Shown here piece after piece: positions 1 through 64,000 of a DNA stretch of 64,000 bases. Position 1 is the first letter of the stretch, and each line of letters begins with the position of its first letter. The stretch comes from Labyrinthula sp. Ha (Eukaryota; Sar; Bigyra; Labyrinthulida; Labyrinthulaceae). The DNA lies in the NCBI GenBank assembly GCA_015227615.1, contig JAALGZ010000010.1:992001-1056000 (forward strand), in the 5' to 3' direction. The translations under genes were made by a program, and so were the position numbers. A model generated the notes under the pieces. That model saw only the letters and a list, made by a program, of their open reading frames with translations, did no database searches and was not told the DNA's origin.

Positions 1-2478
1 AAAATATTTCCTACGAATTTATGATATTTCACACTACATTTCTAATATCCTGCATATGAAGTTAACCCTGTAAGCTTGCTATTTATTGATTTTGACATCT
101 ACAACGATATCAGATATTGGTTTTGTGTATGTATCTACTGCCTTTGGGACATCATTAAATTCACCCAATATTATTTATCCCACCCATAAATTTTTTAGCA
201 GATCGTGAACAATTCTCGGAAATTACCAGACATCTGAAATCTGCTCCACCTAAATCTAAGTGTACATTTGCAGTTAGCACCACATAGTACGAGAAAATTT
301 CCTATAGTTCTATTCGAGATACAACTTTGTTATTTTAGCCAATAATATGCTCAGTGATAAGATAACCTTATGATCTCTATTAGGAAATTCATCTAAAGTC
401 AATTGTTTTCGACTTCTCAACTGAAGATCTAACGGCCTACACATTATCGGAACATATGTCGTCCACATCAAACAGGTTAGGTTAAAATAATTTTGCCTAT
501 TGCATTTTCTATTGAAATTTTTTTCGCGATACTCATATCTAGTTACTTTGATCAAAAGTGGGCTAGTTCATTCCTATCTATTCATTTTAAAATTCTATCT
601 TCATTGTATCAGATTTAATGCAAAGAATATTCGTGCAACCACATTAGCTAAAGTTTGTAACTAATGACTTCACCTCTAAATTATGAATTTCCACCAGCTT
701 GGACTAATTGTCTTATGAGACCTTACCTAGAATTTTTCCCTATCACCCTGGAGAATGCGTATTTTGCGCGTGGAGAAAAATCATTAAGAGTAAACCATGG
801 TAGCTACCTAGATTTAATACCTATGTCCGCTGGAGCTCATATTCTCTTGCTACAATGAGAAGTCTGGTCCCAGAGTTCTGGTTACTATTGTTCCACAATT
901 CTGAATTCAGATCTCAGCTGGGAAATGCATCTGAGTATGGGCTAATACCAGATTTTGACTCTGACTCTAGTTTATGGGAAATAACGAACGACAAAATACT
1001 TGATTAGCCCCAGCAGCAAGTGAATGCTCATAAACAATTAATTTAAAAGACCTCAATTGAAAACAGTGAACAGTGAGAATACTCTCAGAAATCAAAAGTC
1101 TAGACTTTTCCTCATCATACATGGGCTGCTTCTTGTACCTGCTGAGTCTCATGATTAGCTTACTGGTAACGCAAAGAGAAAGAGCCACCTCTCATTGGAA
1201 TATACTCTTCCTTTCAACGTAGATATAGTTCGTTAAGAGTGACCCAGAAGATCCCCTCTTAGAATAACCGTTTTGCTACCTCACAGTAGCTGTTAACTTC
1301 TTCATCACATTTCACAATTGACACCTGAAGTGATCATAACTTTCAAACTTACTATTCCTTCTCCAATAATACTATTCTGGAAGTTCGGTATTTCCAGGCT
1401 CTATTTCTATTATTTTCTTTACCCTACGGGTAGGGAAGAGGGGCATCAATTCTTTCTACTAACATTCTAGGGGAGAATAATTCTCTTTCTTAGAATTTAA
1501 TCAGATATTACCAATAAATGGATCTGTTTCTTCTAACTTTAACAACTTGATTCTTCACTCTCATCCCACCTGCTACCTATTTCAGTTCAGGCAGTGTCCG
1601 AAGTGAATGTCCAGTTCAATGCTTTGTACCATCTTCATTACTGTGATAGATAACATAAGAAATGAACACAACTACCACCTTAGAGCCTGAAGCAAATAGA
1701 GGATACTAGGGTTTGTCACCAAAGGTGCTCCGCAACAAAAAAAAATCGCCTCTGCATCGGTCAGAATACACCATCTAATCTGCAAACCATTAACTTTTGA
1801 CGAAGTGATCAGAGAATACCTTGCAAAAAGTCTTTGCCATGACTCAATTTTCTTAAAAGCTCGTGTTTCTTTCGGAAAAGGTCTAGTGAGCACAGCTTGG
1901 AGACGGTATCCACCTGATGATATTCTTTCTTTACTCTCCCCAAACTTGGTCCTAGTTACTATCAACTACTAATAAAAAGATACTTGAAAAATGCAAACTG
2001 AGTGACTTCAACATATACTATGCTGCAACTAATCATTTCACAAAATATCAATAGAAGCTGACCCAAAACCTTAGTATTTACAGGGAACTAGCTGAACTAC
2101 AGCCCAGTTCTCTATGTAAGCTTCTATGCTTCCACTCGTTACTCAGTGTACAAAGATTACTTAAATTTTTTCCTTGCAACAATCTGGTCCCACAATAGTG
2201 CAATTGATGACTGAGCTTGGTATTGATGTAAAACTAAGAGCTATGGCAAAGCAAAAAACTTGCAGGTGAAACTATAAACTTCAAGAGAATTATATTGTAC
2301 TTAGATCTTGAAAGTTTTCTAGCAGTTCGTGCGCAAACTATGAGCAATAACATAGCTTAAAGAGGTGCTCGAAGCTATAACCCATTACAGTACATTATAC
2401 ATGTTCATTAGAATTTAAGTTGTGTGTCTAATTAGAACAAAACAAAAGTTAAGATTTAACGGAAGATTAGGAAATGAG
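1..2478. other. Intergenic desert, no gene seen
   Basis: AT-rich sequence upstream of the LTR element. Only short, compositionally random reading frames occur on either strand. I recognise no protein motif, tRNA or long repeat. Confidence 0.6.
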
Positions 2479-2483
2479 AGATC
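2479..2483. repeat. Target-site duplication AGATC (partner at 9530-9534)
   Basis: AGATC occurs directly before the 5' LTR (2479-2483) and directly after the 3' LTR (9530-9534). Five bases is the usual target duplication of Ty3/gypsy elements. A 4-bp reading (GATC) is possible if the LTR ends one base later. Confidence 0.85.
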
Positions 2484-2740
2484 TGTTAGTTCAAGTTTGA
2501 AATATATGGACTGAAACAAATCTTTATTACTAGCTGTTCAAAAACTTTGAAATATGAGTCCCTTGAAATAAGCGGTTAAGCAAATTAAGAGTTTAAGAGA
2601 ATATAAAAAGAAAATTTATTACTTTATATTTTATTCTATTTTTAAACAGTAAACTACTTTGAGAACAAGCCGATACATTCGTCCTTTTGAAAGTCCGTAG
2701 AATTTGTAGAAAGAGGTTTATTCTTGGACTATAAACGAAT
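2484..2740 (+). repeat. 5' LTR of the chromovirus
   Basis: About 257 bp, matching 9266-9529 along its whole length apart from scattered substitutions and small indels. It begins TGTTAG and ends ACGAAT, or ACGAATA if the target duplication is taken as 4 bp. The end is not the usual CA. Confidence 0.92.
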
Positions 2741-2786
2741 ATTGATCAATATTCCCTGTGGCTTGATATTTTCAAAGATTTAGAGA

Positions 2787-3740
2787 ATGTCTGGAGTAGA
2801 TCAAAACGAGCCTACGCGTCCTTTGAATCAGAAGCAGATGCTGGCTCTTTATGAAAGTATGCAGAAGATCTTGGATTCAACAAGAAGGGTTATAGAAGCT
2901 TTGCAGTTAAGTTCTAATGAAAGGCAATTGAGTAACATTACGCAGAATGGTGCGATGATTTGTCAGGATTTCAAGGTCGATGATTTAAAAGTTCTCGAAA
3001 GAAAGAATGTAGAGAAGTTTATCTATCAATATGAGAGGCTGTCTTTACAACAGAAGAGGGATATTAACTTGACACAAATCTTAGATTTGGATCTTTTTAT
3101 TCACTTACGACGACTAGATGTTACTAGAACTAATGAAGATCTCGTGGATTATTTAAAGATTCTATTGTTAGAAATGAAAGAGCAAGCTTTGGAGGAAGCC
3201 GAAATGATGATTGCCAAACATGTGAAATACAACTTCAAACTAAGGGAAGAAGATGCGATAAAAATCCTTTTTAGTGAAGTGCAGGAGATCATTATGTTGC
3301 AACCTTCCATTGCAAAACTCAATAAGAAGAAGATCGCGTTAGCGATCTTCGCTAAATTGCCTAAATACATCTGGGTAGAGGCAAGCAGGCTTAGTTTGAA
3401 CCCTGCTTTGGCCGATGTCGATCACACTCAATTGCAAAATTATGTTATGAATTGTTTACCTCCATTGTGTGTAAGAAATGAGATGAAGAAATGAGTTAAT
3501 TTCGGGAAGATACAGCTAGGGAAGTTTATAGAGTCTAATTCTATTGAAGTGAACGAAGTAAGCACTAAAGGAGAAATAAAATTTTATTCCCATTCCCAAA
3601 AAGAATCTTATAATGATGACCCAGATCTGTGCAATTATTGCTGGTTTTATGGGCACAAGAGCTTTAAGTGTTGGATGCGGTTGAAACTAATTAGGAATGA
3701 AAATAAAAACCCATCTCCGCAGTTCAAACCAGATGGATAG
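2787..3740 (+). mobile_element. gag region with CCHC zinc knuckle (fossil part)
   Basis: A capsid-like, helix-rich region of about 235 residues is followed by a C-x2-C-x4-H-x4-C zinc knuckle at about 3630-3671 (CNYCWFYGHKSFKC). The knuckle binds nucleic acid in gag proteins. This order and the position just inside the 5' LTR identify it as gag. Confidence 0.8.
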
Positions 3741-3880
3741 GTTTTAAGAAAAAGATTAACGAAGTGGAAAGAAAATGAAAAAAGGACCAGAGAAATAGTA
3801 TTAACAAATCGGCTGAGGGATCCACTTTTACATCTAATGAAATTGTACCTGTTAATGAATCTACAGTCCAAAATGTAGAG

Positions 3881-6500
3881 ATGAATATTATAGAAATCTT
3901 TCCGGTCCAATCAGTTGATGAAATAGTTTTAAATGAATACATTGATAAAGGAAATGTAGAGGTGTGGGATATAAATGAGAATGAGTTTTATCATATTGAA
4001 GCTGAGTTAGGGATAGAAACGAGAAAACACTCAATGATTACAGATGGCATCGTGGATTCTGGAGCTAGAAAAGCTTCAGGAGCAAGGAATTTATTTGAAA
4101 AATTTTGATGGAATACAGAAGACATTAAGAGGGAGACATTTGTCAGAGTGGCATCTTGGAACTTAAATCCAATTTTTAAGATTGGCCATTTATTACCCTC
4201 AGCACAAATTACAGGATTTGGAGATTATTTGTTGGGACTTTTGGCTGTGTTACTAGTCAAACAGGTAAGCAACTGGGCAAAACTTTTAATAGGAAAGAAT
4301 GTTCTAAAACTCCATGGTTTAGATCCTACACAGATTTTAGCCCGATGATTAAGAGGCAGAGGACAAGGAAAATCTTCTAAGCTAACAGAAAAAGTTGAGA
4401 AATTGGTGAAATCCTTTATAGAAAAATGCGAAGTTAATGAATGTATTGCAGTGGAATGAACTTATTTAGCAAAATGTCCGGGTATGTTAAATGTGATGTC
4501 GTCAATACAATGGCGGTTAGCTCGCACATCTTTAGCGAACCTAGATTTGAAAATCCCATGGAATTAAAGAAAGAAATAATTGAAGCGTTCGCAGTAGAGA
4601 TAAATAAATAAATTTTGAAGAAGGAGGTGCATGGCCAAATTCTGTAGTATTTAACGCTAGGCATGATGCGGAATTAGAAGAGTTGACTGGTGTTGGAGAA
4701 AATTAAGATGTCACTAGAGAGGCAGATTTAATCAGATTGAAAGACCTAATGAAGGAGAAGCTGAAAGACATTCCTGTCCAAATATTTGGAAAATAAGAAT
4801 TTAAAAGAGTTTGATGATTTGATTTTACAACATGTAGCCGGTTTCGGCGACGATTTATCCCCAGCTCAATTATCTCTCCTAAAACCTATAAATGTTCTTT
4901 AATGGGAGGAACAACAGTGAGAGCTCTTAATGCAATTGCTCTTGATATTAAAAGGAGAGATTCATGAAGAAAAGAGTGGACCAGACGATAAATAATAATG
5001 TTGTTGAGGTTGATGATGATCCAACAACATGCATGAGAGCTATTATTGTCCCAAAAAAGAGGTCCAAAAATATTGAATGGTACTTGATTTCAGGCCATTA
5101 AATGCAATTACTCAAAGTGTTGTGAATAAATTACCGAATATTGATCTACAGGTCGTAAAAATATATGGAAACACTATTTTTAGATCGTTTGACCTGCTTA
5201 GCGGGTTTGATTACTTACCTACACATCTTCACTCGCAGCATTTACTTATTTTTGGAGCACCTTGGGGCATGGCCTACTCGTTTAAGGAACCCCCCAAGGT
5301 TAATGTAATACCATATCTTTGTTTTCTCAAAGGGTGATTACACATGTTTTAACACCGATATCTCTTTTCTCAAATATTGCCTTACACTGGATCCACGATA
5401 CGATTTTATTCACGTTGGATTTAAGAACATACATGATTTTATTGAGTTGTTTTTTAAAGGCCATTATAAATAAAGAATGAAGGTTGAATACAGGGAAATG
5501 TGACCTGATTGCACAAAGTTTAGTACTTTGTGGGTAAAAATTAATAAAAGATGGTTATCGTCGAGTTGATACTTATTTGAAAGAAACTGGTGGAGTCGCG
5601 GAGGCATACTTATGTGTGCGAGTTAGCACAATTGATTTATTTAGGGAACTGGGTCTCAAGAATATTACTGGGCTTATCGGAGTTAAGAAAAGAATGGCCG
5701 GTGAATTCAATATTTACGGAAGACCTAAAAAGTTAAAAATAATGAAGACACTTCTAGATTGAAGCGATGCAATGATTCACGCTTACGAGAAATTGGTACA
5801 AGAAGTTAGGTTGACGCTCTCTAGGGCACTAGTTTATTACGATCAATAGTTGGACCTGGTTCTATTCACAGATGTTTCAGAATTTTACTGGAGCTATTTT
5901 ATTTGTCAAACCACTGAATAAATTGACTTATAATTTCCAATGGATACTAATTGAAATGTAATCGCAATTGCTTCTGGTACGTTCATAGATAATTCTTTAA
6001 GCTACCATACTACTTCTAAATAATTATTTCCAGTAGTAATCGCGTTGTAGAAACACTCTTGTTTTTATAAATCAAATGAGAAAAGAAAGATCATTTGTAC
6101 TGATCGTAAAAAGTTTTACTATACTTTAAATCCAATCAAAGCGTCCAAAAAAATCCTATTCTAAATGGTTGACGCATTGGAGTTTGATATTTCAAGATAT
6201 ACGTTTAGAAGTACACCACATCCCTAGAGAGCAGAATGTGGCTGCTGATATTTTATATCGTTGGCTTAGCACCGAGTTTGATAGAATAAATGCTGACGAA
6301 GTCATAGTTGCAGATGCAACCGTAGAACAATTAATTCTCAATATTTTTGGGAAAAGTTGACTGGGCTTCATGTTGGTTTACGTAATGGTGATTTTATACT
6401 AAATTGTAGAGATCATTGGTTGGAAATGGATAAATCCTTTTGTCTTAATTTACAAAATAAAGAATTTAATTTCAAAGAAAATACTTGAGGGGGATATAAA
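3881..6500 (+). mobile_element. Protease, reverse transcriptase and RNase H remains (fossil part)
   Basis: A protease-like DSGA motif lies near 4055. Reverse-transcriptase sequence is visible around 5077-5337 (VLDFRPLNAITQ and FRSFDLLSGF). An RNase H to connection segment lies around 6169-6360 (HHIPREQNVAADIL). This is the most decayed part of the element. Confidence 0.75.
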
Positions 6501-6527
6501 AAAGTTGGTTGTGACAAAAGTTTAATT

Positions 6528-8456
6528 TTGCCAGTGGTTGTTAATATGCATTTACGCTTGGACCATGTGACAGTTGACCAGGAAAAGAAATGGATTTCAG
6601 CTAATTATGTGAAGCACTCTAAAGAAGTAAAAAAAATATTTATGGAAGCTACGGAAAAATTAAGAAGCCAATGTTTACATTGTCAACGTCCATCGAAAAT
6701 AATAAGGAGACCTTTAGCGATTAATGAATTACCAAGTGAATGTAGAGCAGTTCTAACGTCAGATTATTTGTACATTTCACCAGAGGAAGGTTATGTGTTG
6801 ACTTTAATAGATGCGTTATCAAGAGTTACTTTATTGAAGCAGTGTAAGAATGCCAATGCAATAAATGTCGTGAATATTTTATGGGAATGGCATTCTCACT
6901 ATGATTTAGCTGATGATTTTATTCTACTATCTGACAAGGGTTCACATTACGTTAATGCAGTTGTAGATGCTTTTGTTAGGCAAAGCGGAGCAAGTCAGAA
7001 GTTCACGGTGGCTTATGCTCCCTACACTAATGGAGCCGCAGAAATACAAAATAAGCAGATTTTGAAGAATTTGAGAACCTTACTTTCAGAATATAATTTG
7101 AAGGCTGAAGATTGGCCTGAGGTTTTAGTGCAGGTACAATATTACCTTAATTCGAAGCCATTGAGAAGTAGAAATAATCTTACACCCTTCCAGATTTTGC
7201 TGGGTAAGAAACCTAGAAGGGATCCAGTGGGGCGAAAGTCAAATTTGAAATTGACATCAATTCAAATGAGTGAACTTAAAGAAGTTTCGCTGGAGTTAGA
7301 AGGAAGGATAAGAGAGTACCAAGAAATGGCTTTTTCATTCGCTGAACGATCAAGACAATATGCTAATGCTTTGTACAATAAGAAATACAAACTAACTCCG
7401 ATGCATTTCCATGTGGGAGAGTTTGTATTAGTCAGTAAACCAAAACGTGGTTCGAAGGTTAAACCTCAATGGACAGGACCATTTCAGATCATTCAACAAT
7501 TAGGGTCATATTTATATTTATTGAAGAATTTATGCGGGGATGAAGAAGAAGTACATGCATCTAGAATGATGTTTTATGCTCCATCACACTTTTTACCTTC
7601 TGCAAAAACAAAGATTTGTTATTTAAATGATTCAGAAAAGCTTGAGATTAAGAAGTTGATTAAGATCAAGAAACAGGATGATGAATATTTTCTGTTAGTT
7701 CATTGGAGAGGATTTCCATTAGAAGAGTCGACATGTGAACCAGTACAACAATTGTTTGAGGATTTGCCGAGTATAGTGGTTGATTTTCTATCGAAGAATA
7801 AATTCAGTGGAATGAAAGCATGTCTAACCCGATTACGATTAGCAAATCCAGAAGCGGAAATATGGAGTGCAGATGAGTATAATGTAGATCTTTGTGATTT
7901 GCATCTTACTGACAAAGAATTAGATGATTTCTTGAGTTTCGAACCAGTCAGTCAGTTTATGATTCCCATGTTTAATTCGCTTTTACGATGGAACAAAATC
8001 GAAGTTTACATCTTGAAACAATGTATTTTGAAGTTTGGATTTTCTAAGTATGGGAAGTACGCTGAGTTTCTCAAGAATAGGCCAAAAAGACAGATTTACA
8101 GTCAATTGCAGCACCTGGTAGGTAAACAGGCCATTTCTGTTTACTCGAATTTACGGCTTGATGTGGATGAAGTACGAAAAGACAATGTTAAATCTCATGG
8201 GGCTAAGTATTTTATTGAGAAGGAGTTTAATGGAGAAATTCATTTATTTAAGTTACGAATCTTTACTGCCATGCGTTATGCAAAAATGCATAGATTGAAT
8301 ACAGAACGAGCTGAAAAAGTTGATATAATGAAGTATTTTAATTGCAGTTCGGCTGATGGTATTGCACAGTTTATAAAGTTTATGGAAGAAAAAGGTGAAG
8401 TAGCATCCTTTCCTCTTGTAAATTGGTTTAATGTTGATAAAGAAGTGCAATGCTAG
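6528..8456 (+). mobile_element. Integrase, chromodomain and SANT-like region (fossil part, well kept)
   Basis: This stretch encodes about 640 residues. It starts with an H2C2-type zinc region (H...H, then CLHC). The integrase core follows, with the first Asp in LTSDYL, the second in LSDKGSHY and the Glu in GAAEIQNK, and a GPF/Y-like module (WTGPFQII). A chromodomain lies at about 7650-7790 (YFLLVHWRGFPLEESTCEP); chromodomains steer chromoviruses to marked chromatin. About 200 further residues are unusual. A stretch at about 7980-8190 has the W-rich, three-helix look of a SANT/Myb module followed by a QAISVYSNLRLDVD motif. SANT modules bind histone tails or DNA; that role here is inference. 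Confidence 0.88.
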
Positions 8457-8495
8457 AAAAAGAAATTCAGGGAAGTTAGCAGATTCGAAGCAGTA

Positions 8496-9248
8496 ATGGC
8501 TAAGAAGAAAATAGAAGTTCTTAGGGCTGTTGATGCAATAAGAGATGATTTGCAATGTGATAAATTGATGCCTGATTCTAAACATGGTTTTGATGTAAAA
8601 AGAACTAAATTGACAAATTTGTATGAGTTTAGAAAGGAGAATTTTATGATGCAGCATTGGATCATACATCCTAAGGTGAAGTTCTTCCATGGCGATGTAA
8701 ATGATTTCATTAAAAAGTTTGATGGTGGTGCTTTTGAAGTTGTGCATTTGGATCCGCCGTATCGATTTATGGCAAAGAATCCAATTAGAGGGGCAGCTAA
8801 TTTTTACGATACCATGTCAGACCATGATTTAAGGAAGTTGGACTTTACGAAACTAATGAAAAATACTATTGTTTTCCTCTGGACCTTTCCGAGTAAGAAG
8901 TCCTTAGCCATGGATATTTTCAAGAAAAATAATATTGAATACATGGATCACTTGTTGTGGATTAAACTTTCTGCTAAATGGAAATTGCGATCCACGTTTG
9001 GTAAGCTTACTCAGAAGTGTAGTTAAGAACTGCTAATTGGTGTCCATGGGAAGTTGCCAGATGCTTTGAAAAATAGGAACTTTGGTAAAGAATGTGTCTT
9101 CGCAGAAGTGGTAGGCAACAGCTGTAAACTAGAGAAGTTCTATGAAATTATTGAAGCACGGTTTGAAAAGCAAGCTAAAAAGCTGGACCTCTTTAGCAGA
9201 AAAAATAATCTTCGTTTAGGATGGTTAGCTGTGGGGAACGAGCTCTAG
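8496..9248 (+). mobile_element. MT-A70-like adenine methyltransferase region (fossil part)
   Basis: Directly after the integrase-chromodomain part, and still inside the LTRs, lies sequence of the MT-A70 family, the family of METTL3/14/4 and ciliate MTA1. The catalytic motif is HLDPPYRF (bases about 8745-8766), where MT-A70 enzymes usually have DPPW. It is followed by FYDTMSDHDLRKL, VFLWTFPS and HLLWIKL, each at the place expected of MT-A70 proteins. Towards the 3' LTR, ELLIGVHGKLP, a KLDLFSRKNNLRLGW segment and a final GNEL match the family's C-terminal motifs. Family enzymes transfer methyl from SAM to adenine N6. Use on DNA rather than RNA is inference from the linkage to integrase and chromodomain. 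Confidence 0.82.
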
Positions 9249-9265
9249 TAACAAGAATGGGGCAG

Positions 9266-9529
9266 TGTTAGTTCAAGTTTGAAATATATGGACTGAAATA
9301 AATTCTTATTACTAGCTGTTCAAATACTCTTGAAATATGAGTACCTTGTAATATAAGCGGTTTAAGCGAATTAAGAGTTTAAGAAAATACAAAAAGAAAA
9401 CTTATAATTTTATATTTTACTCTACTTTTTTAAACAGTAAACTACTTTGAGAACAAGCCGATACAGTCGTCCTTTTTGAAAGTCCGTAGAATTTGTAGAA
9501 AGAAGTTTATTTTTGGACTATAAACGAAT
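9266..9529 (+). repeat. 3' LTR of the chromovirus
   Basis: About 264 bp, the direct-repeat partner of 2484-2740. It is preceded by a purine-rich tract at about 9252-9265 and followed by AGATC, the same five bases that precede the 5' LTR at 2479-2483. Confidence 0.92.
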
Positions 9530-9802
9530 AGATCCCCGAAATAGATTTATTATACGTCATGGTTGATATGGCTTTGACTGTATTTTTTGTATATATGTAA
9601 CTACAAATTGTTATTGATATGGTTTTCATATAGTTAATTCCAAAAATACAAGCCTCATTAAGAGAAAAAACAGGTTTGGGTAAATTAATCAGATGAGATT
9701 GCTGTTATTAAATAAATACGTAACTTCCCTAAAGTGTCGAAAACGAAACTAAAGTAAAGGACCTAAACAAATAAATTACGCCAACAGAAAAAAGAACAAG
9801 AA

Positions 9803-10873
9803 ATGTGTATCCTAAACTGTGCTCGAGGAACTTGTGTAGATGGATCCTGCATTTGTGACCCAGGTTTCTCTCAGTCTTTAGACTATTCATACTTTGTAGA
9901 TAAAAGGTTCTCTTTCGTGGACAATGTGACCCTTTTTGCGACCTTGCCGTGTGACCAAAATGAAACTGCGATTAAAACTCTTTACCTGATTGCTATTATC
10001 TTAATTCTTCTTTCAATCCTAGCATACGCCCAACTTATTCGAAAAACCTCACAAGTCAAGAGACTATTACCATTTTTCTTTAGCAACGGTCTTGTGACTG
10101 CTGGGTTAATTTACAAACTACAAAATTTCGACGATCCTGCAGTTGCATATGGAATAGATATCTTCTTTACAATCTCTTTTCTTCTATCGCAATGTTTTGG
10201 GGGTGCTTACTTATTAAATTTCATACAGAAATGGATAAGGTGGGAAGAAAAGCTTATTGCAAAGAAGGAAAATGTTGATCCAGAGCTGGAAAACTTTAAG
10301 AAAACACAGAAGATATCCTTTGTTCTTATCTGTCTTGCTCCTATTCCTGTCATTACAACTTTGTTTGTAGATGATAAAAATTTTGCGTACCCTTTGGCGA
10401 TTTTACCCAGGATTTTGATGTTCGTAACAGTTGTCTATGCAGCATTTGGGGCTGATTACTTTGTAAAACGTGTAATCGAAGCTCTAAAAACTTCATTTGA
10501 AAGCGAGACAAGTTCACTTTTGAGAAAAGAGGCTATGGAGCATATAAGAAGAATTAAAATCTTGAGGTTAACCTTTCTTTTTCAAGGGGTGTTCTTGACT
10601 TCACTTACTATAATGGCTGTAGTTTCTTTCCAGGGTTTGAACAATTGGAAATATGCTATTCCATTGTATCAAATAATGTGGGGAACTATTTCATTTGTTA
10701 CTGTTTATGCATATAGAGAAGGAAGAATTAAGAAGATTTTGTTGAATTTTAGAGCTAAGAAGAAAAAGAAGGAAGAAGTTGAGCATTATAGTTTGCACGG
10801 TGTAGAAGCTGCAGAACTGGATCCTGATTATGAGTTTGAGGGGCCATCTCTAAACAAAAGTTTCAAGCTGTAA
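9803..10873 (+). CDS. EGF-like seven-transmembrane protein, paralogue 1
   Basis: A 356-residue membrane protein. The N-terminus is a small EGF-like module with Cys 2, 6, 11, 16, 18 and 50 (MCILNCARGTCVDGSCICD, later LPCDQ). Seven hydrophobic segments follow at about 57-79, 88-106, 115-140, 171-190, 196-221, 253-274 and 284-304. The tail is basic and then ends with DPDYEFEGPS near residue 340. Two paralogues lie at 46461-47615 and 50867-51985. No signal peptide precedes the EGF-like module. The ATG is the first after an in-frame TAA at 9764, and all three paralogues start MCIL, so the start is probably right. The seven-span layout with an extracellular N-terminus recalls receptor-type proteins, but I see no motif of a known GPCR class, so function is unknown. 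Confidence 0.88.
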   Translation: MCILNCARGTCVDGSCICDPGFSQSLDYSYFVDKRFSFVDNVTLFATLPCDQNETAIKTLYLIAIILILLSILAYAQLIRKTSQVKRLLPFFFSNGLVTAGLIYKLQNFDDPAVAYGIDIFFTISFLLSQCFGGAYLLNFIQKWIRWEEKLIAKKENVDPELENFKKTQKISFVLICLAPIPVITTLFVDDKNFAYPLAILPRILMFVTVVYAAFGADYFVKRVIEALKTSFESETSSLLRKEAMEHIRRIKILRLTFLFQGVFLTSLTIMAVVSFQGLNNWKYAIPLYQIMWGTISFVTVYAYREGRIKKILLNFRAKKKKKEEVEHYSLHGVEAAELDPDYEFEGPSLNKSFKL

Positions 10874-11089
10874 AAATCCTTGAGCAAGAATCATGCTGCA
10901 GTAACCAAACTCTTATATGAATGAGTTTTTATGTTATACAGATTAAATTTTTGGTCTTAGCATCACGAGTTAATATGTTTTGCTTCTCGTTTTCTAGTTT
11001 ATGTTCCTAATATCGTATTTAAATATAATAATTAAATCAGTGTGACATTACCCTAGATATATTGTATTGAAAGGGTTTGCTTCAAACAT

Positions 11090-11833
11090 ATGTCAAACAA
11101 GCTAAGAAATCGAAGAAGACGCCGTCATTCGTCTTCCATTTCCTCTAACAGCACAATTTCAAAGCCTGATAGAAGAAATAGAAGATCTAACTCATACACT
11201 CTTTCAAATTCCCACTCTCCGGAGCAAAGAAGGCTAAACTGGAGAGACAGGAGTCGTTCATCCTCTCGTGCCGCCTCCGCTCGATCCGCAAGATCAGAAG
11301 AAATTTCTTATAACAGATCAAGAGCAAATTCGGAAAAATACAATCGCAAACCTTGGTATAAGAAAATAGTTGAACGGAGGGCCAGGTCACCACGGAGAAC
11401 TCGACGCTCAAGGTCAAGAACAAGGTCTAGACACAGACGCCCTTATAAACAAAGATCACGGTACAAAAGTGAAAGAAATTTTGGGAAAACATTGAAGAGA
11501 TCGATCTCCATTAGAAACCGAGGAAGTTCAAGTTATGTTCCCCCACATAAGAGAAGAAGAAAGAGTGCAGCAAGCCTGAGCAGAGAAAGAAGATTTAGAG
11601 AAGAGGAAGATAAGAAGATGCATGATATGAAAGAAAAAAACTCAAAGAAAGCCCAGGTTTTGAAAAGTTTGTTGCTTGATGTTGTAAAGAATGATTCAGG
11701 AAATAATGTTGATCCATTTAAAAGCAGTTTCGTCGTTGAAGATAACAAAAAAGCCGTTTCGAATAAGAAACGGTGGACCCATGACAAGCATATATTGATG
11801 TTGGAAGCTGACAGAAAAAAAAAGGATAATTAG
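11090..11833 (+). CDS. Arginine/serine-rich nuclear protein (SR-like)
   Basis: A 247-residue, strongly basic protein. Residues 1-130 are rich in RS/SR dipeptides and Arg runs, as in splicing-related RS proteins. A SYVPPHKRRRKS segment follows, then an acidic/basic helical part and a C-terminal KRWTHDKHI stretch. The W-x-H-D pattern faintly recalls Barentsz/CASC3-type motifs, but that is weak. There is no RRM, so it is not a classical SR factor. A role in nuclear RNA processing is inferred from composition only. Its TAG stop overlaps the stop codon of the bL21m gene on the other strand. Confidence 0.75.
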   Translation: MSNKLRNRRRRRHSSSISSNSTISKPDRRNRRSNSYTLSNSHSPEQRRLNWRDRSRSSSRAASARSARSEEISYNRSRANSEKYNRKPWYKKIVERRARSPRRTRRSRSRTRSRHRRPYKQRSRYKSERNFGKTLKRSISIRNRGSSSYVPPHKRRRKSAASLSRERRFREEEDKKMHDMKEKNSKKAQVLKSLLLDVVKNDSGNNVDPFKSSFVVEDNKKAVSNKKRWTHDKHILMLEADRKKKDN

Positions 11834-12291
11834 TTGTCCATATTAGGAAGAATATCTTCAATATGCAGGACAGTTATTTTTCTTCGAAATCCATTCCACT
11901 TCATGTGATTTTTTCTTCTCTTATGTTTGAAGACTACTACTTTTTCATCTTTTGCTTGTTCAAGAACCAACGCTTTTACCTGTGCATTTGAAATTGTTGG
12001 TCTTCCAATAATAGTTTGATTTTTGTCTCCTATTAATAGAACGTTGTCAAAATAAACAGTTTTTCCTACTCTATAAATCTCTGGATCCAACTTGTTCACC
12101 ACAAGTTGTGCACCTGGAGATACTTTATACTGAGAACCAGCCAATCCAACTACAGCAAACAGATTTTTCGAGTCCAAATCTTTTCTATCATTAACTTGAT
12201 GCCGCACCACAGCCGGTTTTGTGAAAAATCGAGCACCTTGCAGTCCTCTTGCTTCTGCTAGCCTCTTGCTCCGAATAATTGTTGTTCGCAT
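11830..12291 (-). CDS. MRPL21: Mitochondrial ribosomal protein bL21
   Basis: A 153-residue protein of the bL21 family, a large-subunit ribosomal protein of bacteria and organelles. The L21 core starts near residue 43 (LFAVVGLAGSQYKVSPG), continues through FDNVLLIGD and ends with the family signature VVVFKHKRRKN. About 40 N-terminal residues are basic, hydroxylated and lack acids at the very start (MRTTIIRSKRLAEARG), as expected of a mitochondrial presequence. A plastid location cannot be excluded. The 3' end overlaps the RS-protein gene by 4 bp, convergently. The 5' end is 71 bp from the divergent SET gene start. Confidence 0.93.
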   Translation of the reverse strand: MRTTIIRSKRLAEARGLQGARFFTKPAVVRHQVNDRKDLDSKNLFAVVGLAGSQYKVSPGAQLVVNKLDPEIYRVGKTVYFDNVLLIGDKNQTIIGRPTISNAQVKALVLEQAKDEKVVVFKHKRRKNHMKWNGFRRKITVLHIEDILPNMDN

Positions 12292-12362
12292 TTATTCAAA
12301 TTTTTGGGCAATCAACAAATTTGATAGAATGACGTGGCATAATGAGTTCATAGCCGTTATTT
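12292..12362. promoter_or_regulatory. Short divergent promoter between bL21m and SET genes
   Basis: Only 71 bp separate the ATG of bL21m (minus) from the proposed ATG of the SET gene (plus), so both promoters must share this space or extend into the genes. It contains TTTTTGGGCAATC (12301-12313), a CCAAT-like word also seen upstream of other genes here, and TGACGTGGCA (about 12332-12341), which resembles bZIP/CRE sites. Function is inferred. Confidence 0.45.
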
Positions 12363-13853
12363 ATGAAATCAACAAAAACGACAGTTGATTTGAAAGAATT
12401 AGTGTTTAGTAAATTCAAGCATTATTTTGTGATTCTTAGGTGGCAGTTGTTTGTTCTCGGGCAAATCTGTTTCTTTTTGCGATATCAGTAAGGAAAGTTT
12501 GCGGAAATTGGTTTCAGAAGAGGTTGTGTTGCTGGAATGTAGTTTTAAGGGCAGTGAGTTCAAGTTCTTTATTAAGGTTAAGAAAGGAGAACAGGGTTCA
12601 AAAATGGCACAAATTTCAATGAAAAAGGGCAGCGTCTCTGTTTCCTGCGATGAATCTGTAACATCTTTCCGTGAACTTAAGGTAAACAGAACTGAGCTGC
12701 TAAGAGCTTTACGCAAAATATCTAAGAAAAAGAAAATATCGGTCAACCAGAATACATCATCTTCTTTAATAAAGCCATTATTAAAACCTAGGTCTGTTGA
12801 AGAGGCCATGCGAGAATTTAAGATGATTAAATTGAACCACTATGTTGCGAAAGGGGCAAAGAAGAAGCTGAAACAAATTGCAGACAAGTGCTCATGCGTT
12901 CCTGCTGCTAAGAACAAAACTAAACCTGGTTGTGGGTCTAACTGTTTGAACAGAGCGCTTAATTTTGAGTGTACCGCTGAAACTTGTGATTTTCTTCGTC
13001 TAAATTTTGGTTGCTCTAATCAAGAGCTAACGGATGCAAGATTCCCCAAAAGGAAAATCGTTTCTCTTGGTGAAAAAGGTCTTGGCATGATTGCAGATGA
13101 AAACATTTCTAGTGGCCGGCTGGTAGAGGAATACAGTACTTTCCTTTTTGTGCTTATATTTAGTTGGAGAAATCATAGACGGTAAAGAACGGGTTAGGAG
13201 ATTAAACATTGTCTATAAAAATGAAACTCATAAGTATCTCATGCAACTATCAGGAGATTTCTTAATAGGTACTTCATCTTTAGTTCTAAGCCTTAGATGC
13301 TACAAGAGAAGGTAGTTTGGCTCGTTTTATCAATCACTCCTGTGATCCCAATTGTCAAGTTCAACTGTGGTATTGTAATGGCCTTCCAAGGCTAGCTATA
13401 TTTGCCATAAAATCGATCAAGAAGGGCGAAGAAGTTAGCTTTAATTATAATTTTCAACGATTCGGAGAGGCAGACATCCCTCTATGTCATTGTGGAGCCA
13501 AGACCTGCAAACAAATCTTTGGCAAGAGATCGCTTGAGGACAAACGAAATCACAACGGGTCCAAAAAAATTAAATTTCTCGAAGTGCGAAAGGATGGGAA
13601 AAGTCTAGATCCTATAACTTTAGTCCCAATCTTCCCTGACCTTACAGCTTTCGAACTGACAGACCTTGAAGATGGGTTCATCCATGTGCTTAACAAGAAG
13701 AACAGCTTTTGTAGTACTGATAAGACAAATCAAACATATGAACATGTCTCGCTGAACAAGAATCTAAAAAAGGGCATGTCTTCTTTGTTGAAAAACAAAT
13801 ATGTAACTGAGTACCTAGAGTTGTTAAAAGAGGATGTTTTCAGTGATTATTGA
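12363..13853 (+). CDS. SET-domain histone methyltransferase, NSD/ASH1/SET2-like (4 exons)
   Basis: Exons 12363-12408, 12440-13135, 13164-13268 and 13297-13853 give 467 residues, and the spliced length is exactly divisible by three. The cysteine-rich AWS region lies at about 166-210 (CSCVP...GCGSNC). The SET domain follows, with GLGMIADENI, then EYIGEIIDG restored exactly across the second intron, DATREG restored across the third, NHSC (295-298) and FNYNF (331-335). A post-SET motif CHCGAKTC is at 346-353. The NYNF form and AWS-SET-post-SET order are those of the H3K36 group, which writes H3K36 methylation on chromatin. The start at 12363 rests on joining a 46-nt exon in frame; the downstream exon has an in-frame stop just upstream and no early ATG. 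The N-terminal 150 residues are unrecognised. Confidence 0.87.
12409..12439 (+). other. Micro-intron 1 of the SET gene (31 nt)
   Basis: GTAAAT donor and TTCTTAG acceptor. Splicing joins an ATG-bearing frame to the main frame. This is the least certain of the three, because the N-terminus has no recognised motif. Confidence 0.65.
13136..13163 (+). other. Micro-intron 2 of the SET gene (28 nt)
   Basis: GTACTT donor and ATTTAG acceptor. Removal turns a divergent tail into EYIGEIIDG, a canonical SET-domain stretch. Confidence 0.95.
13269..13296 (+). other. Micro-intron 3 of the SET gene (28 nt)
   Basis: GTACTT donor and CCTTAG acceptor. Removal gives DFLIDATREGSLARFINHSC, the expected SET core. 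A TTCTAAG just upstream of the acceptor could be the branch site. Confidence 0.95.
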
Positions 13854-13919
13854 TCGTTGTAACTATTTTATATTTCCGTTAAAAGATATAAAAGATTTAT
13901 TCGGCATCAAGGACGAACT

Positions 13920-14705
13920 ATGGTACGAACGACTCTTATTCTTGGTGCATTCTATACCTTTGGTAATCTTGTTCATGTCTACGCTGAATGCCCAAATGGA
14001 TGCAGCGGCAATGGACGGTGTTCAAATTATGAAGCCCAGTTTTCCACAGGCATGGAGCAAAATACAAAAGTGCCTTCTGGATACTTAGCTACTTATGGAT
14101 ATGACACAAATACAATGAAGAAAGATTCCTGCACCTGTTTCACAAAGACAGGTTTCGATGGGAGCGAAGTGTACGCTTATACTGGTGCAGACTGCTCTTT
14201 GAAAACTTGCCCTTATGGCCCAGCATTTGCCTATACTCCAGGAGCAGATAATGACCATACCTCTGTTATAGAATGTTCGGGACAAGGAACTTGTGACAGA
14301 TCATCAGGAAACTGCCAGTGCTTTGATGGATATACAGGTTATAATTGCGGTAGAACTGAGTGTCCAAACGACTGCAGTGGAAACGGTCTCTGCATTTCAC
14401 TAAGGCAAATGGCAACTGACATCAGGGATAACGATGGCAGTTTCCAGTTTCCTACAGCCAATGTAAAATATTCAACGGCTTTCGATGCTAAGCAGCAAAG
14501 GGTTTGCTCATGCGACAAGAACTACATGGGTCCAGATTGTTCTATTCTACAATGTCCATCAACGAGTGATCCTATGGGAGGCAAAGGCAGCGAATACGGC
14601 AGAGACTGTTCTGGAAGAGGAAGTTGCCAAGACAATGGAAACTGTGAGTGTTTCACTGGATTCTTTGGTACCCAATGCGAAAAGCAGCGAGCAAACGTGA
14701 TGTAG
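13920..14705 (+). CDS. Secreted EGF/tenascin-like repeat protein
   Basis: A 261-residue protein starting with a likely signal peptide (about 1-22, ending HVYA before ECPNGC). The rest is cysteine-rich EGF/tenascin-like modules: CPNGCSGNGRC, an insert of about 70 residues, CSGQGTC...CQCFDGYTGYNC, CPNDCSGNGLC, CSCDKNYMGPDC and CSGRGSC...CECFTGFFGTQC. No membrane anchor follows, so it is probably secreted or cell-wall associated. Modules of the form CxxxCSGNGxC are typical of stramenopile proteins (family knowledge). It begins 66 bp after the SET gene on the same strand. It ends 51 bp from the convergent helicase gene, with AATAAA at 14727-14732 in the gap. Binding partner unknown. Confidence 0.88.
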   Translation: MVRTTLILGAFYTFGNLVHVYAECPNGCSGNGRCSNYEAQFSTGMEQNTKVPSGYLATYGYDTNTMKKDSCTCFTKTGFDGSEVYAYTGADCSLKTCPYGPAFAYTPGADNDHTSVIECSGQGTCDRSSGNCQCFDGYTGYNCGRTECPNDCSGNGLCISLRQMATDIRDNDGSFQFPTANVKYSTAFDAKQQRVCSCDKNYMGPDCSILQCPSTSDPMGGKGSEYGRDCSGRGSCQDNGNCECFTGFFGTQCEKQRANVM

Positions 14706-14756
14706 GCTTAGTATAGATGACTGTGCAATAAAAACTGAAACCTGTAATAGCATTGA

Positions 14757-16574
14757 TCACCGCTTTTCCTTCATAAACAATGCATCGTATTCCTCTACTG
14801 AAATTTTTCCCTTCTTCATCCTTTTATATAAACGTTCTTCTTCTGCAAATTCTTCCCAATCAGCCATGATTTTTGCATGCTTACCTTTTCTCTTTGTTTT
14901 CTTAGTTTGAGGAGCTTCCTTCTTTTTTATTTTTGATGGTAACTTTTTCTCTTTCACCAGAGCAAGTGTTTCCTGTCTCTTTCTCTCCTTTTCTCTATTT
15001 TTAAAAGGGATGCGTCGAACTTCTTCAATACTCAATTCAGCATAACCAGGAATCCCTCCAGAAACTCGTAACTCTGAAAGCTTCGGTATCCGAAATAATA
15101 GAAAAGCAGTAGCAAGATCCTTCAAATCCAGTTCACCTAATCGAAATATATATTCTAGTTTATGCTCCTTATACGATCTTATATGAGAAATGAACGCTCT
15201 TGTTCCCTTTTCCAGCATCTCACGATCTTGCATCTGCTCCTTTCGTAGCAGAGCATTAACATCTTTAAACAGATGATTACTTTCTCTCACAAAAGAGCGC
15301 AAGTTGATACCTCGGCCTTGTAGAAAATCCAAGTAAGTCAGCTCATTTTCTTGTAAGAATAGAATTGTTTTCCCTGCTTTAGATGCTCTTGCTGTTCGTC
15401 CAATACGATGAACAAAGAATGACGGATCCTGAGGTGGGTGGAACTGAATAATCCAATCGACATCTGGGACATCTAAACCACGAGCAGCTACATCAGTACA
15501 AAGCAAAATGGAGCTTTCGGAATTTCTGAACTTTCTTAGATTACTTTCGCGTTTCTTTTGAGGCATTTGACCATGAAGAGATATTAACTTTCTGTTGCCA
15601 AAAGTATCTTTACCTAAAATTTGTGTTGCTCTAAAGAATTGAAATTCATGAAACATAAAGTCAACCACCGCACAAGTTGAAACAAAAATGATGAGTTTGC
15701 TTTTTGGATGGTTTTGAATAAAATTAAACAAAGTGTGTAATTTATCGCTTTCTTTTGTTTGCAAATAGAAATTCTCCAACTTTTGCGGAAGGGAAACTTT
15801 TTTTTCATCTCCACCATTTAGTTTCACTGAAATTATTACTGGATTACGTAAACCAGCACGGACTAAGTTTTCAACTTCTTTCGTTTGAGTAGCTGAAAAT
15901 AATCCAGTTCTTCTTTGCTTAGGAACAAAGCTTAAAATCGTAGATAAACTTTTTCCAAAAGACATTTTTAATAACACATCTGCCTCATCAATAATTAAGA
16001 CTTCAAAAGACTTTAGGTTTTCTTGCACGCTATCTAATCTTCCGTACCTTTCTATTAAGTCTTCTAGAATGCCAGGAGTTGAAATAATAATATTCGTTTT
16101 AGGGCTATGAAAACTTTTAGCACTATTTTCAAAGTTTTTTCCTCCGATCAAAAGCTCACAAGTTACATTAAGTTCATCTCTTAAACTGTTCTCAAAAATC
16201 TTTGACACTGTATGGATTTGTTTGGCTAACTCTCTAGTAGGCGCTAGAAGAATTGAAAATAACCCATTAAGCTCTTTTTTTCTTTTTTCGTTATATTTTG
16301 TTTTATTTAGTATTATTTGGAACACTGGAATAAGAAAAGCCAAGGTTTTTCCAGAGCCTGTCGCTGCTTCTACAGAAACATCTTCGAAGTTCAAGAGACG
16401 TGGAATGGAAGCAGATTGAACTGGGGTCATTTCAAAGAACTTAAGATTTTGTTCAACTATTTTAATCAGAGAAAGGTCACACACACTGTCTTCGGCAAGC
16501 TGGTTGAACTTCATTCTGCCTCTATGGAGTATGTGGTGTATCAGTTTTTGCCTTTTCTCATGTGGTAATGCCAT
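14757..16574 (-). CDS. SPB4: DEAD-box RNA helicase DDX55/Spb4
   Basis: A 605-residue ATP-dependent RNA helicase. Motifs run in order: Q motif at FFEMTPVQ (47-54), ATGSGKT (71-77), PTREL (112-116), STPG (165-168), DEAD (196-199), SAT (227-229), ARGLD (364-368) and HRIGRTAR (389-396). The PPQDPSFFVHRIGRTAR wording and the tail with DWEEFAEEERLYKRMKKGKI match the Spb4/DDX55 subgroup, including its C-terminal DUF4217-type extension. Spb4 acts in the nucleolus on 60S pre-ribosomes around 25S/28S rRNA. The tail after 535 is Lys-rich, as in the family. Full length with no sign of an intron. The start is the first ATG of the frame. Confidence 0.95.
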   Translation of the reverse strand: MALPHEKRQKLIHHILHRGRMKFNQLAEDSVCDLSLIKIVEQNLKFFEMTPVQSASIPRLLNFEDVSVEAATGSGKTLAFLIPVFQIILNKTKYNEKRKKELNGLFSILLAPTRELAKQIHTVSKIFENSLRDELNVTCELLIGGKNFENSAKSFHSPKTNIIISTPGILEDLIERYGRLDSVQENLKSFEVLIIDEADVLLKMSFGKSLSTILSFVPKQRRTGLFSATQTKEVENLVRAGLRNPVIISVKLNGGDEKKVSLPQKLENFYLQTKESDKLHTLFNFIQNHPKSKLIIFVSTCAVVDFMFHEFQFFRATQILGKDTFGNRKLISLHGQMPQKKRESNLRKFRNSESSILLCTDVAARGLDVPDVDWIIQFHPPQDPSFFVHRIGRTARASKAGKTILFLQENELTYLDFLQGRGINLRSFVRESNHLFKDVNALLRKEQMQDREMLEKGTRAFISHIRSYKEHKLEYIFRLGELDLKDLATAFLLFRIPKLSELRVSGGIPGYAELSIEEVRRIPFKNREKERKRQETLALVKEKKLPSKIKKKEAPQTKKTKRKGKHAKIMADWEEFAEEERLYKRMKKGKISVEEYDALFMKEKR

Positions 16575-19500
16575 ATTGCAAACACAGAAAGTGTCATTTT
16601 GTCAGAATACCTTAACTTTGGCACACAATATATACATACCAAACACAAACAGGTACATCTTGTAATACAAATTATATTTTTTCATTTGAACTTTAATAAT
16701 TTTTTAGTTTTTTTTTATGTTTTTCTTCGCAGCCTGGAAACAAAACTCTTATAAATTTCGAGTTGAACGATGCACACTATACAACAAAAGTTTACTAGGT
16801 AGGACTAAAAAACTTAAATCAGTATTCAATCTTGTTCTTAGAAATTGGTTCCATCATTTTTTTTGAAGCTTTATCAATAATAGTTTAATCTGCTGACTTG
16901 TACTTGGGACTTACATGTCTCTGGCTCTTGAATGTCAAGAGACATTAGACCCATAGTCTTCAACACAAATTACCCTTACCTTACGTTAAAAAGATAATAA
17001 GATCATTTTCATGCTGAGAATGGATGCCTTCTTTAAGTACTATAAAATGGGCGAGGTTTAAATTGTCATAGTAAATACTAATTTAAAAGCCATAGAAACG
17101 GATTTAATAAAATACTAGCTTAGATTTACCCTCGTCATGGCAGGAATGTGATTGAATTCCAGCCTATAACCTTTTGTTAAATTTTTTTATGTTAACTTCA
17201 AAATACGCTACTACTATTTTAGGTTTGGTTCGAAACCCAACCCAGACGAGCAGCCAAGCTGCCTACCGAGACGTGGCAAGATGAAAAGTTAGGTTCTTGT
17301 ACCAATTCTTCAAAGTACGAAGAGACCATAATTCTACCCTTAATTGCGTTTCTAACATGAGATTGGATTCAAATTTTAGGGATTTGGCCTGTTTTAAAAT
17401 GATTGTGTCTCACTTATGGATAATCTCAGCAACTTTAAACTCATCGCTCTACCATCTAAGAATAAGAGCCTAATTGAAGGATTTGCAACATATGACAACT
17501 TTCTCTTGGTATAGTTGAAAATATTTATGATAATTTGCTTAACATAATATAAGTAAAATAATAAAAACTCAAAACTTGAAAGCTAAATTAGTGTTTGTTA
17601 AGTTCTGTATTACATAAGGTACAGATGATGGAGAAAAGTTGGCACCTAAAACATAGCCGTCAATATGTAACAATTCACTGTTGATATAATATTTGCCCTT
17701 ATACCTAAGTACGGAAGTAAATTGATACCGGATTGTCTAAAACCATTTGAGGCATAATACATTATTCTCGTATTTCATAATTCTATTAGCAGTAGTATAC
17801 CTACATTGTGGAACGTTAGAAGTGCAGTGTGAAAACAGTCAAATAATGAGAGAATATCATAAAAGAGAAAATGTATTGCCTAGTCTCGTAGACAAATGCA
17901 CCCTTTTGATAACTCTAGTGTAAAATTTAAACCTTTTGATACTATGAAAACACACATTTTCTAGTGGCCAAAGCACAGTAACACCAGGGTCTTGAGTCAA
18001 TTCTAAATGGTAGAGCATAAAGCATTTAAATAGAAAAATACAAAGCAAACTAGTCAATTCGAGTACAATAACGGAGAACAACCTTACTTCCAGCAAGTTA
18101 ACAAAAATAAGAAAAAAACAATTTATTGCTGAGGTTTTATTGAGAAGGTAGATTTTGAACCCAAACTTGCCATTTATGTGTTGAGCTCAGAATGTAGTAT
18201 TTCAGTGTGATATTAGGAGCTATTCAAATTAAGAACATGTCTATTAATGCGATAATACAAATTTAAACTAGACTTTCTTTATTCCAATTAGTTCCAAATT
18301 TGAGAGAGTAATATGGAGTAGCATAATATATTCTTATCACTCTGTTTCTCATTCTTGTTGCTAATGGAACACATTCACCAAGATCCCAAGCATGCGATTC
18401 TCTGGCAAAGTAATAAGAACAGAAAAGCATGTATAATCAAGCATGTTACAGTTAAATCCAAGAAAAGTTTGGATGCCTGCGACCAAGCTGTCCTACTGGT
18501 CTGAATGTAGTATAGATTCAGCAATTTCCAGAATTCAGTGTAAAAAACAATAAAATACTTAATCTCGTGAACACAAAAATGACAAAAGTGCAATCATTCT
18601 CTAGAACACACAATAATATTTTCGCCAAACTTCTAGTTTAAGTAAACTGTGATACGATGTCCTTAAGCGCGGGAATATTTTTGATTTCCACTTTTCTGTG
18701 GTAACTTTAAGGTCTAATACCCACATTCATGTTCAGTTTCAACGAGCTTCTACAATTTCCAACCTTTAAAATAGAAGCTATCAGAACGATCTTAAATTCC
18801 AATATGTGGAGGTTTTGGATTATATTTATAATTTCTCTAAGGCAAATTATATCTTATGTTACACAATCCCATTACTGGATGAAAATATTTCATACAAGAC
18901 CAACACGTTGTACCCAGTGTACCATAACTGGAGCTTTGTTCTGATAAAAACCATAAATATTCAAGTGATTATGACATGATCTTGATGGTCCAGTAAGTGA
19001 AGAAAATACATCCAAACAGTATTGTAATTTATCTCGATGATCCATAAAACAATATGACCAAACGTTATAGAAAAGTTCTCAATATAAATAATTTGGTACA
19101 TAATCTCCGACTTATGAATACTTTCACAGAGTCGCATAACAGCTAGCATAAGATTCTGTTTAAATTAAGGTTAACATAGTATTGTTAACTCATAGTTCAT
19201 AGAAATCATGTTTCTAGAACCCTGCTTCAAGCTATCATCCTTTTCCGTAATGATAATGTTAAAATTATCGTGATTGAAAGAATCAATACGGTTGGCAAAA
19301 GTTTCAATAAACTCACTCTTTTGACCCAAAAAATATAATAACAACCTAAAAACTGTAACGAGGCAAAGTTCAAATATGGGATAAATTCTGTGTTCAGATC
19401 CAACGAACAAGGTAAAATAAAAGCCTTAGCCTTAAACTAAATAATAAATAAAACCATTTTATGTCAAGAAGATTAAAACTATCCCCTTAATATCTACTGG

Positions 19501-20475
19501 CAATCAAGAAGATTATCTACCAAGAGTGAAAGATATATTGTTGCTCCCACTGTACATGCACAGATTCCACAGGGAGATTATTGGAGCTAGTTTCCCTCTT
19601 TTGTCATTCAAATGTTATGTTAATTCTGTCTTGGTGCCTTAGTTTTATATTTCTGTCTTTTTAGGAGTTTTTCCATGTGTCATGAAGTTGGGGGTATCAT
19701 CAAACTAGTTTTCAAAAAAACCTGAGAATTGACTCGAGAGGCTTTTGTCATTTAGATGCCAAAGTACAAGAAAATATGGAAATTTACATTAGGGTACAAA
19801 AGGTTTTTAATGCACTAGTGCTAGGTAATATATATATCTTCTGGTCTAAATAATTAGTTGCACACAAGCTTCTTAGCAAAGTTGTGTTGCCATCATGGTT
19901 GCGCGGATAAGGTCGATCAAAATTATCTTTGTAGAATCTCCACTATCCTTCTTTCAATGGAATAAAATTTAACGTAGCTAATGACTGAAATTTCTAAAGG
20001 CAATTTTGCACTTTATTACTTTATATCTCGGGATGCGTTTTGAGTTCTCAAGAAGGAACTAATGTTCATCGTTCATTCTACTAGTGAGTCCGAGAGCCGT
20101 CAGTAATGGCTAACAAATGTAGAGCATTCTTATACTTTTCACGTTTCCGTCAATCTCAAGAAAATTATAGTACCAGGGAATAATTTGATAATTTGAAGAA
20201 GCATAGAAACAAAACCAAAATATTGTGGTAGCAATGTCCACACGAATTCATTTACCCTTTGAAACATTCAGAAGTTAAGAAAATTTATATTTCAGTGGGT
20301 TTCTTCTTTTATACTTCTCTTTTAGATTTTGCATACAAAGTCATTAAATTATAATAGCTTCGTGTTCATATTTATACAACTTTCAGTGGGTATATTTATG
20401 GTTAACCCCTGTTATTTTGGGTACAAGATAATCGAGTTTGAACTTAGACACAATATTGAATTACTGTTGAACACG
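16575..20475. other. Intergenic desert with tRNA-like repeat remains
   Basis: About 3.9 kb with no convincing coding sequence. It holds a probable old tRNA-derived repeat at about 17204-17460; otherwise I see only AT-rich sequence. The end next to the following gene (20326-20475) is open in that gene's frame and may include untranslated or alternatively used sequence. Confidence 0.55.
17204..17460 (-). repeat. Possible tRNA-derived SINE remnant
   Basis: On the minus strand GATGGTAGAGCGATGA (17456-17441) looks like a tRNA A box. It is followed by ATTTGAATCC (17374-17365), like a B box, and by a second T-arm-like palindrome at 17222-17242. The last part shares two exact words, TACGCTACTACT and TAGGTTTGGTT, in the same order with 42039-42071. 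Old and diverged; no target duplication seen. Confidence 0.35.
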
Positions 20476-21651
20476 ATGCCCTTGCAAAAGTCTTATGAAG
20501 AATGGGATAAACTAAACCTCGAGAATCTTGATGATGAAGGAAAAACCTTTGCTGCACATAGGAAAGATGGAGTGATTAATATTAAGAAAAATCTAATAAT
20601 ACAATTTGAATCCAAGAAAAAGGACATAAAAAAGGCAAAGCTCGCACTCTTACGATTGAAAAGATCCACTGCAAGTCAATCCAGCGAAATAGAGGTTCAA
20701 GTAAAGAAAAATCTAATACAAAACCTTGAAAAGGACCAACATTATATTTCTACAGTTGTTGATATCTTCCAAAAGACTAATCTTACTGTATCCGAAATAG
20801 AACAAGCAGTCGCCGAAGTCGCCTCTACCAAGCATTTGTTTAAAGATTTTGAGCAGGATCTGATAGTTGAGTTCTACCTCAGAAAAAGTCAGTTGTTGAA
20901 AGATCAAAATCAAATTTTAGATTCATTGCGCTGCTTTAGAAATATTTTAACTATTGATAGTGACCATCTTTTTACTTGGATCGAAATGACAAGATTGTTT
21001 TCTTCTTTGGGATTGAAGTTAGTATCAGAGGCAAACTTAGAGCAAGTAGAGCGATGTAAAGGAACACAGTCTGAATTCTCTGATTTAAATAATTTATCTT
21101 ACTCTCTTGCAACTGAGGTTCAAAATCTTTGTTTTGATGAGTTTAATGTGAATAACCTGAAGCCAAAAGAGCTTGTGGAGTTGGGGGATTTTCTAACAGG
21201 AGAATTATTTTTTGGAACAGCAAGAAAAATATATCATATCATTATTGACTCTAAACTGGAAATTCAGAATTACCTTGTGATTCAAGCAAGTTTGGGCTCT
21301 ATTTTTTGTTTACTTCAGAGTTGTGAATTTGATGACTATAAAATTGCTTTTCAAGAAATTAAAATTACAGAGAGCATCATATTTTCAAAGATTGAGCTTG
21401 AAGCCTTCAAAGCTTTTTGTTTGTTTCTTAAAGCAGACACCTTATTCAAATTATTTCAATTTACTGAATCCTCGAACTCTTTGGTTGATTATGAAAAGGA
21501 ATTCAGCGAAAGCAGTTTTATAAACTATTTTTTTATTGAACAGGCAAAGTTCACATCTAAATCCCCCTCAACTCTACTCAAAGAAAAGTCGCAAATTTTA
21601 TCACAGCAAATACTATTTCAGCGAGAAACTACTGGTGATTTAGCTCTATAA
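20476..21651 (+). CDS. Helical-repeat (TPR-like) protein, function unknown
   Basis: A 391-residue protein if it starts at ATG 20476. I prefer this start because it gives MPLQKSYEEWDKLNLENLDD, which resembles the N-terminal 'YxxWDxLexsDDE' style of Cdc37 and some TPR co-chaperones. The frame is open back to 20326, and an ATG at 20398 is an alternative; that stretch reads like AT-rich non-coding sequence and contains a 27-nt GT...AG unit (20430-20456). Residues 30-120 are charged and coiled-coil-like, and the rest is alpha-helical with TPR-like pairs (for example around YLRKSQLLKDQNQILDSLRC). No signal peptide and no enzyme motif. A chaperone link is only a guess. It ends 40 bp from the convergent PP2C gene. 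Confidence 0.7.
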   Translation: MPLQKSYEEWDKLNLENLDDEGKTFAAHRKDGVINIKKNLIIQFESKKKDIKKAKLALLRLKRSTASQSSEIEVQVKKNLIQNLEKDQHYISTVVDIFQKTNLTVSEIEQAVAEVASTKHLFKDFEQDLIVEFYLRKSQLLKDQNQILDSLRCFRNILTIDSDHLFTWIEMTRLFSSLGLKLVSEANLEQVERCKGTQSEFSDLNNLSYSLATEVQNLCFDEFNVNNLKPKELVELGDFLTGELFFGTARKIYHIIIDSKLEIQNYLVIQASLGSIFCLLQSCEFDDYKIAFQEIKITESIIFSKIELEAFKAFCLFLKADTLFKLFQFTESSNSLVDYEKEFSESSFINYFFIEQAKFTSKSPSTLLKEKSQILSQQILFQRETTGDLAL

Positions 21652-21691
21652 ATACAAATGATCACCTACACAAATTATTCTAGGCTTTACC

Positions 21692-22768
21692 TCACCATGC
21701 AACTATAGTTATCGTAATATCATCCTCAGACTGTCTCTTTGCTGCAAGTTCTACTAAACAGGATGCAACAAAAGCCGGGTCTCCAGTTGAAGCAAGCATA
21801 TTTCTAGTAAAGTTTACTGCCATCTCATTCGACACTGTATCCCAGAGCCCATCAGTCGCAACTATTATAAACGCATCCTTAACCATTCGAACTTTTTTCA
21901 CTTCAGGCTGACTAATCAAAATATTTCTTCGAGAAGTATTGGCAATCTCCTTAATATCCAAATCCCCAAATGTTCTACTTGGTTCCAAAGACAAAATCCT
22001 ACCAGATCGAACGAACTCATTACCACCCGCATTTCCAATGCGCTCTTTCTCGAGAAGCAAGTCAGCTCTGTGATCATTTGTTAGCTGTTTGAATCCTTTA
22101 TTCCCATTTCCCACAGCTGGAAATCCAGCTACAGCTCTACAGTCTCCTATGTTTGCTATTATTGCCTCGTAACCTTTGATTAGAATGGCTGTTGCACAGG
22201 ACCCACTTGTTTCGTCTTCTTCCTCTGCCATTGTCATAAACTCATCTTCCACCTCAGCAAACAGATTCGCAATTACTTCTTCTCCATCATCCCAGGATCT
22301 TGGATCAGAAAAGTACTTCTTGATGAACCTTGAAAAGTTTGTGCTTACCCATTGTGCGCAATCTGTTCCCCCATGACCATCAAAAACCCCTGCAAATGCG
22401 TCAATCGCTGGAGTTAAATTAAACTCTTCTGCTACACGATCTTCATTTTCATGATGTAAGCCTTCACGAGAGGTGCTTCCGATCCGTACAACATGACTTT
22501 TCCCCTCAACCTCCACAATTTTTCTCTTGGCTCTTTTACGTTTACTTTTTTTTGATCGCTTTGACCGTTTACTCTTTTTTCTGTTTCCATTATCGAGCAC
22601 AGGCGGAAATTTTTCTAATCCACCTTTTTTAGGAGCTGGCTGTAAAATATAAGTGTTCGGATTCTGAGTTTGGGTGGTAGAACTTACATCTGAAAGCGGT
22701 TTTGGAGGTGGTCGATTTGAAGCCTTTTTCTTTTTGCTACGCTGGAGTAAACCGAAGGATTTGTTCAT
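21692..22768 (-). CDS. PP2C-family protein phosphatase, probably nuclear
   Basis: A 358-residue PPM/PP2C Ser/Thr phosphatase. Metal-binding and core motifs are present: ENEDR (107-111), GVFDGHGG (127-134), SGSCA (188-192), NIGDCRAV (206-213), DHRA (232-235), ATDGLWD (304-310) and DDIT (349-352). The Asp residues that hold the two Mn/Mg ions are conserved, so it should be active. It removes phosphate from Ser/Thr of substrates I cannot name. Residues 63-83 form a dense Lys/Arg block that looks like a nuclear or nucleolar signal. The preceding 60 residues are disordered and proline-rich. GGGCCAATC (22849-22857) and an inverted GATTGGC (22837-22843) lie about 70-90 bp upstream of the ATG. Confidence 0.94.
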   Translation of the reverse strand: MNKSFGLLQRSKKKKASNRPPPKPLSDVSSTTQTQNPNTYILQPAPKKGGLEKFPPVLDNGNRKKSKRSKRSKKSKRKRAKRKIVEVEGKSHVVRIGSTSREGLHHENEDRVAEEFNLTPAIDAFAGVFDGHGGTDCAQWVSTNFSRFIKKYFSDPRSWDDGEEVIANLFAEVEDEFMTMAEEEDETSGSCATAILIKGYEAIIANIGDCRAVAGFPAVGNGNKGFKQLTNDHRADLLLEKERIGNAGGNEFVRSGRILSLEPSRTFGDLDIKEIANTSRRNILISQPEVKKVRMVKDAFIIVATDGLWDTVSNEMAVNFTRNMLASTGDPAFVASCLVELAAKRQSEDDITITIVAW

Positions 22769-22836
22769 TTGTTATTTAGCGTTGTCGGTGGCTTTTTCTT
22801 CTACTTACTTTTTTGTGTACAGTCAAAATGAGACTT

Positions 22837-22857
22837 GATTGGCTGGCTGGGCCAATC
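22837..22857 (-). promoter_or_regulatory. Paired CCAAT-type boxes upstream of the PP2C gene
   Basis: GATTGGC and GGGCCAATC lie in opposite orientation about 70-90 bp upstream of the start codon. Related words occur upstream of bL21m/SET, the third EGF-7TM gene and the LRR gene. The role is inferred. Confidence 0.35.
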
Positions 22858-25800
22858 GTTTAACACCACTGATTTCTTGCCGTTAACTATATTTTGAAAA
22901 AATTACTTTATGCATTAAATGGTAAAAACCGGGATTGAGAGTTTAGAAGTTATGGTTTTTAAAATTACTTACTGGAGCAAATATCACTTAATAAACTCAT
23001 TATATATCTCTTTATCTCGTTTCAGATATTTGTTGTTTTCTTGAAATTGCTCCTTTCTGGGTCTCTCTTCAAGAATGTTTTAGTACTTAAAGTACTCCGT
23101 GGTCAGTGAGACAAGAAAAACACAGTCATTTAATTCTGTTCAACTGTTGAGAAAGGCATACTATTCTTGTTATTGGCTCAATTTCTTTCTTGAATTATTA
23201 ACATATGTTTCTTCAATGTTCTAAGTATTTTGTTTTGTCAAGGGGAAACGTTACAATTAGACATTTGGAACTCGATATCTCTTTGCATACAGAAAACAAA
23301 ACTTTCATCGCCATGAACAGTTCTACAGGGGTTTGCACTAAAGGAATGGACATGTATTAGTCGAATTCTTTTTGCAGTTACTTTATCAAAGTCGATAACC
23401 GCTTGATGTTAGCGGGTAGAACTTGCGGTGCTATTGAGATGAATATGTGTATTAAAACGAAAAGTAGGTGAACGGGTTCACTAAGTAACAAAAGATAGGG
23501 ATAATCCTCCAAGAAAACGACAAGATAATTTGATTTTCTCCTTAAACTCACCTTAGGTTTAGTTACTTATTTCTTCCTTCCAGGTGTTTGTGGTAATAGC
23601 AAGTTTATGTAAAGATAACAAAAATGTTTAACTAGCAGAAAGAAGAAAACTATTTGCTAGACCTATTATTTGCACCCCTGTCTTCTATTAATCGAAGTTC
23701 GATCTTCAACAGTCCTACCATTATTAAAGTTTGGGAGGAGTATCGCTAGAAATAAGCTAGAGGAATTATTAAGAGGAGGAAAGGAAAAAGTCTTTTCTTA
23801 AGAGACTGATCTTTATTAAAATAAATGAAGAAGCTGCTAACGGAATTTTAAGTCTATCTAAGAAACATTAAAACTCATTGTTATATATTGGATATCATAT
23901 GAACATTAACAACGCGTAGCTTTCCTGTAATCGCTTAGTATGTACTCAAATACCATTGGGTTCTTTCTACAGTATTCCATCGCACCGAAATACTTTTGAA
24001 TTAATACTTCGACGCTTAAGATCTATGCTAAAGATGTGTTTTTCCTATTTTATAGTTCTTCCCTTCTCGAAAACATCTCGGTTTGTTCTATTAACGCTAA
24101 CTGACTTTAATTTTTCTTGGGTTACCCAGTATACATACTGGTCAAGTGGAAGTAAGTATATCCGAGTCTTGAATTGACTATAAAGTCAGGTATTAGTTTC
24201 TATGGGCCGCACACTCTTGGAACCAGTTTTTGGTCATATATACGAAGGTTTTTCTTGCGGTTATTGGTAACTTTGGGAATTTGAATTTCCGAACTTTCGC
24301 TTACAGTTTTCCCTTTAAGATATCCCTTACCGGAACATGAATTACCGGTAATGTTGTTAAACTCGATAATTCCGCTAATCGTTTGTTCTACAAAATTCTT
24401 TCCGAATTCTAATTTCAAGTAATATTTTGGTTTTCATTGGACTGCGCTCAGTTTTTGTTTACAGTATGATTATCACATATAATAATAATGCAATAAACAT
24501 ATCTAAAAGTTTTTTTTTCATTTTTGAGGCTCAAGCACTCTAGGGTATATTAATTTTCTATGTTTTCCAATTCAACTTTTGCTTTTGGGGGAAATACCTA
24601 GAATGCGAAGAGTTTGTTTCTATGGAAATAGCTACAGCTAAGTAATCAACAAAAATTCTTAGGAATTATATGAAATATCTCTGAGTACTTAAAACAAACT
24701 ATGATTTAAAAAACTTGATTTTATATTGGATATTAAATATTTTTAAAATTTGAGAAATCAGAGTGGACTGAACTAGAAAACAATGAAGATAAAAAAAACT
24801 TACGATTTCAAGTTTTTTTGTTTCCTATTTTGAAGTTTTTCCCATGGAGAATAATATTATTTTGAAGTTGTCCTTGTTACGACTACATCGTAACAGTATC
24901 GAAGTTTTGTATGGAAATGTAGTGCAATGATCATGTAATCTTAATCGTTGGCATAAACGCTTCACATATATCCTTAAATATTGCAAGCACAACATAATCC
25001 ATACTTTCGCAGGGAATTACATACTTAAAACAATAAAAAGTATACAAATGCCATGATTACTGAATATGACACATAATATTTCCTTGTTTCTGTCACGAGA
25101 TCTTCTTCAAATAGCACATCTCCGCTTATTAATTACTCTCCATTGAAACAATCTTCCTAAATATACATTTAAAAGATTCAATAAAGAAATTTTGCATTTT
25201 AAACTTTAGGAAAGGTCAAATTTCAAGGTTCTTTTCACAGAGGTTACCCATCAGCAAAGCAAGATACATCCAAACATAACATCACGTTGAACAACTCTAT
25301 AGACGATCTGCTTTATCTCAGTTCATAGAAAGTTAGCAAGTCCAACTTTCTCAGTAAGTTTTCAATGCTATTCCATTCCGCTTAATTGTAACTTAACTAA
25401 ACTTTACCCAGAAAAGTAAGATTTCCAGAATCTACACATCTGTAAATGTGAAGTCTCACTCTTGTAATAATCTTATAGATTATTGCTCTAGACTCTCTCA
25501 AAGAACGAAAATGTATTATATGACTTTAAGTTTGTGTTTGCAGAATTTTTGAAAACCTTTTCAAAAAAAAGTCGATATCATCGTAGAATTCTGTTATTCT
25601 CAACCTAAATTCATGTAATATGTAAAAAAATACGCCTATGATCGTTCAGTAGACCTTGCAAATTGAAACAATGAGCGATCTTTGATTCAAAAATAGGTTC
25701 AACATATTTTTAGTGTATTCTCCAATGAGTTCCTAGTGAACTGTGCTCTTTCCATGATCATGTTAACACTAAAAAAGGTCATCTTTAAATGTGCACTAGT

Positions 25801-28800
25801 ACTGAATGAAAAGGCTAAATAACACAACAACCCCCCAAAACTTAAGTAATTTAATATTTGATTGTGATAATTTCCCTTCCATTTTTTTAGAGAGCTTTCT
25901 AACTTTCCTGTTAACCACAGCTAATGATACTTGATATTAGTTTACTTGGTTTCAATCTTAACTTTTAAACACCCAAAATAATTCTTTCATTACCTGAAAT
26001 ATTGCGAAATTGTATCCTAACTATTTCCAACAGCAATTTATGGTAACCTAGTATAGGAATACATTGCGTTAGAAATTTTCTTCAGTTGTGATTACACAAA
26101 CTTCTGTCATATTCTTATGGATGTTAAATGATAATTGGTGCTATATTCGGGTTTACATGTGAAAAAGTTCCAGAAACCTAACCTACAATATTATATAAGA
26201 AGCCCTCATTAAATTAGGCTAATAGAACTCCTCAAATAACAGTAAATCTAAGTTATATATGTTTTCTCATGTAATTAAGCGAAGAAACTGCTAATGTTAA
26301 GGTCTAGGTGATAGCAGTGGTTCTCTTATTGTTGAAATAGGTTTTCAAGTATTTCTATTTTGAATTATTCATTTTAAAAAGTAATTTTGTCTGTGTTTTT
26401 AATTAGACCTCTTTAGCTATTACTTCTAGTTGGAAGAGAAATTTCATAGTTATTTGGGCACCCAAAATACTAGATCGCACTGGTACTCTTAGTGTTTATC
26501 GGATTACTGTAAATTTTCCGTTAATCCTGTTTAGTGGGAAACCAGTAGGCTTTCTACACGGTACGGAAAATAATATTCCCAAAATCACATTCCGATAGCG
26601 AACACCTATGTATGTTTGTGTATATTCTCCATTGTTCGGGGGCTTCAAGTTTTGCTCACCTTAGCAAGATTATTCGAACTAGATCGCGAAGTGAAACTTT
26701 GCCATTTGCTAAAACATCCAAGAAATGATATTTGAAGTATTGGGAATGGTGAGGATAAAGTTGGGATATTTGCACAAGACAGAAGAATATCTCCTTTGCC
26801 AGGGTTCTAGAGAAATCTTTGAATATTAGTCAAAATTCTTTTGCAACAAGATATTTCAAATATCATTGGATCTCACATCAGTTGCGGAGGTTCTAGAGGA
26901 TCAGAATGAATTTGATATCTTAACTACTCCCAAATGGGGTATATCAACTTCTTCTTCTTGAGTTATGGTCTCAAATGGAGAATAATACATTCTTGAGAGT
27001 CGAAATCGTACAAGAGGATAATACGTTCAGCACAGTATCCATTGCATACTCAGTAACATGTGTCATATCATTTTTTGCACTGTAAGAGATACTTAACTAA
27101 CTTAATTAACATATTAATTTGGTGAGAGGCAAACTGTAGCATAATGCTGTTTATCTCTAAAGAAAGTGTATAGCATAGTCCTTCAACATTCATCTACTAT
27201 ATCAAACCCTCTCTAGCAGGAGAGCATATTACTGTTAGCTCCTCCTGCAGTAAGGTAGTACTAACTGGCCAATTCTCTTCTTAAGTCATAGTTAGCTCCT
27301 GGGAATCAAGTTCAAGACTGACATAAGAGTTCTCGTCTTTACTTGTAGTAGTGGGAGATTGATTTAGTAATTTTTATGAACTATTCAAGGTTTTGGTAAT
27401 ACAACATCTAGTTTTACAAATACTAAAAAAAACTATTTTGTTTTGAGTAGAACAAGATTCTTACTCGCAGCTTCTTAGGCAAAGTCAAATAAATGAGGAA
27501 ATAAATGTTACTTCCTTCATGATAGGCTATGCATAAACGGAAGAAATCAAGGTAAATTATCATACTGAGAGTTCTTGAGATTAAAATTTTTTCAGAGATC
27601 AATTTCACCACTACAGAAAGTTTTAAGAGGAAAAGGGATCTATTTTCCTTTCAAGCTATCCAAAAGATAAAAGCATAAATGTTGAACATGATATATCGTG
27701 TAAATGAAATTTTTAAAGTTGATATATACTATTTCTACTAAGGAAAGTCATGAAGACTTCGGACATTATAGTAAAGAACTAAGTGTCTTAATTGCTGGAA
27801 ACGGGAACTAGCCTGAACTGTATTGTTTACACTATTGGGCTCACAAGTAAATTTGTACTTTGCTGCTCTTCTTACCTGAAGCCGCACCAAATAACTTAGA
27901 AAGCGTTTGATAGAGTTTGAAATCCAAGAAGTCATAACTATGGTGCTATGTATAGCAATAATCTAATTCATTTCATAGCTCCTGCTTGTTCAAGTGCAGT
28001 TCCTGTATATTGTTGTGTTTTGGTAAAGCTGTTTATTGCTGAAACACTTCAGAGCCAACATTGTAGCTGTCGAGGCATTAAAATCCTACAAATGGGGCTT
28101 TGTTATGTGAAAGCAAAAATTATACTGTATCCTTTAGGTACAGATGTTAACCAGTTCGTTCTATATCTGTTAGTGCATTACAACTTAGGAGTTATTTCTT
28201 TGAGACATAGGAGTCAGTTCCGTGTCACAGTAGCGTGAGATGCGAAACGCATTTTGTGTTCCATATTTGTCAGAATCTTGCAAAATCAAAGTTATGCAAT
28301 AATAAAGTAACAGCAGAGCGTGGTTGTTTTGGGAACCACCCCGACATTAAAACAAACTCGAGGAATGGCGGCAGTAACGTTTTTGCTTTTGATGCTCAAT
28401 CCAAACTGGGACACAAAGAAGAAAAGGTAAGTCTAGGATTCTTCTGTTCTGTTCCTTTGTTTTCTAACAACATGTTATTTAATTTTTTTCTTAGAAATTA
28501 AGCAAATTATTTGTTTTGTGAGCTCCTACTTGACTCCTAGTTAATTTTAAAAATAAAACGCTATCGTTTCAATGATTTCTGGTGGTGTACACTACGACTT
28601 TTCTTTTTTCTACAATTAGAAACTTCTACAAAAACTCTATTACCCAGAGTATCTTCTAAGTTATCAGCCGACAGCCATATTATGCTTCGGTAATGTTGTC
28701 AAAGGGTTCTCGGTCCCTGTTTTCTTACCGAAAGTTGTACCTGTAGTTATCTTCTTGCCTTTTTGGGCACGTCTATCTTTAAGTAACGGCAAGCTAAGAT

Positions 28801-29333
28801 ATACGATATAAACATGTTTTTTTTTTCTTCTTTTGATGTTTCCTAATAATAAATAACTTGGTCTTTATAGAAATCTTTTGGTTTAGAAGTTAAACTTAGC
28901 TCAGAAGAAGACTGTTTCGTCCAAGAAAAAAAACTATTGTATTTCTATTATGTGAAAAGATAATATTATTTTTACGTCAAATTTTGTTAGACTTTGCGTA
29001 TCATTTCTGATCGTAAACATAATAAAAATATGGGTAATTAAATCAATCTTTTACGTCGCATACAGTGTAAATTTTCTTCTTCTTTTCCCTATTCCCAAAT
29101 TAAATCCTTTTATAATCCACTCTAACGGATATAACTTAGAACACTTCTCAATACTTTGCCGTTAAGTTAAGATTTAGACAATATCAGACTGAAGGAAGAA
29201 GATAACGACATCTGGGTAGGTCGTGAGTTTAGCTGACAGACGACAGTTTATTTTTTATCGGGTTGATATAAAAAAATAAACACAAATAAACAAAAGCGAA
29301 TAAACTAGTGACCCTGGGGAACATTCGCGAAAT
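22858..29333. other. Intergenic desert of 6.5 kb
   Basis: No gene recognised. Frames are short and of random composition. The only stretch that differs is about 27948-28501, which is somewhat richer in GC and ends in a GTAAGT donor-like site (about 28427) with a pyrimidine-rich TTTTTTTCTTAG acceptor-like site at about 28495. Confidence 0.5.
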
Positions 29334-30974
29334 ATGAAGCTAGGAAGAATATTTACTAGGACACCCCGACTCATGGCCCAGGGATTGAAGCTGTACTTGA
29401 GGTTTGCTGCTCTGCACATGTGCTATAAAATCTTGAAGGCGCTTTGGCTTAATTTGCGAGCCTACTCCGCATGGAAACACATTCCAGGTACAACGTTTGA
29501 TATATTCTGTACGAGACTCAAGAAAAACTTTTTGCGGGTGCGTGACTACTATCTGGATCAATATTCCCGTTTTCCAAGTGCACCCCTTTTGAGAAAAACA
29601 GAAGGATGTCAGCTCTCACTTATTTGTAACAACGCAGAATCAGTGCAGTGGCTTTTGAAGGATGACTTTCAAAGTTTTACGAAACCTGCTTCAGAGACGA
29701 ATGTGGTGTACAAACTTCTGAGAGAATTCATTGGTCCGAAAGGGATTTTCACGCTTTCTCATGGAAAGCATCTGTCAAAAGAAAGTCATGAAATGTGGTT
29801 TAAGCAGCGAAAAATAGCATCTAAAATATTTACAAGAGGTAATTTCTCAAGTTTCATGTCAGAAACCTTCATCGAAAAGGCAATTATCATGACAAATGTT
29901 ATTCTGAAGGAAGACGAATATTTTGATATGCAGAATCTGTGCTTTAGATTTTCAATGGACAGCATAGAAAAATTATTCTTTGGAAAAGATGTTAACTCGT
30001 TACAAGGAGAGATGTCTATCTATGCGAAGGCGTTTGATGGAGCTGGTCAATGTTTACTTAAGCTGTACATCCAGAATCTAGTACCTATGATCATGGAGCA
30101 GTTTCTTCCTTTTCCTTTTGATAGGTGCTTATGGGATTTGTCTAGGAAGAACACAACAGCTCAAAAAAAGTTCGAGACGAATGTGAAGATTTTATACAAA
30201 CATGTGCAGAGTTTTATAGAGGAGATAAAGGTTGATAAAACTATTAGTGAAAGAAGAGATTTACTTGCTAATTTTCTCAACTCTGAGCTTAATTTACAAG
30301 AAAGACAAATGGAAGATGATATGTTACGGGATTTGATCCTTAATGCTACTATAGCAGGTAGAGACACGACTGCATGTGCAATGAGTTGGATGCTGTATGA
30401 GCTGAGTGAAAACCTCCATGTTCAAAAACTTCTGTGCGCTGAAATTTCACGGTGCTCAAACTCCTGGAAAGAAAAAGATGGGTTTAGAGTTCCTAAGTTA
30501 GAGGATATTACTCATGAGAAGATGCCAATTTTAACTGCGGTTATTTACGAAACTTTGAGACTCCATCCTCCTGTTCCTGTTAATTTCAAAGTTGCTACTA
30601 GAGACACTCATTATCTTGATGGTACGTTGGTTCCAAAAGGTGTCAAGGTTGTATATGATACCTATTCGATCAATCGAAATCCTGCTAATTGGAGTAGACC
30701 GAATGAATTTTTGGTTGATAGATGGATTCCTTTTAAGCAACCGAGTATGTATAAGTTTCCTGTATTTCAAGCTGGTCCTAGGTTTTGTTTGGGGAAAGAT
30801 ATGGCACTGTTAGAAATGAAGATATTAGCCTGTGTTTTATTGCAAAAGGTTGAGATTAAGTTGAAAAAAGGGGAAAAGATTTACCCCAGTATGAGCTTGA
30901 ATATGTCGATTTCGAATAATTATGAAAGAACTTCGTTTAACTTGTGGATGAAGGCTAGCCAAAGGGAAAACTAA
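29334..30974 (+). CDS. Cytochrome P450, CYP86/CYP704-like fatty-acid hydroxylase
   Basis: A 546-residue P450 monooxygenase. The N-terminal 50 residues are basic/hydrophobic and can anchor it in the ER membrane, followed by the proline-containing hinge HIPGTT. The I-helix motif is AGRDTTACAMSW (341-352), the K-helix is ETLR (406-409) followed by LHPPVP, and the haem loop is FQAGPRFCLG (478-487) with Cys 485 as axial ligand. AGRDTTA and RLHPPVP are typical of the CYP86 clan, whose members omega-hydroxylate fatty acids with NADPH-P450 reductase. The substrate here is not provable from sequence. There is no intron. It stands alone between two deserts. Confidence 0.93.
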   Translation: MKLGRIFTRTPRLMAQGLKLYLRFAALHMCYKILKALWLNLRAYSAWKHIPGTTFDIFCTRLKKNFLRVRDYYLDQYSRFPSAPLLRKTEGCQLSLICNNAESVQWLLKDDFQSFTKPASETNVVYKLLREFIGPKGIFTLSHGKHLSKESHEMWFKQRKIASKIFTRGNFSSFMSETFIEKAIIMTNVILKEDEYFDMQNLCFRFSMDSIEKLFFGKDVNSLQGEMSIYAKAFDGAGQCLLKLYIQNLVPMIMEQFLPFPFDRCLWDLSRKNTTAQKKFETNVKILYKHVQSFIEEIKVDKTISERRDLLANFLNSELNLQERQMEDDMLRDLILNATIAGRDTTACAMSWMLYELSENLHVQKLLCAEISRCSNSWKEKDGFRVPKLEDITHEKMPILTAVIYETLRLHPPVPVNFKVATRDTHYLDGTLVPKGVKVVYDTYSINRNPANWSRPNEFLVDRWIPFKQPSMYKFPVFQAGPRFCLGKDMALLEMKILACVLLQKVEIKLKKGEKIYPSMSLNMSISNNYERTSFNLWMKASQREN

Positions 30975-33900
30975 AGACACATTGATATGCTGAAGATAAA
31001 ATAATATTGTCGTATTGCTTTATCTAAGGTTGAATAATAACGTGTTGTTCCACAAGGGTTCTTTCTTTTTCGCTTCGCTTTTGTATCTTTGGTCCAGAAA
31101 GAATCCAAACTGAATTGGAGAATCATGGGGCCAAAACCCCGTTCTTCTAATAGGCTAAGATCACTCTCAATACACATTGCTTCTGCGTTGACCCACTTTC
31201 TGTTGGTTAGAGCTAGCAAGATAAAAGAATGAAGAAACCGGGACAAAAAAATCTCTTGTGACCTTATGCATTCTCATTCACGTTGACAGCAATATAGAAA
31301 ATCAAAAGTGGTCAAGTAAGAATTTCTGTGGTAACATTTTTGCACCATAAGACGCCAAGAATGGAAAAGCTAGAAAGTTTTTGTTGTCATACTTGCAAGA
31401 GATAAGAAATTATTGCGAACACATAGGGGATATGGAATATATAAGTTCAAAGGAAAAGTAAGGGGACTTAAGAAATATAAATTGAAATGAAATTGGTACC
31501 CAGCAAGTAAGAAATATTCAGGGTTGCTAAAAGAAAATCACTGGGTTTTCTTTTCAACAGGCCAAAACTAATACTAGATTAGAGTTTTGCTAGCACCCAA
31601 TAGTTTGCTGATTTACTCAAAGATTAAGGGATAGCTTTCTATTAGCACTATGATTTAATTGATGGAAAAACTGGTGAATCCCTTTCATATATGGAAAACT
31701 CTTACAATAAAAAACATAACATGAGGGCTTCAATGCTCGACCACTAGCAGAAAGTGAAATGATCAGAATTGAGGAACCTTACAAAATTCTGCTTTTCTCG
31801 CTTTTAGCGTGCGTGTTCTGTAAAAAAACTCTTAAAGAGTTTGCTGAAGACCTAAAACAATCCTATGTTAAGCAAATTACTGCTTGAGCTGAATTATGCA
31901 ACAACTATAGAGGAAAATAATTTGATAATCTCGTTGGGAACATTAGTTACACTAGACGTTTCTCTTCTTCCTGTTATGTCTTTGTGCAGTTTTCACATAT
32001 GTAAAATGAATTTGTCGTGTCATCATTACAACCCTTACTGGTGTAGATATTAGTTTCCATCTAGTTCTGTGAAAGATCTTCTTTGTCTTTATGAGAAAAC
32101 TGCAGATGTTCCTATGAGTTCAACTTTAGGGATTGCATCCATTCTGGAAAATCTAAAAGGTGGGGATAGAACTCAGATAGATTAGGATATGGTAACAACA
32201 GCGTAGCGGAGGAAAACTTGAATATGTTTTCTAGTATGAAGGAACTAAGCTCTGATGAGGCTGCTAAAATTAGGTTGTCCGAAGAAGGTGATGAATAATG
32301 GGTTAACTCAAAGGGGAAAAGAAAAAGTCAACATAACTAGAAATATATTATTAATAAAAAGTAAATGACCCTAGTTTCATTTGATTTAACCAATTCAACA
32401 CTTTAGCAACTCTTGCCTCTGATCCTTAGCTATGATTTTGTGCCAAGAACGTACTATCATCCTTGGATTATAAATCACGCAGCAGGATGGAATAAATCAT
32501 AAAGTATATTTTTTAAGTTACTTCACTTAAGTATATAGAGGCCGGCGAATCATCATTCAAACCTATAACATATTACTACTTGCAACTAGAATCATAAAGA
32601 GATAACCCTCTACTTTAATATGCCATTGAGGTGCCATGTTTGCTGAATAAAACTATGATTGAGAGAGAAAATTAGAGAAAAGTGGCTAGCTTAATCAACT
32701 CTCCCATAGAAGCCTGTGTTAAAGAAAGATGATGAGGTGATGGGTTAATGAGTGAATAAACTTATCATTTTACAAAGAGTATAACAGGAAGCCAACACTT
32801 CCATACCGAGGTTAAGTTAGGGTTACACGTGGTACATTCAAGGTGCACATGCATGCAATTTATAATTTGAAGCTCCTATGAACGTCATGGGATACTACAG
32901 CTCTGATCCAAGATAGCGTTTAAAAGAATGATACAACACACTTCGGATATGGCAATGGATGAACTTAGCATTTATATAGAGTCAGCTGCACACGTGATCA
33001 TATGTTCTACTGCCATGTACGAGCATTTGAACAATGCACTTAAGCATACAGGGTCCAAACTTGTAGTAAAGACTGCATAGTGAACCTTGAGAGAGAACTC
33101 ATTTATCAATTAGAGAAAATTTTCGGGTTACTGAGTGAGTTTTAATACCACATTGAGAGAGGAATGAGTTCTTCAGTAAGGAGTTGACAGAGGAGTTGAT
33201 TGAGCAATTGACTGAGGGATAAACTGAGGAATTGAGTGAGGAGTTAATTGAGGATTATTAAAGCTCCTAAGTGAGCTTCTCCTCATTCAGGATTTTTAGT
33301 CTCATGATCGAGTTTTCACGATACTAAATATTCCCAAGATTTGCAATGGGTGAGTTAGAGCTTCAGGATCTTAAGCTCCTCAATGAAGTTTTCTTCACTC
33401 TGCATCCCTAGTCACACCCTATAGAAAATGTTGCCTATCACTTTTATAAAATGCCTCTATTGGGGCTATTAATTCTAGTCTGATGTGGTATATGGTGCAA
33501 TACTACCTTTAAAGGAACATCAATATGGTGCACATTATTTCAGATATAGATAATAGGAATAGGTGCTCAAATAAATCTATGAACAATGAATATTTGCGAC
33601 AACAGTAGAAGCACCTAGTACTGAAAGCGCTCAAGAGACAAATAGTCGGTGTTAAGGAGTTTGGGGTGCTTTGTAGCATTCATATAATGATATAGTTGGC
33701 TTACAGAAATGACTTTAAAAACATTAAGAAGCAGAGGGATACGATTACTTAAAAACCAAGTTAATTGCGTCAGAATAAACGACGGTAAGAGCCCCAGAGG
33801 ATTATAGTGCCTGGTAAAAACAAACCATGGTTTAAAAATAAAATGTAGCTCTGTTATGTTATGACAAGAAAGTCTTATATTTGTCTTCAGGAACAAAATA

Positions 33901-36743
33901 AATCACCTTCTGGAGGCTGTTAGAGTTTGTTGAGTATAATGTCTCTACTACAATTAATACATTTACGTTACAAGAGAATATAGGATATTAGGTAACTGTT
34001 TGATTACACAATAATGTATATATTCAAGAAACTGTAGTATATATAGAGAGAGTTTTCAATCTAAACTTGTATTTCTGTAATAATATCTAAGACACTATTT
34101 CAATAGAATCAAGACTTGCCGAATCATATCTCGAATGAGAAATGCATATCTCTTAGCCAACAACCTCAATTATAGTGCAAAATGTATTCTAATATTATGC
34201 TGTGTCATGGAAGGGTTATACTTGACATAGCTGAACAATTTTGAAATGAATTGTTCTGTTTTTCTAAGTAATTACTTTTTTTCCCACAAATAAGAATCAT
34301 AATTTTATTGTCTTATTTCCATTATTAGGTACAAATTTTTATTTGTTGAAAAGTTTCTGAACTATGTTTTTCTTCTTAATAGATACTGATAGCTTTTGAA
34401 ATGTTTGATTTTCTTATTCATAATCATTGCTCATAAAGACCTAGTACAGATGAGTTGATATGAATCTAAATGCCAAACTTCTTATAGCTGATTAGAAACA
34501 GAATATGAACCAGCGGACACTTACTTAGTTAAATCGTTATACATGCCTAACTATTATTAGTACTTGTTTAGAACGTTTGAAAATGTAAAACTCCAAGAGT
34601 AAGTATGAATATAAAACTCTGTTATTAGAACAGTATGTTCATACCAATAGTTCGATGTAATTCAATACTATTTAGCTCCAGTCAAAAAACCCATATTTCA
34701 TATGGTCTAGAGCCGATCACAGATATTAACGTGGGCGTAAAAGTGCCATAGAAAAAGTAGAGGCCTCTCTCAATCATGAAAATAGGATTTTAGCCTGTAT
34801 ATATATAAAATAAACAATTTTCAAACGAAATCACCTATCAGGGAGTATTCTGCAAGAAAAGTCAGTCAACACACCGGAGATTAGCTTCAAAGATAAATAA
34901 ATTTTAACATACAGAGGTGAAAACTCCGCTACATAATGAATCTAACTCATGTGCAACTACCGTTGCCACTCATGTTATTTTTACCATAAGCAGAACATAG
35001 TAGTAGATTAATAGTTATGACATTAGTATGTCCGAACTGCTAGGTTTTCTAATGAACTTCTTAACCCAATTAAAATTTGACACTAGTAATAAAAAATTGA
35101 ATGCAGCAATTCTCCCACAAGATCAATCAATTAAGCAAATAAAACATTAAAAACTTCTCAAAAAGTAAAAAAATATGATGGAGTAATACTGAGTGATACG
35201 TTAACCACTATAAAGCTAATTTCAGGGTTGGACTCGCTAGATAGTTTTCCTATTCAGGGCTAAAAGCCCCAGACAAGGAAGAAAGTTTAATATTTATTGC
35301 AACTTGTAGTCTATACAATACACTTTAGACAAAATGCCAATTATCACTTTCATTAATTCATGAAGGGTCGCCTAACATTAAAAAATCTTTTTGAATCAGT
35401 TCCATATTATCTAAAGAAAGAATATCTGCAGGAATAACGAATTAAAATTTCATTCGAGCTACATAGAGCTCATCAGTTGGTCGAATGGCTAACCTATGAA
35501 TATACCTTTTTCAGTCGTGATATAGAGAATCATATCCCCCTCCGTTTGATAGGAAATTGGTCATTCATATGAAGCCCGCCAATTTCTATCTTGTAATGGA
35601 CATCACTCAATAGAGGGTAATAAAAAGATCCGTTATACCAAGAGGGAATCTAAAATACATTATTAGTAACCATATATAGTTTAGTGTAGGGATTCGCAGT
35701 ACAAACTACTGTTACGTAAAGTAATAGGGAAAGAATGAGGATCTGGAACCTTTCTTGATAGTAACAATAGGAAAGGATATAATTTCATGTAGTTCCAGTT
35801 AGCCAAAAAAAACAGATCTAGAAATAAATAGAACAAATGGTAAAGAAAGAGGTTTTAAATTTTTCAGGTTGTGTATTCTTATCTCCAGGGCAAAAGTATA
35901 TTAAAGTTTTCAGCACATTAAGATTAGCTTGGAAATCGCACGTTACTATCCAGTGTACAATATGTTACAAGACTGATAATCGCTAATATTAATTTGAAAT
36001 GTGCTGTAGGGTATAAGACAAATACGCAGAAATATTGTTTTGGGATATATTCATAATAATTTTAACCTATTAAAGAAGACATAATGTTGTATAAAATGGG
36101 GTGCTAAATCCCCAAATTGGACCCTCATTCTGTGGTTTTACCAAGAGGATTTCATGAATTTAGCATAAAGTACACAAGGCTGAGGAGAATTTTCAGAAAT
36201 TAAATTCTATTGACTTAGTATAATATAATAAAAGAAGTAACTAAATCAAATTTTCTTGTAACTTTCGATGATTCTTCGCAGCTGCCAATGGAAATAGTTT
36301 ACATGAAACTAACCCCGAAAGCTACATAAAGGAAACAATACATTCTTTCTGAAAAAATTCTTTGCAAGAGAAGGATAGTCAGAATGGAAAAACATCCTCA
36401 TAACATTTAAAAACAATTTAAACCTAAAACAAGAATTGAGTACTGTATATAAATATCATTCAAGCTCTCTTATGAATGGGTTCCAGTGGTGCTAATCAAT
36501 TAACTATTATTTCGCATCAAAGGAGCTTGTCATACTTAATAAACAGCCCTATATACTAAAATTTGGGTATAAAATATCTTTATAATATTATTAGAGGACT
36601 AGCAAGTCGGGAGAAGCATTGGTGTCTATTTTGAAGATGAATATCACCCATATATTCCTCCATGTATTTTACTTGGAGGGCGAGCACTTTGATCTACAAA
36701 ATATTGCATTACCATAGATAATGGAATAGCCATCTTCCAAAAA
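30975..36743. other. Intergenic desert of 5.8 kb
   Basis: No gene recognised on either strand. It holds a degenerate short tandem repeat at about 33153-33257 and a nearby imperfect duplicated segment at 33261-33293 and 33373-33405. Confidence 0.5.
33153..33257. repeat. Degenerate 12-15 bp tandem repeat
   Basis: Variants of GAGTTGATTGAG repeat about seven times (for example GAGGAGTTGATTGAG and GAGGAGTTAATTGAG). In one frame they read as ELTEELIEQ-like units, but stops interrupt them, so I treat it as a minisatellite. Confidence 0.55.
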
Positions 36744-39350
36744 ATGAGCAAGTTCTTCGGAAGAAAACGAAACAAAGCAAGTAACTTTCATTTGTAATTT
36801 TAATTTCTAATAGAACGAGCTGCATCTGAGCCAGCACTTCTACAGGAGCCAAAAAAACAAAAGAAACCTTTGTTTGGTCTCTTTGGAGGAAGGAAGAAGA
36901 AACGTGGTAAAAAGGGCGCGGTTCAGGGCGAAAACGACGAAGAAAACGACCTTGCCAATGTGAATTTGAGCGAAATTAACAACGGTGTTCCTGATATTCC
37001 GGATCCGAATCAGTTTGAACCCAAAAGAAGAAACTCACTTGGAATCCCAGACCCATCAGAATTTGAAACACCAGATCCTGATAGTGATTCGCAGCCAGGC
37101 GAAGAACAAAAACAAACAGAAATTGCATCTCCTCAAATTCAACCTGCCGCAGAAACTCCTCGTCAAACAAGCTCAAAGCCTTCTCCAACCGAGGATTTTG
37201 ATCCTGAGAAACTTTTTCTAGAACAACTTTCCGATCCTGTCGCTGAAATTTCTAATGATCAAAAGAAGGAAGAAACGACACCTCCAATGTTAATGGATAA
37301 AGAACCGTCATTAGCAGATTTAAACAAACTGGTAATCAATCCAGAACCAACGTCTCCTAAGAGCGCACCTGCAGCTGAGCCTAAAACTTTGGAACCAATG
37401 TTGAGAATTTCCGATCCATTGAAAAAGTTTACAAAATCTGTATCATTTCGTGATGCTCCGAAAGAGAAAAGGCTATCACCTAAAAATATATCTATATCTA
37501 AGAATGATCCTGCATTGAATAAAACTATTAAGGAAGTAATTGCACCCGAATTGTTTCAGGTTGAAGCTCAGGAAGATGCATTTGACCCAAGTAAATTGAA
37601 GAAAGAAGACGATATTGAAATTGATGCAAGTGCTGCCCAAGCAAAACAGTATGAAGTTGTTGAAGAGGAGATAGAACCAGTAAAAGAAGAAAAAAAGGAA
37701 GATGTTGTCGATGAGAGTCCAAAAGAGTCTGAAAAATCAGAAGTAGACGTAGAAAAAGCTAAGAAGGATCAAGAGGATCTGCAAGATAAGAACCAAAAAT
37801 TGTATGATTTTTTGAAATCGGTTGATGTTGATGAGAATGAAGATGTAGAGGATGAAGAGGAAGAAAAGCAAGAGAGAAAAACCTTCGAGTTTAGTCCTGA
37901 AGATTCTGATGAAGTTTTTTTTGCGGATGAGCCAGAAATTGTCGATGAGAAGAAGGAAAAGGTTGATGACTTTGACAAAGAAAAGTTTCTGCAGGATGTT
38001 AGAAACGAAGTACGTGAAAGTTTTAGAGAAGAAATTGAAGAACTGAAAAAAATTGAACGAACTAAGAGTGAGGAAAATGAGGCTATCATGTCAAAAATGA
38101 GACAGGAGCAAGAAAAATTACAGAACATGTTGAAAGAACAGAGTCAAAAAAGAAACAGTCTGTCTCATGATATGTCCTTGATCAAAGAAACTATTGCAGA
38201 AGAAATGCGAAAAATAGAGAGAAAATCGTCAACAGATGAAAGTAAAGTTACAGAAACTATAAGCAAACAACTTCAAGACTTGAAATTGATAGAAAATCAA
38301 TTTAAGGAAGGGACTAGTAAATTGAAGTTCTTAGAAAGTAGATTAGAACAGGCACAAAAAAGAGAAACAATTTTGTTTGAAAAACTGTTGTCAGAAAGAA
38401 AAACTGAGCCCGTTCAAGTTGTTCAAGCACCTCCTCCAGTGGCACCAACTCCATTTCAACCCCCACAGATTAAAGATGACTCGGATGAAATAAAACGACT
38501 AATGAAACAAACTGAGGCATTACGGAAAGAGCGGCAAGCAATTTTAGAAGAAGAGGAACAGATTCTAGCTTTTGAGATGAGGGAAAGGTTCAAGGTGGAT
38601 AATTTTTCTCCTAGTTTTCGACAAAATGAAATTCAATCAAGTGCGCTACAAGGGATTTTTCCTTCTGAACAAACGATGTTTCAATCAAAGAGCCTGTTTG
38701 ATATTTCTTCTGTTTATAATTTACTGGAGTATAAGTATTTCTCTCCACATTTTGCTGATGGGTTCTCATTTCTCTTGAAACTCCTTACTGTTGTTTTTGT
38801 TATGTCTGTTGTCTCTAGCAGCATTTCTATGTTCAGTTTTATCTCTAACCTTGGAATTCAAGCACAAAACTCAACGCAAACAGAAGATTTAGGATGGACG
38901 CCATCTTTAAAAGATGGGACAGTATTTGGTGCTCTTTTTGGTCAATTATTCCACGACACAACCTTTGAGCTAGCACGAAATTTGAAACATTTGTTTATAT
39001 TCTCAACTCTATTTCTGCTTACTGATGAAGCTCCGATGAACATTAGAGAAATCTTGCTACTGAGCTATACAACAACTTCACTTTTAGCATTTCTAGTACC
39101 TGTGAATAGTGGAGTGAAAATATCGGGAATCAGTGGATTAGCACTTTCTTTGCTATTTTATATGCTTCTCCGAGGATATTTTCAGAAGAACAAAATATAT
39201 AAACTGGGAGTTATACTTTGTGGTTTATACTTAGTTTTGGATTACACTTTGTTTATAGATATTTTTCGCTCATCGAGGTTAATTTTCACAACGAGTGCGA
39301 TTTCAACAGCAGTCACGATAAATTACTTGACATCAAGAAATAAATATTAA
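36744..39350 (+). CDS. Acidic coiled-coil protein with C-terminal rhomboid-like membrane domain (2 exons)
   Basis: Exons 36744-36780 and 36814-39350 give 857 residues; the long frame has no early ATG, and the 33-nt intron joins it to MSKFFGRKRNK. Residues 1-60 are basic, with two GRKK-type blocks. Residues 60-400 are disordered and acidic, and about 400-570 form a coiled coil (EEIEELKKIERTKSEENEA). The last 195 residues hold about six membrane spans (from 663). In them FHDTTFELARN (725-735) and SGISG (783-787) line up with the rhomboid H-x(8)-N and GxSG signatures. The final span lacks the catalytic His (ISTAVTIN where AHxxG is expected), so if it is a rhomboid it should be a pseudoprotease, like iRhoms and derlins. 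Function unknown. Its stop is 3 bp from the next, convergent stop. Confidence 0.82.
36781..36813 (+). other. Micro-intron of the rhomboid-like gene (33 nt)
   Basis: GTAACT donor and TAATAG acceptor, phase 1. The spliced length is a multiple of three and provides an ATG for a long frame that otherwise lacks one. Confidence 0.85.
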
Positions 39351-39353
39351 TTT

Positions 39354-40229
39354 CTAAGCAATAGGCGTTTGAGATTTAAGGTAGTTATTAAAAGGCAACT
39401 GAAAATTTCGTTTATCTGTTTTATCACATGCTTTGCACCTTGGCCTTAAGTTCGGTTTCCCATATTTCTCATCTTCTTCCAAACTCTAAAAATTACACAA
39501 CCATAGAAAAAATACAAACATCAAGTGTACGAAAAACTCTAATCTACTCCTAGAGATTTCTTTAGCATTTGTAAATTCTTCTAGCAAAGCTGGTATAAAA
39601 GTTTGTACCTCAATATAGTGATCAAGAGTCCATTGAATTCTTTCTACAGGTGCACAAAGTAAAAAATCAATACTAGCACCACACTTTCCTTGGTGCTTTA
39701 TTTCCAAAGAATCTTCAAAATATTTTCCACAACATTTTACCTTTGAAGTAAATACTTTAAAATATTGTTTCCGATATTTTTTCCTGTGACAAATTTCTAA
39801 CACCCTGGGCCAGAGTTTTTGTAATTTATACTTCTTGAATAACATTTGAAACCTTCCTCTTGCTGTATTCCATTTTTGTCTTTCTTTTTTACGAATAACC
39901 TTTGATTTCATTATTTCGTCCCGGGCTGCCTCTTTTGATAAATGTAAAGTTGTTTCAATTGTTGCTTTAAACTCCTCCTGTTCAGAATACATCCCACTTT
40001 CTTGAAATACTACAGAGCGAAGCCGCCGTTGAAAGACTTCTGCAAAGTTACCTGCATGTGTTATTATTGACAGTCGATCATAAAAATGTTTCTTCACCTC
40101 GTAGAATACGGGTCTGTGTTTTGGTTTTTGTGCCTTGCCTCTTGTTCGCTGTTTGTATCTTAGTGGACAGATTTCGGAGGTTATTCTGAGTTTGAAGCGT
40201 CTCCTAAAGGATAAGGTTTGAATTCCCAT
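39354..40229 (-). CDS. Unrecognised basic protein (2 exons)
   Basis: Exon 1 is 40229-39516 and exon 2 is 39485-39354. A 30-nt intron (39486-39515; GTATTT...TTTTAG on the minus strand) separates them, giving 281 residues. Without splicing the protein would end in an odd hydrophobic VFFLWLCNF; with it, 43 further hydrophilic codons follow (SLEEDEKYGKP and RCKACDK), ending 3 bp from the neighbouring convergent stop. The protein is Lys/Arg-rich and helical, with Cys pairs (KCC, RCKAC) that might bind metal. The N-terminus MGIQTLSFRRRFKLRIT could be a mitochondrial presequence. I do not recognise the family. The start is the first ATG; the frame stays open upstream without one, so an upstream mini-exon is possible. 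Confidence 0.75.
39486..39515 (-). other. Micro-intron (30 nt) in the unrecognised basic-protein gene
   Basis: Minus-strand GTATTT donor and ATTTTTAG acceptor, phase 0. Splicing opens a further 44 codons, including the stop. Confidence 0.85.
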
Positions 40230-40397
40230 AGGATTTAAAAAGGTATATGTCTGATGAGAGGACGCAATAGTGCGTTCTTCAATTTTATTTGGACAGTTCT
40301 TGTTGTTATTACGTTGGAGTAATGTCTCTTTGTTGCAAGATTTCACTTTAGTTTCAATTTAAATATGTTATGTGTGGAGTTTCTAATAATGTTATTA

Positions 40398-40480
40398 CCG
40401 GTGGTAGCTCAGTGGTAGAGCATTCGACTGTAGTTTAAGCAGATATCGAGCGGTCGGGTGTTCGACTCACCCTCACCGGA
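40398..40480 (+). tRNA. tRNA-Tyr (GTA) with 11-nt intron
   Basis: The acceptor stem CCGGTGG pairs with TCACCGG (one G-U), with discriminator A at 40480. The D arm is GCTC-AGTGGTA-GAGC. The anticodon stem TTCGA pairs with TCGAG around the loop CTGTAG...A, giving anticodon GTA at 40430-40432. An 11-nt intron (40434-40444) sits after position 37, the normal place in eukaryotic tRNA-Tyr. The variable loop is CGGTC and the T arm GGGTG-TTCGACT-CACCC. No CCA is encoded, as expected for a eukaryotic nuclear tRNA. Confidence 0.96.
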
Positions 40481-43400
40481 TTTTGGGTTTTATTTTGTTT
40501 TCTCCAATTTCATAGAGAAGATTTCCATTAGGAAATAGGCGTAGTAAGAAGTAATCTTGGTATGATTTAGTTCTTGTCACTTAATTACCACTGTTTTGGG
40601 TCTCATTAGATGGTTTTGTATGCTGACAGAACTGTTTATCCCAATTGTTGTCAACGTGAGTGAATGCAAAAAGCAAATTGGTCTGCTATCTTGAGCTATA
40701 GACCATAGATTTGCCGTTTGTAAAACAAAATAGAGGAATATTAATTGTGACTAGCTATGCAGCTAAAAATGTTACAGGCGCTTCAAATTAGCGAGTCGGT
40801 ATATTCTTGAAAAGGATAGAAAGTGCAGTCACTATGAAAACAAAATAACAACGAATTCTAATGTCTTTTCGCTGCCTAAGGAGTTTTTACGTTGGGATAT
40901 TTTTTTCACAGAATTGCAATATTCTAATTAAAATTAATTTTAAAACTTGATTGTAAGATTGTGAGATCCAGCTAAGGGTCTGCCGATTAAGAGATGTGCA
41001 ATATGTGGAAAATCAAATGTTTTTTTAGTTCAAAAAGGTCAAGTATCACCATAAAAAACGTCTTTTAAATATGGCAGTGGCATAATTACTATTACAACAG
41101 GGAGAAAGGTAGGCTACCTATTGAAAAAACTTTGCCTAAGGCTCATATTTTCTAAGCATCGTCTAACATATACTGAAGGCCAAGACATAAATTATATTGT
41201 AAAGAATGTTAAGTTTTTATTTTATCCTTTGTTTTCTGTTAATAAATAACTACAGAAACATTTTGATTAATAAATCATTTTTCCAGTTCCCGAGGGAAAT
41301 CTTAGACTTATATTCATCACTTCGAATACGTTGCTCTTGGGTGATAATCTGAAATTTCCTGCAAACGGAACCACTTAAATCCATCATTTAGTTAGAGAAA
41401 TCATTTTTGTCAAGTATTAAATATATATTCCACCTCCCAAGTAATTGCCCAAACTGATATTATACATGTCATGTTTCATTAAGAATTTAATTTGAGACAG
41501 TTATCCGTTTGAAGCAATGTACTGCCTCTTTCAGTTAGAAAATATTGGCTCTGTGCATCAGGACCAAATGATGAGGTTTAGATGCGCAGATTTTTAATAA
41601 TATTGATATTAACACATTAAAGTGATATCATTACTAGAAATTCAAGTAGAAGAAGGGACGAATTCCTTACTTTCGGTAAAAATATAGAATAATTTGTAAA
41701 TCTGATAGCAGTGACCGATCAAAGTTTATGAAAAAAGTTGTCTACATAAATTCGAGTACACAAAAAAATAAGAAAAAACATTGTTTCGTGCACTAATTTT
41801 GGAACATCTGGCCATAAACTAGATCTTGTATGTTCAAAATGTATCAACTAGTTTTTCCTTCGCTGTTCGACGTAGGATGACTTTTTATATTACACAGATT
41901 AGGTAAGAACTTACTAAGAACGGAACCCATGTCCCGAATTATTGCATTATAAAACATTCTTTCCTGCAGAAACAGTAAAACAACTAAGGCTATAGTGATA
42001 CAATGTAGAACCCATTGCTTGATTTAAATATATCTAATTACGCTACTACTGATATTAATATAGGTTTGGTTTTGGTTGCAACCAAAAATTGTTGATAATG
42101 ATAGTTTTACAAAACATGTTCCCCACAGAGTCTAGAATGCTAGTAAGAATCTTAGAGCCAATGTTCTTATGGAATATACTTTCATATTGAAGGAATAGCC
42201 AGGAAATATATTTTGTAGGCCTACTCTGCACCGCGCCATTTGTTCTGGTTATTTTAAACTCCAGAATTCAAGAAGAAAAAGAACTAAAATCAAAGATAAT
42301 GAAAGATAATTAAAACTTGTTGAGACAAAATGTCTCGAGGCAACTGAATAATAATAATTTGTTGCAGTAGAAACAGAAGCTATCCGATGTATCCATGCAT
42401 TTTATATATTCTAACATAGAAGTGAATGGTTGAAACTCTGGACTAATAGGTTGATGATGTGGTTGGATGAAAGTTGGGGATCAGTTATGCTTATTAAAGG
42501 GAGCTTAAGTATCAGAAGCATAAATTGCCTAGGTTATGGGTCTCAGAACTAGCATAAACAAAAGTTAAAGCTGTAAGCTCAAACCCATGTTGCTCGGGTT
42601 TCTTGAAAGGCGGGTATGAGAATTTGATTAATATTATTTTTTTTTGCAGAAGATAAAGCAATGCAAATTTTAAGATAGCAGGAGCGGGGAAACAAGAATC
42701 AAGGTCCTTTGAGTTTATAAAAGAACTATATACCTTCCAATATCTAATCCTTTAAAATACGTTTATATATATATAAAAGGAAAAAGCGTATGCAAAAAAT
42801 GTAGAGAGGAACATGTCAGAAAACAAGATGTTCCATTATCAGCTTTTTTAAACTCTGGCACCTTTCACACTCAACAAATGTAAAATCCATACATGGGGTG
42901 TAGCGTAAGTTCATTTCTAATTTCATAGGGAAGGAAACCAAAGCAAAGTAGTACAATATTACAATCATGTCCCTTCTTGTTTGTCTTAAGCTTCCTTAGT
43001 TCTTTGGTATTAGCAAATACCTGATGCTACATCCTAAGATTCAAAATGTTTTGGTTATGCTCTGGCTTACTTTTTCTCCTTCTTTTCTTCTTTCATGGGG
43101 AAAGTATTGTTGACCAAGAGTGCTGTTTAAACCACATGTCTGCGTCTAAGAAGTTTTTACAGTCATTATCACTGCATGCATCTGTAACTCTGAGAATTGT
43201 TGTATATGCCTTGTACAAGTCTTCTTCATTGTTTTATTCGGCTTCGCTTCTGCAGCATTAGAGTAATATATCTCAAATTAACCTTCTCCCTTTATGCTGC
43301 CTTATTCCGTTTGAATTAAAATTTTAGTTTTAGTATCTTTACTCCTTAGTGTTTCTTCGTTTTTTCTAGTTTTTCTTAATTTTCTCTTTATTAAAGGCCT

Positions 43401-44389
43401 TTTGACAAAACACTAGGAAACATACAATATAAGACAACTTCAGCAGCAGTTACCGTGACATGTGTTAGACCAAGATAGCTCTTCATCTCTAGATCCTCTT
43501 CTTTCAGCTCAAAAAGGAATGTTCTTTCCGTAAGGTTACACTTTGTGTCACGCCAGTTGTGTTTAAGTGTCTTTACATGGAAAATGTACTTGGCAATCTT
43601 AAGATCGGTCTAAAGATTAAACCCAAGCGGGCAATATTTAGAAGAAGTGCAAACGAACTTAGTTCTTATTAGCATTATTTCCTCCAGAACAAAGTGTCTT
43701 CGTGTATCTTCCTGTGAAAACTGCTGGCAACATGCTCCACCTAGAAAGGTTACCTAGAACCATTTAAAACATTTCAAAAGCTGTTTTTGATGTAGATCCT
43801 CGGTATAAGATGCGCTGATCTTATTTGGCATTTATTTTCTGTTCTTCAGCCGCTTCTAACTCTGGTCAGAGGTCGGATTTGATCTAATATTATTTTAGCA
43901 AGGTATTTATTGCCCTTGATTTTCCTGTTAATTATCATTAATATTAGCAAAACTATTTTGATTAGTCATTTATAATCAATTGAGTATCGTTAAAAGATCA
44001 GGCCACATGGCCCCGGATGAGATGACCCAAAAAAAATAGTTTATAGTTCTTGCGCCGTATAAAACCATGTCAAATGGACCACATGAACCTGAAACATCCA
44101 TGGGATAGGTGGCATCAGAAATGTATTTCCCAGGAATTGGCTTTTTCTCTGTTGTTTTCATTTGAACAAAGTTTTGATTCGGACAAGCTGCTGAACAATA
44201 TAGCAACAACCTCAAATGATTCTCTTGATAATACTAAAATTCACTCAAAGCGATTGGAAAAACCTAAATATCTCTCAAAGTAAATTAAAAATTCTCAAAA
44301 CTCATTTGATATATCAAGATAGTATCAAATAGTATTTCTGAACTCTAGCTGATATATTAATTTTGTTCTTCAAGAGTGCATTACCACCA
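40481..44389. other. Intergenic desert of 3.9 kb
   Basis: No gene recognised. A short repeat fragment at about 42039-42071 matches words of the 17.2 kb repeat. A minus-strand frame of 79 codons at 43976-44215 has a fairly protein-like composition, but no start, family or partner exon could be found. Confidence 0.5.
42039..42071 (-). repeat. Fragment sharing words with the 17.2 kb repeat
   Basis: It contains TACGCTACTACT (42039-42050) and TAGGTTTGGTT (42061-42071), both also at 17204-17230 in the same order with different spacing. Probably two old copies of one dispersed repeat. Confidence 0.35.
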
Positions 44390-44893
44390 ATGAAGAAAAT
44401 GGAAGAAAAAACCGAGTTTCGAACCAAACTCAATTTCGTGAAGAAAGAAACAATAAACGAGAAACCACTCTCTGTTGGAAACTCAAAAAGTGTTTCGATT
44501 GAAAAGTTATCAACTCAAAGCACTCTGAACTATGCAAATGGCCAAAGACTAACGTTAAAGGAACAAATCTTGCGAAATGAAGAACTGAAAGAAGAAGAGT
44601 TTCATAATGAAGTAAAGCAAATCAACAAAGAGCGAAAAGAGCAAGACGAAAATTTTATGAAAGAACAAAATGAGCTAAAAAATATTGAAATTTCAAAGAA
44701 ACGAAAACAACAAGAAATTCAACTACACAATTTCTACCAAGATAAATTAAAGAAACAAAAAGAAAATGAAAACTTACTATTTAGCGAATCTATTCCTTCC
44801 AAAGAAAAACACATAAAAAGCCTTAAGATAGTAAAAAAAGGGAAAAAATCTAAAAAACAGAAAACAAAGTCAAAATCACTTGTTCCTTACTGA
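44390..44893 (+). CDS. FAM192A/NIP30-like protein
   Basis: A 167-residue, highly charged helical protein. FVKKETINEKP near the N-terminus and the block TLKEQILRNEELKEEEFHNE followed by KEQDENFMKEQ and a Lys/Glu-rich helix match the NIP30 (FAM192A/PSME3IP1) N-terminal domain. There, a 'SLxEQLxxNKxxKxxEFEE' helix precedes an 'LDExExxFL' segment. In animals the protein binds the proteasome activator PA28gamma in the nucleus; that partner is not known for protists. The C-terminus is a Lys-rich tail that could be a nuclear signal. The start is the first ATG of the frame. The last 18 bp overlap the convergent TRM11 gene. Confidence 0.68.
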   Translation: MKKMEEKTEFRTKLNFVKKETINEKPLSVGNSKSVSIEKLSTQSTLNYANGQRLTLKEQILRNEELKEEEFHNEVKQINKERKEQDENFMKEQNELKNIEISKKRKQQEIQLHNFYQDKLKKQKENENLLFSESIPSKEKHIKSLKIVKKGKKSKKQKTKSKSLVPY

Positions 44894-46375
44894 CTCTTTC
44901 TTTGCTTGCTTAAATTGTTTCACCAACAGTTTTCTCGCTTTTCTTCTCTCTCTTCTGTCTAAAATAATCTTCCCATTGACTGGTTGAATTTTATGTTTAT
45001 CCTGTCCAGAAATTTCATTAACTTCTTTCAAAACCTTCTTATTACGTTTCAAATTCTCTTCATCACTTTCATGCTCTCTAATTTTTTTCATAGTAATTAA
45101 TCTCCTTGAATATTTTGTTGTCAAACAATCTTCACTATTTGAAATTAACTTTAAACATTTATGTTTTGGAAGAATATTATCCGAATAATTTTGCACATTA
45201 ACAGGTAACAAATAGACAAGATATCCTCCAATAGTTAGTAACCTAGCTGCTGAATCAACAAGCTCAGGTAGAAGATCTTCCGGAGCATAAGGAGCTGTTT
45301 GAACAATATGTTTATTTGGATGTTCTTGAAGCTTTTTAGTATAGGTTTCATCCTTGGAAGTTGATTTTCTTGCACCTGCTCTTATTCCATACGGTGGATC
45401 ACAAATAATAGCATCAAAAAATGAGTCATATTTTAAACAAATTCCTCGTGGGGAAAAATCCATCCTGAAAATTTCAGGTTTCTGAAGATTATATTGTTTG
45501 AAATTATCAAATATGTTTTTTTGTTTTCCTCTAAGTATTCGTGTATCAATATCAGAACCAAAACAAATGGCGCCAAGTTTAGAAGCACTTAGAAGAATAC
45601 TTCCTGTTCCTACAAAGGGATCAAACACTTTTTTTCCTATGGAAATTCTACCTTGATTCGCCATCAAGAAAGCAAGTTCAGCTTCAGTTGATGTAGGACC
45701 AAGAAAAACGCGACTCTTAAGTGAGAACTCAGCAAGAGTTTTTTTCATTCCTTGACCAACAATCTTTCCAAAAATAGCTTGTTCAATATTTGGCTTTACT
45801 TCTTTTGATTTTGCCTTTTTTTCATACTGAAGAATTAACGAAAACTGGTTGTAATTTTCTGAGCAATAGGAAAGATTTCTCGCGAGATTTATTTTTCCAC
45901 TGAAAAGATTTTTATTAATACAATTCAAAACTTTTTCTCGGAACTCATTTTGTTCCTCAAAAGAGATTGAATTGTTTAAGGATTCGACATCTAATCTCCA
46001 AGAATCAGTTTTTTTGACAGAAAGATCAGCAACAGAGCATATATTTTCAAGCAAAGATGAGAGGTTATTCGAATATATGTACAATTTTACTATGAAATGT
46101 ATCATAACTGAACGCTCGGCGAAAACTTTTGCTGCTTCATCATCTGGAAAGCAAGCAAAGATTATTGTGTCATATCTTCCTTTTGACGAAAGAGTTTGCT
46201 CAGTTTGTTTTTCCACATCTATATATATATTTGAAATACCATGAAGATCTTGGAGACTTTGTATTTCCTCAAACCAGAATTCAGGACGCTTGTTTCGGCA
46301 GAAAATAACATGTGTTGCTTTCATTCCTGTTCTTTTATTGGAGGAGTTTTTCTTTGCGCTCTGGTAATACGCCAT
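44876..46375 (-). CDS. TRM11: tRNA (guanine10-N2)-methyltransferase TRM11
   Basis: A 499-residue enzyme. The C-terminal half is a Rossmann-fold methyltransferase with SAM-binding FDPFVGTGSILL (251-262), acidic GSDID (273-277) and catalytic DPPYGIRAGARK (326-337). Together these are the Trm11 signature (N2-guanine type D-P-P-Y). The N-terminal half matches the THUMP-containing part, with an opening of the type THVIFCRNKRPEFWFEEI. With Trm112 it forms m2G at position 10 of cytosolic tRNAs. The start is ATG at 46375; a few upstream codons are open but lack ATG. The Lys/Arg-rich tail (about 440-499) overlaps the end of the NIP30-like gene by 18 bp. Paralogue 2 of the EGF-7TM family lies 85 bp upstream on the same strand. 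Confidence 0.94.
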   Translation of the reverse strand: MAYYQSAKKNSSNKRTGMKATHVIFCRNKRPEFWFEEIQSLQDLHGISNIYIDVEKQTEQTLSSKGRYDTIIFACFPDDEAAKVFAERSVMIHFIVKLYIYSNNLSSLLENICSVADLSVKKTDSWRLDVESLNNSISFEEQNEFREKVLNCINKNLFSGKINLARNLSYCSENYNQFSLILQYEKKAKSKEVKPNIEQAIFGKIVGQGMKKTLAEFSLKSRVFLGPTSTEAELAFLMANQGRISIGKKVFDPFVGTGSILLSASKLGAICFGSDIDTRILRGKQKNIFDNFKQYNLQKPEIFRMDFSPRGICLKYDSFFDAIICDPPYGIRAGARKSTSKDETYTKKLQEHPNKHIVQTAPYAPEDLLPELVDSAARLLTIGGYLVYLLPVNVQNYSDNILPKHKCLKLISNSEDCLTTKYSRRLITMKKIREHESDEENLKRNKKVLKEVNEISGQDKHKIQPVNGKIILDRRERRKARKLLVKQFKQAKKESVRNK

Positions 46376-46460
46376 TGTGTTTATTAGAGGAAACAACGAT
46401 CAAAAACTATGAATGCAAAAACATAGTTAGAATAGACGAATAGAAAAGGACATGACTTAA

Positions 46461-47615
46461 TTATTCGCTTAGTTTGGAGATATAATGTTCTCCTTTCAGC
46501 CACTTTGAAAATCTTTTTAATGTTCTGTTTACAGAAAGTCCTTCAAACTCGTAATCAGGATCTATTATACCTGCAGGTGTCGCACCAAGAGTTACTTCAT
46601 AATTAATATCTCTATTTCCAGAGCTTGAAAGTGAAGTTGGAAGTATTCTAGTAGATAATTTTATCTTGAAATCATACACAAAATTCGCAATTTTCTTTTC
46701 ATTGTAAACGAAAAAGGTTGTTAAAGCCACTAGCGCGTATTGAATGTACTGAATGGGGACAAAGTATTTCATACTATTAAGTCCTTGGAATGACGTTAAG
46801 GGTAGAATATTTGCAACTGCTAAAAGTACACCATGAAAAAGAAGTGTAAACCGAAGTATTTTCATGTTCTTTTTATACCTGTTGGCTTGATGTCTTCGAT
46901 CTTTATTCAAATCAAAGCGAAAGCTGTGTTCTAATGACGTAATCACACATTGAATAAAATAATCTGCTCCATAAACAACATAAACAAGAGTTGCTACTAT
47001 TAAGAAGTACCCGGTAAGTGAAGCAGGAAGAGCTACATTTTTCGAGTCATTAGTTAAAAGAAAAAAATTAAGTGCAGCTGTCAGAACAACAAAGAAAAGG
47101 AAAATGCCCTGGGCTTTTCTAAATCTTTGAAGAGTTCTCAGCTCCTTTTCATCACTTCTGATCATTTTGCTCTCCCAAATTACGTATTTTTGAATGAACA
47201 CGAGAAAGGCTAAGTTTCCACAAGTTGAAGAAAAGATCAAGATGAAACTGAATGGAAAATCTATTCCGTAGGCAACTCTGGGATTTTGAAAGTTGAGAAG
47301 TTTATAAGTCAAACCAGCCGCACCACTCCAGCTTGCAAGTAAAAATGGAATCAACCTCTTAATTTGTGACAATTTCTTGATTACAAAACAGTGAGGAAGT
47401 ACTTCAAGTACACAGAAGAATATTGCGATTATGTACATTATCCTCAGTGAATCTAGATGCTGGTCACAAGGAAGTTTTGAGAACCTGGTTTTATTGTCCA
47501 AAAAGTCAAATCTGTTATCAACGAAGAAGGAGAAGTCCAAACTCTGAGAAAATCCTGCGTCACAAATGCAAGTTCCGTTTACACAAATTCCCCAAGCACA
47601 GTCCAAAATACACAT
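46461..47615 (-). CDS. EGF-like seven-transmembrane protein, paralogue 2
   Basis: A 384-residue protein closely related along its whole length to 9803-10873 and 50867-51985. The EGF-like start is MCILDCAWGICVNGTCICD with the later LPCDQ. Seven hydrophobic segments are spaced as in paralogue 1. Shared loop words include VAYGID, FIQKY, FQGLN and YGADYF. The tail is longer and carries DPDYEFEGLSVNRT, then a basic end. It lies head-to-tail with TRM11 (85 bp gap) and 3.25 kb from paralogue 3, on the same strand. No signal peptide. Function unknown. Confidence 0.88.
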   Translation of the reverse strand: MCILDCAWGICVNGTCICDAGFSQSLDFSFFVDNRFDFLDNKTRFSKLPCDQHLDSLRIMYIIAIFFCVLEVLPHCFVIKKLSQIKRLIPFLLASWSGAAGLTYKLLNFQNPRVAYGIDFPFSFILIFSSTCGNLAFLVFIQKYVIWESKMIRSDEKELRTLQRFRKAQGIFLFFVVLTAALNFFLLTNDSKNVALPASLTGYFLIVATLVYVVYGADYFIQCVITSLEHSFRFDLNKDRRHQANRYKKNMKILRFTLLFHGVLLAVANILPLTSFQGLNSMKYFVPIQYIQYALVALTTFFVYNEKKIANFVYDFKIKLSTRILPTSLSSSGNRDINYEVTLGATPAGIIDPDYEFEGLSVNRTLKRFSKWLKGEHYISKLSE

Positions 47616-50600
47616 TCTTTTCTTTTTCTTTTAGCTTTCAAGTTTTGGTTTGACGTTTCCGTATTCTGATAAAAATTAGAACAGTTTTCAGCACCAGTTC
47701 AAATAACTGGCTTATATTAACCTATATCCGAAAACTTTTACAGTATTTCAATTGTATATTCGTCATAATTTGTCCCAGGGTCTCATTCTAAGCTTGCTTG
47801 TTGATTTTAACCATATCTTTAAAGAAAACATGCGTATCGCATTAAACAGCACATTTTATTGTAATCTTATTGGCTGTAAAATTATCTGGAATATTTTGAA
47901 AATAGTAACTTCAATATAAAGAACTGTTCAAATCGATGTTTAACAAAGAAACAAAAGGTTGGATCTCTCAGATAAGTAGCACCAAAATTTCCCAATAGAA
48001 ATGCTATTTGCTGTAAACTGTCTATAAATAGAGATACTGTTCATCAATACTTAACTAGTTTGAACTCCACAGATGGAAACAATAAAGATAGTTTGTCAAT
48101 AATGTGAAAAAAAAACAAGGCAAAGAAATAGTCTCGGTTTCTATAATAAACATACTATGAACGAACAAATATTTTTCTTCTTTTTCACAGACTACTTCTC
48201 TCAAACTTTCAACTATATTGTTTAGCCACTCATGACTTTTCCATTGTACCAACTAAAAACCAATTCTTGCCTTACTTTTCAAAATATATCAACTGCGCTT
48301 TTTAAATCAAAAACTTTCATATCCTTTTTAAATAAAAAAAGCCGAGTACTTTTCTTGGAAAAAAATCATTACTTGTATAAAATTACTCAAGGCTATTGGA
48401 GTAATAACACTTATTTTAATATTCTTTCTATGAGAGTATTAATGTTTAATATTATCAAAAGTGGAAGTAATTCAGTATTTATATTTTTTTAAGGTTTTGC
48501 ATCTACTATTTGAATTAGTTTTCTTTAAACGGTATTTAAAGCAAGTACTTGTTCTGTTTCAAAAAAAATCTTAAGAAGCACTTTGAAAAGTTGAAAAGCT
48601 ATTTTTCACGAATGAAAGTATGTTGTATAGCACCAAAACCTTTCACATATTATTCGAAAACTAAGTTCATGAAAACTGTTATCATGAATAAAACCTAACA
48701 AAGTTTTAGTAGGATAAGAAGGTGTAAGAAATGTAAAATTATTATCATTAGCTACATCTATGTCAGGAAAATATGGAATTATTTCTTAGAATCTGTTCTC
48801 ATCTTATCCTATCTTTCCAAATATTCAAAAGTAAAACATTATCTTCTTCTATATGTATCTGTTTCGCTAAGAAATTGCCTTTTTCTCTACAAATGTCCAT
48901 GAGAGATACTCACAAAGTCGTGACTTTATTGCTAAAGAGAATCTGACTACTTAATCCAGCTCTACCAGAACCAGCACTTCGAATTTTTCCCTTTAATCTC
49001 TTAATTTTTTAATATAATTTTGACACGAAATCTTTACTAAAGCAAAAAAAAGCTATTACCATTGTTTAGAAAACTAAAGTTTCCTGATAAAGATGGTACG
49101 ATATTAAATAATATTTTCATCATTTATCCTAGCATCTTAACTCCTTTCCTATTCAATTTATGTTTCAAAACTTCTTTGCATAAAGAAGTGGTGCTTATGG
49201 TGCGTTTTTAAATATGTTCACACCAATACTCAATCCTTTGTAAATATTATTCTGAAAGTTATATGGTATTGTAAAAAGGAAACAAAATGCACTTGAATTC
49301 ATATATATATATATATATCCTACATAACAGATTACTTATGTTCCTCAAATGCATACAGAAAAAGCAAACCTCTATAGACACACACCCAGATATGTGAGCT
49401 TTTATCCCTTCTATTAAGCTTCTTTGGCAACTGCTTTTGATAAAAATTACTTTCCACAGTACAATGTTTTCTTGTGTGCACTTGTTCTTTTCCATCAAAG
49501 GAAGAGCCAATTCTAATAGAAAGTCATTTTCTTGCACTTTGAATGCTGAATTTATTCTTTGGTGTCGTTTTTCTATCATAACTGTTTCGTTTTATTAAAA
49601 AAATAGAAAAATCATCTTATAATAGAAGTAACCACTCAAGAAACTCCTTTGATGTTTAAAGTTTTAGCGTTAGCAGCAACATCGCGCTGTATTACAGTAG
49701 TTGCTCAAGTAAAGAGCTAAAACTGAACAATACACAAATTCTTTCAAAAAGCTAAAACTTATTTCCCTCAACAACCGGTTGTTTGAGTCAAAAGCACCTT
49801 CATCTAACTAAGAATCTTCAAACAGAGGCTACAGAGCCGGAGCAACGTCAACGTGTATAAAGATGACCACGTATTGAAATAGAAAGTACCACATGAACTC
49901 TTATAGGATAAAATCCTTTAGATAATAACCTTGGGGCTGTTCACACTATTCCAGTTTGTATGTTTCAAAAACCAATAACTTGAACTTTACTCAATAGCAT
50001 ATATAGTTCATAGCTTTGTCTGATTACATCCTCTACACGTTCTTGTAGTTTCTTATTCAATATTTTACAGTTATAATTATTTCATTTATTTTCTCAAATA
50101 AAAAATTGTTTTATATATTTCAACCATCTCTTTGACTTCAAACAAATATTTCGTTTTTTTTTCTCACAGGAAAACCCAATATATAGCTCTATTATAATAG
50201 TGATAAAAACACCATGTAGTCAATGAGCAGGAATACTAGAATACGATATGCAGTAATCCTTAATTATTAAGTACATGAATGAGAGGGTTTTACTATAAGA
50301 AAATGTTCTCATTATTAGTTCAGCTATGCCACTTTGGGGAAGAATGTCAGATTCTCATTCTGTCTTCTTCCATCTAAAGGAACAAACCTGAGGGAAAAAA
50401 TGTGGAAGGAAAGATACCTCTATCAGTTTCCATTTCGGTAAACTATTTTTCAATTTTTTTTATTGTGGTAGGATTTACTTACTTTCCTTTTGTCCCTAGT
50501 AATTAACGAGAACTGCTTATTTTAGGTAACACAAAATGAATGTAGTAAGAAAAAACTGATGCTAACATTTCAGTATTCTCGGCTATTTTCTTTTCTTATC

Positions 50601-50866
50601 TATGCTTTCTAGTGTGTAAAATAAAGTGTTACTGCAGCAGAAAAAACTCTTATCTTTCTTATCTATTTTCTATAAATAGTCTTCATCTTCTTAAAGTATA
50701 CTGTTAAAAACATGCAAACAAAAAATAAACTAGATGATAAAGATTACTCAATCCAGGAAAACCAGAAATAAAGCACTAATTAAAAAAAACTATTCGAATA
50801 AAAAAATATTCTTCACAATGTCTATTTAATAAAAATGGATAAGATACAAATGAGTTTAGTATCCAT
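47616..50866. other. Intergenic desert of 3.25 kb
   Basis: It lies between the two tandem EGF-7TM paralogues. AT-rich, with an (AT)9 run at 49301-49318. The longest frame (49259-49579, minus, 106 codons) is within chance expectation for this composition and matches nothing I know. Confidence 0.5.
49301..49318. repeat. (AT)9 microsatellite
   Basis: Nine uninterrupted AT units between the tandem EGF-7TM paralogues. Confidence 0.9.
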
Positions 50867-51985
50867 CTAACTGGAATGCTGCAGATGTCTTCGAGCTCCT
50901 GTTAGAGTGCTTCGAACAGATGGCCCAAGAAACTCATAATCTGGATCAACAGCGACTTGATTTTTTTCTCCACTTGAGTAATGATATTGGTTATCATCGC
51001 CACTTTGTGTATTCTTATTTCCTGATCTTCCTTTAATTCCATACACAAATTTGACAATTTTTCTTTCATTATATACAAAAAAAATAACCAAAGCAACAAT
51101 ACAAGAAAATATCTGATGCATTGGAATAACGTATTTCCAATTATTCATTCCTTGATAATTTGATACAGCCATCAAATTTGCAAATCCAAGAAAGGACAGT
51201 TGAATTAGGAATGAAGTTTTAAGCACAGTCATATTCTTTATATATTTTTCAGCTTCTAGGCGTCTTTCTTTATTTATATCTTTTTCAAAGCTGTGTTTTA
51301 ATGACTGGACAACTCTTTTTATGAAATAATCTGCTGTATAGATTATATACAAAACAGTAAAAAGCATTAAAATATGCGAAGAAAACGCTATAGGAAAAGC
51401 AAACTTTTTATCATCTATAAACAAAGTCATCACACTTAATATAGCAGCTAAGAAAATAATAAATGCACAAACTTTCTGCGCATAAGAAAACCTGCGTAAA
51501 ATAGTTTTATTCTTTTTTTCTTCTGTTCTAATCATTGCACTTTCCCACTTTATATACTTTTGAATGAAAACTAAACAAGCTAATCCACCTCCTGAAATAG
51601 ATGAGAGAAACACTAGTGTAAAAAACACGTCTATAGCATACGCAACTTCTGGATTGTGTAGATTACGGAGTTTGTATAATAGGCCAATAAAAGCCAGAAG
51701 GTTCGCGATTAGGAAAGGAAAGAGTCTTTTGAACTGGGACCGTTTTTTTATCAAGAAAATATGTGGAAGATTTACTAGAACGATGATGACCATTGACAGT
51801 ATATAAAGTATTTGGATTGTTGCGTCGTGTTGATCACAAGGAAGGGTTTCAAATTTTTGTTCATTGTCCACAAAGGAGAACCTCTTGTCTATAAAGTACG
51901 AAAAATCAAGACTTTTTGACCAACCCTGATCACAAACACATGTTCCATTAATACAAAATCCTTTTGCACAGTTTAGAATGCACAT
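50867..51985 (-). CDS. EGF-like seven-transmembrane protein, paralogue 3
   Basis: A 372-residue member of the three-gene family. The EGF-like N-terminus is MCILNCAKGFCINGTCVCD followed by SLDFSYFIDKRFSFVDN and LPCDQ. Seven membrane spans follow. Conserved words include VAYAID, FIQKYIKWES, ADYFIKR, LKHSFE and NNWKY. The tail carries DPDYEFLGPSVRS. It is closest to paralogue 1 in the N-terminal module and similar to paralogue 2 in loop 3. GATTGGCCAAAC (52051-52062) lies about 65 bp upstream and may be a promoter box. No convergent partner is visible downstream. Confidence 0.88.
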   Translation of the reverse strand: MCILNCAKGFCINGTCVCDQGWSKSLDFSYFIDKRFSFVDNEQKFETLPCDQHDATIQILYILSMVIIVLVNLPHIFLIKKRSQFKRLFPFLIANLLAFIGLLYKLRNLHNPEVAYAIDVFFTLVFLSSISGGGLACLVFIQKYIKWESAMIRTEEKKNKTILRRFSYAQKVCAFIIFLAAILSVMTLFIDDKKFAFPIAFSSHILMLFTVLYIIYTADYFIKRVVQSLKHSFEKDINKERRLEAEKYIKNMTVLKTSFLIQLSFLGFANLMAVSNYQGMNNWKYVIPMHQIFSCIVALVIFFVYNERKIVKFVYGIKGRSGNKNTQSGDDNQYHYSSGEKNQVAVDPDYEFLGPSVRSTLTGARRHLQHSS

Positions 51986-54187
51986 TTTCGCTGTTTTCTT
52001 CGCTTCAAAGTATAATTATGATTTAGTGTATTCCCACTTGTGCTACTTTGGATTGGCCAAACAGGACATATGATACTGCAATGGCTATTTTGGGCTAAGG
52101 TTTTAAAATTGTCCCGGCAAAATTTTCCAGGAATAAAATTCTAAAGGAAAAGAGTATACCTGAACAAAACACAATTGAGTATTATTTTAATTACAGGTTT
52201 TTTGCTTGTCCAATTATTTTAAAAGATCAAAGCTATTATAAAATGTAATCGGGAAAGGTTTCCTTTTCTACTTCAATTGAAGGCACGCTTGACCATGGGG
52301 TGGGCCAGGCAGTCACATTCAAGGAAATGGTTGTAGCATAGGGAGATCACACAAGGTGCTCAGAGACTTCTGACACGAGCTAAGGTTTTTAAGAAGTTGT
52401 TTTTGCTGTTTTTAAGCTCATTCGCGGAATGGTTAAAGCACAACTCATGTTCACCCAACTTTAAGAGTTAGGGCTGTATTCAAATAACATGGGACGTTTG
52501 CTGAGGAAAAGGTTGGATTCTAGTACAGGTTCTGGCTTTGAATGAGTCGGAACACAAAGCCAGATGCTTTTTAAAAATAAAGAAATCCCCTCTTTCTGTT
52601 GTTTTTTAGCACAAGAAAGTAACCCTTAGTTCGAGTTAACTTTAGTTAACTTGACAGTGATTGTAGGTGAAAAGAGTAATAGCTTAACACTAGATATTGA
52701 ATGATATTAAGTAGAATTTGAGTTTTAGAGTCATCTGAGATGTTCCAAAAGGTAATTATTCTGGGCCTGATACTGAGCCAGAGAATCTCGTAGTTGAAAG
52801 CAATTTGAGTTTAAGGTATTTCCTCGATTATTCCATCTTAAACACCGGCAGGCTTGCCACCAAAATTGTGACCCTTTCAGGATTTATTGCATTATTTTAT
52901 TGGTCCAGAAGCCTTTGGTTTCTTATATTTGTTACCAAAATGTGAAGGATATAGTTTTTAAGCTCTAACTATTATAATTGGAACCACCTTTGAGAGCTGG
53001 AACACTAGCACATGTCAGGATATTATGTTGGTTTAAAGTTATCCTGGGCTTTGACGGAAGATATAGGTACAAACTTAAAAATGAATTCTTATCGGCTTAA
53101 TAAACTTAGGAGGGCTAAGAAAGAATAGAATCATCTTTTATTTTAGAAATGCGGTATTAACTGTTCAAATGAACCATAAACTGAAGTTTTGGTGTTGTTG
53201 GAAGCCTACTGTGTCTGTTAGCTTCGCCAAATTACTCACCTAATGCGTGATGATTTTGACCAGTAAAAAGGTAAAATGAAAATGAAAACATTCCTATTAA
53301 GCCATGTAATATGACTTAATCTCCAGAATTTTTTTCTACGAGTATACGAAAAAATGCTTTGTTTCGTTTATAGTGTAAAGGAACTTGTTGTAAGACTGCG
53401 TAAGTAAGATCAAGTTCATGTTTTTCTTTATAAGCTGAGCATAACCTTTATTAATGACATCACTACAGTATAATTAGCCCAGCTAATGAAAGTTGTTACA
53501 ATGAATAGCTATTTCTTTTGCACGAACTCGTGAAGAAAATTTCTTACTGCTACAGATTCACCAAGACATCTATACCCTTTCCAACATCTATCGTGTAGTA
53601 CCTAGGGACCGGTCTTGAATTATTGATAATTTATTAATGAATTGTTTTTCTGTATTTTTCATGTTGATAAACAATACAAGAATGCACGGAATGGTTGAAG
53701 AATTGTTTCTCCAGATAGCGCAGATTTTAATTTGATACTCTTGCCCAATTGGGCTAATTTTCTTCTGATATTCAATTAATAATCAAAAGAATATAAGCAT
53801 AATTTTACAAGAATATAAATATACACTTTCTTATTCATAATTAAAATAAATACATTCACAAAATATTTATTGATAACTTTGACAAATCCGATCTCTAGTA
53901 GTTCGTCTTTCTTAACTCCTGAGATGTCTGTCTGTTCAGGAATTAACTGCATGGAGTTACCTAACACAAGAGCACTCGCGCTCAGAGGGGCTAAAAGTAA
54001 TGTATTAGTATGCTAATACTCACGTATATGTCTTTGGTGGAGGTTCAGCTGATTCTTTTTTTTGTGCTTGAAGCACAATCAACTATTTTCTTCTTTAGTT
54101 CCAAATTTTTGAATTCTGAAACTCTTCCAAGAAAAAACTAAATGGCCACATGGCCAGAAAGGTTTCAGAACGAGAACTGAAGAAAAA
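51986..54187. other. Intergenic desert of 2.2 kb with a tRNA-like patch
   Basis: No gene seen. The patch 52270-52570 is less AT-rich. It holds GCGGAATGGTTAAAGCA (52424-52440), like a tRNA-Leu/Ser A box, and GTATTCAAATAAC (52475-52487), a weak B box. The flanks do not fold into a tRNA, so an old SINE head or tRNA pseudogene is possible. Confidence 0.4.
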
Positions 54188-55704
54188 ATGCTGCGACACT
54201 ACATAGACGTAGAAAAGGCAGCACAACACATCTTAGATGCCGAAGAACCTCTCGAAACCTCCCTGGCGAATTCATTAAATACCCCAGATTTTCAAAATGA
54301 TTCTTCACCTATCTTTTCAAAACAGAGAATCGAGGATTTATCACTTTTGTACATCAGATTTTCGTACTTACACTTTTTAGTGGAATTGAATTGAACAACA
54401 GGAAAAAAGAAGAAGATCCAGTTGAATCAAGTAGTGATTCTTCCTCAGGGGAAGATTCTGATGCAGAGAAGCCGTTGGACATTTCTGGAGTGAAGGGTCA
54501 AAAAGTGTCGCAGTTTTCAAAACTTGAGCGTCTGAAGAGGCAAGAAGTGCTATCTAAGCACGACTCTCTGGCTCTCACTGCTTTCCTAACCTCTTCCCAA
54601 AAACAGCATGAGCTGCAGATGCAGAATAAATTTCCCTCGCCACAGCAAAGTACCAGGGTCAGAAATACAGCTGGGTCTTTAACCCAGGAGTTTTCCACAT
54701 CCTCAGCCAAGTGGAACGAAATAACTGGAAACTTGGATAGAAATCATCTATCTGTTTTCGGAAAGCTTTCTCCAACGGATATCCAGCAACTTAACAAAGG
54801 GACCAAATATGCCATTATTTTTCGTCCGTTAAAGCAGAATGGAAAAAGGATCAGCGTTTTGCCAGTGAAAGAACTGCACCAGCAGTCACGACGAACAAGG
54901 CGCAATGAAAATAGAAACAAAGGCATGTTTTTAAAGCAAACAGAGAGTTTTTTAAAATCCCCCAAACTTCGTGGGAATATTAGCGCCAGGTTCAAGGCAA
55001 AGTTGCCATTTGGCAATCTTGGAAACAGTGTTTCGGCCCAATCTGGAGTAGAGAATTCGTTTAATCTAGACGTGCGATCCGACTTCTCAATTTCAGACGA
55101 TGAGGGCAGTGTGTTGGCTAGAGATTTGCAAGTAATTGATAAGGAGTTTTCTTTCATGGGTGGTCAAAGATACGATGCAACCAGTTGGCCACCGCCATTT
55201 CCTTCAGAGATAGAGACGAACACTAAACTCAAACCATCTATTCTCAAGATGAAGAGAGACAAGAATAAAAAAAAAATTAAACAATTTGAGTACGCTGTGT
55301 ATTATGATGAGGCGCATGTGCTCCCCCCACCTCCTGAACCTCGGATTCCATCAAAGGAGGAAGAGAAGGTGTTTGAAGAGAGTGAGAATATGTTAATGTA
55401 CATTGAAGACATGCGTGGAAAGATGGAAAAGTTACAGCAAGAAGAGAAACAGCTTTTGAAAGCGGTTCAGAAACTAGAAATTGCCGTGGAAGAAGAGAAT
55501 GGGAAAATTCAAGAGCTTGCAATAACAGGGAGTGAAAGAGAGATCCGAAAACAAGAGAAAAGGCAAGGAAAGAAAACCTTTCAATCTCCTGTAAAAAAAC
55601 TATTCATTCCAGGAAAGGATGCATTTGACAAGAGACAAAGTTCCTTGAACGATGATTACAAGACGCGGTTCTCGATAAGAACGAAAGCGTTGAATCTTAA
55701 CTAG
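54188..55704 (+). CDS. Disordered coiled-coil protein, function unknown (2 exons)
   Basis: Exons 54188-54348 and 54381-55704 give 494 residues; the spliced length is a multiple of three. The junction reads LSLLFGIELNNRKK. The N-terminus is acidic (DVEKAAQHILDAEEPLE). A Ser/Asp stretch (SSSDSSSGEDSDAEKP) looks like a CK2 target. The middle is basic and disordered, and a coiled coil runs from about 390 to 450 (YIEDMRGKMEKLQQEEKQL). VYYDEAHVLPPPPEPR precedes the coil. I recognise no family. The ATG is the first in the frame after an upstream stop. A 12-codon upstream frame starting ATGGCCACATGG ends 8 bp before it. The stop overlaps that of the convergent LRR gene within the palindrome CTAG. Confidence 0.78.
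54349..54380 (+). other. Micro-intron of the coiled-coil gene (32 nt)
   Basis: GTACAT donor and TTTTTAG acceptor, phase 2. It joins an ATG-bearing frame to a long frame without an early ATG. Confidence 0.85.
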
Positions 55705-56666
55705 AGAACCTTCTTGATAGGTTCTTGCTCATCAAATCTTTTCCTACCCTTTTTAAAGTGATATTTCAAATACAACCTGATTCTCCTTTTCCAATGCTCC
55801 TTCCCTTCAGCATCATAGCCCACTCGCCCTTCAATCTTAACATTCTTAGCACCGCCCTTAGCCTTAAGCAACTCTAAATCCTCAGTGTTCAATCGGTTTC
55901 CATCAAGCACCAATTTTCTCTCTTCCTCTTGACTCTCCATCTTTTTAATCACCTTATTAAAAAATTTTGCTCCTTTATATCCAATTTTATTTCCACCCAA
56001 ATTCAACTCCCGAAGATTATCATTCTTCCTGTAACTTTTAGCCAAAGCTTTCGCCCCTTTCTCTCTAACCTTATTATTCTCCAACCCAAGCATTCTTATT
56101 CCTTCATTGTCCTTCTTCAAAACCTTTCCCAAAGCAACTGCTCCTCCATCACGAATCTCGTTCCTATTTAACCACAACTTCTCTAATCCCTTATTTTTCT
56201 TTAGAACCTTAGCCAGAGTTCTGGCTCCATCAGATCCAATAGAATTTCCAGAAAGACATAGCTCTTTCAACGACTTGTTCTTTTTAAGCATCTTACTCAA
56301 GGCTTCCACATCAGCATCAGTGATCTTATTGTCCTCTAAGTACAAAACCTCGATCTTGTCATTAGTCTTAAGGAAGTCTGAGAGGGATTTAACACTTTCT
56401 GCAGAGAGATTATTTCCAGAAATATCTAAGGCCTTGATAGAAGTATTATTCTTTAGGGCGGAAAGAACTTTTTTAAATCCTTCGTCAGAAATCTGCGGAT
56501 TTGAGATCGTGTCAGGAAGTGTATGGGAGTACGAAATAGCGGTTTCTCCAGAGGCATAAGGATCCATGCGGTGGGAAAATTGTAAACTCGATGTCTTGTT
56601 GGAATTTATTTGCTTTATGGCTTCGGATAAGTTCCGTGCGGGCGAGGCCCAAACGATTTTGCTCAT
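55701..56666 (-). CDS. Leucine-rich-repeat protein (ribonuclease-inhibitor type)
   Basis: A 321-residue protein. Residues about 80-270 hold seven 28-residue LRRs of the RI/NLRC type, with the pattern LxxLxLxxNxIxxxGAxALAKxLKKNxxL (for example LKELCLSGNSIGSDGARTLA). Such repeats form a horseshoe used for protein binding. No NACHT, kinase or membrane segment accompanies them. The N-terminal 70 residues are unrecognised, and the C-terminus is basic (WKRRIRLYLKYHFKKGRKRF). Its TAG stop shares CTAG with the stop of the facing coiled-coil gene. TTTTGGGCAATT lies about 70-80 bp upstream on the coding strand. Confidence 0.9.
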   Translation of the reverse strand: MSKIVWASPARNLSEAIKQINSNKTSSLQFSHRMDPYASGETAISYSHTLPDTISNPQISDEGFKKVLSALKNNTSIKALDISGNNLSAESVKSLSDFLKTNDKIEVLYLEDNKITDADVEALSKMLKKNKSLKELCLSGNSIGSDGARTLAKVLKKNKGLEKLWLNRNEIRDGGAVALGKVLKKDNEGIRMLGLENNKVREKGAKALAKSYRKNDNLRELNLGGNKIGYKGAKFFNKVIKKMESQEEERKLVLDGNRLNTEDLELLKAKGGAKNVKIEGRVGYDAEGKEHWKRRIRLYLKYHFKKGRKRFDEQEPIKKVL

Positions 56667-56727
56667 TGTATTTCTTCTATTTTATTATATTGATCGATTT
56701 TCTTCAGTGTAGTTTCTTCTGGCTTGC

Positions 56728-56749
56728 ATTTTGGGAAATTGCCCAAAAT
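56728..56749. promoter_or_regulatory. TTTTGGG/CCCAAAA inverted repeat upstream of the LRR gene
   Basis: ATTTTGGG and CCCAAAAT face each other across a 6-bp spacer, 60-80 bp upstream of the start codon. One arm reads TTTTGGGCAATT, almost the TTTTGGGCAATC of the bL21m/SET promoter. Regulatory role inferred. Confidence 0.35.
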
Positions 56750-59700
56750 TTGTGCTTTTGTACAGTTGGATAGACTTGAAATTTCTGAGGAAATGAACAT
56801 TTTGCGTAATTGACGTTCCAGTGAACATGTATTAGTTGGTTTTGAACTATAAGTCAAAGAATACTCTCATAGGTAAATGTTATACGGGTAGACCTACAAA
56901 AGCCATTATTCTCGATAGAGTATTTAGAGTAGAGAACCCTTTACAAGGGTATAGCAGTCTCAAGACAGCTTTTAGTTAACGAAGAGCAACATTTCAGAGA
57001 AGGCTCGAATGTATCTGTAAGTTTTAACCAGCACAGATATGAAATATCTCTCTCTATCAAAATATCTGGCTTAACTTGCATCCCAAACGCCCTTTCAATA
57101 CAGCAAAATTGGTAGCAAAGAAGAAGAATACCTCAACAGAACGATTTTTTTAAGCAAAACAGCTTTCTTGCAGATATGTCCAAAACACATTCAAAGAAAA
57201 GTAGCAAATAAACACACTAAAATGGCGTTTCTACCATGATAAGAATACAAAGACAGAAAATGTTTCGATGTAGGTAGATATTAATATTTTAAAGCTAACC
57301 TAAACCATTATAGCTAATATACTATTAATGTTTGTACATCCCGAGCACGTAGAAGAGTAAAATAATACTACAAAAAAACCTTGTGAAATTTTTATTTGAA
57401 ATCTCATATGCGGATAAAAAAAAGCATCGTGGTCGTACATAGAGATTCAAACGCTCAGGCATAACCCAACCCAATGGAGTACAACCGCAGCTTTGAGCTC
57501 TCAGAAAGAACAGAGGAACGTGAAAACATAACAGGGGTAATTAAGAAAAAATAATTTTTCATGGCCAGTTCACACTTTCATACTGTAGCAACAAACCCAA
57601 ACAGTCAAATAATACCTTTCTCAAAAGTGCAGTATTTTCCAAAGACGGCAGGACATAGATTTAATTTTAGCATGTAAGCGTAACACCCATTTCCTGCGAC
57701 AAATACCGAAGAAAGAAAGTAAAAGAGAAGATTCCTAATAGGACCGGGTGCAATTATCAATTACTTGCAAAAAGTATTCTTTTATATGCTCCGAAAATTT
57801 CTTAACAAGAATGATGAATTGGTTCGTAACTGAAGAAAAATTTCAAATTGGTCTCCATCTGCTGCAAGCTAAACGACGGGCTGCGATAAAACCTTGAGAA
57901 ATACTTGGCTATGCTAACATCAATAAACAACTTTAGAAATCGTCATTGAATTAACTACAAAATGCCCAGAGCAACTAGCAAGAAGGTAACTGAACACTTA
58001 ATCCCTTTAGTAACACAAGAGAGTGTCTTGAAAACATCTTCCATTGAAACGGAAATTATCTATGGAACAAGGATAAGATTTCGAAGAATTTCGGGTGTAA
58101 ATGAGTTCAGACTATTAAAAAACGTGGTAGAAGCAATTACATTTGGCGACTACAAAGGTTGTTTTGATCTCAAAAGCTGTAGAACAGAAAAGTTTATGGT
58201 AAAGAATGACACCCATAAAAATATCTAATAGATAGAGACAATAGTGGGTAATAGTGTATACTGAATCCAACCAATGCCATTGAAAGTTTAATATTTTTAA
58301 ATACTACAACTCTCTAAAATTCTGCAAGAAAATTAGTTGTTTCCCAAAGAAAAAAGAGAAAGTATATCTTATTGTCTAAATTGAATATCTCTGAACCTAC
58401 TGAAGAAGATTTCAATGCAGAATATAAAAGCTTATCCGAACCCCAAGAAGCAGGTAAGTCTCCAACAAAGTTTAAGTCCTGTTGGTCTATAAGAAGCTCA
58501 AAATAAAGGTGAAATAAGAGTGAGTTAGCCTTAGCTACTTGGTATATCTTGCAGGTAATACTTCTCTGGAACTCAATGGGGTAAGACATGTCGTAGTTGT
58601 CTCAGTATTCACTGCATGTATAAACTTTGTGCTTAGAAAGAAAAACTTAACAATCATTTTTAACTAAAGATCTATTTCCTTTCCTAAAATTTCATGCAAA
58701 CTAATCCCCAAATAAAGACAATAACCTAGAGACCATCTTAGAAAAGGAGTAGGATTGTATCATTCTGAATTTTGTGAAAAAAGGCATAATAAAGAAACTT
58801 GAGCTTTTCTTAGTGAATGAGAGTTAAGATGACTTAAGAAAATAAAGTTATTCGCCACTTTATTGTTTCTAAAAATGAAGTAGCTAAAATAAGTACAAGT
58901 TTCTTGAGTTCATTTTAAGGGAAAAAAATCCTCCTAGTTATATAAACATAGCTCTGTATCTTTAGAATATGTTGCGGGTTAGTTTAAGATAAGAGAGTTT
59001 ATGGGTAAGCGAATGGTCATAAGAATAGTCATATCGGGGCTTATTTGTTGATGTTGAGATTTTCCCCTTCGTTATATTATCAATTACTTAGAATAACAGG
59101 GAATTGTGTGTTGAACCTTATAACAGCTGAAGGCTCTTTTAAGGATATTCATGGATTTGCTTAGAACTCTTGTATCTTGAGTGAAGAATCAAGAATTGAT
59201 AAGTAATTCATTAATCATACAAAAAAACTCCGCTATATTACTTAAAATTTATATATAATGAATTCAAGTTATTATGGTTCTGAACAGAAAAAAGAATTAT
59301 GTATATACTTTTAGATACCGTACTTCAATGACTGAATATAAGTCGCATATACCCCTCTATTTCCGGATATTTTTCATTAAACATCGTCATTACGTACCAC
59401 GCAACACTTTGTCTCCTCTCTCGAAGAATTTGTCTAGAGAGCAAAATTGGTACTAAAGAAGCTACAGTATTTCAACCAGAATTCGTGTACACTAAGACTA
59501 CCACCGCAAGAGATTTTGAGGAAAAACTAGAAAGCAATCAGATTACGAAAATTTGCAGATATATTAAAGTATATATATAACAGCAATAAAAGGAAATCAA
59601 AATGTCTATCATCTCTGTATTAGAGCCATTGAGAATATATTTAAGTACTACACACCAATACGAAGAAGCTGCTCTTTGTCTATTACAATGGTAGACATCC

Positions 59701-60049
59701 TGAAAATATTAATATTCCCCATTTCATAGTGTTTGAGCGGGCTATAGAACCTCTAGGGAAAAGGGGGTATAAAGTACTCAACCATCTTTTTGACATACTA
59801 AGGCCGTTCTTTCTCAGTAAAATCCAAGATATCCTTTGAGTATATCGTGGAAGTGAACATTTTAAGAGCTATCGATATGAATATCCTGAAAAGGTCATAA
59901 GAAAGACAAAAGCGTTTGTAGAAGTCAGTACTAGCATCGATAAAAATGACAATATGGTTTTTGCTAAATTTTCAAAGCTATTTGAACCTCAGTTTTTCCC
60001 CATAATCCATTATCAGTTAAAAATTTAAAAGAGGACTTAAAGTACTGAA

Positions 60050-60051
<2 letters not shown>

Positions 60052-60081
<30 letters not shown>
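60052..60081. repeat. (TC)n microsatellite
   Basis: About 14 uninterrupted TC units within the 3' desert. Confidence 0.95.
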
Positions 60082-60082
<1 letters not shown>

Positions 60083-63000
60083 AGCCTGATAGCACCTAGT
60101 GTAAGTTGTGAATTTCTGTCTAAGCTGGCTTTTTGTTCTAATATTGCGAATCAAGTATCCACTTCAATATCACTCATTCACTAAAATTGCAGAATTATTG
60201 ATAATATACACGAAACTTCTGGGAATACACTTCGAAATGCTGTAACTTATCCATTGATACATTTTCAACAGAGATTGAAGTAATTAGACATTCGATATTT
60301 CTCTAGCCATAACTGTAGATCCTGGATTTGCAACTGTTCAAAAAAAATGATGTTGATTTACAAACCGAGAGTATATTGCACAGCACTCAAGATTTGTGAA
60401 CAGTCTGTAACTACTATCTCGATAAAGAGTTCTGCAAGGTTTTCATTTGTATTTGGACTTTTAGACCTAATATTTCATAGTAGGGTAATTCCTCCCGTCT
60501 TTTCTTGTGCTATTTTTCAATGTGAATTCACATCATGCAAGAAACTTTGGAGATTTATATTTATATAAGTTGAATATTAAAAATAAATAACTCAGAAAAA
60601 TTAAAACTATTGCACCAGTGGCGTTTTATAGTAACGTTATCCTAGATCATTCTAACGACAGTAGAACCATGAGATCTGAAGCTTGCTTTTTGAGAGGCGA
60701 ATTATCTTGCCTGTAGAGATAAAGACAGAGGAGGATTCCCAGATGTAGCACCTTACTCGAGCTTAGCTAATAACCATTATTAGCAAATAAAATAGAGAGG
60801 CGAGAGCAAATTGTATATTTCTATTTTGAGATATTAAATGAATATCCATACTTGATTTAACAAATATTTTCATAGATAAGTTCTCCCCATATCCACACCA
60901 TATATTATATACTTCCAAGTGGGGTGTGTTAAAACAAACGATAGAGCTGTAAATAAGAAACAAATAGGCAAATTATTGGTAAAGAGAAACAATTAACTTC
61001 TCAGTAACTTTGTTTGTGTTCACTTTTCTTTTAGATACTGTAGCAATAGGACTTTCTTTCTTTAAATAATTCTAATAAAGTTCTCTCGTAAGTTTATTTT
61101 ATTGATCAGGATAACTATGGATATGTCTTTGCTTTGCGTTATTATAGCACTTAATTCCTACAAGAGTTATTTGACAAGCTACTTTCTCTACTATGAAATT
61201 CATTTTTGTCACGGTCTTAATTGGAACTAGAACAATGAAACAGGGAATGTAGTTTAATATCATGTATTATTGACCTTGAAACTTAGACACAATACAAGTG
61301 AGAATACACTAAAGTTTTAATCCAAATAGAAACAAAAAAAACTTTATAGCTTTAGCCTATGTCGAATCAGTTCATAAAGAAAAATGTAAGCAATTAAACT
61401 GTTCCTAGCCATGAATAGCAACAACAAGATCAGTAACTTGAAAACATTTTAATTTTTCATGACTTAGAGCTTCAACAATTCTAATACTTAAAACTGTTAT
61501 AATTTTAGTTTCAGCCACATAATTCACGGGAAGTTAGGTTGATTATAGTCATTAGAAAACTGCCAGTAGGTATATCGAGAGTATTGGACATTTTAAGCTA
61601 AGTACCTACTGAGAAAACATTATTTCTGTAGTACAACTTACTGCTATATAGAAGGAGTTGCCACTAAATAAAATCTCGTTTATATATAATATGGCATTGC
61701 GTAAGGTGCATTTCATTCCCAATTTTTGTGCTCCAGTATTTTGTCGCTAGTTTTTGTATAAGAGTGTGTATTCTTTGCTTATCCAAATCTCAAATTAAAG
61801 TACAGTTAAAATGAAAAATAGTGCTCCAGGTTACTTTTCGAATTTGCTTCTAACACGTGAACGTAGACCATATTATGGAAACCTAGGAATTTATGTGATG
61901 AAAGGATATATTTTTATGGAAGAGATTCTTAATCTATTATGAAACATCTTTGAAAAATTAATCTGCTATTTTTAGTTCCGCAAGGGATACAGTAATACAT
62001 TTATCATAAGGCACACAAAAGACACTTTTGAATTTATCAGCATCATTTATGATGGATGTTCTGAGTCTATACATGTGCATTGCTTACAGAGCTGAAATCA
62101 TCATTGATATTTATTTCTGTCTTGATCAATGATATGTTCCTTGCTCTCTAATAAGAATCAGCTGAATTTTGACTTACATTGATGCTAAACGAAATTGCAG
62201 TTGAGTCTTCAGCAACTTGATCTTAAACGCTGCAGTTCGCTTTCTTGTTGCATAAGCACTATAATATAACGAATGTTCTGACCACAAAAGACCAGATTAG
62301 AATCTTTGATATAGCAATATAAGAATAACTAACAGACTAGAATTTATGATTATGGTGGTACTAGGGCTTGAATTTGATAAGAAGTATCCATACTTGTTTA
62401 AAACTATTTCTATTTTGATTATCTGTGACAAGATTGTGCTTTTGATTCTCAACAATTGATTCTGATTTTACTGTGATTGCAAATTGATTAAACATTACAA
62501 GGTTTATTCACGTGAATTTGGGATTCATGATCTAGAGCAATCTGAGAAAGTTTTAAATGAATTATCTATCATCAATCAAGGTAATATTGGATTCGAAAAT
62601 GCTTTTCAATAGGAAAAATATTGGAAAGTATTTCAATAAAAAAACATTAATAAGTTAAATCGCATCTTTAAGCGCTACTCACATTTGGGTTCAATGTATT
62701 TGAAAGAGCTAATAATAAATTACTGGTCGATATGTGGAGCATCTCACCTGAATGACTATTCCAACTAAGAGCAACCACAGGTGGTAAGCCGTGTGAGTCT
62801 GTCACGAATCAATGTTGAGCGTGAGCCCAGTCATTACTTTCAATCAACAAGTTTCCATCCCTTGCCTGGCATCCTGCAATTTCAGTTGAAATCAACGCAT
62901 TGGCAGTATTTCTCCAAAATTTCAATTTTAACTGCAACTAGAGCCATGTTTGCTCCATGTCACTAATGATCATACTCTATGTACAATTTCCTGTAAGCAG

Positions 63001-64000
63001 TGATTCTCTTGCCGGGGAATATTCTCAAGTTCTAAATTTAAGAGAATGGATTTCTTATGCACAGGTTTTCCCTTAGGTTGAAGGATTCTGCAGATGCATA
63101 ATAATCCTGGTGAAGCATGTATATTTCTTCTTTTTTGAGAGCAAATCTCTTCGATATCTATGTCGTACTAACTAGATTTATATAACAGATGATTTTTTTA
63201 TTTTTTTCAGTTGCTTTTAAATATGTGGAAACTCTAATGCAGATGCTTTCTCAGCTTCTTTAAACTTTGTATAAAAAACATGATACGTAATGTGGCACTT
63301 AAAACTACATTAGATGCATTTTGTTTATAAGAACCAAGCTTAAGATTCCTTTATTCAAATATATCGACTATTCTAATGATGAAAATGCTAAAAACTCGTC
63401 ATTCGTTATGTTGAGTTTGTTTTGTTACTGATAACAGTTTCAAAAAAAGGTTTTTCTAATTTTTCTTCAATAACTCTTTTAAGTAGAAATATATCATCAA
63501 AAGTTTCTGCGAATTGTTTTCAGATAGCAATAGGTGCTTTGAACAATGTTAGAGAGTTGATAAATTTGATATTATGTGACCTAACTCAAGCTACTGCATA
63601 AATATCAACATGTTCTTATAACAGTTTAGTAACCCGCAGCTATTTACTTCTTTAGGTTCTAGTATGTCTTAAGTTAATTTTACCAAACCGGGTTCGAATC
63701 TCTAAGGTGAAATAAAGGATTCGGAGAAAATTATACATAATAGCTAGGTATTCTTGGTCAATGGACTTAAGTTTTTCCTTCTTGTAGAGACAGAAATAAA
63801 ACACACTTATACTATATGAGGGGGAAACCATTCATCTCAGTTTCTGCCATAACGTGATTTGTAGCGGAAACTATTTATTTAGAGCTTTTCTATAAATATC
63901 TACATGTTGCTATTGTGACATTTCACTATATTCGCTTTATTTCAGAGATACATTCAAAACACCGCTTTAATAAGTATCCTGAGCATTCTGTACTTATTCG

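Follow-up and report, generated by a model that had tools for sequence, protein, structure and literature searches.

A Ty3-type retrotransposon family of Labyrinthula carries a putative p1-AMT1 adenine methyltransferase module

Why would an LTR retrotransposon carry a methyltransferase domain of the MT-A70 superfamily? This question is raised by a locus in a 64,000-nucleotide stretch of contig JAALGZ010000010.1 from Labyrinthula sp. Ha (hereafter the window), where a sequence-only reading had recognized an integrase, a chromodomain, a SANT/Myb-like region, and MT-A70 motifs within one pair of LTRs. The domain order, the LTRs, and a GATC on both sides confirm this arrangement. The locus is a decayed Ty3-type LTR retrotransposon on the forward strand, whose 5′ LTR (2484–2741, running from TGTTAG to GAATA) is 91.3% identical to its 3′ LTR (9266–9530). 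The left flank ends and the right flank begins with GATC (2480–2483 and 9531–9534), which forms the target-site duplication. A gag-like open frame (2784–3494) matches no Pfam family above its cut-off, and its first residues, MSGVDQNE, are nearly the same as those opening the 2164-amino acid frame of a close relative, L022 (C88:1020034). Further downstream we read from the sequence a CX2CX4HX4C motif (3630–3671), which we take to be a zinc knuckle of the gag type, and a VDSGA remnant of an aspartic protease motif (4052–4066), for which the protease profile is matched in the relatives L031 and L037. A reverse transcriptase remnant (5077–5337) matches Pfam RVT_1 with an E value of only 0.13, whereas L031 matches this profile at 2.2e-20.

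The region of interest begins with an open frame (6489–8456, ending in TAG) that encodes the integrase core (rve, approximately 6750–7022), an SH3-like tail, a chromodomain (approximately 7644–7787), and a p1-like Myb/SANT region (7989–8195). Its continuation (8457–9248) includes the MT-A70 domain (approximately 8733–9242) with the catalytic motif DPPY (8751–8762), and the MT-A70 motifs named by the earlier reading are all present there. The combined frame, 6489–9248, contains no frameshifts and has two in-frame stops, TAG at 8454–8456 and TAA at 9024–9026, ahead of the stop at 9246–9248; a purine-rich tract (9255–9265) then precedes the 3′ LTR. The rve and Chromo profiles both match this copy, but each scores below its curated cut-off (rve, E 2.2e-6, 28.3 bits versus 32.6; Chromo, E 3e-4, 21.1 bits versus 25.1). 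The MT-A70 profile matches the open part alone with an E value of 2.4e-8 and the domain with its stops read as X at 9.6e-20 (71.6 bits versus a cut-off of 23.9). This copy of the element is dead. The first ATG of a same-strand open frame lies approximately 270 bp beyond it.

The term “fossil,” which had been applied to the element, is thus accurate for the window copy but wrong for the family, which has long open frames and young LTR pairs elsewhere. The 50.8-Mb genome contains at least 150 MT-A70 matches, with all 150 that were scored exceeding the Pfam cut-off, and at least 34 of these 150 sit in open frames of 1500 amino acids or more. In addition to L022, long frames include those of L031 (2061 amino acids), L034 and L037 (2107 each), and L028 (1859). 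An LTR pair is present at all 21 loci examined; the two LTRs are at least 99% identical at seven of the 21, and exact 4-bp target duplications likewise occur at seven.

To what class of element does this family belong? The frame of L031, the only copy profiled across its entire length (in four pieces), encodes protease, RVT_1, RNase H, rve (4e-11), Chromo (3.9e-6), Myb (1.4e-3), and MT-A70 (4.9e-25) domains. Four other copies scanned in part (L034, L037, L028, and L027) have MT-A70 matches of 4e-23 to 2e-28, with rve in the same long frame. The order protease, reverse transcriptase, RNase H, and integrase between LTRs is that of Ty3/gypsy elements (Metaviridae), and the reverse transcriptase of one copy, among 194 solved sequences matched, is best matched by the Ty3 enzyme 4ol8 (E 5e-18). 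The Chromo profile has 148 matches in the genome. It exceeds its cut-off in L031, L034, L037, and L022, falls under it in L042 and L043 as in the window copy, and is not listed for the partly scanned L027 and L028. A chromodomain at the C terminus of the integrase is a chromovirus trait and is found here. However, chromodomain-bearing Gypsy lineages unrelated to chromoviruses have been described (PMC12477816), and therefore the chromodomain alone does not make this element a chromovirus.

If the methyltransferase region were a host gene fragment caught by chance between two LTRs, it would be missing from other family members. Instead, at least 100 of 150 p1-like matches are followed on their own strand by an MT-A70 match no more than 2.5 kb away, versus 0, 1, and 0 in the other orientations among the matches listed. 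A same-strand MT-A70 match likewise lies downstream of at least 36 of 150 integrase matches (0 to 1 in other orientations, among the matches listed), and rve, p1, and MT-A70 occur together at no fewer than 13 places among the matches listed. The rve, p1, and MT-A70 lists comprise 150 scored matches each, such that these pairing counts are lower bounds; in one domain-order comparison, 31 further MT-A70 places were added. Some members of the rve list belong to Ty1/copia elements (L113, judged by domain order). The chance-fragment reading fails because MT-A70 follows p1-like and integrase matches on the same strand throughout the genome, and other elements share this domain order.

We next consider the kind of enzyme involved. 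Among solved chains, the element domain matches Tetrahymena MTA1 (3.1e-35) ahead of METTL3 (1.2e-15), METTL14 (5e-12), and MTA9 (0.04); this last chain, which we take to be of the AMT6/7 type, is the sole AMT6/7 comparison for the element domains. An AMT1 profile is top-scoring for all 32 element domains by margins of 27 to 66 bits, and the window domain scores 131 bits with it versus 82 with a METTL3 profile. A PxRG motif following the catalytic motif is present in 30 of the 32 domains and in four of four AMT1 sequences but in none of 36 METTL3/14, METTL4, and bacterial rows, the groups having been assigned from the MT-A70 tree. The motif is absent from L116, a divergent domain outside the 32 (MT-A70, 3e-13) that adjoins a p1-like part (6e-8) in the L114 element. 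In the tree itself, the test does not reject a grouping of the element domains with AMT1 (p 0.36), and the free tree places the main element clade beside METTL4 and bacterial rows with weak support. A search of NCBIfam yielded nothing over a cut-off. A METTL3-type RNA enzyme is rejected as the nearest relative by the profile and MTA1 results, as is a bacterial or phage type, since the bacterial profile (made from two rows) scores 18 to 55 bits versus 104 to 176 for AMT1. By the solved-chain and profile comparisons, the domain lies nearer to AMT1 than to METTL3, METTL14, METTL4, or the AMT6/7 type and appears to be of the AMT1/MTA1 type, the class that writes 6mA on eukaryotic DNA. The DPPY form that had been singled out as unusual is not a copy error but one of two common forms (DPPW in 15 domains, DPPY in 13, others in four). 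Thus, DPP[WY] is retained in 28 of the 32 domains and lost in four.

The adjoining region was originally described as SANT/Myb. For the window copy, the Pfam Myb profile gave no listed match with an E value of 1 or below, but a profile constructed from Tetrahymena and host p1 proteins, without element sequences, matches its frame at 4.5e-10 (for 1000 sequences). This profile matched 22 of 22 element pieces and none of 1100 shuffled sequences, whereas the part following the Myb domain, used alone, matched 10 of the 22 and also one of the 1100 shuffles. The tested set omitted L035 (upstream part unalignable), L023, L033, and L038 (short frames), and L026, L029, and L039 (stops in the domain). 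L042 matches p1 at 3.5e-17, compared with 1e-3 for TRF1-type Mybs, and L043 matches it at 1.7e-18 across 140 amino acids; both have the p1 (AMTP1) trait of a Myb domain plus a conserved stretch after it. For L031, p1 (5.4e-4) and TADA2 (5.2e-4) are nearly equal among solved chains, and in the main element clade a p1 match by itself is weak when set against general Mybs. The match covers only the N-terminal part of p1 in the elements, and the stretch linking p1 to MT-A70 in L031 matched no solved chain. The host genome also encodes an AMT1 of its own, together with two candidate p1 proteins. On these results, the “SANT” part is p1-like, p1 being the subunit that binds DNA in the complex containing AMT1. 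The initial reading was therefore too narrow, because the family is not a fossil and the p1 likeness alters what the arrangement means.

The MT-A70 domains also appear to be maintained. In four separate pairs, dN/dS of MT-A70 is 0.09, 0.17, 0.04, and 0.07, and for the integrase of the same pairs it is 0.10, 0.24, not comparable, and 0.05. Integrase and MT-A70 distances correlate (rho 0.86, with none of 2000 permutations as strong; 19 of the 25 dN/dS frames). These values indicate purifying selection on a domain that evolves as slowly as the integrase. Together, the AMT1-type domain and the p1-like part argue that the elements carry a predicted two-subunit 6mA module under purifying selection.

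With the one-frame domain order, the AMT1/p1 relationship, the spread, the young insertions, and the purifying selection established at the level of sequence, the likeliest role is putative 6mA writing on the element’s own cDNA or insertion. We favor, at a probability of roughly 55%, a reading wherein a Ty3-type family fused relatives of p1 and AMT1/MTA1 behind its integrase and chromodomain, and writes 6mA to obtain an active mark and escape silencing. The Chromo-p1-AMT1 part would remain on or near the integrase, travel to the new insertion, and write 6mA at ApT sites, whether of the cDNA or of the fresh insertion, either alone or with the host’s other subunits. The new copy would gain an “active gene” mark, because AMT1-type 6mA accompanies active, permissive chromatin in other eukaryotes (PMC12695648), and it would thereby be helped to escape silencing. 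Weighing against this reading, AMT1 acts in other species with a partner (AMT6/7) and p1/p2 (PMC12695648), and four of the 32 domains have lost the DPP[WY] motif.

The strongest competitor, although considerably less probable, is targeting: p1 and the AMT1 domain would read host DNA and tether the integrase to 6mA-rich open chromatin, with catalysis secondary. AMT1 is thought to prefer half-methylated ApT near gene starts, and targeting would follow if the module shares this preference. Chromodomains of integrases serve as tethers, and the module occupies the place where such a tether usually lies, immediately after the integrase and chromodomain. The location of the window copy approximately 270 bp ahead of a first ATG, and the existence of DPPY forms and lost motifs, would also fit; but a preference cannot be judged from a single insertion site, and both the retention of DPP[WY] in most domains and an evolutionary rate as slow as that of the integrase argue against targeting. 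Somewhat less probable again is that the enzyme methylates linear cDNA, which would then be spared by host nucleases or sensors acting on unmethylated DNA. Methylation of cDNA is a role that De Mendoza et al. (PMC5890265) put forward for cytosine methyltransferases carried by retrotransposons, and an enzyme that is part of pol could be packaged with reverse transcriptase, but AMT1 of other species acts in a complex. It is improbable that the domain writes m6A on the element’s own RNA, even though it shares a superfamily with METTL3/METTL14, the MT-A70 enzymes that write m6A on RNA. A Gypsy element from an orchid encodes a demethylase of m6A RNA (PMC9289625), but AMT1 outscores METTL3 for every element domain, and a p1-like DNA-binding part adjoins. 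Moreover, a METTL3 query of the genome (E ≤ 1e-25), which could miss intron-cut genes, gave four places, namely frames of 1797 and 616 amino acids, the host AMT1, and a short frame at C70. That host genes were caught by chance and drift without benefit is very hard to sustain despite the stops in the window copy’s MT-A70 part and the four lost motifs, given the dN/dS values of 0.04 to 0.17, the many long open frames, and the same module in lineages with domain identities down to 21%.

Returning to the putative 6mA writer, no such element was found in other organisms by protein, polyprotein-length, or p1-part searches, or among the IMG/VR matches listed, where distant relatives may be missed because the protein searches require shared 5-letter words. 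Among 41 proteins recovered, P0001 and P0003 are from this genome (100%), P0002 groups with its copies, and the other 38 are MT-A70 proteins matching less than half of the query. The polyprotein-length search gave nine proteins, two of which are plant MT-A70 proteins and seven of which are EukProt entries with retrotransposon domains; P0042, the one of these seven that was compared with this genome, is identical to L031 across the scored part. The element was present in none of 47 p1-part candidates. IMG/VR gave at least 61 loci, and among the matches listed, only query residues 334 to 558, the MT-A70 part, matched.

Several known systems share portions of this architecture. KnitGypsy-Dnmt3 of Klebsormidium nitens, SymbioDIRS-Dnmt3, and SymbioLINE-Dnmt also place a eukaryotic-type DNA methyltransferase on a retrotransposon, within the Pol polyprotein for the first two and under purifying selection for KnitGypsy. 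However, their enzymes are of the cytosine type, unrelated to MT-A70, and the available part of that report describes no second writer-complex subunit, nor does the word chromodomain appear in its main text (PMC5890265). DIRS elements with Dam-like enzymes do carry an adenine methyltransferase, but this is of the bacterial Dam type on a tyrosine-recombinase element (PMC5890265, PMC6338049), whereas the enzyme here is of the eukaryotic AMT1 type and its Ty3 carrier has an rve integrase. In ciliates, algae, and early fungi, the MTA1c/AMT1 complex (7f4l and others) likewise contains the AMT1 catalytic domain and p1, as separate subunits, whereas in the element these are mobile and fused to integrase and chromodomain (PMC12695648, PMC11258239). 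Chromoviruses and the Ectocarpus and oomycete Chronos lineages have a chromodomain at the integrase end, and for the Chronos and Ectocarpus lineages no p1-AMT1 part is mentioned in the accessible portion of the source (PMC12477816). Bdelloid N4CMT joins a chromodomain reader to a DNA amino-methyltransferase, but this host gene came from bacteria and its product makes 4mC (PMC8885841). The AlkB enzyme of the orchid element likewise acts on methylated adenine, although it removes m6A from RNA (PMC9289625). What is new here is the apparent AMT1/MTA1 type of the domain and the resemblance of the “SANT” part to p1.

In a survey of 231 eukaryotes published in 2025 (PMC12695648), MT-A70 families emerge as relatively static, and 6mA is described as marking active endogenous genes. 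In this genome, an AMT1-type enzyme appears to have entered a mobile element with a p1-like part, where it lies behind at least 100 p1-like matches and has diversified to 21% identity. We suggest only tentatively that the lineage took over a two-subunit 6mA writer that gives each insertion a heritable active-chromatin mark, in which case much of the host’s 6mA may be transposon-written. If this is true, the many copies would mean that host and element compete for one epigenetic mark. Its many naturally occurring p1-AMT1 fusions offer material for work on DNA recognition by the writer, and the family opens a test of whether a transposon can gain from placing a DNA mark instead of evading one.

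The LTR retrotransposon at positions 2484 to 9530 of the window (plus strand) has LTRs that are 91.3% identical and is flanked on both sides by GATC. Its integrase, chromodomain, Myb/SANT-like region, and MT-A70 domain share a single plus-strand frame (6489–9248) with two in-frame stops, a TAG at 8454–8456 and a TAA at 9024–9026, and gag and pol through RNase H are disrupted by stops and frameshifts. The presence of all four parts within one LTR pair, as the sequence-only reading had proposed, is thus borne out. Pfam matches MT-A70 in the window at E 9.6e-20 with stops read as X, confirming the methyltransferase assignment. The rve match (E 2.2e-6) falls below its curated cut-off, as does the Chromo match (E 3e-4). 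Another locus, L023 (C124:103080–112597), has a frame end that coincides with the window's TAG and matches the window from the 5′ LTR through the 3′ flank to position 10473. Judging from this match, L023 is a duplicated or allelic stretch relative to the window.

The first ATG of an open frame with an EGF-like start (9767–10873, plus strand) is found ~270 bp past the 3′ LTR on the element's strand, and thus the element is located directly before a likely gene. An AWS domain (E 2.5e-7) and the frame after it, which we take to be SET, span 12433–13853 and likely represent a histone methyltransferase gene with an intron. On the minus strand, 11830–12291 presumably encodes a bacterial-type ribosomal protein L21 of the organelle kind.

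The term “fossil” fits the window copy, which is broken by stops, but not the family, which holds open frames and LTR pairs at least 99% identical. When the whole 2061 aa frame of the element L031 was scanned in four pieces, it yielded an aspartic protease, RVT_1 (2.2e-20), and RNase H, followed by rve (4e-11), an SH3_Tf2-1-like tail, Chromo (3.9e-6), Myb (1.4e-3), and MT-A70 (4.9e-25). The solved chain nearest to its reverse transcriptase is that of Ty3. Partial frame scans of four other elements (L034, L037, L028, and L027) revealed MT-A70 in all four, each time in a long frame shared with rve, along with Myb-type matches in all but L034, Chromo in L034 and L037, and a protease in L037. L022, from the window's own subfamily, carries a 2164 aa open frame, together with LTRs that are 99.2% identical and a CATA duplication. 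Among 21 loci surveyed (the window and L021–L040), LTR pairs at least 99% identical occur in seven, including L024, whose 1412-bp repeat extends into an adjoining element. Exact 4-bp duplications, with boundaries as given by BLAST, also occur at seven (window, L022, L029, L030, L031, L037, and L040).

The methyltransferase most closely resembles AMT1 (MTA1), the catalytic subunit of the eukaryotic 6mA writer complex MTA1c. Among solved structures, the L031 domain best matches MTA1/AMT1 (E 3e-35) of a ciliate that we take to be Tetrahymena, versus 1e-15 for METTL3, 5e-12 for METTL14, and 0.04 for MTA9, presumably of the AMT6/7 type. Profiles were built for AMT1, METTL3, METTL14-like, METTL4, and bacterial rows, using reference groups that we assigned from the tree and a few database names, and the AMT1 profile ranks first for all 32 element domains by 27 to 66 bits. 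The P-x-R-G motif that follows the catalytic DPP[WY] is shared by all 4 AMT1 rows and by 30 of the 32 element domains, and none of the 36 other rows has it; it is also absent from the divergent L116 domain, which is outside the 32. Weighing against this assignment, in a maximum-likelihood tree (set without AMT2/5) the main element clade is firm (26 rows, 100/98) but its neighbors are weakly placed and the deep order is left open, with the long branches of L044, P0003, and L042 calling for caution. An AU test rejected neither elements with AMT1 (p 0.36) nor elements alone (p 0.19). Separately, the catalytic motif is altered in L045 (DLPF), L048 (DPAW), L039 (DFPY), and the predicted protein P0002 (GPPW). 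The domain is open in L045 and L048 and has two stops in L039, and these four are possibly noncatalytic variants.

The region originally described as SANT/Myb-like is indeed present, and it resembles p1, the DNA-binding subunit of MTA1c. The L042 and L043 regions match p1 over 110 residues (E 3.5e-17) and 140 residues (E 1.7e-18), respectively, whereas other Mybs score 1e-3 or fail to match. For L031, p1 and TADA2 are level at 5e-4, and therefore the solved-chain test by itself is indecisive for the main clade. A profile constructed from the p1 of Tetrahymena and the two candidate p1 proteins of the host, with element sequences excluded, matches all 22 element pieces, the window at E 4.5e-10. 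It matches none of the 1100 shuffles that served as the sole control. On its own, the Myb part of this profile matches 7 of the 22 pieces, and the post-Myb part matches 10, as well as one shuffle. Among 150 scored p1 matches, a listed MT-A70 follows at least 100 on their own strand, no more than 2.5 kb downstream, compared with 0, 1, and 0 in the other orientations; among the matches listed, rve is upstream of at least 17, and both rve and MT-A70 accompany at least 13. The elements thus carry relatives of two subunits of a single writer complex. A retropepsin-like domain was also observed between the p1-like part and MT-A70 in the C95/C145 elements L042 (RVP, 7e-5) and L043 (gag-asp_proteas, 0.019), and L048 (C122) has a similar DSGA motif by eye.

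Many elements with the same domain order, such as L031, were found in the genome (50.84 Mb, 153 contigs). All 150 MT-A70 matches scored, out of 354 first-look candidates, exceed the Pfam cut-off; these include the host AMT1 candidate. By manual count from the table, 34 of the 150 are stop-free within an open frame of at least 1500 aa. Some identical frames on separate contigs (e.g., C2:883288, C37:14320, and C148:52942) may reflect duplicated or allelic contigs. At least 36 of 150 listed integrase cores are followed on their own strand, no farther than 3.5 kb downstream, by a listed MT-A70; this is a lower bound because each list ends at its 150 scored matches and the rve list also takes in a Ty1/copia element (L113). 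Among the matches listed, spacing is narrow (1.69–1.91 and 2.17–2.21 kb), and pairings in the remaining orientations number 1, 0, and 0. Likewise, behind at least 117 of 148 listed chromodomains there is either a listed p1-like match (up to 1 kb away) or a listed MT-A70 (up to 2.5 kb away). Of 45 listed with rve upstream, 30 have such a follower and 15 do not, and one of these 15, on C24, has both parts farther along. This other-lineage element (L114 and L116, C24:484450–487400) combines a p1-like part with a very divergent MT-A70 that retains DPPW and has one stop ahead of its end, indicating that the fusion is broader than the lists suggest.

Separate host gene candidates are also apparent. 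The host AMT1 candidate (C91:220347–221273) is a 327 aa frame with 48% identity to Cunninghamella (E 2e-80). A genome search with a stretch of Tetrahymena p1 returned two separate genes as top matches, taken as the host p1 candidates: C1:1284467 (L050; 42%, E 8.5e-31) and C100:135979 (L051; 45%, E 4.8e-28), one of which has a longer C-terminal part that we take to be Tudor-like. A METTL3 query of the genome (E ≤ 1e-25) matched a 1797 aa frame, a 616 aa frame, host AMT1, and one short frame.

Nei–Gojobori dN/dS values (own script) were obtained for four pairs picked as separate, within subfamilies, and with dS of 0.1 to 1.6. Values for MT-A70 and integrase are 0.09 and 0.10 (L021/L022), 0.17 and 0.24 (L027/L028), and 0.07 and 0.05 (L034/L040); L031/L033 gives 0.04 for MT-A70, its integrase not being comparable. 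The p1-to-MT-A70 linker is less constrained in these pairs (0.15–0.39). Younger pairs (dS 0.03–0.08) give 0.16 to 0.49 from few changes, and between-subfamily pairs, at or near saturation, mostly 0.3 to 1.0. Across 19 copies, integrase distances correlate with those of MT-A70 (rho 0.86) and p1 (rho 0.58), each with 0 of 2000 permutations. These sequence comparisons fit an old capture whose parts descend jointly, the distances giving neither the date nor the number of captures.

Our literature search, which covered few subscription journals and no bioRxiv preprints, found no retrotransposon-borne AMT1-type enzyme among the papers listed. From the portions of the sources consulted, published precedents include retrotransposons with cytosine methyltransferases, one a Gypsy element (PMC5890265), DIRS elements with Dam-like enzymes (PMC5890265, PMC6338049), and DNA transposons combining ParB with an N4/N6 methyltransferase (PMC12477816). 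Protein searches returned the architecture solely in EukProt rows belonging, or probably belonging, to the same organism; P0001 and P0003 each have an identical counterpart in this genome. In viral IMG/VR, at least 61 loci (L052–L112) have MT-A70 at 19 to 31% identity, and chromodomain or p1 was matched in none of those listed.

The p1–AMT1 module is positioned at the integrase end of the elements, where the chromodomains of Ty3 elements act. One reading, which we rank second, is that the module may serve targeting, in which it would read 6mA and thereby guide insertion. According to the parts of the reports available to us, AMT1 and its partners in other eukaryotes place 6mA at the ApT sites of active genes and of permissive chromatin (PMC12695648), and symmetric 6mA in Mucor is gone upon loss of mta1 or p1 (PMC11258239). 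We consider the likeliest role to be marking, wherein the module would write 6mA on the element's own cDNA or fresh insertion.
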